Shown here: one piece after another, positions 1 through 64,000 of the stretch
Position numbering within the stretch: position 1 is the first letter of the stretch
How the letters are laid out: each line of letters starts with the position of its first letter
Assembly: GCA_025060325.1 (NCBI GenBank)
Contig: JANXBW010000013.1
Span: 1 to 64,000 of the forward strand
Source: Thermoguttaceae bacterium
GTDB lineage: Bacteria > Planctomycetota > Planctomycetia > Pirellulales > Thermoguttaceae
Direction of reading: 5' to 3'
Length of the DNA stretch: 64,000 bases
Notes under the pieces: generated by a model
The model's input: the letters and a program-made list of their open reading frames with translations, nothing else
What the model was told of the DNA's origin: nothing
Databases searched by the model: none
Made by a program: the position numbers and the translations under genes

Positions 1-31
1 GCAACCCACCTGCTTCCATAAGCAAGCAGCT

Positions 32-3000
32 ATGGGCTTTCCGTCGGCGCAATTAGCCTTGGCTTTAGCCGCGATTGTTGCCGGGCTACCAAGCGGAGCG
101 GCCGAATCGACCGCTGGCATGCCCAGTGAGCAAGGGGAGCAAGCTGAAATTGCTGTTAACTTCTCGCTCGGAAGCTCCGCCTCGAGCTTTGAGTGGTGCG
201 ACACCTATCTCCTTTTCGCCAAAAGCGAAGGCTCATCGCCGGGCAATGCGCCTAGCTCCTTGGGTCCACAAGTATTGGTGCTGAAGCCAGCCGGGGAGAT
301 CGTGGTGGCACTTCCCCCTCAGGGGATTGTGACTGTCACCCTTGAGGCCAAAGGCTTGCATGCCAAGCGGCTAAGCTTTTGGAGTGAACCTCTCTGCGAC
401 CTGGGTGGAAAGATCATTAGTGAACCGGCGATCAGTGTGCTCACTCAAATTGGCCCATCGCCCGGCACAGGGGGCCAGCCTTCCGTAGCCCCCGCCGGAT
501 CTCCGGAAACTAGTGTCGTTGCGGAAGCTTGTACACAGCGCCGCCGCTCCTGGTCGCTTCTATTCCCCGAGCTGTCCGACCAGCGCGCGCCCGTGCCCGC
601 CGTTAAACTAACTTCCGGTCAATTTCCTTCGGCGATCCGGCTTGGAGGGTTTCGGGTGGACGATCCGCCGGGACAGTGGACAGTGAGCTTTCATCCCCAA
701 GCCTCGCCGATTAGCTTTCCTCCGCCGGGATTACCGCCCTACTTTCCCGCGATTGAGGCTGCTCTTGTCGAATGGGACTGGCGACTTCAGGACGGGATTG
801 GCACGCCGCGGGAACCGGCCACCTTTGAGCAAGCTATTGGCATACTCCTTGAGCGCATGGAAAAGCTCGTTGCTTACTTGGGAGCCGCCAGCACCGAAAG
901 AGCCGATCTAGCTTCGGTGCGAGAAGATTTGACCCAATTTCGTCGACAATTGGCCGCCTTTGCCGGCAGTCAGCAGGTATCCCCCCTTTGTTGGCAGGCA
1001 TTTTGGCGGCAAGTTCACTGGTGGAGGCGCAAGGTTCTTTTTAAAGAGCTCCTCCCTCCGGAGACACCTCTTGTCTTTGTTAAGCACATTCCGTCGGCCT
1101 TTAGTCACCAGCTGACGCAATACTACGGCCGGGATGCACGACCTGGCGGCGGGATTTTCCTCTTGCCCAGGCCGGGCACCTCATTTCTGGCCGTTGACCT
1201 TCTGCGAGGAAGACTTCCCGTGGGAAGCTACCAACATCTTGATGTCGCACCTAGTGGTGAGGCGCTGGCCTTTGCTTTCTGCGAGGTGGACAAACCTCCT
1301 CCGGATCGGGAGACGCATAGCGATCGCTTCTTCCACCTTTACGAGCTGGATCTTCGGGGCGACAAGCTTCGGCAGTTAACGTCAGGACCTTTTGACGATT
1401 TTGCCCCCCGCTATTTGCCCGATGGAAGGGTTGTGTTTATTTCCACGCGGCGGGGCGGGTTCCATCGCTGTGGCCGGGGACCATGCCCAGTGTACACATT
1501 AGCAATTCGTCAACAAGATGGCACAGTCGAGGTTATCTCATTCCACGAAACACATGAATGGGACCCGGCGGTGCTTCCGGACGGCCGAATATTGTACACG
1601 CGCTGGGACTATGTCGATCGCCATGCGGTTTTTTACCAACAGCTGTGGACAATCCGGCCAGATGGATCAAACGTTCAGGCATATTATGGCAACGGGACGT
1701 TTAACCCCGTGGGAATTTGGGAAGCGGTACCCATCCCCGGCAGCAAGCGGATCATGGCGACAGCGGCGGCCCATCATGCCATGACTGCCGGATCGATCAT
1801 CCTGCTTGACGTCCTCCGGGGCCGAGACGGTCCGGCGGCCATCGAGCGCCTTACCCCCGACGCCCCCTTCCCGGAAAGCGAGATACCTGTCCTTCGGGAG
1901 CCGGGAGGCACATGGCACATGCCGGTGGGCGTGACACGAACCGGCTCGCTTCCGATTGAGGCCCGCCGCTGGCCTGGCCACTGCTACCGGTCCCCCTGGC
2001 CTTTGACCGAAGACTACTTTGTTTGTGCTTATAGCTATGATTCACTGATCGGCGAGCCGACAGCAAATCCACCCAACATGTTCGGACTGTACCTAGTCGA
2101 CCGTTTCGGAAATAAAGAGCTTCTTTATCGGGATTTGAATCATTCCAGCCTCTGGCCAGCTATGGTTGCCAAAAGGCCCACGCCGCCTGCAGTCGCGTCG
2201 GTGCGCTTTTTAGGCTTCGAGGTGCCGGCCCTTAGGCCGCCTAAAACCGTGGGTTCTCCTCCTGACGCCGGGGTTGCGGATCGCACAGGCGAAAATTACC
2301 CGCAAGGGGAGCAAAATAACCGAAGGGTAAGCCGTCTTCCGCAAGGCGCTGGGCCGATTGGTGAGGGGCTTTTTATCCTGCAAAACGTATACGATGCCTG
2401 GCCACCGTTGCCGGATGTCCGCATCACCCATCTTCGCATTGTGCAAGTGCTTCCCAAGTCAACGCCTCACATCAACACGCCACCAGTTGGGCTGGCCAAC
2501 GCCTCCCCCGGTAAACAGGTATTGGGCACTGTGCCCGTCGAGGCAGATGGCTCGGCTTTCTTTATGGCACCGGCGGGAATTCCGATCGCTTTTCAGGCAC
2601 TTGACGAGAAGGGCCAGGCGGTCCAGATAATGCGCAGCGTCACCTATCTCCAACCAGGCGAGGTCGCCTCATGCATCGGTTGTCACGAACCGCGGCACAA
2701 AGCCCCGGCAATAGGCTCGCTGCCGCTTGCCCTTCGCCGTGGGCCTTCCCCCATTACGCCAGGGCCGAAAGGTTCGCGGCCTTTATCCTATCCTTTGCTT
2801 GTCCAGCCCATTCTGGATCGCCACTGTGTACGCTGTCACAACGACGAGCGAGCCGATGGCGGAATCAACCTCTCCGGTCGCCCAGCCGGTCATTTTTCGG
2901 TGTCTTACCTGGCCCTTGCGCCGAGGGTCCGGATTTCTGCCTGGGACGGTCGGCCGGATTTCACAAAGACAAATTGCGAGCCGTACACGGTACCGGATTT

Positions 3001-3193
3001 TTTCGGCGCTCGCGGCTCACCCCTTATGAAGCTTCTCCTTTCCGGACACGGGGACGTGACTCTCTCGACCGAAGAAATTGCCGCCTTAGCCACTTGGATG
3101 GACACCAACGCGTTATTCTACGGGACCTTTGACCCGGCGGACCAAGCGCGGCAATTGCGCGGAGAAGAAATCGCCGGTCCTGCCTGGCAATGA
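32..3193 (+). CDS. HzsA-related secreted diheme cytochrome protein
   Basis: Large exported protein of the family related to the hydrazine synthase alpha subunit, common in planctomycetes outside anammox bacteria. The N-terminus is a signal peptide (hydrophobic stretch about residues 8-24). The middle holds PD40/beta-propeller-like repeats (for example LPDGRVVFISTRRGG and LPDGRILYTRWDYVDR). The C-terminal part has two c-type heme motifs, CIGCH at residues 881-885 and CVRCH at 932-936. Family knowledge suggests periplasmic redox chemistry, but the substrate is unknown, and the neighbours give no reason to infer hydrazine synthesis. The first ATG in the window is at 32 with no clear ribosome binding site. 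The frame stays open to the window edge, so the true start may lie upstream. Function beyond family membership is uncertain. Confidence 0.85.
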   Translation: MGFPSAQLALALAAIVAGLPSGAAESTAGMPSEQGEQAEIAVNFSLGSSASSFEWCDTYLLFAKSEGSSPGNAPSSLGPQVLVLKPAGEIVVALPPQGIVTVTLEAKGLHAKRLSFWSEPLCDLGGKIISEPAISVLTQIGPSPGTGGQPSVAPAGSPETSVVAEACTQRRRSWSLLFPELSDQRAPVPAVKLTSGQFPSAIRLGGFRVDDPPGQWTVSFHPQASPISFPPPGLPPYFPAIEAALVEWDWRLQDGIGTPREPATFEQAIGILLERMEKLVAYLGAASTERADLASVREDLTQFRRQLAAFAGSQQVSPLCWQAFWRQVHWWRRKVLFKELLPPETPLVFVKHIPSAFSHQLTQYYGRDARPGGGIFLLPRPGTSFLAVDLLRGRLPVGSYQHLDVAPSGEALAFAFCEVDKPPPDRETHSDRFFHLYELDLRGDKLRQLTSGPFDDFAPRYLPDGRVVFISTRRGGFHRCGRGPCPVYTLAIRQQDGTVEVISFHETHEWDPAVLPDGRILYTRWDYVDRHAVFYQQLWTIRPDGSNVQAYYGNGTFNPVGIWEAVPIPGSKRIMATAAAHHAMTAGSIILLDVLRGRDGPAAIERLTPDAPFPESEIPVLREPGGTWHMPVGVTRTGSLPIEARRWPGHCYRSPWPLTEDYFVCAYSYDSLIGEPTANPPNMFGLYLVDRFGNKELLYRDLNHSSLWPAMVAKRPTPPAVASVRFLGFEVPALRPPKTVGSPPDAGVADRTGENYPQGEQNNRRVSRLPQGAGPIGEGLFILQNVYDAWPPLPDVRITHLRIVQVLPKSTPHINTPPVGLANASPGKQVLGTVPVEADGSAFFMAPAGIPIAFQALDEKGQAVQIMRSVTYLQPGEVASCIGCHEPRHKAPAIGSLPLALRRGPSPITPGPKGSRPLSYPLLVQPILDRHCVRCHNDERADGGINLSGRPAGHFSVSYLALAPRVRISAWDGRPDFTKTNCEPYTVPDFFGARGSPLMKLLLSGHGDVTLSTEEIAALATWMDTNALFYGTFDPADQARQLRGEEIAGPAWQ

Positions 3194-3286
3194 TGTCAGC
3201 CGGCCCAAAAGGACCAGCTCCCAATGGCGATTTTGCTTTAACTCAGAGAATTGTCAACAAAGCAAAAAACCTGGCACAGAGCTCCG

Positions 3287-3841
3287 TTATCGTCCCCCCA
3301 AACTAATTCGCTCGCCGACGCGAAAAACATCGTCGGGGGGCTCTCTTCGCCAGATAAGAGCAATCTCCCGCACCGGAAAAGTCAACGGCTGCCATCGCTC
3401 GGCAAGCTCGGTGAGCACACGGTCCCGCTCCGCCTGACCGCGGACCTGACCCACGCTAAGATGCGGCCGAAAATGCATCCGGAAAGGCCCCCGCCCCCAC
3501 GGAATACCAAGCTGCTGAACACACAGGTAGTGAAGCACTTTCAGAGGCTCAGCCGGTTGAGGGTCAAGCCACATGGTGTACTTTCCTCGGCCGTGATCAA
3601 ACGTGTCAAACCGGGCGAGGGTCAGTTCGAAAGGAGGCACCCCTTGACAAGCAGGCCGGAGCAGGTCAACGGCCCGAGCAAATTCTTCGCACGGCCAAAA
3701 GGGATAAATCATTGTGATGTGCGGCATCCAGCGGCGAACTTTTTCGTCGTACCGCAGCCGGATCGCCTGAATAGGGGGCCATACATCCTCTGGCGGAATG
3801 ATCACGATAGCGGATGTGTAAACAAATGGGCAGGTCTTCAT
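3287..3841 (-). CDS. 2H phosphoesterase / 2'-5' RNA ligase family protein
   Basis: A 184-residue cytoplasmic protein with the two histidine motifs that define the 2H phosphoesterase superfamily: H41-I-T43 (PHITMIYP) and H127-L-S129 (RPHLSVGQ). Members open or form 2'-5' or cyclic phosphodiester bonds in RNA or small nucleotides; the substrate cannot be told from sequence. The ATG at 3841 is preferred over a TTG six codons upstream, although neither has a strong ribosome binding site. It lies 46 bp downstream of an aldo/keto reductase on the same strand and may be cotranscribed with it. It is convergent with the HzsA-related gene. Length fits the family. Confidence 0.8.
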   Translation of the reverse strand: MKTCPFVYTSAIVIIPPEDVWPPIQAIRLRYDEKVRRWMPHITMIYPFWPCEEFARAVDLLRPACQGVPPFELTLARFDTFDHGRGKYTMWLDPQPAEPLKVLHYLCVQQLGIPWGRGPFRMHFRPHLSVGQVRGQAERDRVLTELAERWQPLTFPVREIALIWRREPPDDVFRVGERISLGGR

Positions 3842-3887
3842 CCGCTGGGGTGCCCGCAAGAAATTCTCAAGTACCGGCCTGACTCGT

Positions 3888-4898
3888 TTACTGGATATTG
3901 GGCCGATGTCGCCCCACGATGGCGGTTATTTGATCCACATCTCGGGGGTCCAAAGTCACATCACCCGCCCGGGCGTTTTCTTCCACCTGTTCCGGCGTGC
4001 GGGCCCCGCACAGAGCATGGGTAATTCCGGGCTGAGCGATTGTCCACGCAATTACAAGTTGGCTTAAAGTGAGTCCATACTTTTCCGCAAACGGCTGAAA
4101 TTCCGCCAACATCGTCTGGATCTTGAGACGGTTGTCCCTGGAGAAGCGCGGCTTAGTACGGCGCTGATCGCCTTCCGGGAATTCCCGCTCCGGAGGCACT
4201 TTACCAGTAAGCAACCCTTGGGCTAGGGGCGAGTAGGCCAGCACGGCAATGTTATTGCGCCGACAATAGTCCACCAGCCCGCTTTCCACAATCTCCTGAT
4301 CGATCATGCTGAATTTTTCTTGCGTCGAATCCACGGGCCCCAGCTTCCGATACCCTTCCAAGAGGGGGACGGTAACATTAGAGGTGCCGATTGCCCGGAT
4401 CTTGCCTTGGTCTTTGAGCTTCAAAAGGCAAGCCATCGTATCTTCCACTGGCGTAGTGGCGTCGGGCCAGTGAGTTTGGTAGAGGTCGATATAGTCGGTT
4501 TGCAGCCGGCGAAGGCTCTCCTCGATTTCCCGGCGGATAGAATCCGGTCGCAAACACCGGTAAATCTTGTATGGCCCGGGCCCCGGGGTAATGTTGTAAT
4601 CATCCGCATAAAAGAAAAATTGGCCCTCTTCCCGATCCTTAATTAACCCGCACTTGGTGGCCAAAACCACCTTGTCGCGGCGATCCTTGATTGCCTGGCC
4701 GATGACCTCCTCGGACCGGCCGTAACCATACATCGGCGCTGTGTCGATAAGATTCATCCCGAGATCGATAGCCCGATGAATAGCCGCGATCGATTGACGG
4801 TCGTCCGCCCCACCCCACATCCACCCGCCAATTGCCCAAGCGCCCAGTCCCACTACCGACGCCTCAATCCCGGATTGTCCAAGTGGACGCATCTTCAT
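3888..4898 (-). CDS. Aldo/keto reductase (cytoplasmic)
   Basis: A 336-residue NADPH-type aldo/keto reductase of the YajO/Tas-like bacterial group. The catalytic tetrad is visible: D52 and Y57 (IDTAPMYGYG), K82 (LATKCG) and the His in DLYQTHWPD. A late SNV-type strand and a C-terminal cofactor-binding segment follow. The ATG at 4898 starts MKMRPLGQSG, the usual family N-terminus, after a GGGGAG ribosome binding site. The frame runs 70 codons further upstream with no family resemblance, so that extension is not used. It is divergent from a second, exported aldo/keto reductase and upstream of the 2H phosphoesterase. The natural substrate is unknown. Confidence 0.9.
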   Translation of the reverse strand: MKMRPLGQSGIEASVVGLGAWAIGGWMWGGADDRQSIAAIHRAIDLGMNLIDTAPMYGYGRSEEVIGQAIKDRRDKVVLATKCGLIKDREEGQFFFYADDYNITPGPGPYKIYRCLRPDSIRREIEESLRRLQTDYIDLYQTHWPDATTPVEDTMACLLKLKDQGKIRAIGTSNVTVPLLEGYRKLGPVDSTQEKFSMIDQEIVESGLVDYCRRNNIAVLAYSPLAQGLLTGKVPPEREFPEGDQRRTKPRFSRDNRLKIQTMLAEFQPFAEKYGLTLSQLVIAWTIAQPGITHALCGARTPEQVEENARAGDVTLDPRDVDQITAIVGRHRPNIQ

Positions 4899-5465
4899 CG
4901 GCAAGTCTCCCCTTGGGTAAGAAAGCGTTACCAGATTCTCGCTCGGAAATTCCTCCCCTTTTTGTCGGTAGGATCTTAAGACCTGACGGGGCCACCGGCT
5001 GTCGCTGGTAGCACGTTTACAGCAACCGTAACATCGCCGAACAACGCCCCTCTCCTTCGTGGAGCGGCTTAGCTGCACCGGCAGAAAATGCTGAATTTTA
5101 TCGAGCACCCAAAGTCCCTCAAGTCTGAAGGCCAGTCGAGCGAATTCATCTGGAACCGCCCGCTTATGGGAAGGATTCGGGCACCGAGGTATCTCCCCCC
5201 GTTCAAAGCCCCTTTGACAACCCTCAAGGCAGAAAGGTCCCGAACCACCTTCCGGGGCGGGTTGAAAAAGCGCTTTGGGAAGGTTTAATGCACCCTTAAA
5301 ATGGAAAAATTTCAGTTGGAGCTTTCTAAAAAAGTTCGTGCGGGTGGAGGACCTGGTTGGTCCGGCGTTGCCGCCCCTTTCCGAAAAGCGGCGCCCTGGT
5401 CCGGATGTGCTGCTTGCGGACGGAAATCACACACGCGTTCAGTCGAAGCTAAAGGAGGATTGCTC
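4899..5465. other. Divergent intergenic region between two aldo/keto reductases
   Basis: 567 bp without a supportable gene. It must hold the promoters of both flanking aldo/keto reductases. A TTGACA hexamer lies at 5214-5219 but has no convincing -10 element at the right spacing. The strong ribosome binding site AAAGGAGGA (5451-5459) belongs to the gene at 5466. Confidence 0.6.
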
Positions 5466-6344
5466 ATGGTAGATGTATCTCGCCGCGGGTTCCTAAAAGG
5501 CTTAGCCGGCGTCGCGGGTGCGGGGCTTCTCCTGGGGCATGCGCGCAACGGCTTGGGTGGGGCAGTGCGAATTAGCTCCGGCACCGATGTTGTCCCTCTG
5601 GGGCAAACCGGCATTCGCACGAGTGTACTGGGAATTGGTACGGGAACCAACGGGGGCCGTCAACAGCGGGATTTGGGCACGGAAGGATTCACGGCGCTTC
5701 TGCGGCATGCATATCAATCAGGCGTGCGGTACATCGACACAGCTGACGCGTACATGATGCATGTTTACATTCGTCAGGCGATGCGCGGACTGCCCCGCGA
5801 GGAGTTTTTCATCTTGACAAAGACGCGAGCGCGTCATCCGGAGGTGGCCCGGGCCGATATCGAGCGATTCCGCCGCGAGCTTAACACCCCGTATTTAGAT
5901 TGCGTGTTGATGCACTGTATGACCGAGGGCAATTTCCCCACGGAAATGCGGCCGGTATTGGATGTGCTCTTGGAGGAAAAGGCCAAGGGGCGCATCCGGG
6001 CCGTGGGAGTGTCGTGCCACGGCTATGAACCGCTTGTCGCTAGCGTGGACTGCCCCGATTTGGACGTCCACCTTGTGCGAATCAATCCGTTTAAGCTTCA
6101 CATGGATGAAGAGGTAAATAAAGTCGTGGACGAAATGAAAAAAATGGCCGCCAAAGGCCGGGGTATCCTCGGCATGAAGATTTACGGAGAAACCGGTTAC
6201 GATACTCGCGAAAAGCGCTACGAAGCGATCAAGCTGGCGCTGAGCCTCGGTTGCGTCCACGCCTTTACGATCGGCTTTGTTAAACCGGAGCAAATCGACG
6301 AAACGCTGGAGCTTATTTCCCAGGCCGCTAAGGAGTTGACGTAG
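5466..6344 (+). CDS. Tat-exported aldo/keto reductase
   Basis: A 292-residue aldo/keto reductase with a twin-arginine signal (SRRGFLKGL at residues 5-13, then a Gly/Ala-rich hydrophobic stretch). The catalytic tetrad is D91 and Y96 (IDTADAY), K119 (LTKTRAR) and H150 (VLMHC). The ATG at 5466 follows AAAGGAGGA by six bases and starts exactly at the Tat signal; 55 upstream in-frame codons are rejected. Tat export implies folding with a bound cofactor before transport. Planctomycetes carry many such exported oxidoreductases, usually assigned to sugar or glycan metabolism. The C-terminus lacks the long cofactor tail of larger members, so coenzyme preference is unclear. Confidence 0.88.
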   Translation: MVDVSRRGFLKGLAGVAGAGLLLGHARNGLGGAVRISSGTDVVPLGQTGIRTSVLGIGTGTNGGRQQRDLGTEGFTALLRHAYQSGVRYIDTADAYMMHVYIRQAMRGLPREEFFILTKTRARHPEVARADIERFRRELNTPYLDCVLMHCMTEGNFPTEMRPVLDVLLEEKAKGRIRAVGVSCHGYEPLVASVDCPDLDVHLVRINPFKLHMDEEVNKVVDEMKKMAAKGRGILGMKIYGETGYDTREKRYEAIKLALSLGCVHAFTIGFVKPEQIDETLELISQAAKELT

Positions 6345-6445
6345 GCAACCTGGCCAACCGACGGTTTTCCTTCGGGCCGAAAAGTCACCCTTGAGCTAGG
6401 CCTTGGCAACGTCGAAGAAGACCAAAAGCGATTCAGTAGGCCGAT

Positions 6446-7888
6446 TTGAACCTCGGCAATTCTCTGATTGGGCAAAAGGCGTGGCCTCGGTCATGCGGTG
6501 CCCTAAAAGCCTTTTGGGCTTGGGCGCCTGCGCTGGGGATGTGGTTTGCTGTTGCGCTAGCTCTCCCTATCGGAGATACGTCGCAACCCAGGGACCAATC
6601 GGCACGCGCTGCCAGTTTAGCCAGTCAGGCTGAACCCCCGTCTTCTGGCACTCCGCCCAGCACTGAACCAGTTGTGCCCGCCGATCTCCCCCCGGCAGAG
6701 GCCGAGGTCGCGAAGTGGGCTTTGAGCATCGGCGGTTTCCCGTTATTTGAGCCCACAGCGCGTGGGCAACGCCTCGTCGGTCTTGACCTTAGCGGCACAA
6801 AAGTCCGGGATGCGGATCTTGTGCGGTTAAAAGATCTCCCCAAGCTTCGATTGCTTAGCTTGGCGGGGACAGCTGTCGGCGATGTAGGGCTAACTCTTGT
6901 CAACGACTGTCTAATGCTTGAGGAGTTGAATCTTGCCTCTACCTTAGTGACCGACGCAGGTCTTGCGCTTTTGGCATCACTTCCACGACTGCGAAAATTG
7001 CAGGTGGAAGGAACCGAGATTGATGACTTCGGATTAGCTGAGTTTGCTGCCGCGGCCCATCGATTCCGACCTCTTCGATTAGAAGAACTTTACCTCGGCC
7101 GAACTTCTATCACCGACCGAGGCGTGGCCAGCCTCACCCGTTTTGCCCGCCTGCGGATTGTGGATTTGAAATTCACGGCCATTACCGACCACGTGGTGGA
7201 AGACCTTCGTAAACTACCCGAACTTCGTGGACTTAATCTGCTGGGGACCAAATTAAACGACCAAGCGGTGGCACGTATCCTCCAGGATGCACGACTGGAA
7301 GAGTTTTACGCACCTTCAAGCTTCGGAACCGAAAGCCTTAGGGCTTTGGTGCAAAATCGCAATCTTCGCTTTCTTGGGCTGATGGGTACGGGTGTAGACG
7401 ATCAGGCTTTGGGGGAAATTGCCCAGTTGTCCAATCTCCAGGGGCTTAACCTAGCTGCGACTCAGATTTCCGATCGGGGCCTGGAAGCGCTAGCGAAGCT
7501 GAAAAAGCTTGAACTTCTTGACCTAAGTGGCACGAAGATTACCGCAGCCGGGCTTCCTCACTTGGTGGCGCTGGAGCATCTTAGGGTGCTTGAACTTCGT
7601 GACACACAGGTGGATGACCAGGCCTGGCCAGCTTTAGGAAGCATTCGGTCACTGGAGATGCTGGGACTTGCCGGCACAAAAATCACCGGGCAAGGGCTTC
7701 GCCATCTTGCTCTCCTGCCCCGTTTACGCCATCTTATCTTGCGGAAGACCCCGCTGGGGGCAAGTGCCGTCGCCGAGCTGCGGGAACTGAAGTCTTTACA
7801 CCTGCTGGATCTTTCGGAAACAGGTTTAGAGGCTAGGCAGATCGAGGAGCTCCGCACGGCCTTACCCACTGCCCGAATTGTCCCTTAA
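6446..7888 (+). CDS. Secreted leucine-rich repeat protein
   Basis: A protein of up to 480 residues made of about a dozen leucine-rich repeats of the planctomycete type, each with a core such as LDLSGTKVRDADL or LNLASTLVTDAGL. An N-terminal hydrophobic segment (about residues 22-43) looks like a signal peptide, followed by a Pro/Ser-rich linker and then the repeats to the C-terminus. The start is uncertain: the reading used begins at TTG 6446 and keeps a charged region before the signal. The first ATG at 6539 would cut into the hydrophobic segment. LRR proteins of this type are presumed to bind proteins or surfaces; no catalytic domain is visible. A hairpin terminator follows the stop. Confidence 0.85.
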   Translation: MNLGNSLIGQKAWPRSCGALKAFWAWAPALGMWFAVALALPIGDTSQPRDQSARAASLASQAEPPSSGTPPSTEPVVPADLPPAEAEVAKWALSIGGFPLFEPTARGQRLVGLDLSGTKVRDADLVRLKDLPKLRLLSLAGTAVGDVGLTLVNDCLMLEELNLASTLVTDAGLALLASLPRLRKLQVEGTEIDDFGLAEFAAAAHRFRPLRLEELYLGRTSITDRGVASLTRFARLRIVDLKFTAITDHVVEDLRKLPELRGLNLLGTKLNDQAVARILQDARLEEFYAPSSFGTESLRALVQNRNLRFLGLMGTGVDDQALGEIAQLSNLQGLNLAATQISDRGLEALAKLKKLELLDLSGTKITAAGLPHLVALEHLRVLELRDTQVDDQAWPALGSIRSLEMLGLAGTKITGQGLRHLALLPRLRHLILRKTPLGASAVAELRELKSLHLLDLSETGLEARQIEELRTALPTARIVP

Positions 7889-7893
7889 ATCCT

Positions 7894-7948
7894 AAAGGCC
7901 CCCCAAGCGCGGAAGTGCCATCCACTAAGACTGGGTGGGCCTTTTCCG
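7894..7948 (+). terminator. Probable intrinsic terminator of the LRR gene
   Basis: An 8-bp inverted repeat, AAAGGCCC (7894-7901) with GGGCCTTT (7937-7944), is extended by CCCA/TGGG after a bulge and followed by T residues, six bases after the LRR stop codon. The loop is long, so strength is uncertain. Confidence 0.5.
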
Positions 7949-8051
7949 ACGGGGTTTCGCCTCAGCGTGTCCGTGTCGCGCCGTGCTTGTGAGCAGATTT
8001 AGAGCTTGAGGAAGATCACTGCTGGCGAGCCTTGATCTTGAGAATCGCACG

Positions 8052-9317
8052 ATGGTGAAAATACCCCAAGGATTTACCCCGGAAAATTGGCGCGTGGTAA
8101 TCACCGGAGTTGGTTTGACTTGTCCATTAGGTAATTCATTAGCGGAATTTCGCCAGGGACTGCTTGCGGGCCGGAGCGGGATCGAAAGATATGAGATTCG
8201 CTACTTCGGCGCGACACTTGCCGGCATCTGTCGTTTTGACGAAAACAAATACCAAAAGGCGAAAGATCGGCGGCGGGGTACTCGGGCCGGAAGCATCGCC
8301 ATTTATTGCAGCCAGGAGGCCGTCCGTGATGCCCGGCTAGATTGGCGAAATGTGGACAAATCGCGGGTCGGTGTTTACGTCGGCGTGACTGAACACGGAA
8401 ACGTGGAGACCGAAAACGAAATTTATCTTCTCAGCCAGTATAACTACGACCTGCAAGTGTGGTCCCACTATCACAATCCGCGGACGGTAGCTAACAATCC
8501 GGCCGGGGAAGTAACGCTCAATATGGGTATCACCGGTCCCCACTACTGCTTGGGCGCTGCTTGTGCTGCTGGTAATGTCGCCCTTATTCATGGTGTACAA
8601 ATGCTCCGGCTTGGGGAAGTGGACATCGCCTTGGCAGGCGGTGTGTCGGAAAGCATCCACACATTTGGTATTTTTGCAAGTTTTCGCAGTGAGGGGGCAT
8701 TAGCCTGGCACGAAGATCCCACGAAAGCTTGCCGACCTTTTGACCGTGACCGAAACGGTATTGTCGTCTCCGAGGGTGGATGCATGTTTGTGCTTGAACG
8801 ACTGGGCGATGCCCTCCGCCGCGGCGCCTTCATCTACGGGGAGATTGTTGGCTACAGCCTGGCAAGCGATGCCCATGACTACGTCTTGCCATTGCCCGAG
8901 CGGCAAGCAGAATGCATCCGCGCCGCCTTGCAGCAGGCAGAGCTTGAGCCAAGCGAGATCGACATTGTCAGCACTCACGCTACCGGCACACTTGCCGGAG
9001 ATGCCCTCGAGGCGCAGGCCCTTCGGAGCATTTGGCACTCTCCGGGTCGAACCCGATTTAACAACACCAAAAGCTTTATCGGTCACGCCATGGGGGCGGC
9101 CGCTGCATTGGAGCTGGCTGGCAATCTCCCCGCCTTTCAAGACAACATTTGTCATCCCACGATAAATTTGGACAACCTTGATCCGGCATGTGAACTCCCG
9201 GGACTGGTAGCCAACTATCCTGAGGTCCTCGCCGAAGTTAGAACGATCCTAAACCTTTCCTTTGGCATGCTGGGCATTAATTCGGCGGTCATCGTCAAAA
9301 AATGGGAAGGCAAGTAA
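8052..9317 (+). CDS. Beta-ketoacyl-ACP synthase family protein (KAS II-like)
   Basis: A 421-residue condensing enzyme of the thiolase superfamily, FabF-like in length and order. The catalytic triad is recognisable: nucleophile C171 (GAACAAGN), H309 (STHATGTLAGD) and H345 (SFIGHAMGAAAA), with K340 just before the last histidine. The motif around C171 differs slightly from the usual STACA form. It would extend acyl chains from malonyl-ACP in fatty acid, polyketide or specialised lipid synthesis. It stands alone, with no acyl carrier, ketoreductase or dehydratase gene beside it, so a role outside the core fatty-acid cycle is possible. The ATG at 8052 has only a weak ribosome binding site. Confidence 0.87.
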   Translation: MVKIPQGFTPENWRVVITGVGLTCPLGNSLAEFRQGLLAGRSGIERYEIRYFGATLAGICRFDENKYQKAKDRRRGTRAGSIAIYCSQEAVRDARLDWRNVDKSRVGVYVGVTEHGNVETENEIYLLSQYNYDLQVWSHYHNPRTVANNPAGEVTLNMGITGPHYCLGAACAAGNVALIHGVQMLRLGEVDIALAGGVSESIHTFGIFASFRSEGALAWHEDPTKACRPFDRDRNGIVVSEGGCMFVLERLGDALRRGAFIYGEIVGYSLASDAHDYVLPLPERQAECIRAALQQAELEPSEIDIVSTHATGTLAGDALEAQALRSIWHSPGRTRFNNTKSFIGHAMGAAAALELAGNLPAFQDNICHPTINLDNLDPACELPGLVANYPEVLAEVRTILNLSFGMLGINSAVIVKKWEGK

Positions 9318-9828
9318 GGGTTCCGATCGGTGTTCGGCGGCTAAATTTCACCGTGGTCCGAGACTTCAGGCTCCCTCCTGGCAGCGCTTACCCCCTTTGA
9401 TCCACAGAAGGACAAACGCTAGTGAGCCCGGTTGCAAACGGCCATTATCAAAAGCAGGGAGGAGCTTGGTTGCCGATGATGAACTTTGGCTGAGACCCAT
9501 CGCCGGGGTCCGGCTTTCCAGAGTTTATAGCCGTCCTACTTGATGTCCATCGGATATCACCAAGGCGCGGAATGCCACCTTGGGAGACCCTTTAGGCCTG
9601 GAAAACCTAATTGCCTTGCCAACGATTGGAGGATAGTTTTAAGGGGACCGATTAGCAGCTGTTAGCTGGAGTATAAGCTTTGCGCCCATCAGGTAGGGGC
9701 CAGTTTCCCGCGGCGAAGTCGAAGTGCAAGACATCATGGCCAACGTGGCCGTTTACCTATTGCCGACCTTACCCAAGTGTATTTTTCGCGACAACTTAAT
9801 AAACACCGGATCGCGGGAGTAAACACCG
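9318..9828. other. Intergenic region without a gene
   Basis: 511 bp between the ketoacyl synthase and the FAD enzyme. A hairpin CCAAGG/CCTTGG (9560-9565 with 9578-9583) is present without a T tract. No promoter is clear. A GGGAG ribosome binding site (9815-9819) serves the next gene. Confidence 0.5.
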
Positions 9829-12597
9829 ATGCGTCAACGGATCGAAAACGCGGTGGCATCCCAACTTCCCGGCGTTTGGTTACGCATCCTGATATTAGGC
9901 TTTACTGGGTGCTTTGGCCTTGCAGGTGCTTTAGCCCTCATGGCCCCGGCATTGGCACAAACTGCCCGCCCTATCGTATGGATTGAAGCCGAGCATTTCG
10001 AGAATTTGGGCGGTTGGGTGAACGACGCCCAATTCGTCGACCAGATGGGATCGCCCTATCTATTGGCTGTTGGACTATATGGTCCAGTCGCCGATGCGGT
10101 GACGCACGTTGTCGTCCCTGAGGCGGGGAAATATCGTTTGTGGGTCCGCACTCGGGATTGGACGCCGGAACATAGTCCTGGGCGCTTCCAGGTGGTTTTG
10201 GGCGGCCGCCTTGTAGAGAAAGTCTTTGGCCAGAGCAAAGAGCCACGCTGGATTTGGGAAGACGGAGGCCAACATGATCTGCCGGCAGGCAAATTGGAGG
10301 TTCGTCTCCGTGATCTCACCGGGCATTATGGCCGCTGCGACGCCTTGATTCTTGCTGCGGATCCCGACTTTAGACCGCCTGATGATTTAAACGCGTTGGC
10401 CCAGGCGCGGGAGCGTTTCGGCGGCGTCAGCCGCAGCTGGACTGAGTTGGGGCCTTATGACACGGTGGTAGTGGGGGGTGGGTTAGCCGGCACATTTGCC
10501 GCTGTAGCCTCGGCAAGGCTCGGCGCTAAGACGGTCCTCATCCAGAATCGCCCGGTCCTCGGCGGCAACGCTAGCGAGGAAATTTTGGTCGAACCTCAGG
10601 GCGACACCACGCGAGAGCCTCTGGACCCCCGCGAAGGTGGCATCATCGAAGAAGTTCGCGGACCAGTGGAGGGATATTCCCAGCGCCTTTTGGAGCTGGT
10701 CAAAAAGGAGCCAAATCTGGACCTATTCCTCAACACCCATGCCACAGGGGTGGAAATGGCCACGCCACAAAGAATAGCTGCGGTAAAGGCCCTCAATGTC
10801 AATACGGGAGAGAGGCTCCTCATTCGTGGACGAATCTTTATCGATTGCACCGGCGATGGTTCGATCGGTGTCTGGGCCGGGGCTGAATATCGCCATGGTC
10901 GAGAACCTCGCTCTATGTACGGCGAGACACGTGCTCCGGAGGTCGCCGATTCTCGGACGATGGGGGGAACCATCCGCTTTGCCAGCCAGCGGATGCCAGC
11001 ACCGGAGGGATTCCACGCCCCACCGTGGGCACGGAAGTTTGATTCCTGCGATGACTTTAACGTCGGCCGCCATCCCCAGCTGCAATTCGGCGGGTGGCAG
11101 TGGGTCATCGAGTACGGGGGCATGCTCAATACGTACACCGATGCGGAGGAAATTCGCGACGAACTTCTGCGGATTGTCTGGGGACTTTGGGATCATCTGA
11201 AAAACCACTGCTCTAAGTATGCGGAAGAGGCGCCGTACTATCGGCTCACCTGGGTGGGTCATGTGGTAGGCAAAAGGGAGTCGCGTCGACTAATTGGCGA
11301 CTATGTGATGACCGAGCATGATATTGCCCGGCAAACTCTTTTCCCGGATCGGGTCGCTTACGGGGGATGGGGAATTGATCTTCATCCGCCGGGCGGTTTC
11401 TACGATAAAGATCCACCCGCCGAATTCTCCCACCGCGTGAAGTTCTCCATTCCATTCCGCAGCCTGTACACGAAGGATATCGAAAACTTAATGATGGCCG
11501 GCCGATGTATATCGGTTTCGCGGGCGGCACTTGGGGCCACCCGGGTCATGGTTACCTGTGGTCTGCAAGGTCAGGCGGTAGGAACGGCGGCCGCCTTGTG
11601 CAAAAAGCACGGTGTCTTTCCGCGGGAGCTTGGACAAAAGTTCATCGAAGAACTTCAGCAACAACTCCTTAAGGATGGCTGCTACCTTATCGACTTGCCG
11701 AATAAAGACCCGCGCGACCTTGCTCGGCAAGCGGTGGCAGTGCGTGCTTCCAGTTTCTCACCGCCGGTGAGCATCCCGGCCCCTGAGTCTGCTAATGTTC
11801 ACAGGATGGATCATGACCGGGCTGTGATGTTTCATTTCGCCGGGGGGAAACTTGACTCTATCTGGTTAGCCCTCATATCGACGTGGCGAGTACCCCAAAC
11901 GATCGAAGCCACCCTTTGCAGGGCCAATGCTCTCGGGGCTTTCCAGCCGGCGGAGACGATTGCCAAAGCCAAGGCGGTTTTACCGCCCAAATCGGATAGT
12001 TGGGTTGAGTTTCGCTTCGAGCTTGAGCTACCCGCAGGGTACTACTACGTGTGGTTGGCCCGGATGGACGGTGTCCAGTGGCGGTTATTCCCGGTAGCAC
12101 CGGAAAACACCGCCCGAGCCTATCGGGGACAAGGCGGGCAGTGGACAACAATGAAGGATTGCTACATGTTCCAGCTAACCTTGCCCAAGGAACCGCCGGC
12201 CAAAGTTGACCGTGCCGGGCAGCAAGATCCGACAAAGATGTTTGTTCCGGAAAATGTGATCAACGGCTTTGCGCGGGCAATTCGCGGTTGGCCGAACTCA
12301 TGGCGGCCTGATCCAAACGCTCCCCTTCCTCAGTGGATTGAATTGGACTTCGGTAAACCGGTGACCTTTGATACAGTGCACGTCTGTTTCCAGACCGAAA
12401 CGATGCGCGCAAATGCGTTCCGCCTAGAGGTGCCCGAGGGAACCGGCTGGCGAACGATTGCGCAGGTAACAGATAACAAGGCCCGACGACGAGTAATTAC
12501 CTTTGCTGAAACAACCGCAGCCCAACTGCGACTGGTTGTGGAGGCGGCTCAACCGGAGATGGGCATCTGCGAAATTCGCGTCTACAACGAGCCGTAG
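9829..12597 (+). CDS. Secreted FAD-dependent oxidoreductase with flanking beta-sandwich domains
   Basis: A 922-residue protein with a long signal peptide (hydrophobic about residues 20-43, ending ALAQ). A first domain of about 150 residues looks like a carbohydrate-binding or CBM-like sandwich (IEAEHFENLGGW). From about residue 211 a Rossmann FAD site follows (DTVVVGGGLAGTFAA, then NRPVLGGNASEE), continuing as an FAD-dependent oxidoreductase; DCTGDGSIG and MMAGRCISVSRAALG are typical of the PF12831-like family. The C-terminus (about residues 750-920) resembles a discoidin-like domain (WIELDFGKPVTFDTVHVCF). The ATG at 9829 has GGGAG nine bases upstream. Oxidation of a polysaccharide-derived substrate in the periplasm is inferred only. 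Confidence 0.85.
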   Translation: MRQRIENAVASQLPGVWLRILILGFTGCFGLAGALALMAPALAQTARPIVWIEAEHFENLGGWVNDAQFVDQMGSPYLLAVGLYGPVADAVTHVVVPEAGKYRLWVRTRDWTPEHSPGRFQVVLGGRLVEKVFGQSKEPRWIWEDGGQHDLPAGKLEVRLRDLTGHYGRCDALILAADPDFRPPDDLNALAQARERFGGVSRSWTELGPYDTVVVGGGLAGTFAAVASARLGAKTVLIQNRPVLGGNASEEILVEPQGDTTREPLDPREGGIIEEVRGPVEGYSQRLLELVKKEPNLDLFLNTHATGVEMATPQRIAAVKALNVNTGERLLIRGRIFIDCTGDGSIGVWAGAEYRHGREPRSMYGETRAPEVADSRTMGGTIRFASQRMPAPEGFHAPPWARKFDSCDDFNVGRHPQLQFGGWQWVIEYGGMLNTYTDAEEIRDELLRIVWGLWDHLKNHCSKYAEEAPYYRLTWVGHVVGKRESRRLIGDYVMTEHDIARQTLFPDRVAYGGWGIDLHPPGGFYDKDPPAEFSHRVKFSIPFRSLYTKDIENLMMAGRCISVSRAALGATRVMVTCGLQGQAVGTAAALCKKHGVFPRELGQKFIEELQQQLLKDGCYLIDLPNKDPRDLARQAVAVRASSFSPPVSIPAPESANVHRMDHDRAVMFHFAGGKLDSIWLALISTWRVPQTIEATLCRANALGAFQPAETIAKAKAVLPPKSDSWVEFRFELELPAGYYYVWLARMDGVQWRLFPVAPENTARAYRGQGGQWTTMKDCYMFQLTLPKEPPAKVDRAGQQDPTKMFVPENVINGFARAIRGWPNSWRPDPNAPLPQWIELDFGKPVTFDTVHVCFQTETMRANAFRLEVPEGTGWRTIAQVTDNKARRRVITFAETTAAQLRLVVEAAQPEMGICEIRVYNEP

Positions 12598-13162
12598 CTC
12601 CCGGTAAAACGTAACACCTTTCAAATTACGCAAATGGTGCCCTTTAAAGGAGGGACGGGCCAGTGGTCTTTTAGGGCGCGGGCGCTTGGTGCTCTGCCAC
12701 AAGCTACGCGTTCTGGTCTTCAACCTCCACAAGTCTCGACCAATCGTCGCGTAACTGATGAGCTTTGGCAGCCGGAGCCCAATAAGCACCACGGAGCTTA
12801 CAATTTGCGTTGATGGTGGCTGAGATCCCAAAAGCCGCTTGGAACACCCTGTGCGCGCGGACCCCCTGTTTCTGGTACTCGGTCAACGGGCATTGTTTAT
12901 CGGTAAGCCGGACTATTTATCAGCCTGTGCCAAATTGCCTTCTCCCAGGGAGCCTTCCTTCTTGCTTTAGCCCTTAACATTAAAAGTGAAATGGCATTTT
13001 CCGCGCGTCGTTCCCCGAGCTGGCCAGCCTGGGAGCCAAGACTCAAATTCGTAAAAGCAGGTCTGGTCATTTTTCCGGCGGTGACATACCTAGCCCTGCG
13101 TCGGCCGGTTTTTGGGACTACTAACGTCAACAACTCGCAGTGAGCACGAGGGCAAGAATTTC
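12598..13162. other. Intergenic region without a gene
   Basis: 565 bp between the FAD enzyme and the radical SAM gene. Short open frames here have no family resemblance. I see only short, weak hairpins just after the FAD gene stop and no T-tract terminator. GAGGG (about 13148-13152) is the ribosome binding site of the next gene. Confidence 0.5.
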
Positions 13163-14398
13163 ATGCACGGCCATCACGCTTTTGGTAGCAAACCTGAACC
13201 CATCGAAGCTCCGTACCGAGTGGACGATTTCCCCATCGCGCCCATGCTTTTCTATTACGAGGTCACCCAGGCATGTGACCTTGTGTGTAAACACTGTCGT
13301 GCTTCCGCGCAGCCAATGCCTCATCCCGAGGAACTTTCCACCGAGCTTGCTCTTGCCCTTTTGGAGCAAGTGGCATCATTTCCGCGGAAGCCGACCGTCG
13401 TGCTCACAGGGGGCGATCCCCTCAAAAGGCCGGATTTGTTCGATCTCATCCAGTTCGGCACCTCCCTAGGACTCGCCATGGCGTTAACCCCCTCGGCGAC
13501 CCCCCTTGCAACACGCGAAGCCCTCGAGCGAGCATTTCAAGCGGGCATCCGCGCTTTAGGAATAAGCCTGGACGGCGCTGATGCGGCCACGCACGATGCC
13601 TTTCGCGGCTGGGAGGGGAGCTTTGAGCGCACCCTGCGAATGATTCGAGACGCTCGGGAGCTGGGGATCCCCGTCCAGGTCAACACCACCATCACCCGGC
13701 GTAATGTGGATCAAATCGATGCGATGGCCGCGCTATTGGCCAGTCTCGGAATTCAAATGTGGTCTGTCTTTTTCCTCGTCCCGGTGGGAAGGGGAACTCA
13801 GGAAGAACGGATTAGCGCGGCAGAATATGAACAGGTGTTCGCTCGGCTATGGTACCACGCCCGCTTGCAACCGTTTGCTGTCAAAACGACGGAGGCGCCT
13901 CATTTTCGACGCTATGTTCTCCAGCATGGCGGCCATCCCCTTCACCCTCGGCCTATGGAGAAAAGCGAGGTGTCACCAGCCTCGCCGGAGAAATTTCCTA
14001 GGCAACAAGACCTGTCTTTCGCGCCGGTCATGCATCGGGCACCGCTTGGTGTGACCGACGGAAAAGGCGTCATGTTCGTGAGTCACACGGGCGAGATTTA
14101 TCCCGCAGGGTTCCTCCCCTTGGTCTGCGGACGATTCCCGGTTGATTCGGTTGTTGACGTCTACCAAAACCACCCGCTCTTTCGGGCCCTTAGAGACCCT
14201 GATCGCTTCCGGGGGAAGTGCGGGATATGTGAATATCGGTATATCTGCGGGGGAAGCCGCGCTCGGGCGTATGCCGTGACGGGAGATCCCCTTGAATCGG
14301 AGCCAGACTGCATTTACCAGCCACGGCCGGGAATTCCCCCAATCCTACCGGAGGACCTTACGCCAAGTGGTAAACCGGCACCAGGTCCGATGTCATAG
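13163..14398 (+). CDS. Radical SAM/SPASM protein (TIGR04053-like)
   Basis: A 411-residue radical SAM enzyme. The SAM-binding [4Fe-4S] motif is C38-x3-C42-x2-C45 (TQACDLVCKHC), followed by the GGDP motif (LTGGDPLKRPDL) and ISLDG. The C-terminal region has a SPASM-like cysteine set (CGICEYRYICGGSRARAY ... PDC) for an auxiliary cluster. It resembles the TIGR04053 family, related to the heme-synthesis AhbD and PqqE groups. The reaction is unknown. The ATG at 13163 follows GAGGG by about 10 bases; a TTG 17 codons upstream is rejected. No precursor peptide or heme gene is adjacent, so a peptide-modifying role is not supported. Confidence 0.85.
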   Translation: MHGHHAFGSKPEPIEAPYRVDDFPIAPMLFYYEVTQACDLVCKHCRASAQPMPHPEELSTELALALLEQVASFPRKPTVVLTGGDPLKRPDLFDLIQFGTSLGLAMALTPSATPLATREALERAFQAGIRALGISLDGADAATHDAFRGWEGSFERTLRMIRDARELGIPVQVNTTITRRNVDQIDAMAALLASLGIQMWSVFFLVPVGRGTQEERISAAEYEQVFARLWYHARLQPFAVKTTEAPHFRRYVLQHGGHPLHPRPMEKSEVSPASPEKFPRQQDLSFAPVMHRAPLGVTDGKGVMFVSHTGEIYPAGFLPLVCGRFPVDSVVDVYQNHPLFRALRDPDRFRGKCGICEYRYICGGSRARAYAVTGDPLESEPDCIYQPRPGIPPILPEDLTPSGKPAPGPMS

Positions 14399-14553
14399 TC
14401 GGGAAAAACCCTCACCACTCCTCCGCGAAAGCGGCCCCGGTCGGTCCCTGTATCTCTGCGCCAAAAGTGGCAGTTTGAGTAAACGCGCGAAGCAACGCGA
14501 CAAATACCGGCAAGGCAAGAAACCGCGACCGCGGTGAAAAGAGCCTAAAAGAC

Positions 14554-16449
14554 TTACTCTGCTGCCCGCAAACGGATCGTGAGTCGGTAAACCGGTCCCC
14601 CTTGGGGTGCGCCTTGTGCCGACATTGTAGGAGTGGGAACTGGTCCGGCCTGGGTGTCTTCCCGGTTCGGAGTCCTCCGAGCCGCGGCCGAGACCGGCGG
14701 GGCAGCAAGCCCCTGTGATTCCACCTGACGAGCCTCGGCCATCTGAGGCAACGATCGAACCTGGGGCGTAAACGGGGCCTCTGACCGTTCCTGCGGAGCG
14801 GGCATTGCCGCCACGCCGGCCGTAGGCGCCCCCGCAGCTAAACCCTCCGGGCGCTGCGGTACGAGCTCCCAAACTTCGTCCTTGCTTTCTTGAGGAAGGC
14901 GTCTCAAAGTAGCCGAAAGGGCCGTGGAAAGGTTAAGCCCAGTAACTCGAACTAAAACGATCTTCAGTTGCCCCCGATCCCGAAGCCACTCCTGGAAAAA
15001 TCTATCTAACTGAGAGTCGGTACCCGTCAAAGTCAGGACCATTTCCGCCCGGGTGGCCCTCCTGGGAGACCAAGAAGGTGGGATGGCACCCGGCTGAGCT
15101 TCCTCTGCACCGAGTCTCCCCGGAGCTTCTCCTGCTCCCTCCGCGGCAGGTGCCCTCGATTCCAACCCAGGAGCACCGGCAAATGCTCTACCTCGCGCCG
15201 GAGCAGGCAAAACCTTGTGCTCCGCTTCCGCTGCAGCCGAATCGAGCGGCTGTAGGCCACTATCGTGAGCAACTTTCAAAAGTTCGGCCCAAATGAAATC
15301 AAACTGCCGCTCAGGCGCCTCGATCCTAAGCTCAATTTCTCCGTCCAACTTCGTCGCCAAAACGGTCAACTCGTGGCGCGTCGCTGCCGACCCAATCGCC
15401 TGGCGGAGGAATTCCCTTGCTTCAAAGCCCATTTCCCCCGGCCGAGCTTTGGCTGCCAAGCTTCCCGAACCGGCTTCCTCGCGCCACTCCGGGAGGCCAG
15501 CGGCTCCGGTCGACCGAGCCGCCTCGGCTTCGCGCGCAACGGAGTCGGCAGCGGACGCTGGTCCAGGCCCCGCGAGAGGTTTAGTAGCGCTTCCGGGTCC
15601 TGCCAGCCCGGCCGAGAGGGATTCTTCAAGCGCTTTCTGCTGTCCCTCATCGGGGGGTATAGCCCTCCGACCGCCTTCTTCAGGGGCCGGCATAGCTGGG
15701 GCATCTGGGCTGAGGAGAAAGCTCGCGTCGGATGATGGCTCAGGTCTAGCAAGTTCGGGCTCGACTGATAGCCGCGGGGCAAGAGCAAAGTCATGGTCGA
15801 GCTTCACTGACGGTAAGACATAGGAAGAGGGAATTTGACGGACCAATTCCGGCGGCCACCAAGCAAAGAACAGGGCGACCAGTACTGCCACGGCCGGCCA
15901 AACCCAAATCCGCGGATTCTTTAGCCTACCGGGCAACTCCAGCCACCAGTGCGAAAACTCGGGCTTACCCTCTCGCAAGGGGGGAGAGTAACCAGTCCAG
16001 GAGGGACTGCTATCGGAGCCAGGCTTACCCTCTCGCAAGGGGGGAGAGGGTTCTCGGCGTAAGGGCGGCTGGGCGACTTGTGACTCCTGAGGAGTCCCCT
16101 CCGCGGCCATGTCTTGAAGCTGCTGCGAGCCTTCTTTACCCCCATCCTGAACTTTCTCGCGTAGCAGCGTTTCCAGTCCCTCGAGTGGGATGGGGGAACA
16201 TAGGACACATCGATCCTCAGCTGTGTAAGCTCCGGCGGCTTCCAAAAATGCCCCGGCCAGATCCGCCTCAGACTGCACCGGCGGAAGCGAACGGACAAGG
16301 GCGCGCACCCGACCCAGTTCCCGAAGCAGGCGACGAAGACGGGGCTCCCGAGGGAGCCGGCTTTCCAATTCGCTTCGTTCCGGCTCCGTCAGTTGCCCAT
16401 CAAGAAATGCACTTACAAGCTCAATGTCCCGCCGGGAATACGAGGCCAT
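14554..16449 (-). CDS. Membrane anti-sigma-factor-like protein
   Basis: A 631-residue protein. The N-terminus (about residues 1-70) has the helical layout of anti-sigma factors (ELVSAFLDGQLTEPERSELE), but the zinc-binding HxxxCxxC is not obvious. One transmembrane segment lies at about 181-198 (WVWPAVAVLVALFFAWW), followed by a low-complexity Ala/Pro/Glu-rich extracytoplasmic region with two folded-looking stretches. It lies downstream of an ECF sigma factor on the same strand, 491 bp away, and likely holds that factor at the membrane. Residues 135-143 and 155-163 are the same SPPLREGKP peptide, encoded by a 27-bp direct repeat. The role rests on the N-terminus and the neighbour. Confidence 0.72.
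   Translation of the reverse strand: MASYSRRDIELVSAFLDGQLTEPERSELESRLPREPRLRRLLRELGRVRALVRSLPPVQSEADLAGAFLEAAGAYTAEDRCVLCSPIPLEGLETLLREKVQDGGKEGSQQLQDMAAEGTPQESQVAQPPLRREPSPPLREGKPGSDSSPSWTGYSPPLREGKPEFSHWWLELPGRLKNPRIWVWPAVAVLVALFFAWWPPELVRQIPSSYVLPSVKLDHDFALAPRLSVEPELARPEPSSDASFLLSPDAPAMPAPEEGGRRAIPPDEGQQKALEESLSAGLAGPGSATKPLAGPGPASAADSVAREAEAARSTGAAGLPEWREEAGSGSLAAKARPGEMGFEAREFLRQAIGSAATRHELTVLATKLDGEIELRIEAPERQFDFIWAELLKVAHDSGLQPLDSAAAEAEHKVLPAPARGRAFAGAPGLESRAPAAEGAGEAPGRLGAEEAQPGAIPPSWSPRRATRAEMVLTLTGTDSQLDRFFQEWLRDRGQLKIVLVRVTGLNLSTALSATLRRLPQESKDEVWELVPQRPEGLAAGAPTAGVAAMPAPQERSEAPFTPQVRSLPQMAEARQVESQGLAAPPVSAAARRTPNREDTQAGPVPTPTMSAQGAPQGGPVYRLTIRLRAAE
15962..16048. repeat. Two copies of a 27-bp REP-like palindromic repeat inside a gene
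   Basis: Identical 27-bp copies at 15962-15988 and 16022-16048, exactly 60 bp apart. The core is an imperfect palindrome with arms CCCTCTC and GAGAGGG (best seen at 16028-16050). Both copies keep the reading frame and encode SPPLREGKP in the linker of the anti-sigma-like protein. Confidence 0.8.
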
Positions 16450-16940
16450 TGCGCATTCTCAGCTGCCATGTCTTAGAACCCCACTTCAGTACCAAATAGG
16501 ACCGGCTTGGTCCCAGAACCTTCAACCCCGCCAACCCACCCAGTCCACCGCTATCCCGCCCCCTAGCCGAACTCAGGCGAGGATTTCCGCCCTGACATCA
16601 TCTACGGGGCACCCCCGGCCCTTCGCCAGGGCTGCCGCGCATCTGCTAGCCAAGCCAGCCAACGGAACCTCCCGCAATACGGGACCCTCAAAGTTCCCTT
16701 CATTGCAAAGGTCCGCCATTTCGCCCCTTTTTTCGCACTCTTTCTTTTCCGCTAGTCCCAAATTTCCCTTAAATCCTAAGGCGCGTTCCGGAAAGCTGTC
16801 CGTAGCTGGTACCCAAATTCACCGTTCAACCTCCCATGCCCAGCTCCGTTCACCACCCTACGGCGTTAGGACTTCATTCTTAGCCTCAACCCAGAGCCAA
16901 CAATCGGCGCACGACCACCTCCCTCTGCAATCTCCGGGTG
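16450..16940. other. Gap between sigma factor and anti-sigma-like gene
   Basis: 491 bp. Sigma and anti-sigma genes usually touch, so this spacing is unusual. Open frames here on both strands lack domain resemblance. I see no frameshifted continuation of either gene and no clear hairpin. Confidence 0.5.
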
Positions 16941-17510
16941 TTACCCCTCGCTTGCCAAAAGCGGGCGCAACTTCCGCCGCAATAGCTCGCGTGCCCGGGC
17001 CAGTCGGCTGCGGACGGTATTTATGGGGATCCTCAAAACCTCGGCCGCTTCCGCGTATTCCAGACCGTCAATGTCGACCAGAACCAGCACCACGCGATAT
17101 CGCTCCGGCAACTGCTGGATTGCCCGGCGGACTTGGCACACGGTCTCGTGACGAGCCGCGCTGGCAGCCGGATCGTTACCACCCTCATCTTGATTGGCGG
17201 GATGGTCGGGCTGCGCATCGTCGAATCGGGGAGGGTTCTCGCTCAACGGTCCCGCCCTTATCCACCGGATAGCCACCCGAGTTGCGATTGAGCAAAACCA
17301 TGTATAAAGGCTGCTATGGCCACGAAAAGTCGAAATAGCTCGGTAGGCACGGAGGAAAGTTTCCTGGGCGATTTCTTCAGCGTCGTCTTGATTGCCCACC
17401 AAGTGGAAAACGAAGTTGACGAGTCGGCCCTGGTAGCGTTCGACCAGTCGGCCGAACGCCTCCACGTCCCCCGCCATCGCCTGGGTTAGAAGTGCCGACT
17501 CCTCGCTCAC
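16941..17510 (-). CDS. ECF-type RNA polymerase sigma factor
   Basis: A 189-residue sigma-70 family factor of the extracytoplasmic function class. Region 2 is at about residues 10-80 (LVERYQGRLVNFVFHLVGNQDDAEEIAQETFLRAYR) and region 4 at about 125-180 (LPERYRVVLVLVDIDGLEYAEAAEVL, IPINTVRSRLARARELLRR). There is no C-terminal extension. It binds core polymerase and redirects it to a small promoter set. The predicted partner anti-sigma protein is encoded downstream on the same strand. Tandem 18-bp repeats lie about 200 bp upstream of the start. Length and motif order are typical. Confidence 0.93.
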   Translation of the reverse strand: MSEESALLTQAMAGDVEAFGRLVERYQGRLVNFVFHLVGNQDDAEEIAQETFLRAYRAISTFRGHSSLYTWFCSIATRVAIRWIRAGPLSENPPRFDDAQPDHPANQDEGGNDPAASAARHETVCQVRRAIQQLPERYRVVLVLVDIDGLEYAEAAEVLRIPINTVRSRLARARELLRRKLRPLLASEG

Positions 17511-17929
17511 TTGGCTGCCACTTGATTAGAGCCCAACTCTCTCGAAGAAGTTCCCCAATCCCAAACTCGCCCTGCCTCTATCCATCATGACCGATTCAGG
17601 CCAAAGAGCCAAGGCTAAGCTCAATTCAGCCAATCACGCACCGATTGAGCCTAACCTAGATCCTCTGAAATTTAATCCGCTCTGCCCAAGGCCCCGAAGT
17701 CCACGTATGATTTCCTGACCACTTATGATTTTTTAACCACAACCGCTTACCAGAATAGCCAACGAAATTTCAAGCTAGGGCGGCAGCGAACACGCTGTCG
17801 AAAAATGGCCGCTACCTAGCCTGGGGCTCGACCCGAAAGCTTGTGCAAGGGTAGCTCGACCGTCGAACTTATCGTGTTAAGCTCCACAACCATCCCAAGC
17901 CTCCCGCATCATTGTCCCGTTTACGCCTG
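17511..17929. promoter_or_regulatory. Upstream region of the ECF sigma gene with tandem 18-bp repeats
   Basis: 419 bp between the sigma factor start and the end of the upstream propeller-like gene. It contains two direct repeats of period 18, TATGATTTCCTGACCAC (17706-17722) and TATGATTTTTTAACCAC (17724-17740), matching at 14 of 17 bases. They could be a protein-binding site for the sigma gene. No standard promoter is clear. Confidence 0.35.
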
Positions 17930-20170
17930 TTAGCGCACGGGGCTGCCACCGGGCCATGCCTCCGGATGCGGAAGCACTTTGCCCAGGACCTCGCGCCGAA
18001 CAGCCCCCTCCGGAGGTGTTTCATGTTCGAGCAAGTACACATGCGATCCACTCGGCAATTGCCATTCCGTTAGCCGCACTGGCGAAAGCTGCGGAAACCG
18101 GCTAAGAGCACCCGTCCGCGAAGTTCCTTTGCTTTCCTCCCTGCCGCGGGCGGCAAGTGCCGAAATCACCTCCCCGGAAAGGTCCGCCTCCGGAGAGAGA
18201 ATGTAAAACGCTGGCTCTTTTGCGCCTCCGACTTCGGGTGGCTTTGTGACGAGCCGATAGGAGCTGTCCCCCGAGACGACTTCGTAAACAGGAAGCAGCT
18301 CCCGGCCGCCGCGATCCCAAGCCCAAAAGTGCACTGGTCCCAAAGGACTAGTCCGAGGTTGTCCCCCGGGGGCGGCTTGCCGCCGGAAAGACCAGCGTGT
18401 TGACCAATTGAAGCGTCCTCCCTGCTCCAGCCGATAAATAGGCACCGGCAAACGCAACCGTGGACTACCCAAGTCCAAGCGATACATCACCTGGTTGTAG
18501 TCGTAATACGGGGTGGGGAAAGGAGCGCTCGAAAAGGTCGCCGAATAAGTCCCCTCGAAATAAATCACCCGGCCGCCTTCGCGATCAAAAAACGGATGAT
18601 GTTTTGGATTGTAAAAACTGTAGCGATCATGAGTCACAATTTTCTGGGCATAACCCCAAGGTCCAAGAAGCGAATCCGCCTCGGCGTACCAAACCTCGCC
18701 AAGGAAGGAAGTTCCTCCGATTTCTGTGAAAACAAGTACAAAGCACTGGCGATACTCATTCCAGGCCATTGAGCCGCGATGGGCGACGACCGGTAAGCCC
18801 GAGAAAACATCATACACAATAAATTTGGCCTCTTGCGGCGAAAGAAGCCCTTTGCCGACAAACTCTCGGAGCTGAGGCGGACCGACGAAATCGGTGCTCT
18901 GCTTCCAAGCCCATTGCACTTTCCCGGCCGGAGAGCGATCGATTTCGGTGCTTCCCGGTGGCGAGCCGGCCACAAGCGGCGAATAAGATTCGTACCGCCC
19001 CGGATCTTGCAGATCCTGCACGTTGGCCCGCACTCGCAAGAGAGGAAATGGGTTGCAGAAGTAAACAAACTCCCCTGTCTCATCCGAGAGAAGGATGGGG
19101 TGTGCTCCGTCGGGGAAGATCGCCTCTTTAGAAAACGGTATCAGCTTTTCAAAGCTTTCCGTCTGTGGATTATACACGGCCAAGCCGCGCTCCAGCGCCG
19201 CAAAGCTTGAACTTTTCGGGTCAACAACCATATAGTGTGCAAACATCTGTTCTTGATTTTGAGCATCGCGCAGCACCACGGGGCCATTCAACCACACCGG
19301 GCCATCGCGACTAAGGGGCGCCATTCCCCGGACGAACCCATCCTCGCCGACAAAATAATCAAAGGGGATGCCCACATCTGGATCCACGCGCGGATCATCC
19401 GGCAGCGGGGAGGTGGCACCGGTTGTCCAAAAGTTGCCCAGGGGATAGCCGGCCCGGTTGGTGTCGCCCCAAAACCAGTAGAGCTTGCCGCGATAAAGAG
19501 CACAAAGAACACTGTCGCAGCCAATCACACCGCCAGCCAACCCTCTGAACCACGGCGGCACAGGTTGACCCAAAAGAACACTATCGCGATAAATCCCCTG
19601 CCCGGTGATACGATATAGACGTTCAGCAATATTCTTCCGCTTGATGCGAATGATCGCCGTCTGACCGGGGGTGACCCGCAGCCGGATACCTGCAAAGCCG
19701 AATCCATCCTGGGGATACTCGTAGCCATGCGATCGTACATAGAAAAAGACGTCCTGTCCGGCCAGATCAGGCTCGTAGAAAGCAACCCAGCCGTTACTGT
19801 CGGTCACCAGGCGAATGCCGTTTACGGTCGCTAGTTCGACAAGGGGAACCCCTCGACCGGTGCTTTCGTCTACAACTTGGATTCCAAATGGCCGGAGGAC
19901 CAAAGTACTTGTCGAACCGGCTGCAATTTCGGCCGGCAGCTGCTTTTCTTCGCCCACGGCAGAAACAATGTCTCGGTAAGACAATTCCTCGGCACAAGCG
20001 ACCTGAGGGAAAGTTAGCTCCAGTCCGACAACTAAGAGAAAGACCGATGGTAGCAGCCGATGGCTCCTTACCCAGCCGAACCCCTTCGGCCCAACCTCGC
20101 CAGACCTACCAGGGCACGCAGTAAGCCGATGACCATCCTCTTCCCATCGATGTTGACCGGAACAAATCAT
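17930..20170 (-). CDS. Secreted propeller-like hypothetical protein
   Basis: A 746-residue exported protein. After a charged N-terminal stretch comes a hydrophobic segment (LLPSVFLLVVGLELTF), then a small beta domain with sequence like a carboxypeptidase-regulatory fold (GIQVVDESTGRGVPLVEL). A long region rich in WFWGDTNRAGYPLGNF and similar Trp/Gly/Asp strands resembles the five-bladed propellers of GH43/DUF4185-type proteins. I cannot assign activity. The ATG at 20170 has GGGAG about 10 bases upstream and is preferred over a TTG 22 codons earlier, which lies in a hairpin. The upstream HEAT gene is on the same strand; a terminator-like hairpin separates them. Confidence 0.75.
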   Translation of the reverse strand: MICSGQHRWEEDGHRLTACPGRSGEVGPKGFGWVRSHRLLPSVFLLVVGLELTFPQVACAEELSYRDIVSAVGEEKQLPAEIAAGSTSTLVLRPFGIQVVDESTGRGVPLVELATVNGIRLVTDSNGWVAFYEPDLAGQDVFFYVRSHGYEYPQDGFGFAGIRLRVTPGQTAIIRIKRKNIAERLYRITGQGIYRDSVLLGQPVPPWFRGLAGGVIGCDSVLCALYRGKLYWFWGDTNRAGYPLGNFWTTGATSPLPDDPRVDPDVGIPFDYFVGEDGFVRGMAPLSRDGPVWLNGPVVLRDAQNQEQMFAHYMVVDPKSSSFAALERGLAVYNPQTESFEKLIPFSKEAIFPDGAHPILLSDETGEFVYFCNPFPLLRVRANVQDLQDPGRYESYSPLVAGSPPGSTEIDRSPAGKVQWAWKQSTDFVGPPQLREFVGKGLLSPQEAKFIVYDVFSGLPVVAHRGSMAWNEYRQCFVLVFTEIGGTSFLGEVWYAEADSLLGPWGYAQKIVTHDRYSFYNPKHHPFFDREGGRVIYFEGTYSATFSSAPFPTPYYDYNQVMYRLDLGSPRLRLPVPIYRLEQGGRFNWSTRWSFRRQAAPGGQPRTSPLGPVHFWAWDRGGRELLPVYEVVSGDSSYRLVTKPPEVGGAKEPAFYILSPEADLSGEVISALAARGREESKGTSRTGALSRFPQLSPVRLTEWQLPSGSHVYLLEHETPPEGAVRREVLGKVLPHPEAWPGGSPVR

Positions 20171-20195
20171 CGCACTCGGTCTCCCTACAAACAAC

Positions 20196-20227
20196 AAAAT
20201 CGGGGTACGGCAGAGAACCGTACCCCG
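20196..20227 (-). terminator. Intrinsic terminator or attenuator between HEAT and propeller genes
   Basis: A perfect 10-bp stem, CGGGGTACGG (20201-20210) with CCGTACCCCG (20218-20227), and a 7-base loop. On the minus strand it is followed by a T-rich run (ATTTTGTTGTTTG, ending near 20188). It lies about 118 bp after the HEAT stop and only about 25 bp before the start codon of the next gene. Confidence 0.75.
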
Positions 20228-20344
20228 GTCTGACAAGATAAGCTCATCAACCGGCTAATTGCTCCGCTTGCGCGACCCCCTAGAAACTCCCATTCAAGGA
20301 TCGCGCTTTGTCGGCAATTTTCATAAGGGCTACGTACCAAATCA

Positions 20345-22306
20345 TCAACGCGCCCGTTTAAGCACGGCCTTTGCCCGCTTTTGGACTTCAGGATCCTTGG
20401 ATCGTTCAAGGATTTTCTGAGCGGCCTCGCGGACAACAGCAGGCTGGCTTGCCACGAGCTTTTCGCATACCGTCACAGCAGCCTGCTGGGCATCTTGGCC
20501 AATTTGTGGATCATCCAAAAGGCTGAGCAGCAGTTCCAGCGACTCCGAGGTGATCACGCGGCCCAAAAGCTCCACCACGAGCCGCCGTTCCGCATCGCGG
20601 GTGGCGACCGCCAGCGCTTGCCGGGACATCGCCACGCGCTCCGAATCGGACAAATCAAACTGCCGTACGATACGAATGTATCCCCGCAGAGCCCGGATGC
20701 GGAATCGTTCGGGCAAATCGCTCTTGGCCAACTCTAAGAGCGCCGGGGCGGCATCCGTGCCCATCCATTCACCCAGGACCTGTGTGGCCACGTCCCGGGT
20801 AGCTTCGTCACCCTCGCGGCATTTCTTGACCAGTGTCTCCAGAGCCGTCTTCCCACCGACTACACCCAAAAGCCGCATAATCACCGGCTTCACATCGGCA
20901 GGGGCCTTCTCAAGGACCTCCACCAAGTGGCCGGCACAAGCCTCCCGTTCCGGGATTCGCGGACAGGCCGCCCGGAGGGCTTCTTCAAGCGCCGCCCTCT
21001 CAGCCGCATTGGAAGTGGTCAACAAACGGCCGGTAAGCACCGGCAAGTCTTCAAGCTTCGTTGTGTACCCGAGAGCATGGATGGCGGCCATGCGGATCTC
21101 TGCCTCTGGGGCTTCCAGCGCCTTGCGCAATCGAGGAACCGCTGCGTGGATGTAACGCTGAGCGGCAAGCCGCATTGCCACTACCTGGCGAGCCTGACTG
21201 CCAGCGCCAAGCTCGGCGACAATTGCTTCGTCAATTTCCCGCCCCGGCAGGCTGGCCAAGACAGTTTGCGCAGCTTCCGCCAGGGTAGCATCAGCCCCGC
21301 TTGCCACTTCAAGCAACGCGGGGACGGCCGAGGCATCGCCCAACTTGCCTAACGCCCGCACCGCCGCAAGGCGAACTTCTTGATCCGGGTTCTTAAGCGC
21401 GCCGAGGACTGCGGGGCGCGCCGCCGGATTGCCCCGATCGGCAAGCACGCTCAGGAGCTTTGCCTGCCGGGGGGGCGGAAGCTCACCCATAAGCCCCACC
21501 AGCTTTTCCGTCAGCCCAGCCGTTTCCGGAATTTCCCGGGCTGCTCCCAAAGCGGTGCGGAAAGCCTCCTCATCTTGCGACCGAAGCTGCTCAAGGAGCA
21601 ACGCCACGCCCGTCTCGCCCCGCTGCAGAATCACCCCTCGAAGACCCGCCATGCGGATATTAGCCGGCACATCGGCCCGCCAAATAGCCTCGTAGAGGCC
21701 CAGAGCAATCAAAGGTTGACCCGCCGCTAATCGCTCCGCCGCAATTAGCGCCCCCCGTGCCGCTGATTCCCTTTTGACAATCTGGGGCGATTTCATCGCC
21801 ACTTCCAGCCGCTGAGCTGCAGCAGGTGTTCCGATCCGGCCGAGCGCAATGGCAGCAGCTTCCACCACTTCCTCATTGCCGCTTTCAAGGAGCTTTTCTA
21901 GGAGGGGCACTGCCTCCGCATCCCGGCGATTGCCGATAGAGTCAAGGACGCCAACCAGAAGTCGGCCTTCTAGTCGGCCGGCTGCCTCCCGCAATACCCG
22001 GTCAACTTCCGGTGAAGGGATCGGCTCTAGTGCGAAGCGGGCGTAGTGGGACAACTGTGGATCACTTAACAGCTGACCCAACACCTCGATTGCCCGAGCC
22101 GTGCCGATCACGGCAAGCTTCTTGCAGGCCATTGCCTTCTCGAAAAGGGGAGCTTCGGCCGACTTAAGAACGGCAATAAGCTGCGGCTCCTCTTCCGCCC
22201 TGTAAATGTTCTGCTGCGCCGCCAGCTGGGTGCCCGCAAACAGGAAAACCGTTTCGAGGATCATTAACACCGCTAGCAAGCGGTGAAACCTGTGGCCTTC
22301 CACCAT
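20345..22306 (-). CDS. Secreted HEAT-repeat protein
   Basis: A 653-residue protein with an N-terminal signal peptide (LLAVLMILETVFLFAG, ending LAAQQ) followed by HEAT/PBS-lyase-type helical repeats over nearly the whole length, with cores such as VRLAAVRALGKLGDASAVPALLEVA. Such solenoids are scaffolds for protein binding. The ATG at 22306 follows TAGGAG by eight bases; a TTG 16 codons upstream is rejected. A strong terminator hairpin follows. The next gene upstream on the same strand encodes a Gfo/Idh/MocA enzyme, 187 bp away. Confidence 0.87.
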   Translation of the reverse strand: MVEGHRFHRLLAVLMILETVFLFAGTQLAAQQNIYRAEEEPQLIAVLKSAEAPLFEKAMACKKLAVIGTARAIEVLGQLLSDPQLSHYARFALEPIPSPEVDRVLREAAGRLEGRLLVGVLDSIGNRRDAEAVPLLEKLLESGNEEVVEAAAIALGRIGTPAAAQRLEVAMKSPQIVKRESAARGALIAAERLAAGQPLIALGLYEAIWRADVPANIRMAGLRGVILQRGETGVALLLEQLRSQDEEAFRTALGAAREIPETAGLTEKLVGLMGELPPPRQAKLLSVLADRGNPAARPAVLGALKNPDQEVRLAAVRALGKLGDASAVPALLEVASGADATLAEAAQTVLASLPGREIDEAIVAELGAGSQARQVVAMRLAAQRYIHAAVPRLRKALEAPEAEIRMAAIHALGYTTKLEDLPVLTGRLLTTSNAAERAALEEALRAACPRIPEREACAGHLVEVLEKAPADVKPVIMRLLGVVGGKTALETLVKKCREGDEATRDVATQVLGEWMGTDAAPALLELAKSDLPERFRIRALRGYIRIVRQFDLSDSERVAMSRQALAVATRDAERRLVVELLGRVITSESLELLLSLLDDPQIGQDAQQAAVTVCEKLVASQPAVVREAAQKILERSKDPEVQKRAKAVLKRAR

Positions 22307-22493
22307 GTCGCAAGCTCCTATGCTTTCTTGACTCGTGATCGTAGTTTTAATCAAGCTGACAAACCGGGAAGGTGTTTACTTTACTCTTGGCAGCGCTGCT
22401 GACAGCTGCCTATCAAATCCGGTCAACATATGGAAATGCCGACAACATCCGCCCAGGATTTGACCCATGCCGGGTTTGCCGCAATGGGACTAA

Positions 22494-23774
22494 TTAAATG
22501 TGCCATGGCTCGCGAATTGCCCGGGAGCGCATGCGATTGGCTTCGTCATCACCGATAAACTCGTCCTTGGCCGGGTCAAAGCGGAGTTTCCGTCCCAATT
22601 GCCAAGCGATGTACGCAGCATGACATGCAATGTGCGACTGGCATGCGACATCGGCATTGGCCGCCGGTTGAGAGCGAGTCTTGACGCAGTTGAGAAAGTC
22701 GCGAATATGCCGCCGGGGTGCCGTGCCAGGTTCAGTGAAGACCGGTACTTCGCCACGCAAAGACTCCGGCCAGACGACAATTCGGCCCGTATCGCCGGTT
22801 TCAATCCAACCTTCCTCTCCTTCGAACCGTACACTACAGGTCCCGAGCCCCAGCCAACCGGTGTCTCGCATCACCAAGCGAACACCGTTGGCATAAAGCG
22901 CGTGGACATGATTGCCCACCGGCTCGTACTCGATGGGGGCGGTATTGTCGGCCTTATTCGCCCACTGACACAAATCAACAGTGTGTGACCCCCACTCCAA
23001 GATCCCACCACCATGGAAGTCGAAGAAACCGCGCCATCCGCCGCGGACGTAGCGGGAGTTGTATGGCCGCCACGGCGCCGGGCCAAGCCATAGATCCCAA
23101 TCCACCTCTTCTTTCGGCGGGAGTGGCTCCTCGGGCAGCCATTCGTGCGTCGTCGCTGGCGGAAGCGTGTTGGCGTGAACGGTCTTCAAAGCTCCCAGCT
23201 TACCGCTCCACACAAGCTGGACGGCAAATATGAAGTTGCCGATGTTTCGCCGCTGAGTGCCGGCCTGATAAATCCGACCATAGCGGCGAAAAGTCTCGGC
23301 CAGGGCCCGACTTTCCGCGATGGTCATCGAGCAGGGCTTTTCGCAGTAAACATCCTTCCCAGCCCGGGCAGCCAGGATCGACGCCAACGTGTGCCAGCGG
23401 TCACCTGTGGCAATCAGCACCGCGTCGATATCTTCCCGCGCTAATAATTCAAAGGGATGCCGATACATCACGCAGTCGCTGTTGCCATATTTGCGGTCGA
23501 CAATCTGCTTGACTTGTTCCCGCCGTTCCCGCTGGGCATCGCAAATAGCGACAAACTGGACGTCGGGCTCCTCCAACATATTGCGGAGGTCTTCCTGGCC
23601 GCGGGGCCCAAGCCCGAATCCGCCCACCACAATTCGTTCACTGGGTGCGACCCGGCCCTGAAGACCCAAAGCACTAGGCCTAATGTATAGCGGAAGCGTC
23701 AACCCACCGGCAGTCGCCAAACTCTGCCGCAAGAACTGCCGTCTTCCGATCCGCGTTTTCAATCGCTTTTTCAT
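22494..23774 (-). CDS. Tat-exported Gfo/Idh/MocA family oxidoreductase
   Basis: A 426-residue NAD(P)-dependent sugar or inositol dehydrogenase-like enzyme. The N-terminus is a twin-arginine signal (GRRQFLRQSLATAGGLTLP). A Rossmann strand follows (IVVGGFGLGPRGQ), then the family EKP motif (GKDVYCEKPCSMT) with the conserved lysine, and the C-terminal substrate domain (GGGILEWGSHTVDLCQW, with the catalytic-type His). Planctomycetes carry many such exported copies, presumed to act on sugars released from polysaccharides. The ATG at 23774 has GGAGGA five bases upstream. It is divergent from the 24.7 kb module across 976 bp. Confidence 0.92.
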   Translation of the reverse strand: MKKRLKTRIGRRQFLRQSLATAGGLTLPLYIRPSALGLQGRVAPSERIVVGGFGLGPRGQEDLRNMLEEPDVQFVAICDAQRERREQVKQIVDRKYGNSDCVMYRHPFELLAREDIDAVLIATGDRWHTLASILAARAGKDVYCEKPCSMTIAESRALAETFRRYGRIYQAGTQRRNIGNFIFAVQLVWSGKLGALKTVHANTLPPATTHEWLPEEPLPPKEEVDWDLWLGPAPWRPYNSRYVRGGWRGFFDFHGGGILEWGSHTVDLCQWANKADNTAPIEYEPVGNHVHALYANGVRLVMRDTGWLGLGTCSVRFEGEEGWIETGDTGRIVVWPESLRGEVPVFTEPGTAPRRHIRDFLNCVKTRSQPAANADVACQSHIACHAAYIAWQLGRKLRFDPAKDEFIGDDEANRMRSRAIREPWHI

Positions 23775-24750
23775 CTCGTCCTCCGTTACTTGCCAATTGC
23801 TAACAACAAGTTTGTGCCAGATACCCTAGGTCCTCAGTCCAACGGCCCGTTTATGAACAAATTTCACCATCAATCGGCTGGAGCTGTAGCGCCTGTGGGG
23901 CTGTCGCGGCCCCGCCACCGAGCCGCCGACCGAGGCACAACTTGCACCCAGCCGAGCGATTTCCCCTGCCAAAAGCCCCGCTTGATCGGCTCCGAAACTG
24001 GGTCCCCCGAAGCTCAACCGGCTCACTCCCTATTCGGTGACCAACCGGGAACCAAGCTCAGCCAGCGATGTTTGACCCTCAAAAATTCCCGAGTGTGCCA
24101 AGCTTGCAAGGCCGGGCTGCTTTCGCGCACAAGACAGGGTGGTCATGCACCCCTTTTTCCGCGGTATGACAACCGGCGCTTCAAAGAGCGGGCACGGGTA
24201 CCCAAGCTCTGACGCGCTCTTCGTGCAAAGTGGGTAGTTGTGCCTAAGGGGGATAGTCTCCCGTTGCAACGGAACCGAGTCAATATGCCGGACTGGCACG
24301 CAGGCCTCCCCGCGCCGGGCAATCCAGGAAAGAAGTTGCGGGGCGCGAGAAAGACGTCTCGGAAACCCGTGCTGGACAAATTCTTCTAGATCCCCCAATT
24401 TGCCCAGCCGATTTAGCTGAAAAAACCGGGAAAATTCTCAAGTTCGGCAAAACCCTTCCCGATAAATCGCAAAGCCCGCAAAAGGCTGCCAGTTTCCGCG
24501 CACAAGGGGGCGCCATGGAAGAACCCCACGCCCCGTTGGACAAAGATGGTGCTTCTTTCATAAGCGAGTCCAAACTTCGGCTGACGGATGAGTCCCGGTC
24601 ACCGATTCGTCGATAAATTGCCCAGTCGGAGAGTTGATGTTGACATTTGAGCCGGCATAAGCCGGAGAAGGTCTGTCGGTTTCGGCATGAGCTGATCGTT
24701 GGCACTCGATACTTGCCGACCGAAGGCTAATTTGTTTGAGGATCTACTCC
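23775..24750. other. Long divergent intergenic region
   Basis: 976 bp between the Gfo/Idh/MocA gene and the Pro-rich membrane protein. Several frames of 60-140 codons are open on both strands but show no domain or signal peptide. A TTGACA hexamer lies at 24640-24645 without a convincing -10. GAGG just before 24751 is the ribosome binding site of the next gene. Confidence 0.5.
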
Positions 24751-26517
24751 ATGCAATCGGTGAAATCGCCCGGCAGAGAGCTGGCCGAGAAAATGTGGCG
24801 GGACGTAACAGGCAGAGTCCCCTCAGTCCCCAAGGATAGCCCGAGCGTTGAGTCGGCCTCCAGCCAGCCAGAACCCGGTACCGCACCAGTATTAGGAAGC
24901 TTCCCGGACCTTGATCAGCCGGCGCCGGCTGATTGCGGCCCCAAAGCTTCATCTATGCCCATCCCGAAAGAAATTTCTCCGATGGCCGTTGCCACGCTCG
25001 TGGCTGGGTCCCTCCTGTGTATCCTTGTGGTTTGGGTTGCGATCTTCGCCCGCCAGGATACCCCCGGTTTGTCCACAGGAACTACTGCCGGCTCTACCTC
25101 CCTGACCACCCCCGGCAGACAGTCGCTCCCAACCGTTGATAAACCAACGGCGGATACACTTCCTTCCGATAAAACTCTGGCAGAAAACCAGCCTCAACCG
25201 CGGAATCAACCTATCAGTTCAAGGGGACCAGCGGCGAGTGTGTCCGCCCCGGGCTACTCCGCCGAAGCCTCTTCCGAGGGCTGGGCCATGGAGGGAACCC
25301 CGCCTTCCACTGCCCCGCAAGCGGCCGGTGCCACAACGCCTCCGTGGTCGGCTCGCGACGCCCTGGCCAGCCGGACCCAGGCGGAAGCGGCAGCCATGTT
25401 GACCGGCCAGGAACCGCGGGGGGAAGTCCAGCCTCCGCAGCCTGCTCTGAGCCCCGGTGCCCCCGCGGAAGTTTCCTCCGGAGTTGCAGCGCCCGGGGTT
25501 GAAGCACCTTCCCGGGCAGACCGGCCGCCGGCCTCAAACTCCGAGATTTTCGCACGGAACCAGGCACCGCCATCTCCGGGGGCCACCGGGGCAACCGCGC
25601 TTACGGAACCGGCCGCTTCGTCGGATTTAGTCAAGTCGCGGGAAATTGGGACCGAAAGCGTCAACCAATCCGCCCTGGCCGATCCGTCTGCTCAAGCGCA
25701 GCCGGCGCCGGGCGGGGGTGAGATCCGTGGTACGGCTTGGCTCCGCGGGGAAAAAGAATTCATCCCGCGCTTGTCGGCTTTGCCGGCCAGTGGCGTAGCC
25801 GAAAATCAATTTGTGGCGGGAAGCCCCCAAGGATCTCCACCCACAAGCCTCACTTCCGCCGCTCCGGTAACCCCCCAGCCTGCAAACCCAACCTCGATTG
25901 CCACGAACCGGCCTGGGGAGCCAAACGGCGGAACACCGCCGTCCAACGGAGCTCCGGAGACCCTAGCCCATATCGCAAACCGTCCACAAAGCGCCGCGAC
26001 CGTCAGCACGCCTCCAGCGGCTCTTGTCTCACCCACAGCCAGCCCAGGGTGGGGAGTCGCCCCAAACATCCCGCCGGTAGCTGGTACCTCTAGTCCTCCC
26101 GGCCCACAAATGATCATCAACCCCACCGTTGTTAACCCAAGCGTCATCCCCGCAACCGCCTGGCAGGCCATTGACGCAAGTAGCTTTCGGTGGGCAGGTT
26201 CAGCCCAACCGCCTTATGCCCCTCCAACTACCCCGAGCTATCCCCCCAGCAGTGGGCAAGGAATCGGGTTTGGTGGGGGAAGTCTCCCGACAGGGGGTGT
26301 GGGCTTAAATGTCGGGGCAGCTCCAGGTATTTCAGCACCCGCGGGGTGGAGTACCGGAGGTACTCCGGGATATGTTGGCGCTCCCACTACGGCAAACCTA
26401 CCACCAAATACGGGAACACCGTATTCCCCGAGCACTCCGGGGGTTTACCCAGCTCAAGTTCCGGCCACTCCCGCTCCAGCGCCGGTTTGGGGAACAAGCA
26501 CGGGATGGTATCGTTAA
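24751..26517 (+). CDS. Pro/Ser/Thr-rich single-pass membrane protein
   Basis: A 588-residue protein with a 77-residue cytoplasmic N-terminus, one transmembrane helix (residues 78-100, MAVATLVAGSLLCILVVWVAIFA) and a low-complexity extracytoplasmic domain rich in Pro, Ala, Ser, Thr and Gly with no recognised fold. I do not recognise the family. The ATG at 24751 follows GAGG by about eight bases; a TTG five codons upstream is possible. It is the first gene of a same-strand run with a BY-kinase-like protein, an AAA ATPase and a GT39-like protein, with gaps of 128, 63 and 33 bp. A role as a wall-spanning anchor for that module is inferred. Confidence 0.75.
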   Translation: MQSVKSPGRELAEKMWRDVTGRVPSVPKDSPSVESASSQPEPGTAPVLGSFPDLDQPAPADCGPKASSMPIPKEISPMAVATLVAGSLLCILVVWVAIFARQDTPGLSTGTTAGSTSLTTPGRQSLPTVDKPTADTLPSDKTLAENQPQPRNQPISSRGPAASVSAPGYSAEASSEGWAMEGTPPSTAPQAAGATTPPWSARDALASRTQAEAAAMLTGQEPRGEVQPPQPALSPGAPAEVSSGVAAPGVEAPSRADRPPASNSEIFARNQAPPSPGATGATALTEPAASSDLVKSREIGTESVNQSALADPSAQAQPAPGGGEIRGTAWLRGEKEFIPRLSALPASGVAENQFVAGSPQGSPPTSLTSAAPVTPQPANPTSIATNRPGEPNGGTPPSNGAPETLAHIANRPQSAATVSTPPAALVSPTASPGWGVAPNIPPVAGTSSPPGPQMIINPTVVNPSVIPATAWQAIDASSFRWAGSAQPPYAPPTTPSYPPSSGQGIGFGGGSLPTGGVGLNVGAAPGISAPAGWSTGGTPGYVGAPTTANLPPNTGTPYSPSTPGVYPAQVPATPAPAPVWGTSTGWYR

Positions 26518-26645
26518 CGATTTGTTGTCAAACGGGGGAGGAGGAGTAAACCGCGGTCCCCTCCGATAGGCACCGTTTATCACCCCGACTATAAGTTAAC
26601 GTTTTTCGCCCATTTTAGAGCTCCAAAGACAAGTAGCCCTTGGCT

Positions 26646-28433
26646 ATGGCAACAATTGATGACGCATTAATAAAGCTATCGCAGCGCAGCTCAGGAAAGG
26701 AACCCAGACGGCCACAGGTAAGCCGCGCGTCTCCGCTGGGTCAACAAGAACCCCAGTTAATTATCCAGCCGACAGGCCAAGCTGGCAGAAACCTGGGACC
26801 GTCCCCCCAAGCTAACTCTTTACCACCGGCCGAAACGGCCACCCCAGCCGAGGAACGCGGCGGCGCTCAGCTGGAGTTGCCGCAGGGCGGGCCTGACCAC
26901 CTGCCCTCCGCGCCCTCTGGCAACGGATGCCCCTGGGGGCAGGCTATTTGTGGAGCCTCCGTAGACGAAACAGTCTGTATTATTGCAAGCAATCTGATTG
27001 AATCACCTTGCCAAGTTGTCGACACATGGAGCGTGTCCTGCGACTGGCCGCCTTCGGCAAAGGATAACCTGATTGGTTCACCTCAGACTGGCCCCGCGAA
27101 AACAAGTGCCGAATTAGCATCAACAAAGAATCCGATTTCCGGGCCGGATGCTGGCCCGAAAACCGACACAATCGGTAGGTGTACAGTAGTCCCCCGCTGT
27201 CCGGACCTTGCTGGGCCGCACTTTCGGATCACGCCCGGAGTTGATACCGCCCGCTGTTCTGTCGACAGATCAGGCGCTAGCGAGTTAGCTCCTAGCCGCT
27301 GCTTGAGTGAGGCGACGGCAATCAAACCGGCACTTTCCGATGACTCGGCCGGCAGGTCCACAGCCGCCAACCGAACCCAGCAAGATGTTCCGCTTACCTC
27401 ACCGGATGCCGCAGATAGTCAGGCCCCTCGTCCACCCAAACCTTTGTTGGCAGCTGAAGGACCGCATTTTTCGTTAGCAGGCCAATCCTCGGCCCAGACA
27501 TGTCCTGTCACCGCGAGGACCCAGTCGCCGGGCCACCTCGAATCGGCTCGAGCCCGCGATCCTCGAACCGGGACACCGCCCCAAGCGTCGATCTCGGAAA
27601 AGTTAGACCGCGGCGAAAGCACCCCTCCGTCGGTAGGCTTCGTCCCTGGAACCGCCCCAGTGGCGGAAGAGAAGACGCTCGGCACATCCGACTGGACTGA
27701 CAAGGCGCGTAGCTCCCGGTTGGAAAGCCCCTCCTCTAGGGACTGGACGCCTGCCTACTGCGTCGATCGGGTGCTGTGGCCCAGTGCAGTCATCCGCTTG
27801 GCTCTGGCCGCCTCACCGGCCATCGAAGCTATCGCCACTAAGCTCGAATCAAGCTTGAAGGGGCCAAGACGCATCGTGGGATTTGCTTCCGGCGCCCCCG
27901 CTCAAGGAACCACCACATTGATGCTAGCCGTCGCCCGACACTTTGTCCTCCGCGGAGAGAATATCGTCTTGGTCGACGCTGCCTGGCACCACCCGGTGCT
28001 ATGTCAACGCCTTGGCGTCATACCTGAAGCCGGCTGGGAAGCGGTCCTAGCTGGTAGGCTTCCCGTTCCCGAAGTAACCATCCGTTCCGAAGCAGAGCCC
28101 CTGCTCCTCCTGCCGTGGTTGGGGTCGGCCGATTCCAACCTTATGCAAACCTCGGAAAGATCCCTTTCCCAAGTGGCCAATGAGCTTTTACAGCCCCTAG
28201 CGGAAAAAGCCCATTTTGTCTTTGTTGACATAGGATCTCTTGATGTTGACAAGCCAACAAGCGCCGAGCCGCGGTGGGAGATGCTCGGGTGCTTAACCGG
28301 GGTGATTGGCGTATGGGATGTGCGGCGGACCGATGCAGCTACCCGCTCCCGCTGGGAAAGACGCGTAGAACTTGCAGGGGGGCGGCTCTTGGGCACTGCC
28401 GAAAATTTTGTTCTGCTTCGTAAATGTGCATAA
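26646..28433 (+). CDS. BY-kinase/CpsD-like P-loop protein with degenerate Walker A
   Basis: A 595-residue protein. The N-terminal 380 residues are low-complexity and unrecognised, with MATIDDALIKLSQ at the start as in chain-length/tyrosine-kinase associated proteins. The C-terminal 215 residues resemble the MinD/CpsD (bacterial tyrosine kinase) fold: a Walker-A-like loop GFASGAPAQGTTTLM, a Walker A'-like NIVLVDAAWHHP and a later hydrophobic strand FVFVDIGSL. The Walker A lysine is replaced by Thr, and the C-terminus lacks a tyrosine cluster, so kinase activity is doubtful. The ATG at 26646 has a weak ribosome binding site. It is followed 63 bp later by an ExeA/XrtA-type ATPase. Its partners suggest polysaccharide or surface export control. 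Confidence 0.75.
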   Translation: MATIDDALIKLSQRSSGKEPRRPQVSRASPLGQQEPQLIIQPTGQAGRNLGPSPQANSLPPAETATPAEERGGAQLELPQGGPDHLPSAPSGNGCPWGQAICGASVDETVCIIASNLIESPCQVVDTWSVSCDWPPSAKDNLIGSPQTGPAKTSAELASTKNPISGPDAGPKTDTIGRCTVVPRCPDLAGPHFRITPGVDTARCSVDRSGASELAPSRCLSEATAIKPALSDDSAGRSTAANRTQQDVPLTSPDAADSQAPRPPKPLLAAEGPHFSLAGQSSAQTCPVTARTQSPGHLESARARDPRTGTPPQASISEKLDRGESTPPSVGFVPGTAPVAEEKTLGTSDWTDKARSSRLESPSSRDWTPAYCVDRVLWPSAVIRLALAASPAIEAIATKLESSLKGPRRIVGFASGAPAQGTTTLMLAVARHFVLRGENIVLVDAAWHHPVLCQRLGVIPEAGWEAVLAGRLPVPEVTIRSEAEPLLLLPWLGSADSNLMQTSERSLSQVANELLQPLAEKAHFVFVDIGSLDVDKPTSAEPRWEMLGCLTGVIGVWDVRRTDAATRSRWERRVELAGGRLLGTAENFVLLRKCA

Positions 28434-28496
28434 ACCGGGTGGGATAGCTTGGCAGCTATCGGGGAAGACTTGCCAAATAAACACTGAGCTCACGCA

Positions 28497-29342
28497 ATGT
28501 ACGAGGCATACTGGGAGCTAACAACGCGGCCTTTCCATCGCGGGTGGGATCCGGACTATTACTTCCCAGCCCGAGGACATGAGGCATGCCTGGCCCGGCT
28601 TGCCTACTTGATCCAGTCCCGCGAGGGGGTGGCCGTTTTGCTTGGTACTTCCGGCGTCGGCAAAAGCACAGTGGTGCGGATCCTTTGGAACCGGTTGTCA
28701 AAAAATATCTCGCCGCGCGTTCACCTTTGCGTTGGGGGACTTTCCGCTCAGGACATCCTCGTTCTTTTGGCCAGGCATGCCGACGAGGAAGAGGTCCCGT
28801 GGACATCAAGCCCACTAGAGGCTGCCGAATTTCTTAGGGAAACCCTTAGCCGGAATGCGGCAGCGGGCCGTCACGCTGTAATTGTTTTAGACGATGCCCA
28901 TCTGGCCACCGATTCCCGCCTGTGGGAATTCTTACACAGCTTAAGCGACCTCCGCGACAGAAACGGGGCGATTGTCACCACGATACTTGTCGGTCAAATG
29001 GAACTCGGTCGCCGACTGCTTCAGGACAGCGCGTGGGAGGAGCGGCTATCGACGGTGAGCATCCTTCGCGCTCTAAGTCGACGGGAAACCCACCAATACG
29101 TGGAGAAGCGGCTAACGGCGGCCGGAGCCACACGCACTATCTTCGTCTCTCATGCCATTGATCGAGTGTACGAACTTTCCGGGGGTATTCCCTCCAAGAT
29201 TAATCGACTCTGCGATCTTGCCTTGCTTGTCGGAGCGGCCGAAGAGGCCGAAGTGATCCTCCCCGAGCATGTCGAGGTCGTTGCTGGCGAAATCACACCG
29301 GGCGAACTCGACCGGGGCGAACCGCCTGCCCTTGCCGCGTGA
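28497..29342 (+). CDS. ExeA/XrtA-associated type AAA ATPase
   Basis: A 281-residue ATPase of the GspA/ExeA and PEP-CTERM-system-associated group. The typical N-terminus MYEAYWELTTRPF is present, then Walker A (LLGTSGVGKST, about residues 49-59), Walker B (AVIVLDDAHL) and a C-terminal AAA lid. The family powers or remodels envelope complexes at the inner membrane, often beside exopolysaccharide and exosortase genes. No exosortase is present in this window. The start ATG has no strong ribosome binding site. It sits between a P-loop protein and a glycosyltransferase, consistent with a surface-assembly unit. Confidence 0.88.
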   Translation: MYEAYWELTTRPFHRGWDPDYYFPARGHEACLARLAYLIQSREGVAVLLGTSGVGKSTVVRILWNRLSKNISPRVHLCVGGLSAQDILVLLARHADEEEVPWTSSPLEAAEFLRETLSRNAAAGRHAVIVLDDAHLATDSRLWEFLHSLSDLRDRNGAIVTTILVGQMELGRRLLQDSAWEERLSTVSILRALSRRETHQYVEKRLTAAGATRTIFVSHAIDRVYELSGGIPSKINRLCDLALLVGAAEEAEVILPEHVEVVAGEITPGELDRGEPPALAA

Positions 29343-29375
29343 AATTCACCCGACGGCCAGCGGTAAAATATCCGC

Positions 29376-31220
29376 ATGAATCGAAAGGCAGGGTATCACT
29401 CCCTAATTTCCCCCATTTGCGCGGTTCGAGGACCCCGGTTGGTGCATTCCGCTGCCGCGTTTTTCTCGTCAAGAAGCAGTACTCTGCGGACCAGTCTTGA
29501 AAGCCTGGCCGTCGCTTTTGTGGTCGCCATGGTTCTTTTCCTGACGGCCAGCGATCTGCCGATGGTTTGGGACGAGGGGAACGCCATCTGGCGGGCAGAG
29601 GGGATATCGGCCTGGTTTAAGAAGTTGACGAGCACCCCGCCGAGTAAGTGGAGCGCCCTCCTTTCGAGGGAGGAGATCGCGCACTACTGGCGATACACTG
29701 TGACCTTAGAGGGGCATCCGACCTTTTATGGGATTGTGATCGCCGTTGGCCGTGCTTTGGCCCCGCCCGGTTGGCCCCCATGGCAACAGGCCCGCTTTGG
29801 GCCCATCCTTTTATTTGCCGCGACCGCCGGGTGCGTTTACGGGTTTTTTGCCAGCCAACTTCCCCGACAATACGCTTTGGGGGCAGTGGTAGGGATACTT
29901 TTCCTGCCCCACGTATTTGCCCACCTCCATTTTGCTACTCCGGATAACCCCCTTTGCAGCTTGTGGCTCCTGACCTGGATGGCGTATTGCTCCGCTAGTT
30001 CCGGAAGCTTACTCCCGGGACAGCCTGCCCCGCTTCAACAACACGCCGTTTCCCCCTGTAGACAGATTTTGCGATTACTTATCCCGGCGAGAAAGTACAT
30101 TCCTTTCGCCATCCTGTTGGGGTTGACCCTTGCCACGAAGTTTACCGGCTGGGTTGCCCCCTTGCCCTTTCTCTTGTGGACAATCATATCTGCCCGGATT
30201 AGAGAAATTTTAGGGCTTGCCTTTGGTTTAGCACTAGCGCTGGCTGTTTTTGTTCTAGTTAACCCACCTATCTGGCACGACCCCTTAAGCGGGCTCATCG
30301 AATTTTGGATGCGCAACCTCGACCGCTCGGCCTACAACGTGAGCATCTACTTTTTTGGCCGACGTTACGATTTGTACCATCCCCTGCCTTGGTATAACAC
30401 GATTGCGTGGCTTTTGGTCACTGTTCCGACATTCCTCCTTTTCTGCCTATTTTTGGGACTGATTTTTTGCTGGCGTTATCGTGGGAAGTCACCCTGGGTC
30501 GGCCCCCTTATACTAAACATGGCATCACTACTTGTGGTCCGAGCAACTCCTTGGGCGCCGCCCCATGATGGCATCCGCCTTTTTCTACCCAGCGTGGCTT
30601 TCGTAGGAATTGTTGCGGGATTGGGTCTTGGCCACTTGATCCGGATCACTCAGGAACTTTGTAAACGGAAAAGCCAAGCCGGAAGATCCTCAAGCCGATT
30701 GGTCGCCGCTTTCGGGCTGGCAACTTTCAGCCTCATCGTGGTTGCCGGCTGCGCTTTAAACTTGTGGTGTTATCATCCGCACTGGCTTTCGTTTTATAAT
30801 GCACTTATTGGTGGCCCAGTAGGGGCGCAAAACTGCGGCCTAGAGGTTACCTACTATTGGGACGCTCTTACACCGGAGGTCATCGACTGGCTTAAGCAGA
30901 ACACCTTAAGAGGCGAGAAGGTCCAGTTTGCGGCCGGCCCCCACGAAAATCTCATCCTCATGCAGCGCTGGGGCTACTTTCCGCTGGAATTTCGGCCGGA
31001 GCGCCCCGGTCAGCCGCGGTGGTATGTGCTTCAGCATCGATTCGGCCTGTGGCAACCCGAGGACTGGTGGCTGGTCCACAACCGAAAGCCCGCCTTCTCG
31101 AAGACCCTTTTTGGCCGCAAGTCGGTCTGTGGTCATAAAGATGTCGTCCTGCTAAGCGTTTTTGACTGGCAGGACTATCTCGAGGCCAAAAAGGCCACCC
31201 AGGCCCCAACAGGGCCATGA
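29376..31220 (+). CDS. GT39/ArnT-like membrane glycosyltransferase
   Basis: A 614-residue protein with about 10 hydrophobic segments. After the first transmembrane helix comes an acidic motif (PMVWDEG) typical of dolichyl/polyprenyl-phosphate-sugar glycosyltransferases of the GT39/ArnT class, where the acidic residue in the first outer loop is catalytic. A soluble C-terminal part follows (about residues 480-614). It would move a sugar from a lipid carrier to an acceptor outside the inner membrane; donor and acceptor are unknown. It is the last gene of the same-strand module, 33 bp after the AAA ATPase, and converges with the sirtuin gene. Confidence 0.8.
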   Translation: MNRKAGYHSLISPICAVRGPRLVHSAAAFFSSRSSTLRTSLESLAVAFVVAMVLFLTASDLPMVWDEGNAIWRAEGISAWFKKLTSTPPSKWSALLSREEIAHYWRYTVTLEGHPTFYGIVIAVGRALAPPGWPPWQQARFGPILLFAATAGCVYGFFASQLPRQYALGAVVGILFLPHVFAHLHFATPDNPLCSLWLLTWMAYCSASSGSLLPGQPAPLQQHAVSPCRQILRLLIPARKYIPFAILLGLTLATKFTGWVAPLPFLLWTIISARIREILGLAFGLALALAVFVLVNPPIWHDPLSGLIEFWMRNLDRSAYNVSIYFFGRRYDLYHPLPWYNTIAWLLVTVPTFLLFCLFLGLIFCWRYRGKSPWVGPLILNMASLLVVRATPWAPPHDGIRLFLPSVAFVGIVAGLGLGHLIRITQELCKRKSQAGRSSSRLVAAFGLATFSLIVVAGCALNLWCYHPHWLSFYNALIGGPVGAQNCGLEVTYYWDALTPEVIDWLKQNTLRGEKVQFAAGPHENLILMQRWGYFPLEFRPERPGQPRWYVLQHRFGLWQPEDWWLVHNRKPAFSKTLFGRKSVCGHKDVVLLSVFDWQDYLEAKKATQAPTGP

Positions 31221-31265
31221 CTTTGCAACCCCTGAGGCATTACCCGCGGCAGAAAGGAGCGGCTC

Positions 31266-32084
31266 TCATGCGGGCCAGGCTTTGTTGACAAGGAGAGGAA
31301 GAATTTCCCCCGCCCGTCCTTTTATCCAAATATCGCCAGCGGGCTCCTGAGGGTCAACGTGAATCCATGCTGCCCCCTGCCTCTTGGCTTCCATCGGCAA
31401 CATTGCCGCGGGAAATACCTGACCGGACGTTCCCACACTAACAATCACCTGACAAGAACGAACCGCGTGAAGAGCGTGGGTCCACTCGGGCTCGACCATG
31501 GCATCTCCGAAAAGGACCACATCTGGGCGGTAAAGCCCCCGCCATCCCACGCCGAAAATCGGCTGCAAGGCAAGCAGCAATCGCCGAAACGACGGCCTAC
31601 CAGTTTGGCAAAGCTCCCCAAGTTTGTCAACAATTGCCTTAAGTTCCTGCCGGCTCAAGTGAGCTTTGACTGTCCGATCTACTACCCACACCACCCGCAG
31701 AAGGGATCCGTGGATTTCGACGACTCGGCTCGAACCGGCTTCCGTGTGGAGACCGTCGATATTTTGGGTCACCACCGTTACCCGGCAAAAGCGTTCCATA
31801 TCGCGCACAGCCCGATGCGAGGGATTGGGACGGGCTTCAGCAACCGGCCGCAGCCGGGTAACAAGGTACTCCGCGAGCTCTCGCGGCCGATCGCGTGCAA
31901 GCGCCAACAAACCTGTCCACGTCCCAAACTGCTCAACCGGGAAGCGCTCCCACCACCCGCCGCTATCGCGAAAGGTAGGGATACCACTTTCCGCCGAAAT
32001 GCCCGCCCCGCTAAAGACCACTACAGACCGGGCTTGCCGTAGAAGCCGAGCAGCTTCGGCCACAGCTTGTTCCGTTTCCTGCAT
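31266..32084 (-). CDS. Sir2-family NAD-dependent protein deacylase lacking zinc cysteines
   Basis: A 272-residue sirtuin. NAD-binding motifs are intact: GAGISAESGIPTFR (about residues 26-39), TQNIDGLH, the catalytic His in EIHGSL, and SVGTSG near the end. The four cysteines of the structural zinc module, normally after the catalytic His, are absent; that region is replaced by a helical-looking stretch (AHLSRQELKAIVDKLGEL) with a single Cys. Zinc-less sirtuins are reported, but activity here is not certain. The ATG at 32084 has GGGAGGG about nine bases upstream. It is 163 bp downstream of a methyltransferase on the same strand. Confidence 0.85.
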   Translation of the reverse strand: MQETEQAVAEAARLLRQARSVVVFSGAGISAESGIPTFRDSGGWWERFPVEQFGTWTGLLALARDRPRELAEYLVTRLRPVAEARPNPSHRAVRDMERFCRVTVVTQNIDGLHTEAGSSRVVEIHGSLLRVVWVVDRTVKAHLSRQELKAIVDKLGELCQTGRPSFRRLLLALQPIFGVGWRGLYRPDVVLFGDAMVEPEWTHALHAVRSCQVIVSVGTSGQVFPAAMLPMEAKRQGAAWIHVDPQEPAGDIWIKGRAGEILPLLVNKAWPA

Positions 32085-32247
32085 CCGGATGACCCTCCCG
32101 CCTTCGGCGGCGCCGTAAAGGCCTCAACGCTCATATTGAGGACCTTACGTTTCGCCGCCCAGTTTAAATCTGTGCGGAACGAATCGGGCCTCAACGGAGC
32201 ACCGAGGTACTGGCCAATAGGGACGCGTTTGCCGCAGGGAGATTCGT

Positions 32248-33243
32248 TTACGGCCGGCGAGCCACGATGACGCAATTCATATCTTCGGTTTTGACGACCC
32301 ACTCGGGCTCCTGCCACCCGGCAGCTTCCAGATCCTCGGCATACTCCCGAAAAGTGTAGCAGTTTCCCCCCGTGGTGTTAGCCAACATGTTTACAGCAAA
32401 CAGCGCCCCTTGAATCGGCCAGATCCGGTCCTCCCGAAGAACAATGTCGCGAATGGCGATGCGACCGCCGGGCTCCGTGACCTCCAGTAGTTTACGAAAG
32501 ATCCGGCGATTCTCCTCCCGCGAATGCTGGTGACAAATAGCACTGACCCAGCAGAAATCCACCGGCCCCGGAAGCGGATCTTGCAAGTAATTGGCCGCCA
32601 CAAGCCGAATTCGGGATCCGAGCACCTCCTGCGCCAACCGCTGGCGGGCTTGCTCGATTACAATCGGTAAATCCAGAAGGATCGCCTCGGAATCAGGCAC
32701 AGCCTGCAAGAACGCCAGCGTCCACGTTCCGGTAGCGCCTCCCAAATCGAGAAGCCGGCGAAATGAAAGCGGACAGAGTTGACGAACAAGCTTCTCCGCC
32801 ACCGGCTGAGAAACCACGTGCATAGCTGCCGCAAACGCTTCGTAATCTGCGTGCGGTCCACGGATGCTTGCCGGCCGCGGTGCCGGAAAGCCCGCTTTCA
32901 CCGTCCAAGCCAGCATCGTCCACGACCGAGCGACATTCATGCGGTGAAGGAGCATGGGGAGGACAGTCTCCGCCCCGGTCGATGTTAAAAGTCCACGCAG
33001 GGTAGCCGGAAGCGCGTACCTTTCTCCCTCCTTACTGACAAGCCCTAAGGCCGCGAGGGCGTCAAGGAGAATTCGCGTGCCGCGGAGACTTCCTCCGATC
33101 CGGGAAGCCACCTCCTCAGCCGTGAGCGAGGCTTGATCCAAAAGATCGAAGATGCCTAGCTCCGCGGCTGTCCCTAAGACGCAGTTTGTCATAAAGGCAC
33201 CGGAAGCATCAAGAAGCGTTTCCCGCGTCCAAACAGGAGTCAT
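32248..33243 (-). CDS. SAM-dependent O-methyltransferase family 2 protein
   Basis: A 331-residue methyltransferase of the plant-type O-methyltransferase/dimerisation class. The N-terminal winged-helix dimerisation domain is at about residues 1-110 (LGIFDLLDQASLTAEEVASR). The SAM site follows (LLDLGGATGTWTLAF), with an acidic strand (EAILLDLP). Such enzymes modify small aromatic or polyketide substrates, but the substrate is unknown here. The ATG at 33243 follows GGGGAAG. It is upstream of the sirtuin gene and divergent from an aminotransferase. Confidence 0.85.
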   Translation of the reverse strand: MTPVWTRETLLDASGAFMTNCVLGTAAELGIFDLLDQASLTAEEVASRIGGSLRGTRILLDALAALGLVSKEGERYALPATLRGLLTSTGAETVLPMLLHRMNVARSWTMLAWTVKAGFPAPRPASIRGPHADYEAFAAAMHVVSQPVAEKLVRQLCPLSFRRLLDLGGATGTWTLAFLQAVPDSEAILLDLPIVIEQARQRLAQEVLGSRIRLVAANYLQDPLPGPVDFCWVSAICHQHSREENRRIFRKLLEVTEPGGRIAIRDIVLREDRIWPIQGALFAVNMLANTTGGNCYTFREYAEDLEAAGWQEPEWVVKTEDMNCVIVARRP

Positions 33244-33691
33244 CGCTCTATCTTCCCCTAAGTCATTTCAAACATAGAGTGAGCCAAGTTTTTCATTTTC
33301 ATTTAATTTCCAAGCGCCTTCCTGCGACAGTTGTTTGGTCAACTTTTCCGAGGCGAGCCGATGGTATTCCGCCAGCCACAAGTGCGGACGGAAAGCTTTG
33401 GCCCTGTGATCACCCGGTCGTCGGGTCACCGGTTTACCTTCCCCCACGAGTCGGCCCCCGCGGCACGCGGCTTGAGAAGGCTCCGGCGGGCAACGGGGCA
33501 CCAGCCTCGCGGCTCCGACCGGTCCAAAAGGACATTTATTGTACGAAACGGCCGGCTGGTTTCGATCGTATCGGCTGTCCCACTCGAGCTTGATACGGCG
33601 GGCTGTAAAATTGGACAAATCGGAACTCGTGCTGGGTACCTCGGCGCATGCCCTCGGCTCAAATTTCACCAGGTTCAGGAGCGATATCGAC
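33244..33691. other. Divergent region between methyltransferase and aminotransferase
   Basis: 448 bp that should hold promoters for both divergent genes. The aminotransferase frame stays open through part of it but the true start is at 33692. No promoter or hairpin is convincing. Confidence 0.5.
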
Positions 33692-35044
33692 ATGACCAGC
33701 GGGCGGAAGATTTCGGAAGTTCCGCTTTCGTCTTACGGGAGGCTTTCTAGCGTGCTTTCCCCTGTGGGGCGGATGATGGCCCAGTTTGCCGCCGACTTTC
33801 GCGACGGCGTGGACATTAATTTAGGCGTTGGTTATGTCAGCGAGGAAGCGATCCCATACGAAGAGGTGGCCGAAGCATTCGCCGCTATTCGCCGGGATCC
33901 AGCGCGGTACCGCGTGCCTCTCAACTATGGCGGCCCAGCAGGTTCGCCCAATTTGATTCGCTCCTTACGCCGATTCTTGCTGCAAAACCACATTGGCGAG
34001 TTGACATCGGAGATACTCGACCGCTACCGGATTATCATCGGCGCAAGCGGGGCAAGTAGTCTCCTGGAAGGCGTGGCCGAAGTTCTGCCGCCGGGCATCG
34101 TCATCACCAGTGACCCCCGCTACTACATTTACTGCGAAATCCTGGAGCGACACGGGTACGAGGTGTTGGCGGTGCCTGAGGATAAAGAAGGAATCAGCCC
34201 AGAAGCCGTCGAAGCCGAGCTAGCACGTCTTGGTGATCGGGTGGGGGATGTAAGATTCTTTTATGTCGTAACTGTCAACAACCCAACTTGCCGGGTTCTT
34301 ACTACCTCCCGGCGCGCAGCGATCGTGGCAATAGCAGAAAAGCTCTCCCAACAGCTCGGACATAAGGTTCCTGTCATTTTCGACGGGGCGTACGAGCTTT
34401 TGATCCACGAGCCGGGTTTTCCCCGGCCGTGGTCTCCGCTTCATTTCGACCGTCTTGGGATTGTTTACGAAGTTGGCACTCTTTCTAAGATCGTTGCTCC
34501 CGCCTTACGAATTGGGTTTATGATTGGCCCGCCCGGTCCGCTCATGGATGCCCTCGTCCAGCACACATGCGATGTCGGGTTTAGTGCCCCGCTTTTTGCC
34601 CAGGAGATTGCCAGTTACTTGCTTGACCACAAGGGGGACAAACGGCTCGAGGAGGTGCGAAGCGTCTACAGACACCGCGCTTTGGTGGCCCGCCAAGCGA
34701 TCGAGCGTCATTTAGGGTGGGCCTTGGCCGAAATAAGCGGCGGGGAAGCGGGTTTCTACTACTTCCTGACTTTTAAAGATGTCAACACCGGCGAGGCTTC
34801 GCCCTTCTTCCGCTTTCTGACCCGAAGCACAGGCGATCCGGCGATTGACGGCCCGGAGGGTGAGCCTCTCCCCCGCGTCTTCTATCTCCCCGGCGAACAT
34901 TGCGTGGATCCGCACGGCAAGCTTCGGGAATTGGGTCAACGGCAACTGCGAATCTCATATGCCTACGAAGATCTATCGCGGATCGAAGAGGGCCTCCGCC
35001 TCATGGGCGAGGCAGCTCGGTATGCAGCTGGCCTAGCTTCCTGA
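33692..35044 (+). CDS. PLP-dependent class I/II aminotransferase
   Basis: A 450-residue fold-type I aminotransferase. The PLP-lysine is in GTLSKIVAPALRIGF; a Gly-rich turn that positions the phosphate is IIIGASGASSLLEG; the substrate and cofactor Asn/Asp are in VNNPTCRVL and PVIFDGAYELL. The C-terminal domain ends with RQLRISYAYED, the Arg being the carboxylate-binding type. The ATG at 33692 follows AGGAG by 10 bases, and 51 upstream in-frame codons are rejected. The amino donor is unknown. It is divergent from a methyltransferase, which together might modify an amino acid, but no further pathway gene is adjacent. Confidence 0.87.
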   Translation: MTSGRKISEVPLSSYGRLSSVLSPVGRMMAQFAADFRDGVDINLGVGYVSEEAIPYEEVAEAFAAIRRDPARYRVPLNYGGPAGSPNLIRSLRRFLLQNHIGELTSEILDRYRIIIGASGASSLLEGVAEVLPPGIVITSDPRYYIYCEILERHGYEVLAVPEDKEGISPEAVEAELARLGDRVGDVRFFYVVTVNNPTCRVLTTSRRAAIVAIAEKLSQQLGHKVPVIFDGAYELLIHEPGFPRPWSPLHFDRLGIVYEVGTLSKIVAPALRIGFMIGPPGPLMDALVQHTCDVGFSAPLFAQEIASYLLDHKGDKRLEEVRSVYRHRALVARQAIERHLGWALAEISGGEAGFYYFLTFKDVNTGEASPFFRFLTRSTGDPAIDGPEGEPLPRVFYLPGEHCVDPHGKLRELGQRQLRISYAYEDLSRIEEGLRLMGEAARYAAGLAS

Positions 35045-35217
35045 AACGACCGCAATAACGATAAGCACTTATCTCCAGCAAGTGCCCAAGCGGCGCAAGG
35101 CACGGGCCCGCGTCTTACGTCCGAAGGGCTATCAACGGGCAGTTGCGGCGCAAGCGGTTGTAGCCGAGGGCACCTTTCTTCGGAATAGGTAAACGACTAC
35201 CAAACGCGAGGAATCTT

Positions 35218-36588
35218 TTACCCCGGCCCGCGGGACTTAACGTAGACAGCAAGCGACTCTTCATCCAGGAGCCCGAGTCTCTGGAGCTCAATCGGGCAAA
35301 ACCGGAAGCACCGGCCACAGCAGTAACACTTGCTTCGCTCCGGTTCGTACTCGTCCCTGCGAGCTGGTGTTTGCAATTGAACTAACTTTGTCGACGCCAC
35401 AAAGGCCAACCATATGCCCACCAGAACCGCCCCAAAACGATAGCGGTTTTCGATGGCTGCCGCCTGTTGATAAAGTTCGCTAATCGGCGTGCCCGACTTA
35501 CGGAAAACGTCCGAAGCATCCGTAGTCTCGGCGGCTAGCCCGCTTTCCTCGTACCAAATCTGCTCAGCCAGCTGAACCCGCCAGTCAAGCCGGGCAAGTA
35601 CCGGCCCCAAAAGAAAGCCACTGACTGCTCCGACGGTCCATATCGCACCGATTAATAAAGCGACCACCAAGGGGGAGGTTTTCACGGGGATTTCGCTTGC
35701 TTCGGGTGTTTGTCCCGTGGCCCGCCGAATCGCATTATAGGGGCAAACATCCTCGCACAGCCGGCAGGAAATGCACCGGGAGGGATGAATCTTCAGGTGC
35801 CAGCGCGAAAGAGGGGCAACAATCCGAAAAATTGCTCCCAACGGGCAAAGGAATCGGCAGTAAGGTCGGGCAACGATGATACCTAAGCCCAAAAAGGCAA
35901 AGCTAAAAAGCCAGACCTCGAAGTTAGCACCTAGTCGGAAAAAGCTCACAAACGGATCATATTGGCAAATGAGGAAGTAGCCACTGCACACAGCCGTCAG
36001 AATCCCCAACCCCAAGTACCCGTAGGGTAAAAGCCCCAGGACCTCGTCCACCCAGCGAGGAATCCGCATCGGAAGGACGGCCACCAGCTCTTGCACGGCC
36101 CCCAGCGGACAAACCGCCCCGCAAAATGTTCGGCCAAAAGCAAGTGTCAACAGGATAGGCGCCACGAAAAGCACGGCGACTGTAAGCGGAAGGCTGTAGC
36201 TGGGATCCGCCAAAGTGAGCGCTACATTCTGGATCGCTCCGATCGGGCAGATGCATCCCTGGCGGACAAACCCAAGCCAAAAAAGGGAAATTGCCGCTAA
36301 TATAACAAGCCCTCGTCGCGATCGCGCCCTAATCGCCAGGTAACTTGCCGCCCCGATAGCTACTACGAGAAAACCCACATCCACATAATCCCAGACCGGG
36401 TTTGGCGCAGTGGCTTCTTTAATTTTTGCCCGCCAATCGGGGGTTTCATAGCCGGGCACGTGTGGACGAACAAGCTCGGTCTGGGCCAGTGCTGGCCCAA
36501 AAAGGACAAACCACACCCCTATAGCAAGAATCCCTATCACCCAAGGGAGCATGCCCACACCAGTTGCATTCAGCCCGCGCCGCGGCAT
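35218..36588 (-). CDS. NapH/NosR-like membrane Fe-S protein
   Basis: A 456-residue membrane protein of the 4Fe-4S NapH/MauN/NosR group. It has about six to seven transmembrane segments with Cys-x3-Cys-Pro loops at membrane edges (GCICPIGA, CGAVCPLGA, CRFLCPLGA). A ferredoxin motif (CISCRLCEDVCPYNA) follows, and a second (CYCCGRCFRFCPIE) lies near the C-terminus. It probably takes electrons from quinol and passes them outward. Its start ATG overlaps the stop of the upstream four-cluster ferredoxin gene by one base (TGATG), so the two are translationally coupled. The terminal acceptor is not encoded here. Confidence 0.85.
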   Translation of the reverse strand: MPRRGLNATGVGMLPWVIGILAIGVWFVLFGPALAQTELVRPHVPGYETPDWRAKIKEATAPNPVWDYVDVGFLVVAIGAASYLAIRARSRRGLVILAAISLFWLGFVRQGCICPIGAIQNVALTLADPSYSLPLTVAVLFVAPILLTLAFGRTFCGAVCPLGAVQELVAVLPMRIPRWVDEVLGLLPYGYLGLGILTAVCSGYFLICQYDPFVSFFRLGANFEVWLFSFAFLGLGIIVARPYCRFLCPLGAIFRIVAPLSRWHLKIHPSRCISCRLCEDVCPYNAIRRATGQTPEASEIPVKTSPLVVALLIGAIWTVGAVSGFLLGPVLARLDWRVQLAEQIWYEESGLAAETTDASDVFRKSGTPISELYQQAAAIENRYRFGAVLVGIWLAFVASTKLVQLQTPARRDEYEPERSKCYCCGRCFRFCPIELQRLGLLDEESLAVYVKSRGPG

Positions 36589-37241
36589 CAGCTTGTTGCT
36601 CCCAAAACGCCCGCTTCAAGTATCTGCCGGGCCTTCCGCTTTAGCAGAAAAGGCTGGGAGGCTGGCACACGGCGGAAAGCACGAGTTGGACAAGCCCGAG
36701 CAATTGAGCAGTCGTTGCAATTAACACATCGGTCATGCTGGACTTGGAGGAAAAGCGAGCCATTCATCATCGCGCAGCCCCGAACGCATTTGCCGCAGCC
36801 AATGCACAGCTCCCTGTTGACATGGTATTCGAAGCGGGGTACCCCGGCCTGGTCGGCAATGAACTGGCGAATTAAGGCACCTGTCGGGCAAAGCTGGTTC
36901 TCCGCCCCTGTGTCTAACCGGCGGTAGGACACGTCGAAGTAACCGGTGCAAATATCGCACATTGCGCACAAGGGGTAAAACTGAACCGCCTTCACTGCTG
37001 AAGGATGCAGTACGCAGTTAATGGCGCACTGTCCGCAACCGATGCAGCGGTCCGGATCTAATTGCCACACAAGGTCGGTCGGCTGACCTTTTCGCCCGGC
37101 AATGTAACCTACCCCAGCTGCGGCAAAAACAAGCCCAGCCATGCGAAGCGAATCGCGGAGGAACACACGGCGCGACTCGCCCCCGGCGGCCGGCGGAAAG
37201 GTGCTAATCCCTTCGTCTTGTCGCCCTAAGACACCAGCCAC
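36588..37241 (-). CDS. Tat-exported four-cluster ferredoxin (NapG/NrfC-like)
   Basis: A protein of about 217 residues with a twin-arginine signal (SRRVFLRDSLRMAGL) and four [4Fe-4S] cysteine sets: CIGCGQCAINC, CAMCDIC with a later CP, CIGCGKCVRGC and CVNCNDCSIARACP. It is an electron-wire subunit at the outer face of the inner membrane. The start is a GTG at 37241 preceded by GGAG at nine bases; a TTG five codons upstream is an alternative. The stop overlaps the start of the NapH-like gene. A small Cys-rich Tat-type protein is encoded 98 bp upstream on the same strand. Confidence 0.85.
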   Translation of the reverse strand: MAGVLGRQDEGISTFPPAAGGESRRVFLRDSLRMAGLVFAAAGVGYIAGRKGQPTDLVWQLDPDRCIGCGQCAINCVLHPSAVKAVQFYPLCAMCDICTGYFDVSYRRLDTGAENQLCPTGALIRQFIADQAGVPRFEYHVNRELCIGCGKCVRGCAMMNGSLFLQVQHDRCVNCNDCSIARACPTRAFRRVPASQPFLLKRKARQILEAGVLGATS

Positions 37242-37339
37242 AATCCACTTCTCCAAGAACTTAAATAGCCCGTGCCCGGCACCGAGCCTAACCCGCTCTC
37301 AAGACTACATAAGCAAATTGAGACAACTTACCCTTCGGT

Positions 37340-37621
37340 TTAGCTGGGATGACAGCTCTTGCGCCATGGGCAATCGAGGCAAGCCCGACTTCTCACTAAG
37401 ACCAACCACCCGGCGGTCTCCTGGCGATCACATCCCACACAAGCCGGGGCGTTCAAGCAGGGCGGAAGCCCGCCAAGCTCGGCCGGATTACCCCGGTGTA
37501 CCGAGCGAGGCGCCGATCCTTTGACAGCGGTCAAAACAACTCCACCACAGCTGCCCAGCACCAGCGCTCGGCCCAGCCTAATAAAAAAGGCCCGCCGGGA
37601 GCCAATCCCGCGAGCCTTCAT
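37340..37621 (-). CDS. Small Tat-type six-cysteine protein
   Basis: A 93-residue protein with a twin-arginine-like signal (GSRRAFFIRLGRALVLGSC) and a C-terminal cysteine-rich part with mirrored spacing: C-x5-C-x2-C-x16-C-x2-C-x5-C (PPCLNAPACVGCD ... ACLDCPWRKSC). I do not recognise the family. The spacing could bind an Fe-S cluster or another metal. The ATG at 37621 follows AGAGGAG closely; a GTG 10 codons upstream is possible. It is the first gene of the Fe-S operon, 98 bp before the ferredoxin gene, and is probably exported as part of the same electron-transfer unit. Confidence 0.65.
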   Translation of the reverse strand: MKARGIGSRRAFFIRLGRALVLGSCGGVVLTAVKGSAPRSVHRGNPAELGGLPPCLNAPACVGCDRQETAGWLVLVRSRACLDCPWRKSCHPS

Positions 37622-37829
37622 CCGCTCCTCTAACCGGCTGCTGTCACTCACCGATACTCAGTCCCACTCAGGAGGCCCGACCGACCGATATTTAGCTTAG
37701 CCGGGCCTCTTCACCCATATTGCCGGCGAGAAAAACACACCCATGCTCCGCCCGGGTAAATGCTCTTCCTGGACGGACGTTTATCAGACACACCGCACCG
37801 CACTCAGCCGAAGCGGCTACTGGCCTGAC

Positions 37830-39910
<2,081 letters not shown>

Positions 39911-40816
39911 TTATCGCCTTAGTACGTCGGCCTCCGGAGTGACCTCAAGCAAATTTGGGGGCAGCTCTATATCCACGCGTCTTAATGTCCAGTCGAATGC
40001 ACCCATTATGAGCGTCTGGAAGAAGCGATGCGTCCACACCGCCTCTGTATGGGCAAGGGATGTATAAAACACCCGCCCTCGCTCGTGGTGGCGTGCCCAA
40101 GTGCTCGGGAAAGGCGGGCGATTGTAACATTCGCCTTCCATTCCCTCCGTTTCTTGGACGAGGATCACGTGAAGATCGCGAGCAAAGTTCTTCAGCGCAT
40201 ACCACTCGTCGAAGAGACGAATTTCGCCGTCCGGCGAAAGCTGCCTCGCCCGAGGAAAAACCTCCGATATCACCCGAAGCAGCGCCTCCTGCTGGGGCCC
40301 GTGGGCGATGAATTCTCCACCAAGCATCGCGATGAAGGGATCAACCCTGGGGCTATTTTCGTAAGCCGGCCCGGGCGTTCGCCAACAGGCACTTGTCGAA
40401 TGAAAACCAATAAATCCCTTCCCAGCAGCTATTGCCTCGAGAAGCCGCCTCTTGCCCGCGGGCGACATCGGTGGCTCATTTTCTGTGCCGGGCTCTGTCA
40501 GATCCTCGTTGCAATAAAACGCAAATCCGTCGAATTGGTCGAGATCTTGGTCAAATACCCGGCCGTCTTTCGTACACAGGACCTCAACATTTGCCTTTCG
40601 ACCCAGCTCGACGAGCACCCGCTCGGCGAAGCTATACTCATCCGGTTTCTTGCGGCGGACAATTTCGTGGTAGTAACCGTTGTTCTTAGTGAAAAACAAA
40701 ATCCGCTTTGGCTCGCCGGAAAGAGGGGCACCGCGGCTGGCCGCCGCCCGACTAAGCTGCCAAAATGCTCCCAAAACACAAACCAACGACCCTTTCATGA
40801 AGTCTCGACGATCCAT
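39911..40816 (-). CDS. Tat-exported ThuA-like protein
   Basis: A 301-residue protein of the ThuA (trehalose utilisation, class I glutamine amidotransferase-like) family. The N-terminus is a twin-arginine signal (DRRDFMKGSLVCVLGA). Family features are FTKNNGYYHE near the start, DGFAFY, and GFIGFHSTSACW. The ATG at 40816 begins at the Tat signal; a GTG-like extension of 25 codons is rejected. In planctomycetes ThuA proteins often sit with sugar dehydrogenases and DUF1080 proteins; a DUF1080 gene is divergent here, 911 bp away. The reaction is unknown. Confidence 0.88.
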   Translation of the reverse strand: MDRRDFMKGSLVCVLGAFWQLSRAAASRGAPLSGEPKRILFFTKNNGYYHEIVRRKKPDEYSFAERVLVELGRKANVEVLCTKDGRVFDQDLDQFDGFAFYCNEDLTEPGTENEPPMSPAGKRRLLEAIAAGKGFIGFHSTSACWRTPGPAYENSPRVDPFIAMLGGEFIAHGPQQEALLRVISEVFPRARQLSPDGEIRLFDEWYALKNFARDLHVILVQETEGMEGECYNRPPFPSTWARHHERGRVFYTSLAHTEAVWTHRFFQTLIMGAFDWTLRRVDIELPPNLLEVTPEADVLRR

Positions 40817-41727
40817 GATCGGTTCCCCACTGCCGGATAGAAGTGTAAACACGTCCCTATTCTTAACCTCTCGTAAACCTTCAATGTCCACTTAAGAGCC
40901 AAGATAGTCCACGGAGCGTCCACCATGTAGCGCATCGTCCTTCGTTTACCGGCCCAAGATCCTCCAGGGCACAGTCCGAAATTACGTGCGCTAAGTCATG
41001 GGCGACTAGCTTAGGCGGCCTGCATGGTCCAGCCTTCCAGGAGCACTTGGGCAACTCTCCGAAGCCCCCGGGTTAGCTCCCGGCTTGCAGGCGCAGCTTG
41101 GCCTGTGCGGCTCTTTGTTGGCTGCGCTACGTAACGGTGAGGATATCCGGCCTCCAGCAGGCAATCAAGCGTGCGACCATCCTTGAGAAGCCGCATGGAC
41201 TCAAGCCTCGGGACGAATGTTCGCCTAGTCGGCCAGCTTTAGAGTCGAAGCGGCCTTTTGAAACTGCTCTGCAGCTTTTATGAAAACGTGAGGCTTTACG
41301 GAGGTAAGAAGCACCTGTCGCCTTTGGCGAGCCGACTTCCATGCAGCACTGACTAAAGAACCTTGGAGCCTCAGAAATAGGCCTATCGCTTGGGCGATTC
41401 GTTTGGCTTTGAGTGTGCCAACTTATTTGTCGACGCATAGTCTTTTGATGGAAGATATGCCGACAAAGGACCGGTCGGGGCGCGAGGGGCTTTTCTCACT
41501 TAGTCAGAGGCACGTTGGCTAAACAGTCGAAAGCCCAGGAATTGACAGGGCCTCGTTTCGGGAATACCCTGGACCGCCAGTGAGAACCCACCAAGACGAA
41601 GCCGGAAGGCACATACGGGGCAAAATCGGGCAAAAGATGCTTTCCTTGGCAACAGCGGTGTGTACTGCTCACCGGGTCGTGGTACCCCGACTTACCTGCG
41701 GATCCACAAGCTAGAGGAGCTATGGTC
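40817..41727. other. Divergent intergenic region between ThuA and DUF1080 genes
   Basis: 911 bp. A TTGACA hexamer lies at 41542-41547 with only a weak -10 (near 41563). AGAGGAG (41713-41719) is the ribosome binding site of the DUF1080 gene. Small frames here have no recognisable product. Confidence 0.5.
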
Positions 41728-42384
41728 ATGAATCTCGGGCAGATGAACCCCCTTCGCACGTGGCTTAGTGTACTGGCGATCAGCTCGCTCTTAACTACCC
41801 TCGTCTTTTGCGGAATGACATCGGCACAGGAATTTCGCGGGAAATGGAAGCCGCTTTGGGACGGCAAGACCTTTACGGGTTGGCATCCCATTGGGGTGGG
41901 ACAGTGGACGATTGAGGATGGGGCAATCGTGGGGCGGAAAAAGGCCGACGAAAAGGAATATGGACATTTGGTCAGTGACAAAAGGTTTGGGGATTTCGTG
42001 GTTCGGCTGAAATTTAAAGCCTTGCAAGGAAATAGCGGCTTTTATTTCCGGGTGGAAAAGGCGGGCTTTAGCGGGGTGACTGGATTCCAAGCGGAAATTG
42101 AGCCGGGGCCCCTAACCGGCGGGCTTTATGAGACCAATGGTCGCGGTTGGGTTGTGAAACCCTCCCCAGAGATTGGCCAAAAGGCGTTCAAACCCAATGA
42201 CTGGAACGAAATGATAGTCGCCGCCAAAGGAGGGGACATCACCGTATGGGTAAACGGCATCAAGACCGCCGAGATAAAGAACGACCCCGGTCGTCGGGAA
42301 GGGCACTTTGCTCTTCAACTCCACGGCGGCAACGATATGCTGGTGATGTTTAAGGACATCGAGATTTTGGAGGAGACCCCGTAA
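41728..42384 (+). CDS. Secreted DUF1080 (3-keto-disaccharide hydrolase-like) protein
   Basis: A 218-residue protein with a signal peptide (hydrophobic about residues 12-31, ending TSAQE) and one DUF1080 beta-jelly domain: PLWDGKTFTGWH, GQWTIEDGAIVG, SGFYFRVEK, YETNGRGW and a C-terminal LQLHGGNDMLVMFKDIEI. The family includes 3-keto-disaccharide hydrolases and glycan-binding proteins, and is greatly expanded in planctomycetes. The ATG at 41728 is preferred over the ATG at 41722 because it gives an 8-base gap to AGAGGAG. It is convergent with the Cys-rich lipoprotein, stops nine bases apart. Confidence 0.92.
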   Translation: MNLGQMNPLRTWLSVLAISSLLTTLVFCGMTSAQEFRGKWKPLWDGKTFTGWHPIGVGQWTIEDGAIVGRKKADEKEYGHLVSDKRFGDFVVRLKFKALQGNSGFYFRVEKAGFSGVTGFQAEIEPGPLTGGLYETNGRGWVVKPSPEIGQKAFKPNDWNEMIVAAKGGDITVWVNGIKTAEIKNDPGRREGHFALQLHGGNDMLVMFKDIEILEETP

Positions 42385-42393
42385 CCACAGTTC

Positions 42394-43104
42394 CTACCGG
42401 AGAAGGCCAGCCTTCGGCATAGGACCTCGACTGGCCACCGAGGCGGTATGGACCTTTCCACAGCGGGGGCAGTTCCTGGAGAAATGCCCCGACGGCACAC
42501 TTCTTTTGGAACCCTGCGACTTAGCCCCGGGTTTGGCGCCTAGCAAGAACCCCCGGCCTAAATTTGGCCGTGTTATCACCGGCTGGCGACTTTGCGCGGC
42601 CTTTGCGGAATTGGATACCTGTACCCGTGTCCCATTGATTGCTGCGCAAGACTCGCAGCCCGAGGAGTTAGGCTCGGCAACCGGATCAGACTGGGCCACT
42701 ACCTCCGGCAGAGCATTTACCCCCGCGGGCTGTACCTGGGATAGATGATGCCACGGCCCAATCCAATTGCCGCATTGGTCGCACGGTTCGAGCCCTCGCG
42801 GCCGCTGCGGCCAGTCGCCAAAGTACCAGTCGCCACAACCATTGTCCGGATACCCCCAGCAGAAAATCGCAAAGAGGGGGCTAAGAGGTCCCCATGTCGG
42901 AACCGGACAGCAACCGGCTACTCCGCAGCAGCAGGGTTCGCACCCATCGCAGCAGTCGCACTCTTCTCCGCAGGGGAGATCGCACGGCCCCAAAGCTCCG
43001 CCGGGAACACATGCCCCCGGAGCAATCACTCCGCAGGGGGCAGCACATCCGGCACTAAGAAAGGCTCCGAGGAGCAGCATTGCCAAAAGCGCCCACGATT
43101 TCAT
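42394..43104 (-). CDS. Cys-rich lipoprotein, unknown function
   Basis: A 236-residue protein with a lipoprotein signal and lipobox (LSAGC, lipidated Cys at residue 20) followed by a Gly/Cys/Pro-rich region. I count 22 Cys residues, most before residue 130, in clusters such as CGEECDCCDGCEPCCCG; a later part holds CPRCGKVH. No known domain. The cysteines could be disulfide bonded or metal bound in the periplasm. The ATG at 43104 has GGGGGA about nine bases upstream. It converges with the DUF1080 gene. This type of Cys-rich lipoprotein is seen in planctomycetes, but the function is unknown. Confidence 0.75.
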   Translation of the reverse strand: MKSWALLAMLLLGAFLSAGCAAPCGVIAPGACVPGGALGPCDLPCGEECDCCDGCEPCCCGVAGCCPVPTWGPLSPLFAIFCWGYPDNGCGDWYFGDWPQRPRGLEPCDQCGNWIGPWHHLSQVQPAGVNALPEVVAQSDPVAEPNSSGCESCAAINGTRVQVSNSAKAAQSRQPVITRPNLGRGFLLGAKPGAKSQGSKRSVPSGHFSRNCPRCGKVHTASVASRGPMPKAGLLR

Positions 43105-43471
43105 ACGAGAATCCCCCGATCATGAGGTCATGCGACCAGTACCGTGGCTTACAGCCGGCGACAAGTTCCGTAACTATGTCACGAAGAAAAGCTGACTAAC
43201 GGGCGATTTCCGCTGGCAGAAACTCGGCCCGCCTTCCTGAATGGAAGACCCGGGTCTCGAATCCTTTGTAGAAGAGGGGCGCACTTGGGCCCTGGCCACA
43301 AAGGGAAAACAAGTATCCGTGGCTTCGTAAGTATTTCCGGACCAAAGCGATAGCCGGTACCGGCGGCCTTCTTATCGGCCGGCAACTCGCAGAAACTTCA
43401 GGGAAATCCACCCAAAGCAACCAAGAGGGGTTCCTTTGTCGCTGTCTCGGCCGGCCACTTGCCCGTCGGAA
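43105..43471. other. Intergenic region upstream of Cys-rich lipoprotein gene
   Basis: 367 bp between the lipoprotein start and the sulfatase stop, both minus strand. I see no gene, hairpin terminator or clear promoter in it. Confidence 0.45.
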
Positions 43472-45361
43472 TTAGTCGTATTCCACCGGCTCGCCAAAAA
43501 TGTGGGCCAAAAGCCTCCCCACGTAGCTATTTGCCCGAGCCGGGGCCAACGGATCCCGGCGAGGGATACCTTTTAATTGCGGATGGATAGCCGCCGCTTT
43601 GGCGCCTAGCGTGTCGATGACCCACACGGCAAAAGCGGCGGTGTAGGCCCCATTGCGATCTGCCGGCGCAAGTTGAAGGAGGCAATCAAGCGCCTTTTGC
43701 CGAGCCTCATTCGGGCCGAATTCAGCCAAAGCCCACGCGGCCACAATGCGCACCGAGGGAGATTCGTCCTCCAACAGCGCCTCCAATTTCCGCAGATTGG
43801 TGGCGACGGCTTCTTGCCCTCGGATGAGAAGCCCCATGGTGGCCCAATACCGTACGCCGCTATCCGGGTCCTCTAGACCACTGATTAACCGCGGGATAGC
43901 CTCCCGGTCATACCGAGCAGCTAACTCGGCCATGGAGTAAATCTTTTCCAGGGGATAACGCGCAGGGTCGTGAACGAATTCATAAATGGTTGTGGGCGCT
44001 GCGCGGCGGTGCATTTCCGGCTCGGGCAAAAAGCCACTGTCGCGAACTGCAAAGATATGTTCGCGCAGTGCAGACCGCAGTTCCTCCAAAATGCCCCGAT
44101 GATCTGGACTGTCAACCAGGTTATTGATCTGATGAGGATCGGAGCTCAGGTCGTAAAGCTCTTCAGGGGGTTTGGATTTCCAAAAGGCAGCCTGCGCTGG
44201 CTGAAGCTTTCCCGCATCAAAGAGCGCTTTCCACACCTGGGTCGTAGGAGTCTCGAACATATAAGCCAGGTGTTGTCCGTAGGGAAGGTGAGGCATGTAG
44301 TTGCGGATGTAGAGATACCGGTGATTGCGTACAGCCCGAAGGAAATCGAATCGCTCATCCATCCGCCCTCGAAAGCCAAAGATGTATTTTTGCTCCGGCG
44401 CGCAGAACTTGCCCATGAACGCCTTTCCGTGCATCCACTGCGGTGGCTCCTGTCCAATGAGGCTTAACAAGCTTGGTGCCAGATCGACAAAGCTCACCAA
44501 TCGTTCACTTACTCCACCGGGACGGTACTCTGGCGGGGCAAGATGGCGGAACTTTTCCGGAATGTAGACGATAAGCGGCACCTTCAGTCCTGATTCATAC
44601 AGCCAGCGTTTATGCCGGGGCATGCCACTGCCATGGTCGCTGTAAAAGAAAACGATGGTGTCTTCCGCCAAACCTGCCTCCTCCAGCTCCTGGAGCCTTT
44701 CGCCGACCAGCCGGTCCATCGCGGTGATGTTGTCGTAGTACTGAGCCCAGTCGTGGCGCACTTCAGGCGTGTCCGGATGATACGGCGGAATAGGAGCCCG
44801 CGACGGATCGTGGACAAGTGTGTGCGGCCGCCGGCGAATTTGACTTTCGTGAGTGACAGTGAAATTGAAGATGGCAAAGAAAGGCTTACCCGGCGGACGA
44901 TTCTTCCAATGAGCTTTATTAGAAGACTCGTCCCATACCCGGCCCGGCTTTGTCAGATTGTAATCCTCCTTAACATTGTTCGTGCAGTAATAGCCAGCGG
45001 CTCGTAACAGCTGTGGATACATCGGCATAAAGGCCGGCATTTTCACCTCGCTTCGCATGTGCTCGGCCCCAAGGCTAGTCGGATAAACCCCGGTGATGAT
45101 GGCCGTTCGCGCCGGAGCACAGACCGGGGCGTTGGACCAGGCATTTAGGTATCGAAGTCCCTTGGCCGCCAGGCGATCCAAATTGGGAGTTGTGGCATAG
45201 CTGTCCCCGTAACAGCCGAGGTTTGGCCCCATATCCTCACAGGTAAGCCAAAGAATATTGGGCCGAAGATCCTGGGCAATTACTGCGCTTGTCAGGGCCG
45301 CAGCCACCAAAGGCGCTAAAAAAGCTGCTCGTGCAGGTAAGCAAAGAGCATGCCACTTCAT
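43472..45361 (-). CDS. Secreted sulfatase with C-terminal HEAT-like repeats
   Basis: A 629-residue sulfatase. Signal peptide (ending SAVIAQ), metal-binding start (ILWLTCEDMGPNLGCYGD), then the C81-A-P-A-R85 sulfatase signature where Cys becomes formylglycine, and FFYSDHGSGMPRHKRWLYESG for the second metal site. From about residue 490 the sequence becomes HEAT-like (GLEDPDSGVRYWATMGLL, LEDESPSVRIVAAWALAEFG). The repeat tail is atypical of sulfatases and may bind a partner or substrate. The ATG at 45361 follows AGGAGGAGGT by seven bases. A formylglycine-generating enzyme would be needed and is not in this window. Confidence 0.93.
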   Translation of the reverse strand: MKWHALCLPARAAFLAPLVAAALTSAVIAQDLRPNILWLTCEDMGPNLGCYGDSYATTPNLDRLAAKGLRYLNAWSNAPVCAPARTAIITGVYPTSLGAEHMRSEVKMPAFMPMYPQLLRAAGYYCTNNVKEDYNLTKPGRVWDESSNKAHWKNRPPGKPFFAIFNFTVTHESQIRRRPHTLVHDPSRAPIPPYHPDTPEVRHDWAQYYDNITAMDRLVGERLQELEEAGLAEDTIVFFYSDHGSGMPRHKRWLYESGLKVPLIVYIPEKFRHLAPPEYRPGGVSERLVSFVDLAPSLLSLIGQEPPQWMHGKAFMGKFCAPEQKYIFGFRGRMDERFDFLRAVRNHRYLYIRNYMPHLPYGQHLAYMFETPTTQVWKALFDAGKLQPAQAAFWKSKPPEELYDLSSDPHQINNLVDSPDHRGILEELRSALREHIFAVRDSGFLPEPEMHRRAAPTTIYEFVHDPARYPLEKIYSMAELAARYDREAIPRLISGLEDPDSGVRYWATMGLLIRGQEAVATNLRKLEALLEDESPSVRIVAAWALAEFGPNEARQKALDCLLQLAPADRNGAYTAAFAVWVIDTLGAKAAAIHPQLKGIPRRDPLAPARANSYVGRLLAHIFGEPVEYD

Positions 45362-45770
45362 CAGTCTTACCTCCTCCTTGCGTTATCTGTACGGGCGTAC
45401 TATATATACTAACGTGCGCTTGGTTGGTTGATGCGGTCGGTCGTACGGTGATGTTTCGGGCGGCGGGTCTTGCGACAGCCCCGATTGTAAGTCAGGAAGG
45501 CCGGCCTTCAAAGCGGGGAAGAAGCATCCGGAGAATCTGTCAAGTTACGGGTCCAAACCTCAAAGCTTGGAACTTTACTTGCCAATCGAGGAATACATTC
45601 GACAACAGTTGGCGGCCGATTACTTCCGCCGAGGGGTCATTTTTTGGCCTTTCTTCCGGCAGAAAGAGGCTGATCTTGTGTTTGCCACTCCAAACTGTGG
45701 CCAAGGGGAGGAACTTCCATGTGGAAGTCCTGCCACATGCCGGTGGCGGGCAATTCCGCGCAAAAATCTC
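45362..45770. promoter_or_regulatory. Divergent control region of sulfatase and nrdJ
   Basis: Upstream part of the 809-bp divergent region. On the minus strand an AT-rich stretch (TAGTATATATAGTA, about 45400-45415) precedes the sulfatase and is likely its -10 zone, next to a GTACG-GG-CGTAC inverted repeat. On the other side, ACTTCCA/TGGAAGT with a 2-base spacer (45713-45728) lies 43 bp before the nrdJ -35. Confidence 0.4.
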
Positions 45771-45798
45771 TTGACACCCGGGGGAGAAGCGGTACACT
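45771..45798 (+). promoter_or_regulatory. Sigma-70-type promoter of nrdJ
   Basis: A perfect -35 hexamer TTGACA (45771-45776), a 16-bp spacer and TACACT (45793-45798; four of six consensus bases) as -10. Predicted transcription start near 45805, just before the palindrome pair. Confidence 0.7.
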
Positions 45799-45805
45799 TA
45801 CCCGC

Positions 45806-45851
45806 CACAACATCTTGTGACTGCATCTTGCAAGGGATACAATATATTGTG
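45806..45851 (+). promoter_or_regulatory. Pair of NrdR-box-like palindromes
   Basis: Two dyads, CACAACATCTTGTG (45806-45819) and TACAATATATTGTG (45838-45851; core ACAATATATTGT perfectly symmetric). Their centres are 32 bp apart, three helical turns, the arrangement known for NrdR repressor box pairs before ribonucleotide reductase genes. They lie just downstream of the predicted promoter, so binding would block transcription. Confidence 0.7.
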
Positions 45852-46170
45852 GCTGGGCCGTCTGGGTTCCGTGGAACCTGCATCTTGACGTAGGAAAAAC
45901 CTTCGGGGAAACCGTACCAGGCGGGAAGTCGCCCTTGCAGCCGGTGCGGGATCGAGTCAGGTTATCGGCCAGAGGGAGTCCGCTCGGGCAATCGGTCCAA
46001 GGCCCGTCCACCAAGTAATTAAGGGTTGTAAGTGGGGGGTAAGACTCGTCGAGGGAAGGCCAGTACAGAGCAGCGTCGCGATCGATTTGTGATCGGTTGG
46101 CAAAATTAACGACAACTGGGGCTGCTTGTAAGTAAACGGAAGGTTTTTGCGCCAAATGGAGGAAAAGCAT
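45852..46170 (+). other. Long leader of nrdJ
   Basis: About 320 nt of untranslated leader between the NrdR-like boxes and the nrdJ start. I do not find the conserved segments of a cobalamin riboswitch or another known RNA. GGAGG eight bases before 46171 sets the start codon. Confidence 0.45.
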
Positions 46171-49137
46171 ATGGCCAATCGGATGGCGACAACCGGACGA
46201 AAACTCGTGATTGAACCGGTCTTTTGCCCGCCGGGAGTGACCGATCCGTTTGCCACGGTGGAATGGGAGGAGCGTACTGCCCAGATCAAGGATGATCGAG
46301 GACAGGTTGTCTTCGAGCAAACGGGGTGCGAATTTCCCAAATCGTGGAGTCAACTGGCCACCAATGTGGTGGCAAGTAAGTACTTTTACGGTGAGTTGGG
46401 GACACCTCAGCGCGAACGAAGTGTCCGCCAGCTCATCCACCGAGTCTGCCGAACCATTGCCGATTGGGGCATTGCCGACGGCTATTTTGCCTCCCCAGAG
46501 GACGGGGAGCGCTTCTACCGTGAGCTGGTTTGGCTTTGTCTTCATCAACACGCCTCGTTTAATTCCCCCGTTTGGTTCAATGTGGGACTTTATCATCAGT
46601 ACGGAGTAAAGGGCACCGCGTGCAATTGGGTTTGGGATCCGGTTACCCAGTCCGTTCGTCAACCGGAAAATCCTTATGAGCATCCTCAGGCTTCCGCCTG
46701 CTTTATCCAGAGCGTGCAGGACACGATGGAAGATATCATGGAACTTGCCCGGAGCGAGGCACTCCTGTTTAAGTTTGGCTCCGGCACAGGGACGGATCTG
46801 TCGACACTTCGCTCCATGAGGGAGAAGTTATCCGGCGGTGGTAAGCCGTCTGGTCCGCTCTCCTTTATGCGTGTTTATGACCAGATTGCTGCCGTGGTCA
46901 AAAGCGGGGGAAAAACCCGGCGAGCTGCCAAGATGCAGTCCCTTAAAGTCACTCATCCGGACATCTTGGAATTTATCGAGTGTAAGCGAAAAGAGGAGGA
47001 AAAGGCTAAGGCACTAATGGCCGCCGGCTATTCCCCGGAAGAGGCCTACAGCTCCGTGCACTTCCAGAATGCCAACCTATCGGTCCGGGTCACCGATGAA
47101 TTTATGGAAGCGGTCGTGGCGGATCGACCCTGGACCACCCGGTGGGTGACCGATCCCTCCAAGCCGGGTCCTACGTATTCAGCTCGCGAACTTTTCCACA
47201 AAATGGCGGAAAACGCGTGGGCCTGCGGGGATCCGGGGATTCAATACGATACGACCATCAACAAATGGCACACGTGTCCCAACTCCGGGCGAATTAACGC
47301 CTCTAATCCCTGCAGTGAATACATGTTTCTGGATGATTCGGCCTGCAACTTGGCCAGCTTAAACCTAATGAAGTTTCGGCGGGAGGATGGCAGGTTTGAT
47401 GCCGAGCGGTTTGCCGCCGCTTGCCGAATCATCTTTATCGCCCAAGAGATTCTTGTTGACCATGGGAGTTACCCCACGCCGAGAATTGCCCTGAATAGCC
47501 ACCGTTTCCGGCCGATCGGCTTGGGGTATTCCAATTTGGGAAGTCTGATTATGGCCTCGGGGCTGCCGTATGACTCCGATGAAGCTCGGGGACTTTGCGC
47601 GGTCATTACAGCGATTATGACCGGTGCTGCTTACCGCACCAGTACGGAGCTTGCGGCTGCTGTCGGGCCGTTTGAGGGCTTCGAAATAAACCGCGAGCCA
47701 ATGCTCCGCGTCATGGAGATGCATTGGCAGAAGGTCGAAGAGATCGAGCATGCTCCGGAGGAATTGAAGAACTTCGCGCGCAAGCTTTGGGACGAAGTTC
47801 TGGCCCACGGTCGGCGCTTTGGCTTCCGCAATGCTCAGGCTACCGTGTTGGCACCAACCGGCACGATCAGTTTCATGATGGACTGCGATACGACGGGAAT
47901 TGAGCCGGAACTTGCCCTTGTCAAATACAAATTCCTCGCTGGTGGGGGAACCTTCAAGATTGTCAACCAGACCGTGCCGCTTGCTTTAAAGGCGCTTGGA
48001 TACACGCCGGAGCAAATCAAAGAGATTGTTGCCTATGTGGAGCGGGAGGACGGGATTGAGGGAGCACCGCATCTTCGGCCGGAACATCTGCCAGTGTTCG
48101 ACTGTGCTTTTCCGCCGCCAAAGGGGACACGATGTATTCCCTGGCGGGCGCATTTACGAATGATGGCGGCTGCCCAGCCATTCCTTTCCGGGGCCATTTC
48201 AAAAACCATCAACATGCCTCGGGACGCCACAGTGGAGGATGTGGCCAACGCGTACATGGAAGGCTGGCGGCTTGGGCTTAAGGCGGTGGCCATTTACCGG
48301 GACGGGTCCAAAGGGTTTCAGGTGCTGGCCACCAAGAAAAAGGAGGAAGCGGAGAAAAAGTCAACGGAGCTTCCGCCCCCTCGCCGGGAGCGCTTGCCGG
48401 ACACCCGCCGCTCGATTACCCACAAGTTCTCCGTGGCCGGGCACGAAGGCTATATCACCGTGGGACTTTATCCAGACGGTCGCCCAGGTGAACTTTTTAT
48501 CACCATGGCTAAGGAAGGTAGCACCATCGGCGGCCTCATGGACTGCTTTGGCACGGCTGTCTCGATGAGTCTTCAGTACGGTGTTCCCTTGGAGGTTTAC
48601 GTCAACAAGTTTTCGTACACGCGGTTTGAGCCGTGGGGTTATACCAACAACCCGGACATCCGTGTCGCCACAAGCATTGTCGACTATATCTTCCGGTGGC
48701 TGGGGATCATGTTCCTCCCTGGGTATCGCGAACAGCTTCGGTCGCGAACGGGCGGGGGAGCCACGGCACCGACCCCTGGCGAAAAAACCACCTCCCCTGC
48801 CCCAGGCGGAGCGGCACCCGCTCCGACCGGAAGCCCCGAAACGGCCCAAACCTCCGCCCCCGTTCCGCGGACCTCGTCAGGGGAGCGCCCGGCGGCCGAG
48901 CTGCCCTCGGGCAATGGGGAATTCCGCGCTGCCGGCAAGAGTATCCCTGTGCCGCTATGGGATTATCCGGTTGAGACCTCGCCCCCGACGCGGGAAAACA
49001 TGCAAACGCTTGTGGGCGACGGTTTCCTTCGCTATCAAGACGATAACCCAATTTGCGACAACTGTGGAGCGATCACCCGGCGCGCTGGCAACTGCTTCCT
49101 CTGCGGTACCTGCGGCACAAGCATGGGGTGTTCCTAA
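46171..49137 (+). CDS. nrdJ: Adenosylcobalamin-dependent ribonucleotide reductase (class II)
   Basis: A 988-residue class II ribonucleotide reductase that makes deoxyribonucleotides with vitamin B12 and needs no oxygen. Features in order: ASFNSPVWFNVG and ASACFIQSVQDTMEDIME (substrate Cys), the active-site NPCSE with C381 and its Glu, LAPTGTISFMMDCDTTGIEP, the C-terminal domain after a Pro/Ala-rich linker (about residues 860-925), and the redox Cys-rich tail (CDNCGAIT ... CFLCGTCGTSMGC). The ATG at 46171 follows GGAGG by eight bases; a TTG at 46147 and an ATG at 46156 are rejected. Upstream are a sigma-70-type promoter and paired NrdR-like boxes. The tail is typical of the long NrdJ form. Confidence 0.97.
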   Translation: MANRMATTGRKLVIEPVFCPPGVTDPFATVEWEERTAQIKDDRGQVVFEQTGCEFPKSWSQLATNVVASKYFYGELGTPQRERSVRQLIHRVCRTIADWGIADGYFASPEDGERFYRELVWLCLHQHASFNSPVWFNVGLYHQYGVKGTACNWVWDPVTQSVRQPENPYEHPQASACFIQSVQDTMEDIMELARSEALLFKFGSGTGTDLSTLRSMREKLSGGGKPSGPLSFMRVYDQIAAVVKSGGKTRRAAKMQSLKVTHPDILEFIECKRKEEEKAKALMAAGYSPEEAYSSVHFQNANLSVRVTDEFMEAVVADRPWTTRWVTDPSKPGPTYSARELFHKMAENAWACGDPGIQYDTTINKWHTCPNSGRINASNPCSEYMFLDDSACNLASLNLMKFRREDGRFDAERFAAACRIIFIAQEILVDHGSYPTPRIALNSHRFRPIGLGYSNLGSLIMASGLPYDSDEARGLCAVITAIMTGAAYRTSTELAAAVGPFEGFEINREPMLRVMEMHWQKVEEIEHAPEELKNFARKLWDEVLAHGRRFGFRNAQATVLAPTGTISFMMDCDTTGIEPELALVKYKFLAGGGTFKIVNQTVPLALKALGYTPEQIKEIVAYVEREDGIEGAPHLRPEHLPVFDCAFPPPKGTRCIPWRAHLRMMAAAQPFLSGAISKTINMPRDATVEDVANAYMEGWRLGLKAVAIYRDGSKGFQVLATKKKEEAEKKSTELPPPRRERLPDTRRSITHKFSVAGHEGYITVGLYPDGRPGELFITMAKEGSTIGGLMDCFGTAVSMSLQYGVPLEVYVNKFSYTRFEPWGYTNNPDIRVATSIVDYIFRWLGIMFLPGYREQLRSRTGGGATAPTPGEKTTSPAPGGAAPAPTGSPETAQTSAPVPRTSSGERPAAELPSGNGEFRAAGKSIPVPLWDYPVETSPPTRENMQTLVGDGFLRYQDDNPICDNCGAITRRAGNCFLCGTCGTSMGCS

Positions 49138-49150
49138 GCAGAAGCAGCTT

Positions 49151-49179
49151 CGGCCGGAGAAGGTGGTGGGCCGGTTTTT
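49151..49179 (+). terminator. Possible terminator of nrdJ
   Basis: Stem CGGCC (49151-49155) with GGCCG (49169-49173), a 13-base loop and TTTTT at 49175-49179, 14 bases after the nrdJ stop. Short stem, so moderate support. Confidence 0.45.
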
Positions 49180-49418
49180 CCGCGAAATGCTTCGCATCCC
49201 GGTGGCCGACTAGCCGCCTGGATGATGAATCTTGATTCGGGATTTATCCGTTGGCGCCTTCCGCGTCGACGTTCTGAGGGAAGCTGAGGCTCCGCTACCA
49301 CAGAGTGAACTTCTTCGGCTTTAAGCAGCCGCTGCGTCTGACGCAATTTACGGCAACAATTGCTTCTTTGCAAACGCCGGAACCTCGGGCGAATTATTTG
49401 AGGAATTTAGCGGGCAAC

Positions 49419-50981
49419 TCACAAAGATGAGCTGGCCGATTGTGCCTTGGTCGGCCGCGCCGGCTGTACTTGGCCAAGCTGGGAGCCCTCTGGCAAAGCC
49501 GCTTTCCAGCCAGCATGGAGAAGCTCGGCCATCTCTTTCCGGACCTCAGCGTAGGCCGGGTCGTCCACAACATTGACCGTTTCCCACGGATCTTTCTCTA
49601 GGTCGTAAAGCGCGGCCTTCAGGGCGCCCCGGCTAAATTCCATGTAGCTATATTTTTTCGTCCGCACGCACTGGCCGAAGGCATCGCCATCGTCTTCCAC
49701 AATGAAGGCGGCTTTTTTCCACGGCCGGTCGGGGTCAACAAGCAGCGGCGCGAAGCTAATGCCCTCTAGATTGGGCGGAAGCTCAAAATTCAGAAGCTCG
49801 CCCAGTGTAGGCACGATGTCGACAAACTCCACAATTTCCCGGCAGACTTTTCCGTTGCCTGGCGCCCCGGGCACGCGTACCACAAGCGGAGCACGATGAG
49901 TCGCTTCCAACATCGAGTATTTCGACCAAAAGCCGTGGTCGCCCAAGTGGAAGCCATGGTCCCCTAAGAAGATGACAATGGTGTTCTTATCGAGGCCGGT
50001 CTCCTCGAGCGTTCGGAGAATTAGACCGATGTTGTCATCCACAAAAGTAAGGCATGCGTAATAGGCCGCTATCGCCTCCCGGACTTGCTGATCAGAGGGT
50101 TGCTTGAGGGTGAAGATGTCCGGATTTCCCCCCACCGCCCGCTTCGGATAAGGGAAATTAATAAGGGTCTGAGGCCGGGCCGGTGGCAGGGGAATCTGGG
50201 CCGGATCGTACATCTGGATATATTCCTTGGGACAGACAAGGGGTGTGTGCGGCCGGGATTGCGCCACCGCTAAGAAAAATTGCTTCCCGCTCCCGGCAAA
50301 CTCGCGAAGGAGGGCGGAAGCGACAACGGCCATCCGGTAGTCGCCTTCGTCTTCTCGCGACAAGCCTGAATCGCCATAACGGTCCGAGCGCCGGCGCCGC
50401 CATTCACGATACTCGGGGCTTTTCTGATCTTTGGGCGGAGGCTCCCAGTGCGGTGGACGCCGGGCCGGTGGGAACTTCACCACAGGCCCGGGTCCCTGCC
50501 AACCCGGCGGAGGTGTGTACATTTCGATCCGGTGAAACACCGAAAGCTGCTTTTCCGCATAGTCCGTCCGGTGGAAAAACTTGCCAATGACCGCAAGGTA
50601 AAGTCCCCGCTTTTTCAGCATCTCTGGCAGGGTGACCACCCATTCCGGGAAATAAGCGTCCATCTCCTGACCGTTGTTGGTCACGCGATTAGTCAACGGG
50701 CGAAGACCTGTCAAATATGAAGCTCGCGACGGATTGCAACACACCCCTTGCACATAGGCCCGGTCAAACCGAATCCCGGTGGCGCATAGTCGGTCGAGAT
50801 TCGGCGTCTTACAAATCGGATTGCCGTAACAGCCAAGTGCCGAGGCGTTACAATCCTCGATGTTGATGAAAAGGACATTCATCTTTGTGGTATCCGGCAG
50901 ACTCGGGACCGCCGCCTTAACTGCGCCACAAAGGAAAAATAAAGCGAGGCAGCCGGACATGGAAAAGAAAGTTCTCCGCAT
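49419..50981 (-). CDS. Secreted sulfatase (iduronate-2-sulfatase-like)
   Basis: A 520-residue sulfatase. Signal peptide (CLALFFLCGAVKAA), metal-binding start (VLFINIEDCNASALGCYGN), then C82-N-P-S-R86, the C-x-P-S-R signature for formylglycine formation, and FLGDHGFHLGDHGFWSKYS, typical of iduronate-2-sulfatase-like family members. It would remove sulfate from a glycan, as planctomycetes often do with algal or matrix polysaccharides. The ATG at 50981 follows GGGAGGG by seven bases; the open frame of 51 codons upstream is not used. It is convergent with nrdJ and separated by 209 bp from the EF-P paralogue upstream. Substrate is inferred only. Confidence 0.93.
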   Translation of the reverse strand: MRRTFFSMSGCLALFFLCGAVKAAVPSLPDTTKMNVLFINIEDCNASALGCYGNPICKTPNLDRLCATGIRFDRAYVQGVCCNPSRASYLTGLRPLTNRVTNNGQEMDAYFPEWVVTLPEMLKKRGLYLAVIGKFFHRTDYAEKQLSVFHRIEMYTPPPGWQGPGPVVKFPPARRPPHWEPPPKDQKSPEYREWRRRRSDRYGDSGLSREDEGDYRMAVVASALLREFAGSGKQFFLAVAQSRPHTPLVCPKEYIQMYDPAQIPLPPARPQTLINFPYPKRAVGGNPDIFTLKQPSDQQVREAIAAYYACLTFVDDNIGLILRTLEETGLDKNTIVIFLGDHGFHLGDHGFWSKYSMLEATHRAPLVVRVPGAPGNGKVCREIVEFVDIVPTLGELLNFELPPNLEGISFAPLLVDPDRPWKKAAFIVEDDGDAFGQCVRTKKYSYMEFSRGALKAALYDLEKDPWETVNVVDDPAYAEVRKEMAELLHAGWKAALPEGSQLGQVQPARPTKAQSASSSL

Positions 50982-51190
50982 GCCTGCACCCTCCCAAGGT
51001 TTTTGAATTGGCACTTTGCCGAAGGCAACCGAGGTCTTTCCACCTGGCGGGATTGAGCCTTCCGAAGGACAAGTGCCCCACGGAACTCCACGCCCTCCCA
51101 CGGCCACACTGCCCTTGATGGGTCCCCTCGTCAACTTGACGACGTATTAGCTCCAACCTGATGGCAGGCTTGGGAATGGTACCGGGAATC

Positions 51191-51757
51191 CTAGCCCACT
51201 CGGCCGAGAAATTCGCCAGTTCGGGTATCCACTTTAACTTTGTCCCCAGGGCTAAGATACTCGGGGACCTGAATCACAAGGCCGGTCTCTAATTTGGCGG
51301 GTTTGTTGCGCGAGGTGGCCGAGCCGCCTCGAACAGCCGGGGTACACTCCGCGATGCGAAGCTCGACCGCCACAGGGAGCTGAATCGCCACACAACGCCC
51401 TTCATAAATTAGCGCAAAGACGCCCTCGAGCTCCTCGGTCAGGTACGGCCGTTCGTCTTCGACTTCCTCGTGCGTCAACGAGTACTGTTCGAATGTCTCT
51501 TGATCCATGAAGTGGCAATGGGTGGCGTCGGCATAGAGAAATTTCACCGGCCGGCGCTGGAAATCAGCATCTTGGAGCTCGTCCTCACCTCGCAGCGTAA
51601 TGTCAACCTTCCGTTTTGTTTTCAAATTCCGTGCCCGGAACTTATAAATCGTTGCCACCCCGCGGGCCGATGGTGTCTGTACGGTAACAGATTCAATAAA
51701 GCATGGAGCGCCCTGGTAACCCACTACCATGCCCGGTTTAACATCTTTAGCCAACAT
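51191..51757 (-). CDS. efpL: EF-P paralogue of EfpL/YeiP type
   Basis: A 188-residue three-domain protein of the elongation factor P superfamily that relieves ribosome stalling at proline-rich motifs. It matches the YeiP/EfpL subgroup: N-terminal KOW-like domain, tip loop TPSARGVATIYK with Arg32 where E. coli EfpL has Arg33, the strand LRGEDELQDADFQRR, and the C-terminal signature ASATSRNKPA-like (GSATSRNKPAKLETGLVIQVPEYLSPGD spans the last domain). The arginine tip means it needs no lysyl modification. The ATG at 51757 has GGAG about 12 bases upstream. It is upstream of a sulfatase gene on the same strand. Confidence 0.93.
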   Translation of the reverse strand: MLAKDVKPGMVVGYQGAPCFIESVTVQTPSARGVATIYKFRARNLKTKRKVDITLRGEDELQDADFQRRPVKFLYADATHCHFMDQETFEQYSLTHEEVEDERPYLTEELEGVFALIYEGRCVAIQLPVAVELRIAECTPAVRGGSATSRNKPAKLETGLVIQVPEYLSPGDKVKVDTRTGEFLGRVG

Positions 51758-52283
51758 GGTCGTTTACCACTCCAAAAAACTGACAAAGTTCGCGCTGATC
51801 GGCACGCTCGAGAAGGTCCCCAGTTGGCCTTACCCTATCATGCGGCTTGGGCCTACACGCACCCCTCTGTTAACTAGCAATTACCGCCCTCGCGTTTCCC
51901 GCCGATTCGCCAATATCCTCGTTACCGCGGCTTTCGGGCCGACGGAGGAGGGCACTTGGGGCCTTCGATAAATATATCACGGCCGTAAGGCTCCACTCAA
52001 TTTGCCGGCAAAGGCCGGGGCTGTTCTAAAGAAATTCGCCCCAAGTGAGACCGGAAAGAAGCTAAGCACAAGGCCGGCCCTCGCGAGCCGCCGAAAGAAA
52101 GCTCTCTTAGCCGGCAGAACGTTTCCTCGGCACCTCGGGCACCCCTAGACAGGAATAACTCCTACTCCGCTTCCGCGGCAAAAGTTACTTTTGCGCGGCG
52201 GCTGGTTGGAGTTGGGCAACCTTTCCCAACCTGCCTCGGCAACCACTAGCGGAAAGACCAGTACCAAGGAAGTGACCTTGCCA
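51758..52283. other. Intergenic region without a gene
   Basis: 526 bp between the EF-P paralogue start and the SDR stop, both minus strand. Short frames only. A CAAGG/CCTTG hairpin (52265-52280) follows the SDR stop without a T tract. Confidence 0.5.
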
Positions 52284-53090
52284 TCAAACCCCGGCATAAG
52301 CGGAAAATCCCCCGTCCACGGGAATGATAGCCCCTGTCACAAAGGCTGATTGGTCATCCACAAGCCATAGGAGGGTACTTATAAGGTCGTCCGGTTGGCC
52401 GTATCGCCCGGCAGGCGTGTGAGCAAGAATGGTTTGTCCACGAGCGGTAGGCCGGCCGGCCTCGTCAACCAAGAGATAACGATTCTGCTCGGTAAGGAAG
52501 AAGCCCGGGGCAATTGCATTGACGCGGATCCGCGGCGAGTAATTCTGCGCCATGTGGACAGCAAGCCATTGAGTGAAGTTGGCGACCGCCGCCTTGGCCG
52601 CTCCGTAAGCCACCACCCGAGTCAGTGGACGAATAGCCGCCATGGAGGTGATGTTGATCACGACTCCGCGACCTAACTCCACCATGTCTGGCATAAATAC
52701 TTGACACGGCAAAATGGTGCCAAGGCAGTTGAGGTTGAAAACCCACTGGATCGCTTCCACCGGGATATCAAAGAACGATTGATCGGGGCCGGCGGTGGCC
52801 TGCGGCCGGTTACCACCCGCTCCATTAATGAGGATTTCCACTCGGCCAAAGCGCTCGCGAATGGACTGACGAGCCCGACGGAGGCTATCGCGACTAAGTA
52901 CATCGGCTGCTACTGCCAAAGCTTCCCCGCCGTTTTGTCGAATCTCCCCGGCCACCCGATTTGCTGCCTCGAAATTTAGATCCATCACCACTACCCGGGC
53001 ACCGTGCTCTGCCAAAGCTTTGCACATTGCGCTGCAGAGCACGCCGCCTCCCCCAGTCACCACTGCCACTTTTCCCGCCAAACGAGCCAT
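52284..53090 (-). CDS. SDR family oxidoreductase, D-mannonate oxidoreductase-like
   Basis: A 268-residue short-chain dehydrogenase. The NAD-binding motif is VTGGGGVLCSAM, NGAGGN follows, and the catalytic set is Ser in ITSMAAIRP with Tyr-x3-Lys in AYGAAKAAV. Long similarity to the D-mannonate oxidoreductase SDR group (FFDIPVEAIQWVF, NFTQWLAVHMA, APGFFLTEQNR, ILAHTPAGRYG) suggests reduction of D-fructuronate to D-mannonate in hexuronate breakdown. The last Gly of the glycine motif is Cys here, which I recall as common in this subgroup. The ATG at 53090 follows GGAGGGAG by six bases. No mannonate dehydratase is adjacent. Confidence 0.87.
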   Translation of the reverse strand: MARLAGKVAVVTGGGGVLCSAMCKALAEHGARVVVMDLNFEAANRVAGEIRQNGGEALAVAADVLSRDSLRRARQSIRERFGRVEILINGAGGNRPQATAGPDQSFFDIPVEAIQWVFNLNCLGTILPCQVFMPDMVELGRGVVINITSMAAIRPLTRVVAYGAAKAAVANFTQWLAVHMAQNYSPRIRVNAIAPGFFLTEQNRYLLVDEAGRPTARGQTILAHTPAGRYGQPDDLISTLLWLVDDQSAFVTGAIIPVDGGFSAYAGV

Positions 53091-53692
53091 CGCTTCTCCC
53101 TCCGAAAAGTTATTCGCCGCTAAAGCCTGCCTTCGTTCTGTTTCCAATTGAAGTCCGCAGCATCTTACCGGGTACGCGGTTCGGCACAAGGTCGCCGATT
53201 GGCAGAGTTCCTGCCCGTGAACCTGGTGCCAGGCGGCGATTTGAGCGAACGAAAAAGGAAAGCCATAAAGCGCAGTCAGAACAACCCCACCCCCAAGCCC
53301 TCAAGTCGTGAAACCTCAACAGGCGAGGGATGACGCGTAGCAGCAATCGCACTAGAGCTCACCGCAGCACACGCGGAGGAAAGACAACCGGACGTGCTGG
53401 GAAGGCAAAAACTCCTCGATTCTTGCGGGCTCCCTCCCATGGCCTTACGCTCAAGCCCCGAATTTGGTCGGATTTCCACCGGGATGCTCGGCCTGGCACA
53501 AATATTGCTGGGCCGCGTTTCTTAGGAAATTAACGGGATGCCGTTGTGTTAGCGGGAGCGCTATGGGGGAACCTGGCTCTTCGCCCACTTGGCGTCAAAG
53601 TTTCTGCCTGACCGAGAGAAAAGAGGGTTTGGAGTAAGGCGGGCTCGATAGCATTTGCCCGAAGACGGTCTTTTTGGCTTGGGGTTTCTGGG
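53091..53692. other. Divergent region between SDR and orphan gene
   Basis: 602 bp with no gene. It contains the sigma-54-like promoter at 53494-53509 that points toward the orphan gene. Confidence 0.5.
53494..53509 (+). promoter_or_regulatory. Sigma-54 (-24/-12) type promoter
   Basis: TGGCAC (53494-53499), five bases, TTGCT (53505-53509), with GG and GC separated by 10 bases. This fits the sigma-54 consensus TGGCAC-N5-TTGC[AT]. It precedes the gene at 53693, giving a predicted leader of about 170 nt. An enhancer-binding activator would be required. Confidence 0.55.
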
Positions 53693-54487
53693 ATGACATA
53701 TCGCGACCTAGCGCTTCTGGCTTTTTTGGTGGGCCGAGAATCACCGCAACTTCTTTTCGGGGGCACACCTTCTGTCGAGCTTCAGATCGAGTACTGGCTT
53801 GCTGGGAAGACCCGCAATGACCAGTGGATGCGATTACTAAAAGCCTTGGAACAAGATCTACACTCTTCGCCCGACCCGCCCGGCGACCTTCCCGCGATCA
53901 CGCTTGCCGAAGCACTTATCGCGGAAATCCTAACCTCCGAGCTTTTGTCCCGGGTGTGGGCCGCCATTAGCTGCGGCTGGGATCAGCTCGCGCATCATCC
54001 ACGACTTGAACCCCTTGCCCATAGCGTGCTTATGGGGCACCTTCAGGCCTCTGCCCGGGCAAGGCAACTTCAATCGCAGATGAGCCAAAGCCCGCCAGTC
54101 GCCAAGGTAGGATTTGAGCTTGCCGACGCAGTGGCTGGGTGGAGCGATCAAATCATCGGTTGGATCAGCTCCTGGGTACCCGTCACCCAATACGCCGCCG
54201 AGCCGGACCGGGCCGCCGAATTCGCCCGCGAGTGGCGAGAGCAAGGGGCCGATAACTCTCTCGTCTGGAAGCTCCTGCGAAACCTGATGACTCACCGGCT
54301 ATCGGCCTTGCCGGAAGGCCCGCCAACCACCCGGGAGATTAATCGTCGGTTAGGCTCGGTAATACTGGGGACAATTCCACGCAGCATCGTGGGCGACCCG
54401 GAATTTGCAACCTCCTTCTGGCCATATTGGGTTGACCGGTTCGTCGACCGGACTCAGGAGCTAGTGGACCGAGCAGTGGGGGACTAG
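53693..54487 (+). CDS. Hypothetical protein, unknown family
   Basis: A 264-residue soluble protein I do not recognise. It is mostly helical by composition (ALIAEILTSELLSRVWAAIS, LAHSVLMGHLQASARARQLQ), with no signal peptide or clear transmembrane helix. Several aromatic residues cluster near the middle and C-terminal part (WSDQIIGWISSWVP, FATSFWPYWVDRFVDR). The ATG at 53693 has no strong ribosome binding site. A sigma-54-like promoter lies about 170 bp upstream, suggesting regulated expression. It is divergent from the SDR gene and has no same-strand neighbour within 600 bp. Confidence 0.65.
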   Translation: MTYRDLALLAFLVGRESPQLLFGGTPSVELQIEYWLAGKTRNDQWMRLLKALEQDLHSSPDPPGDLPAITLAEALIAEILTSELLSRVWAAISCGWDQLAHHPRLEPLAHSVLMGHLQASARARQLQSQMSQSPPVAKVGFELADAVAGWSDQIIGWISSWVPVTQYAAEPDRAAEFAREWREQGADNSLVWKLLRNLMTHRLSALPEGPPTTREINRRLGSVILGTIPRSIVGDPEFATSFWPYWVDRFVDRTQELVDRAVGD

Positions 54488-55150
54488 CCGGGCCGATGAG
54501 AGCGACCGCCGATTTGCTCGCCCCTGCCCTTCGGGTCGAAAGGTCAGACCGACGGATTGGGAGCTACAGTCCGGTTTTGTCGGCGGCAGCGCGACGAGAT
54601 ACCATTCGCGTTTTTGCGGGCCCCCTTTTTCCTGCGCCATTAAAAGAAGCTTGACACTTAGCCTGTAACGGCGGCTCATCGCGAGGAGTTTTAGGCGCCC
54701 ACGGGCGGGGGGAAGCCGGTTACCCGCCGGGGATCCAACGATCGCTCCCAATAGCGCGCCCGGTTAGATCTTGGCCTCCCAGATTTCGGGCGCAAATATC
54801 TTGGTGAGCGGGATTCAGCACCTCCTGAAGTTCCTGGCTTTTTTCCGGAGCGCTTCAGTCGGACACACAAGTGCCCACGGCGCTGCGAAACTCCATCTTT
54901 TTCGTCGAGTTACTTCTCTTTGCTGAGCCAGGGTAGTTACGCCGCCAGCAAAAAGCCCGCTAGGCCGCTCTTGCAAGTTGTTGTTATCTAACCGTAGCGC
55001 GGGCAAGTCATCTTAGCCCGGATAAAAAGCAGCGCGTTTCGTCGGCAGGAAAGGTTGGAATCGCAAAGAGTGCCTCTATGCCCGAGCGGCGGGGACTCGG
55101 CGAACGGGAGCCTCATCGGGCAAAAGGTAGCTGAACCGGGGGTTTTTCCC
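54488..55150. other. Intergenic region without a gene
   Basis: 663 bp. CCTTCGGGTCGAAAGGTCA (54528-54546) matches at 17 of 19 bases a site after the Tat aldo/keto reductase (6369-6387), both soon after a stop codon. A frame before the next gene stays open upstream of its ATG but shows no domain. Confidence 0.5.
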
Positions 55151-55879
55151 ATGGACGCCCAGCCAAACACGGAGATAAACGGCATACAACCTGTGGCGGG
55201 AGGGATCGAAGGTTCCCCGCAATCTGAGGACACAATCCGGCGTCCCTGGGAGAAAAAGGGGGAGGAGGAAGGCGGGTGGACTCTGAGTTTTTCCGCAGTC
55301 ACCGCTTCTGCCCTTCTCGCCGATGTGCTTGTGCCCGGAGGAGTCCCGATACCGCCGGAGACCATCGTGACGGAAACTAGGGTCCGCCATCAATTAAGCT
55401 TCATCCCCCGCGCGGTCCACCGTGCGGCTGCGCTATTTGATGACACCCCTAAGGCCGAGCTAACCCGCCCAGAGAAGCAAGCTCCAACTACGGTGTCAGC
55501 GCATGGGCTTGCCCGATTTGATCCGCCCCATACACAAAAAGCTCCCCACCGCGGCGAGCTGTATCTCCCCGCTGCCGGCCAGCCAAGCACCAACAACCGA
55601 AACCTTACCCAACTATTCGGCAGCGCGTGTGTAGCCTCCGGGCTTTTCGTGGCAAGCCTAGCCGGCACTTTGGCGCTTGTGGGCGGAACGGACAAGCCCC
55701 AGTGGTGGGTAGAACTGGCAATATCAGCGGCCGGGGCTTTGATTGCCCTGCTCGGGCATCTCATTCAAAAAAGAGCTTGCCGGGTTGGGCACAAGGGAAT
55801 ACGTCCTACGAACGGCCCCGGGGTTACCCAGGAGTCCCAAGACCCACCCGTAACCTCCGGGCAAGCAAACCCGTGTTAA
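55151..55879 (+). CDS. Orphan protein with two C-terminal transmembrane helices
   Basis: A 242-residue protein without a recognised domain. The first 150 residues are polar and Pro-rich. Two hydrophobic segments follow at about residues 156-179 (SACVASGLFVASLAGTLALV) and 185-205 (WWVELAISAAGALIALLGHL), forming a probable hairpin in the membrane, then a short basic tail. The ATG at 55151 is chosen; an in-frame TTG at 55055 would add 32 polar residues and is possible. It lies about 210 bp before the ArnT-like gene on the same strand and may be linked to it, but I see no other evidence. Confidence 0.6.
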   Translation: MDAQPNTEINGIQPVAGGIEGSPQSEDTIRRPWEKKGEEEGGWTLSFSAVTASALLADVLVPGGVPIPPETIVTETRVRHQLSFIPRAVHRAAALFDDTPKAELTRPEKQAPTTVSAHGLARFDPPHTQKAPHRGELYLPAAGQPSTNNRNLTQLFGSACVASGLFVASLAGTLALVGGTDKPQWWVELAISAAGALIALLGHLIQKRACRVGHKGIRPTNGPGVTQESQDPPVTSGQANPC

Positions 55880-56088
55880 GGTTAGGCCTTGAACCGTCGG
55901 CTCAACCATGCAAGAAAGCGTACCTGAGTTCCTCCGATGATTCCGCTCCGGCCAAGCTGGGTCAAACATAACCACGTTCCCAATTGACTTGCTTGCGAAG
56001 CGATCGATTCGTTTCGGCTTCTGCGCTCAAAGACCTTGGATGAGCGCATGTTTCCTGTGGACGAAATTTGCATCGCGAATTGGTGACC

Positions 56089-57999
56089 ATGCACGGAAAG
56101 CTAACGTACCTAGCCGAGAAAGCCCTCCTGATCCTTGTCGACATCCTGTTAGTTTCTGCGATTATCTGGATCGTTTACGTGGCGCGGCTGCCGGAGCTTC
56201 CAGTCTGTGGGGAAGAACCTCGCCGAGCCGAGGTGGCGCGGGAGATGATTCAGACCGGTGATTACATCGTTCCTCGTCAACAAGGACAAATCTACACAAG
56301 TCGCCCCCCGCTTCAAAATTGGCTGATTGCTTTTATGGCCCATTTACGAGGCAGCTGGGACGCGTGGACTATTCGCCTACCGAGCGTTATTGCGACAGCC
56401 GGCCTTGCTGCCGCCACTTATTTTTACGCCCTTATTCAGCTGGGGCGGGCGGCGGGGGTTTCGGCCGCCATTGCCTTTGCGACCATGGGTCAGGTGATGC
56501 AAATCGGCGGACTAGGAGAAACTGACCCAATTTTTACCTTTTTGCTCGGCTCAAGCTTGTTGCTTTGGCACGGACTTGTCAACACAAATTATGCCCCGTT
56601 AGCCGGCAGCATTCTTGCGGGAACACTTGCCGGCCTGGCCGGGCTGGCAAAAGGCGCCCAGGGACCGGTATGGTTTCTCGCGGTGATCATCGCATGGACA
56701 ATTATCGACTGGTGGGGCAAACGACCTGTGGGACGGCAACTGTCGGGGATAGTCTTAAGCGCACTTCTGTGCGGCCTGACCATCGCCGCGTGGACAATCC
56801 CTTATGCCCGAGCTACCAGCCCCGAGCATGCCTGGCAAATCTGGTTCGGACAGATTGAATCGCGGATGGATCTGGGAGGCTCCTACCGGCATCTTTTTCT
56901 GCGGCCAATCGAAACGCTTGTTTGCTGGTTACCGTGGACGCCGCTTCTCCTCGCTTACACGCGGGGGGAATTTTGGCGCCGATTGGATCCAGCCCAGCGA
57001 AGGATCGCTCTGGCATGGATTGTCGCGTTGGCAGTGACCTTCCCGATGGTGTGGTTCGTTCCGGAGGCGCGGAATCGCTACTTTCTTCCCCTGTATCCAG
57101 CCGGGGGGGTGCTTCTGGGGCTTTTGGTGCAAAACATTGTCCGGGAGGAGCTCCCGTGGCTTCGGAGACTATGGGGACGGTTTGTCGAGGCGATCGGACT
57201 TGTGGCCGTAGTGGTGTCTTTCGGAGGGTTGGGCCTCCTCCTCGTTGAGCAGTGGGTCCCGTTTTCGGTGGGTTGGGACGTGCGGACCGTCCTCGGGTTT
57301 GTCGCGGCGGTTGCCGGTTTTTGGATGCTCATCGAAATTCTGGAGCATTACCCCGACAGCGAGTCGGGCAGTCCCGCCACGAATCGGGCGGAAGCCAAGC
57401 TAGTCATCACGACCGGCGCGGTCGGCCTCATTGTGGGGCTCACATATACGAACTTTATCCACGGAAGCCGAGTTGCGGCTGCCCAAGATCCTTCCGGGCA
57501 AATCGCGGCTATAAGGAACACCCTACCCGAGCCGGAGAAACTTGTGAGCTTCGGGCCGGTTTTCCACCGGTTTCGCTACTATTACGGCCTACCCATTCGG
57601 CTGCTTCGCCTGCCCCGGTCACACGATGAGATTCCACCGGAGGTGACACATTTTTGTCTGGAAGGGGTGCTTATGCGGAGGGCTGGAAGGGATATGCCGG
57701 CGGGCAAAGTGGCAGGTCATTCGGCAAAGCCGGGTAGTGTCGCAAGTATCCTCACCCATGCAGAGGCTGTCGGCGGCGGCTCCACCTCTAACGTGCTCGT
57801 CTTGGAAACGCCCGACGGTGGCAGACTGGAAGCTCCTGCCATCCCTTGCGAGTGGGAGCTTGTTGCGGTCGTCCCCTGTGGGCGAAACCGCAACGAAAGG
57901 GTTCAACCGGCCGTTATCGTGGGCAGGGTGATACGAGAAGCGCCTTTCGTCACTCGATCTCTCGCTAATGCCCCCACGGATACACCGATTCGGGAATGA
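56089..57999 (+). CDS. ArnT-like GT39 membrane glycosyltransferase
   Basis: A 636-residue polytopic protein with about 11 to 12 hydrophobic segments. After the first helix comes the acidic outer-loop motif (CGEEPRRAEVAREMIQTGDY), followed by YTSRPPLQNW, both hallmarks of the ArnT/PMT group that uses undecaprenyl-phosphate-linked sugars. A soluble C-terminal domain begins near residue 470. It would add a sugar to lipid A, a polysaccharide or a protein outside the inner membrane. The ATG at 56089 is preferred over a TTG seven codons upstream. It follows the orphan membrane protein gene and precedes the GNAT-like gene. Confidence 0.87.
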   Translation: MHGKLTYLAEKALLILVDILLVSAIIWIVYVARLPELPVCGEEPRRAEVAREMIQTGDYIVPRQQGQIYTSRPPLQNWLIAFMAHLRGSWDAWTIRLPSVIATAGLAAATYFYALIQLGRAAGVSAAIAFATMGQVMQIGGLGETDPIFTFLLGSSLLLWHGLVNTNYAPLAGSILAGTLAGLAGLAKGAQGPVWFLAVIIAWTIIDWWGKRPVGRQLSGIVLSALLCGLTIAAWTIPYARATSPEHAWQIWFGQIESRMDLGGSYRHLFLRPIETLVCWLPWTPLLLAYTRGEFWRRLDPAQRRIALAWIVALAVTFPMVWFVPEARNRYFLPLYPAGGVLLGLLVQNIVREELPWLRRLWGRFVEAIGLVAVVVSFGGLGLLLVEQWVPFSVGWDVRTVLGFVAAVAGFWMLIEILEHYPDSESGSPATNRAEAKLVITTGAVGLIVGLTYTNFIHGSRVAAAQDPSGQIAAIRNTLPEPEKLVSFGPVFHRFRYYYGLPIRLLRLPRSHDEIPPEVTHFCLEGVLMRRAGRDMPAGKVAGHSAKPGSVASILTHAEAVGGGSTSNVLVLETPDGGRLEAPAIPCEWELVAVVPCGRNRNERVQPAVIVGRVIREAPFVTRSLANAPTDTPIRE

Positions 58000-58158
58000 C
58001 GGGCAACTCGATGCTTGGACCGACCGAAAATTCTCAGCCGCCAATTTCCGCTTGAAGGATCGGTACGGGGTTAATCCGGTATACATGACTGCAATTTCGG
58101 TTCCCGCGCGGCAATAATGAAGACAAGCGGCCGGTGCTGAAAATCGTTTATTTTACGA

Positions 58159-58170
58159 TGATGATCATCA
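58159..58170. promoter_or_regulatory. Perfect 12-bp palindrome upstream of the GNAT-like gene
   Basis: TGATGATCATCA (58159-58170) is a perfect palindrome, directly after an ATCGT/ACGAT inverted repeat (58143-58147, 58155-58159). It lies about 60 bp before the GNAT-like gene and may be an operator. Confidence 0.35.
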
Positions 58171-58230
58171 AAGTAGTTTTCAGCAAGCGTGGCGGCGACC
58201 GGTTGTAGGGCTCAAACTGCACTATTTCGC

Positions 58231-59202
58231 ATGGTTCAATGTCGATCATTTCGCAACTCGGATCCTCCTCATTTGGCACATCTTTGGAACTGCTTTTGGG
58301 AGGCCTGCGGTAACCGCGTCCGTCTTACTCCCCTGCTAATCGAGCGATTTGTTCTAGCCAAGCTTTACTTCGACCCCCGGGGCCTCCTCGTGGCCATGGA
58401 CAACGATCGGGCGGTGGGCTTTGCCCACGCGGGTTTCGGCCCAAGGACGGAAGAAAAGGTACTTGACCCAACAGTGGGCGTGATCGCAGCCTTTGTGGTA
58501 CCTCCCGGGCCAATCCGAAGGGAAGTGATGCAGGTTCTTCTATCGGCTGCCGAAGAATATCTTCGTATTCACGGTGCCTCCGTGATTTTTTTCGGCGGCA
58601 GTAGCTTCCCGGAGCCCTTTTGGCTGGGGCTAGCTTACGGGCCGCGGCTCCCCGGGGTCGCTGACAACGACCTGGAACTACGCGAATTTCTGGCAGAAGT
58701 CGGTTACCAACCAGTCGAGTCGCGAGTGGTCCTCGAGCGATCCCTCCGCCAATTCACGGTGACCGTAACCCCGGAGCTTGTGCGGTGTCATCGTGAGCTG
58801 ACTGTCAACTTTACCGGCGAACCGCTTCTGTCCAATTGGTGGGAGCTTACCACGCTGGACCCCTTCGAGCTGCTATCATTCGAACTTGTTACGCGAATCG
58901 GCAACTGCCGAGTCGGCCGAATGCGCCTTTTCATCCGAGAAATGGCGGCTAACCCGGCCGGCTGTTATCCGATCGCACTCTGGGACATCGATCTCGTAGG
59001 CACGTGTCCCCTTTCAGAGGCCAAGTGGTTTTTCTTACAGCAAGCCACGCGAGAACTTGCCCGCGGAAATGCCGCAACCCTCGAAATCCAGGTTTCTTGG
59101 CCCATCGGCCAGCCTGAGCCGACCGACTTAGCGCACCTGCGAACCCTACTCGGCATGACGCCCCGCTTCCAGGGTACAGTCTTCCGCAAAGATCTTTTGT
59201 AA
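58231..59202 (+). CDS. GNAT-like acetyltransferase, two-domain
   Basis: A 323-residue protein. The first half has the layout of a GNAT acetyltransferase (LLVAMDNDRAVGFAHAGF, then VGVIAAFVVPPGP with the CoA-loop position, and a helix EEYLRIHGASVIFFGG). The second half repeats a similar but weaker fold (IGNCRVGRMRLFIREMA ... LWDIDLVGTCPLSEAKWF). Acetyl-CoA would be the donor; the acceptor is unknown. The ATG at 58231 is preferred over a GTG 14 codons upstream. Palindromes lie 60-90 bp before the start. The gene is convergent with comEC. Confidence 0.72.
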   Translation: MVQCRSFRNSDPPHLAHLWNCFWEACGNRVRLTPLLIERFVLAKLYFDPRGLLVAMDNDRAVGFAHAGFGPRTEEKVLDPTVGVIAAFVVPPGPIRREVMQVLLSAAEEYLRIHGASVIFFGGSSFPEPFWLGLAYGPRLPGVADNDLELREFLAEVGYQPVESRVVLERSLRQFTVTVTPELVRCHRELTVNFTGEPLLSNWWELTTLDPFELLSFELVTRIGNCRVGRMRLFIREMAANPAGCYPIALWDIDLVGTCPLSEAKWFFLQQATRELARGNAATLEIQVSWPIGQPEPTDLAHLRTLLGMTPRFQGTVFRKDLL

Positions 59203-59544
59203 TCCTGGCCACGAGCAGTCCGTCCTGGGGCAACGCTATCCACCACCGAACCTGCGGAAAAGGCTTGGCGGCCGTTGAATTGCGCGGATGCCCTTAATGC
59301 AAAAGGTGCCCTGACCCTTCCTGTTACCGCACACTCAAGGATTAAGGCGCAATAGTCCCGGGGCCCCCCACCCGTGGACAAGATCTTGCCCCGGGTCGCG
59401 CTGCGGCGGTTCCCCCCTAATCCTCAGCAAGTCTCGCTAACGCCAAATAGGACCGCAGGTCTCTGTCGGTTATAAAGCCCGGGGACGAAAGGAAAGCTAT
59501 TAACTTTCGGGCTTCTGCCCCTTGCCGGCCAAAAGCCATTTCGC
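59203..59544. other. Convergent intergenic region
   Basis: 342 bp between the GNAT-like gene and comEC. It holds a 7-bp inverted repeat CCCGGGG/CCCCGGG (59357-59363 with 59389-59395) that may serve as a bidirectional stop, but has no T tract. Confidence 0.4.
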
Positions 59545-62370
59545 CTATTCCGCGGCCGTCACGAGCCGGGTCACCCACCGGCCTCCAGCGAAGGACTCCA
59601 CGCGAAGTCTGTGCTCGGGGCTTCTTTCAACCGCCGTGTGCACGTTAGCGCGCTGCCCGCGGAGACAGTCCTCCGAGCAACTTCCGCAACTGGCCTCCCA
59701 GACAAGCCGGATGGCACCATGCAGCCGCGTGTGAAATACTTTGGCGCCTCGCCGAGCGTAAGCGATAAGCACGTCCGGGCGAAACCACCTCGCACTCCCG
59801 GAAATCACCACAACTGCCGGCGATGCCCATTCCACCAGACCCGCGGGGTTACTGGACTGACTGCCATGGTGCGGAGCCAGGAGGACTTGAACACGCTGTG
59901 GTTCCAGGGCAAGTAAACGACCTGTGCCGGGCGGCTCCAAATCTCCCGTCAACAAAATCCGCAACCCGTCGTATTCTACGGCGACCACCAAACTATTGGC
60001 ATTATCGTGTACTGAGCTGGAAGCTCGGGACGAAGAACCGCCCGAAGAGCCACTCGGCGCTAGGGCAACAAGGCGCAGTTTCCCGTCAGCACTTAGTAAA
60101 CTTTTCCCTCGCTCGAGCGGATAAACCGGAATTGCTGCCTGCCGCAGAAAGTTTCGCAAAGCGTCAACGCCCATTTCGGGCGGCGATGAGGCAAGCCCTT
60201 CGGCATCCGCCATGGTGTGCCCTACTGCCACAGCAGTTGCGGGAAGAAAGCCGGCCCAGCGGAAAGATCGGAAAAAGTCCCAAAAACCCACGCGCCCAAT
60301 CTTATAAGGACTTTGCCCATCGATCGGTCCTGGGTTCTTGAACTCGGGTATCGACTCAGCGCTATCTAAATGGCGGGCAAGATCAGGCGGCGCACAAACT
60401 TTGTCCACAGGAAAACGCTGGGCAATCTCCGGCACAAGATTGTAGTGATCGCGATCGCCGTGAGAAAGCACAATGGCACCAATTCGCCTGACGCCCAATG
60501 CCCAAAGGGCCCTACTTATCCGCGCCCCTGCTTCCACTGGGTGACGGACCGAACCGGCATCGTACAGAATCGCCGGCGTTCCCGGAGCTTGGATGACCAC
60601 CAGCAAACCATGTCCCACTGAAAGAAAGGTGCAGCGAAACTGTCGCTTGATCGCTAGAAACTGCGATCCAATAATCCCGAGCAGAATCCACAGCCCAAGA
60701 AGCCCCACTGCAAAGCGCGGCTGCCGCAAAAGGCGGACCGAGGCTATCCCTCCGAGGATGGCATAGTAACCCAAGATCCACCACTCGGGCGACCCGGGGA
60801 CCCAAAAAAATGCCCCAGGAATTTCTCGTGCGATTTGGACGATTAATTGACATGCCTGGGCAGCGAGTTGACAAATTCCGGCCAACAGCCAAGCAGCAGG
60901 CGGAAAAATGGCATCCACCAAGAGAATACCTAGTCCCGCCACCATGGTGATCAAAATCACCGGCCACATAAGCACCGTAGCAAACGGGGCAATGATTGAA
61001 AGGATATGAAACTTCCAGGCGAGGTATGGGCCTGTTATCAAACTAATCCACACGCTGGCCAGGAAGACTTCAGTGAGGACTTTGCGAATTCGATAAGTGT
61101 AGACGGCGATGCGTCCCGGCCGAACGGTCAGCCACTCCGACGCGGACATCTGCCGCGGGGCAAGGGGGCCGCGATTAAACCAAAGCAGTGCCGCAGCGCC
61201 CAGGAAGCTTAAATGTGCCCCAGGGTTAAAAAGGTCAGCGGGGCGAAAAGCAAGAACTGTCAAACCTGCAGCACCCAGGAGGTTAAAGTCCCAAGGCACT
61301 CGGCCATAGAGGGCTGCCACACATCCAAAAAGAACCAAAGTGCCCGCTCGGAGTACGGACGGCCCCGCGTCGGCAAGAAACATGTAGGCCACCACCGCAG
61401 CAGCGGCGGAGGTGACAATCATTCGCCATCGCCGGAAGAAAAGTGCCGCTCCGGCCACTGCCGCACCCGCCATTAAACCAACATGTAGCCCGGAGATAGC
61501 CAAGAAGTGGAGAAGCCCCGTCTCCACCATGGGACTTGAAAGTTGCCAATCAATCCCCTCACGAATCCCTAAGATCAATGCCGCCACCACTGCACGGGAG
61601 CGACCGTCCAAATATCTTTCTAATACCCGGTTGTGATATCCCCGCGCGCGGGCAATAAGAAGGGGCAGGCTCAATTTGTCAACATGCCCCACTTTCTGCA
61701 CACATTCCGGCAAGGGTACCCGCAGGACGCAAAGCTGGCGCTCAGCCCGCCACTGGGCAGAAACGTCGCTTTCGCCGGGATTTTGGGGCGGATAGCCCCG
61801 GAAAAGAAGACCATAAGCTTCAACCACATCCCCTGCCCGCAGTCCGCGTAATTCGCCGTTGACCACAAGGAGGAGCCGTCCCGACACACTTCGCCACGAT
61901 GCCCCGTCGCGAAGGGCCCTGGCTTGCAACCCCACCACCGTGCTGGGCGTATCGCCGCTATAACCGGTGGGCATGGCCGGAAGGGCCGGACGAACCCGCG
62001 GTTCCTCGATCACCACCGCCTTGAGGCAAGCCTGGGGCGAATTGGGCGAGGCGAAAAACCCTATATCGTCGGAGGGAAAGTATCGCCAAAGGCAGTGGTG
62101 ATGAATGGCAAAAACCCCGGCTGTGGCGGCGAGAAGATATGTCCCTGCCCCGCCCTCAAGCCGGCATAGCCACAAACCGAGCCACCCTAACCAGAAACCA
62201 GCAGTCAGCAAAACCCAAAAAAGGAGCGGAAAGTACACAGTACGATCTAAAAGGATCCCTGCCGCAGCAGCCACCAACAAAACAACAAGTGGCGGCGGGC
62301 CACCACCGAAAGTTTTACTCCCACCCAGCTCAGCGTGAATTGTCGCCCGATTTGCCGCTTGAGCCGTCAT
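59545..62370 (-). CDS. comEC: ComEC/Rec2 DNA uptake channel protein
   Basis: A 941-residue full-length ComEC, the inner-membrane channel that carries single-stranded DNA into the cell during natural transformation. The N-terminus has two to three helices and an OB-like domain (residues about 100-220), then the competence domain with the signature LLHFLAISGLHVGLMAG and more helices, and a C-terminal metallo-beta-lactamase-type domain (LSHGDRDHYN, LLAPHHGSQSSN, ILLTGDL). The metal ligands of the SHxDxDH motif are present. The ATG at 62370 is used. All three domains are intact, so the gene looks functional. No other competence gene is in this window. Confidence 0.93.
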   Translation of the reverse strand: MTAQAANRATIHAELGGSKTFGGGPPPLVVLLVAAAAGILLDRTVYFPLLFWVLLTAGFWLGWLGLWLCRLEGGAGTYLLAATAGVFAIHHHCLWRYFPSDDIGFFASPNSPQACLKAVVIEEPRVRPALPAMPTGYSGDTPSTVVGLQARALRDGASWRSVSGRLLLVVNGELRGLRAGDVVEAYGLLFRGYPPQNPGESDVSAQWRAERQLCVLRVPLPECVQKVGHVDKLSLPLLIARARGYHNRVLERYLDGRSRAVVAALILGIREGIDWQLSSPMVETGLLHFLAISGLHVGLMAGAAVAGAALFFRRWRMIVTSAAAAVVAYMFLADAGPSVLRAGTLVLFGCVAALYGRVPWDFNLLGAAGLTVLAFRPADLFNPGAHLSFLGAAALLWFNRGPLAPRQMSASEWLTVRPGRIAVYTYRIRKVLTEVFLASVWISLITGPYLAWKFHILSIIAPFATVLMWPVILITMVAGLGILLVDAIFPPAAWLLAGICQLAAQACQLIVQIAREIPGAFFWVPGSPEWWILGYYAILGGIASVRLLRQPRFAVGLLGLWILLGIIGSQFLAIKRQFRCTFLSVGHGLLVVIQAPGTPAILYDAGSVRHPVEAGARISRALWALGVRRIGAIVLSHGDRDHYNLVPEIAQRFPVDKVCAPPDLARHLDSAESIPEFKNPGPIDGQSPYKIGRVGFWDFFRSFRWAGFLPATAVAVGHTMADAEGLASSPPEMGVDALRNFLRQAAIPVYPLERGKSLLSADGKLRLVALAPSGSSGGSSSRASSSVHDNANSLVVAVEYDGLRILLTGDLEPPGTGRLLALEPQRVQVLLAPHHGSQSSNPAGLVEWASPAVVVISGSARWFRPDVLIAYARRGAKVFHTRLHGAIRLVWEASCGSCSEDCLRGQRANVHTAVERSPEHRLRVESFAGGRWVTRLVTAAE

Positions 62371-64000
62371 TCAAAAGTACTTGCTCCATTCCACCGGAAA
62401 CCCATCCCATTCCGCCAACCGTTGAGGATGCAAGTGACCCCTCAAGTAGATGCCGCTACGCCATATGCGGACCGAGGCTTTTCCTTTGGAATTGCGGATC
62501 TCGAAAATAGGGGACTCTGAGCTAAAGATTTGGGGATCTCTTTCTGCGAGCTGCCTCGGGGAAATTAGTTCCTGTTATGACGGGCAGGCGCTTGAGGTTC
62601 AACAAAGTTTCAACCGGACAGCGTAGGTTTTCGCTTAAGGTTTGAGTGGACGACCGGATGATCAAAGCCCACCGTTGACTGAACGGGATTCGAATAGCTC
62701 CCCAATCCCCGAGGTTTGGGGCCCGCTTCGCGGGCGAGTCGCCACACCTGTCGCAATGGATTTGGAGGGTGAGCGTGCCGCGTTCCTGATAAAAGTTCGA
62801 GGGCCTAGACTAGCTTTTTTGGCCTGCACCGGCCGCTGGGGTCGCTGCCAGTAAAGCAATGGCCCCGGCAATCCCCACACTCCAACCCCATGCTATCCGG
62901 AGTGTCGATTGCCAACCTGTCCCCCTCGTCGCGGTGGTCCTTCACCAGGAAAGTCTTAACGCGGCTACAACGGTCGAGCAGCAAGCCCACCCCTATGTTC
63001 ATTCGCGCGGAATTCGGGCAAAAATCCTCCAGGAAAAAACAGGAAAAATTTTCGGACCCATTTGTTCAATAACCGGTCCCCAGTCCGTAATTAGAACTGG
63101 GCAAATTATGCGCATCGGCCCCGCTAATGACCGTAGGCCTCAAGTTACCACCCTTGAGGGGGCGATGGAAAACGGAGAGGTATCCCTTGACAGCGTCGCC
63201 GGGACGCCAAAAAGCGTGCTAGAGAGGCCGATGACCTGACAAAGCAAGTGAGCCCAAAGGCCCATCCGAGGCAAGCGGGCCGCCCGACCCAGCGAGATCT
63301 AGGGGGAATCGATAGGGTAGTCCGAGGCGTTAGCCCAGGGGTCTTGTAAAAGCTCTTCGAAATGGGAACAAACTCGGTTCGTGATGTGTCTAAGAAAATT
63401 GGTTGGGACCGTCAGAGCGTTTGGCTACGACCAACGGGATAGTTAAGAGCATCTAAATGGGTGGGTTTTCGCCAATCGCCCGCTACCGAGTATTTTCTAA
63501 AAGTTCCCGGTCGCCCCTTAAAATTCAGCGTCCGTAGGGCGGCACCCTGGGTAAACAGTTTCCGATGGCGGTAGGACGCCGCGATACAAAATCAGAAGTG
63601 GCGTCTAATTAACTTGCGGTCGGGGCTTAAGGCGCACTCAAAACCGGCATCTGCAACCTGCAAGATCTTTAAACTCTACCCAGCCCCTAAGCCCGCTACT
63701 CATGAGTTTTGGCAGGCGAGGTAAGAGGGCAGTAGGCCGGTCAATATTAATCGACCCTGTCCTATCACATCATTAGTCCTTCCTCAGGAAGGAAGCAGTT
63801 ACCCATCGGTTATCGATATCCCTATCTCCGGTATCTGGCTCCTACGTCGGATGCCTAGATCTACGTTGTCAACGCCGGAAAGACCGGCACCCCTGCGGAT
63901 CACTCGCGGCCGGAGGGCCTTGTGTATTGATTCGCTAAAGGCCCTCGCAAAAAATCACGTTCTGAGTGCTTGCATCTTTCCAAACCAAGCCCGGAGAGTT
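62371..64000. other. Gene-poor end of the window
   Basis: 1630 bp without a gene I can support. Two adjacent hairpins lie at 62707-62721 (CCCC/GGGG) and 62721-62735 (GCCCGC/GCGGGC). A CCTTCC/GGAAGG hairpin lies at 63780-63794. No rRNA, tRNA or transposase is recognised. Confidence 0.5.

Follow-up and report, generated by a model that had tools for sequence, protein, structure and literature searches.

The DNA considered here is a 64-kb window (the term refers to the whole stretch that was analysed) containing nrdJ, the gene for a class II RNR, together with the region upstream of it. The features of this region are as follows.

45771–45776, + strand: -35 element TTGACA (sequence and promoter scan)
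45793–45798, + strand: -10 element TACACT, 16-bp spacer from the -35 element (sequence and promoter scan)
45805–45820, no strand assigned: putative NrdR box 1, CCACAACATCTTGTGA, core 45807–45818 (pattern and box-pair score); also the 5' arm of a predicted RNA hairpin
45821–45836, no strand assigned: inter-box spacer of 16 bp, the loop of the predicted hairpin; without GGGCATC, unlike many relatives
45837–45852, no strand assigned: putative NrdR box 2, ATACAATATATTGTGG, core 45839–45850, a perfect palindrome (pattern and box-pair score); also the 3' arm of the predicted RNA hairpin
45853–46170, + strand: remaining nrdJ 5' leader, 318 nt; no Rfam match at gathering and no copy of the leader element of relatives
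46171–49137, + strand: nrdJ, class II RNR, with a probable ATG at 46171 after GGAGGAA; the sole recognised RNR large subunit, with no ATP-cone found

Promoter, boxes, regulator and target

A preliminary description of this DNA, made from the letters alone, had placed at 45771–45851 a promoter, TTGACA-16-TACACT, followed at once by two palindromes with centres 32 bp apart, and this proved correct to the base, coordinates included. The promoter matches the consensus at 10 of 12 positions, and is one of three promoter-like sites in the 839 bp scanned (0.5 expected), the other two scoring 9/12. One of these two weaker sites, TTGTGA-17-TACAAT (45815–45843), overlaps the boxes, falling within the span of the pair. 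From sigma-70 geometry, transcription would start at about 45804–45807; with a start near 45805, the nrdJ leader would be about 365 nt long.

The core of box 1, ACAACATCTTGT (45807–45818), is an imperfect palindrome centred at 45812.5, while that of box 2, ACAATATATTGT (45839–45850), is a perfect one centred at 45844.5. The distance between the centres is thus 32 bp, and the pair sits at the nrdJ promoter, about 320 bp upstream of the probable ATG. The NrdR consensus is taken here to end in a final (t), that is, acaCwAtATaTwGtg(t). Both cores agree with the two-box NrdR consensus, the published form of which is acaCwAtATaTwGtg (PMC4009431). The NrdR operators of Escherichia coli, as described in PMC12176259, consist of two 16-bp boxes with 15–16 bp between them, which is equivalent to a centre distance of 31–32 bp. 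The boxes in the window have this 15–16 bp separation, and the claim that a 32-bp spacing marks paired NrdR boxes agrees with the E. coli gap.

Single boxes are weak evidence on their own, since three occur in the window with at most two mismatches, where 0.59 would be expected. The pair is far more distinctive. In a search restricted to the 32-bp spacing, the pattern ACANNATNNTGT-N20-ACANNATNNTGT with up to two mismatches had this single, mismatch-free occurrence in the 4.78-Mb draft genome, and the reversed control pattern did not occur at all. The preliminary description had proposed scanning the genome both for the same pair, which is therefore unique at this spacing, and for an nrdR gene. 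The latter was also found: a single full-length NrdR of 166 amino acids (L001, 1501–2001), which matches TIGR00244 with 193.8 bits (cut-off 124.65) and has a Zn-ribbon (PF22811) and an ATP-cone (PF03477). The gene sits on a different contig from nrdJ. This protein has, at the corresponding positions, the residues described in PMC9110341 as contacting DNA (R12, D15, R17, R26–R29 and R37).

The nrdJ open reading frame spans 46147–49137, with the likely start at 46171 behind GGAGGAA, as read from the sequence. Its product matches NF005122 (1373.5 bits, cut-off 859) and TIGR02504 (618.7 bits) and contains PF08471, PF02867 and TSCPD domains; it thus has both the barrel domain and the B12-dependent subfamily signature of a class II RNR. 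A Pfam search of the protein found no ATP-cone. PF02867 has a single match in the genome and the class III NRDD has none, making NrdJ the only RNR recognised by large-subunit and class III searches, a result that is not final because the draft genome is 95.57% complete.

Conservation of the box pair and of NrdR

Upstream regions of nrdJ were gathered from two sets of relatives. The first gave an nrdJ match in 56 of 60 genomes, from which 50 regions were used; the second gave a match in 172 of 197 genomes, from which 80 further regions, among the matches listed, were used along with search loci. After removal of 20 duplicates (by the last 250 nt) and one region that was too short, 152 of the 173 regions collected were scored. 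A box pair scoring at least 22 is present in 120 of them. The centre spacing in these is 31 bp in 86 regions and 32 bp in 34, in a scan that allowed 33 bp as well. A promoter of the form TTGA[CT]-16/17-TAnnnT, ending 5–16 nt before box 1, accompanies the pair in 115 of the 120 regions, compared to 0 of 600 control placements. The preliminary description had staked its reading on the recurrence of the palindromes upstream of nrdJ in close relatives. They are indeed there, both in the two same-genus genomes examined (L005 and L006) and in the 120 more widely sampled regions.

The other 32 regions score below 22, and several of these (families f8 and f16) appear by eye to keep a weaker pair behind the same promoter. 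In the distant Phycisphaerae and Lentisphaerae loci among these low scorers, no such pair behind a promoter of this form could be seen by eye. The exact pair pattern, with at most one mismatch, was found in only 6 of 60 genomes, the window's own included. This is partly because the outer half-site of box 1 differs in the order as a whole and because many pairs are spaced at 31 bp.

Some exact-pattern matches lie away from nrdJ. One pair without mismatches (L035, G051:C2:784596-784639) precedes a class I-like RNR match (786000–787460) by about 1.4 kb in a genome that also has nrdJ. One-mismatch NrdR-like pairs away from nrdJ were found in G023 (L038, G023:C36:18603-18646), which has no nrdJ match, in G032 (L036, G032:C75:39352-39395) and in G040 (L034, L039 and L040); these three sets are possible further NrdR targets.

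Does the regulator follow the boxes? An additional 40 nrdJ upstream regions were read from other families of the same class: 19 genomes of f22 and f24, and 21 of f21. In f22 and f24, the best pairs score 31.5–38.1, and 17 of the 19 beat all of their own spacing controls, with L219 and L228 just below; by eye, they mostly lie directly behind a -10-like TATA element. In f21, all of the best pairs fall under this range (21.0–27.2 in the 21 genomes, all with nrdJ), and 20 of the 21 are no better than their own controls; the last, L239, exceeds them by 0.3 and does not resemble a box pair. NrdR was found in 18 of the 19 f22 and f24 genomes. The exception, G293, has the pair and no NrdR match, with 99 of 143 candidates scored. 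In f21, NrdR was found in 1 of 21 genomes (G234, a short frame of 101 amino acids with 43.4 bits), several of the misses resting on 99 scored candidates. From the pair scores and NrdR counts in these families, boxes and regulator largely go together, G293 excepted, and NrdR is present in the window's genome and in all 20 genomes tested from its own order. Family f21 (G212, G216, G219 and others) keeps nrdJ despite the missing NrdR match in 20 of 21 genomes, with no recognisable boxes. Additional NrdR-type Zn-ribbon matches, weaker and in some cases below the cut-off, were seen in G024, G229, G213, G259, G256 and G099, and in G049 and G074 a second such match lies about 20 bp from the first.

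The most probable reading of 45771–45852, at a rough probability of 0.92, is that of an nrdJ promoter whose presumed transcription start is covered by an NrdR operator. It is well supported by these sequence comparisons that NrdR controls nrdJ: the nrdR gene, the conserved boxes and their joint absence with the regulator in f21 all uphold the proposal in the preliminary description that NrdR governs a B12-dependent reductase. Another palindrome-binding regulator would have in its favour the imperfect palindrome of box 1 and the departure of the order's outer box 1 half-site from the NrdR consensus, yet the consensus, the 31–32 bp spacing, the RNR target and the absence of nrdR along with the boxes in f21 all fit NrdR, leaving such a regulator very improbable. 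That the palindromes arose by chance in AT-rich sequence following a promoter, as the excess of single boxes in the window might suggest, is refuted by the positional conservation in relatives and by the genome-wide uniqueness of the pair at its spacing, with a control count of zero.

How would this operator work? In Streptomyces coelicolor, NrdR binds strongly to the nrdRJ (class II) promoter when loaded with dATP and ATP (or ADP), and a tetramer of the protein bends the DNA while bound to both boxes, which are separated by about three turns (PMC9110341). By analogy with the NrdR structures, high dATP would give a tetramer loaded with dATP and ATP. Its two Zn-ribbon pairs would hold the two boxes across three helical turns and bend the DNA sharply. 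Clamped on the start site, NrdR would keep RNA polymerase from initiation or escape. At low dATP, the ATP-loaded protein would release the operator and nrdJ would be transcribed. That NrdR senses dNTPs in this lineage is likewise presumed from what is known of the family.

Since NrdJ lacks a recognisable ATP-cone and is the only recognised RNR, NrdR would be the main dATP/ATP brake on DNA precursors, and in the window's genome transcriptional dATP sensing may take the place of feedback on the enzyme. A single repressor would then govern, through a B12-dependent enzyme, the supply of DNA precursors in this large planctomycete order. A class II target is not in itself new, for NrdR on an nrdJ promoter is already established in Streptomyces (PMC9110341), and given this precedent the finding is less novel than the preliminary description implied.

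A possible RNA role of the operator in relatives

The boxes lie in the region that is probably transcribed, and in relatives the operator also looks like part of an RNA structure, a feature missed by the preliminary description. Evidence for this comes in the first place from covariation between the two boxes, for which 105 distinct box pairs, from 112 scoring at least 26, were compared to raw shuffles without correction for relatedness. When box 1 and box 2 are aligned as the arms of a hairpin, the mean z is 2.26 over 11 testable column pairs, compared to at most 0.67 (absolute) in 16 other registers, and none of 100,000 random column matchings reached the observed sum of 25.0. Symmetric positions within a box do not covary, except for the central pair 8–9 (z 5.0 in box 1 and 2.6 in box 2). 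Among non-Watson–Crick combinations, again uncorrected for relatedness, A-C is depleted (50, with 67.3 expected), as are the others (292, with 357.0 expected), while G-U stands at expectation (219, with 224.0 expected). The retention of G-U alongside the loss of A-C is what would be expected of a sense-strand RNA and not of a protein dyad. In folding calculations, native hairpins gave -15.1 kcal/mol and those with a swapped box 2 gave -12.6. In the neighbouring family f22 (18 genomes), the register test was weak (z 2.0). With a tree-based null (117 distinct pairs scoring at least 22, on a rough tree), no column pair reached E<0.05; the best hairpin pairs had E values of 3.4 and 14.6, ranking 3 and 6 of 3655.

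A second kind of evidence lies in the spacer. Exact GGGCATC is present between the boxes in 33 of 132 regions (0.09 in shuffled spacers), and 50 of the 132 have a stretch that differs from it by at most one base (2.01 shuffled). In many relatives, this motif is complementary to a GATGCCC near the nrdJ ribosome-binding site. Among the 120 regions with a pair, 52 have both the spacer motif and GATGCC or GACGCC in the leader, 20 have the leader motif only, 1 has the spacer motif only and 47 have neither; the leader string used for these counts takes in the first nrdJ codons, so a few leader matches are coding. Pairing between loop and leader was examined in 59 distinct spacer/leader combinations in which the leader motif follows its hairpin. 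(The box score threshold here was 16, thus including L113 and L114, which are absent from the sets scoring at least 22 and at least 26.) The exact GGGCATC/GATGCCC pair accounts for 27 of these combinations, and in two lineages both sides have been replaced in a compensatory manner: L082 (GAGCATC/GATGCTC), and L113 with L114 (GGGTATC/GATACCC). The remaining changed pairs are G-U in 11 cases, A-C in 5 and other mismatches in 8, and 13 of the 59 combinations have a non-matching spacer, which differs from GGGCATC at more than two bases.

The leader motif is preceded by a second hairpin, (A)GTRTAC-N4-GTAYAC(T). In an alignment of 37 sequences, selected by length from 51 that had all been picked by likeness to the palindrome, 88.4% of cells are paired (83.5 in shuffles), cells changed on both sides number 18 (8.5 in shuffles) and column pairs with such a change number 3 (2.7 in shuffles). 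The hairpin followed by GGnAnGGATGCCC is seen in the nrdJ leaders of L106, L110, L016, L023, L082, L113 and other Pirellulales, and by eye the distance from the conserved element to the start codon is often 25–45 nt, and greater in some leaders. Read as DNA, the palindrome GTAC-N4-GTAC is also similar to the LexA box of cyanobacteria. In 81 sequences selected for their likeness, G-U combinations outnumber A-C by 48 to 13, an excess that favours RNA, with an SOS operator as a less favoured alternative.

The pattern GGGCATCN{2,18}TRTACNNNNGTAYA occurs once each in 23 of 197 genomes, with 0 control matches, and their coordinates place all 23 occurrences ahead of the nrdJ match, at a distance of about 300 bp or less. 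A covariance model, R1, gave one match each in 28 of 58 genomes, 26 of them just upstream of nrdJ; the other two are in G078, for which the nrdJ position was not at hand, and in G095, which has no nrdJ match. As some of these genomes supplied the sequences for the model, matches in them are to be expected. In the searches made, the leader element is specific to nrdJ. The open-licence literature searched, as far as its text was available, describes neither an nrdJ leader RNA nor work on a planctomycete NrdR.

The window itself lacks this element. R1 has three matches in the 64 kb, with E values of 0.7–1.2 and none near nrdJ, and none in the window's genome at E≤0.05. Of the arrangement seen in relatives, just the operator hairpin is predicted here, with a folding energy of -11.1 kcal/mol (z -1.8) that 9 of 200 shuffles equalled, and the full leader folds no better than shuffles (z -0.56). 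A window-specific pseudoknot between the spacer TGCAAGGG and an exact 8-nt complement, CCCTTGCA, in the leader (shuffle P 0.031) was considered and discarded, because in the 47 motif-less genomes the mean match length is at chance level (5.60, compared to 5.47 in shuffles, sd 0.13).

Together, the position of the boxes in the presumed transcribed region, their apparent pairing in a 5' hairpin and the loop–leader pairing make it probable that in many relatives the operator is also read as RNA, and suggest an unannotated leader RNA interlocked with the NrdR operator. In its full form, a proposal to which we would give even odds, the Pirellulales operator is double-coded, being bound by NrdR at the DNA level and forming, in the nrdJ mRNA, a hairpin at the very 5' end. 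The loop of this hairpin, GGGCAUC, would pair with GAUGCCC, typically over 100–200 nt, behind the second hairpin and just upstream of the ribosome-binding site. This pseudoknotted, nrdJ-specific leader, with no match in Rfam 15, would add a translational or ligand-dependent switch to repression by dATP, and would have been reduced to the operator hairpin in the window's genus.

A less likely explanation, though not a remote one, is that the covariation reflects the two-fold symmetry of the NrdR tetramer and not RNA pairing, the outer half-sites being read alike, and the inner ones alike, so that a drift in the preference of the protein alters both together. DNA and tetramer do share a two-fold symmetry (PMC9110341), the covarying columns are exactly the dyad-related ones and the tree-based null yields no significant single pair. 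However, symmetry of this kind should deplete G-T and A-C alike, whereas in the counts uncorrected for relatedness only A-C falls below expectation of the two; within a box, the central pair is the only symmetric one to covary; and the spacer–leader pairing, with its two compensatory replacements, is left unexplained. If the RNA layer of the double-coding proposal is true, a single sequence would be under selection as operator and RNA helix at once, which is unusual, and the leader RNA would be a new one, for which the obvious candidate ligand, if there is any, would be adenosylcobalamin. It is this RNA role of the operator in relatives that could be new; the window shows only the first half of the arrangement.

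Comparison with known systems

Cobalamin (B12) riboswitches are cis-acting leader RNAs near B12-related genes, and the nrdJ leader element of relatives bears a superficial likeness to them in its position. However, neither the window nor the loci of relatives that were searched match the cobalamin family in Rfam. The window has no Rfam 15 match at gathering, and its 501-bp leader region has two matches, both non-cobalamin and well below their cut-offs. In relatives, there was no Rfam 15 match at gathering in 20 loci, and none up to E=1 in 18 loci. A known riboswitch or other Rfam family in the nrdJ leader was rejected on these searches.

As an operator, the pair is like those of E. coli nrdAB, nrdHIEF and nrdDG, which also have two 16-bp boxes with a 15–16 bp gap, overlapping the polymerase site; unlike the case here, the NrdR targets described for E. 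coli are class I and class III, and none is class II (PMC12176259). A parallel with a class II target is S. coelicolor nrdRJ, as described in PMC9110341. There, nrdR precedes nrdJ in a single operon, whereas here the two genes are on separate contigs; a class I RNR is also present there, while here nrdJ is the only RNR recognised; and, unlike in S. coelicolor, the window's boxes are just downstream of the -10 element, in a long leader. Shared by both are a class II (nrdJ) promoter bearing a pair of boxes with about three turns between them, and an NrdR with a Zn-ribbon, an ATP-cone and the same DNA-contact residues (PMC9110341).
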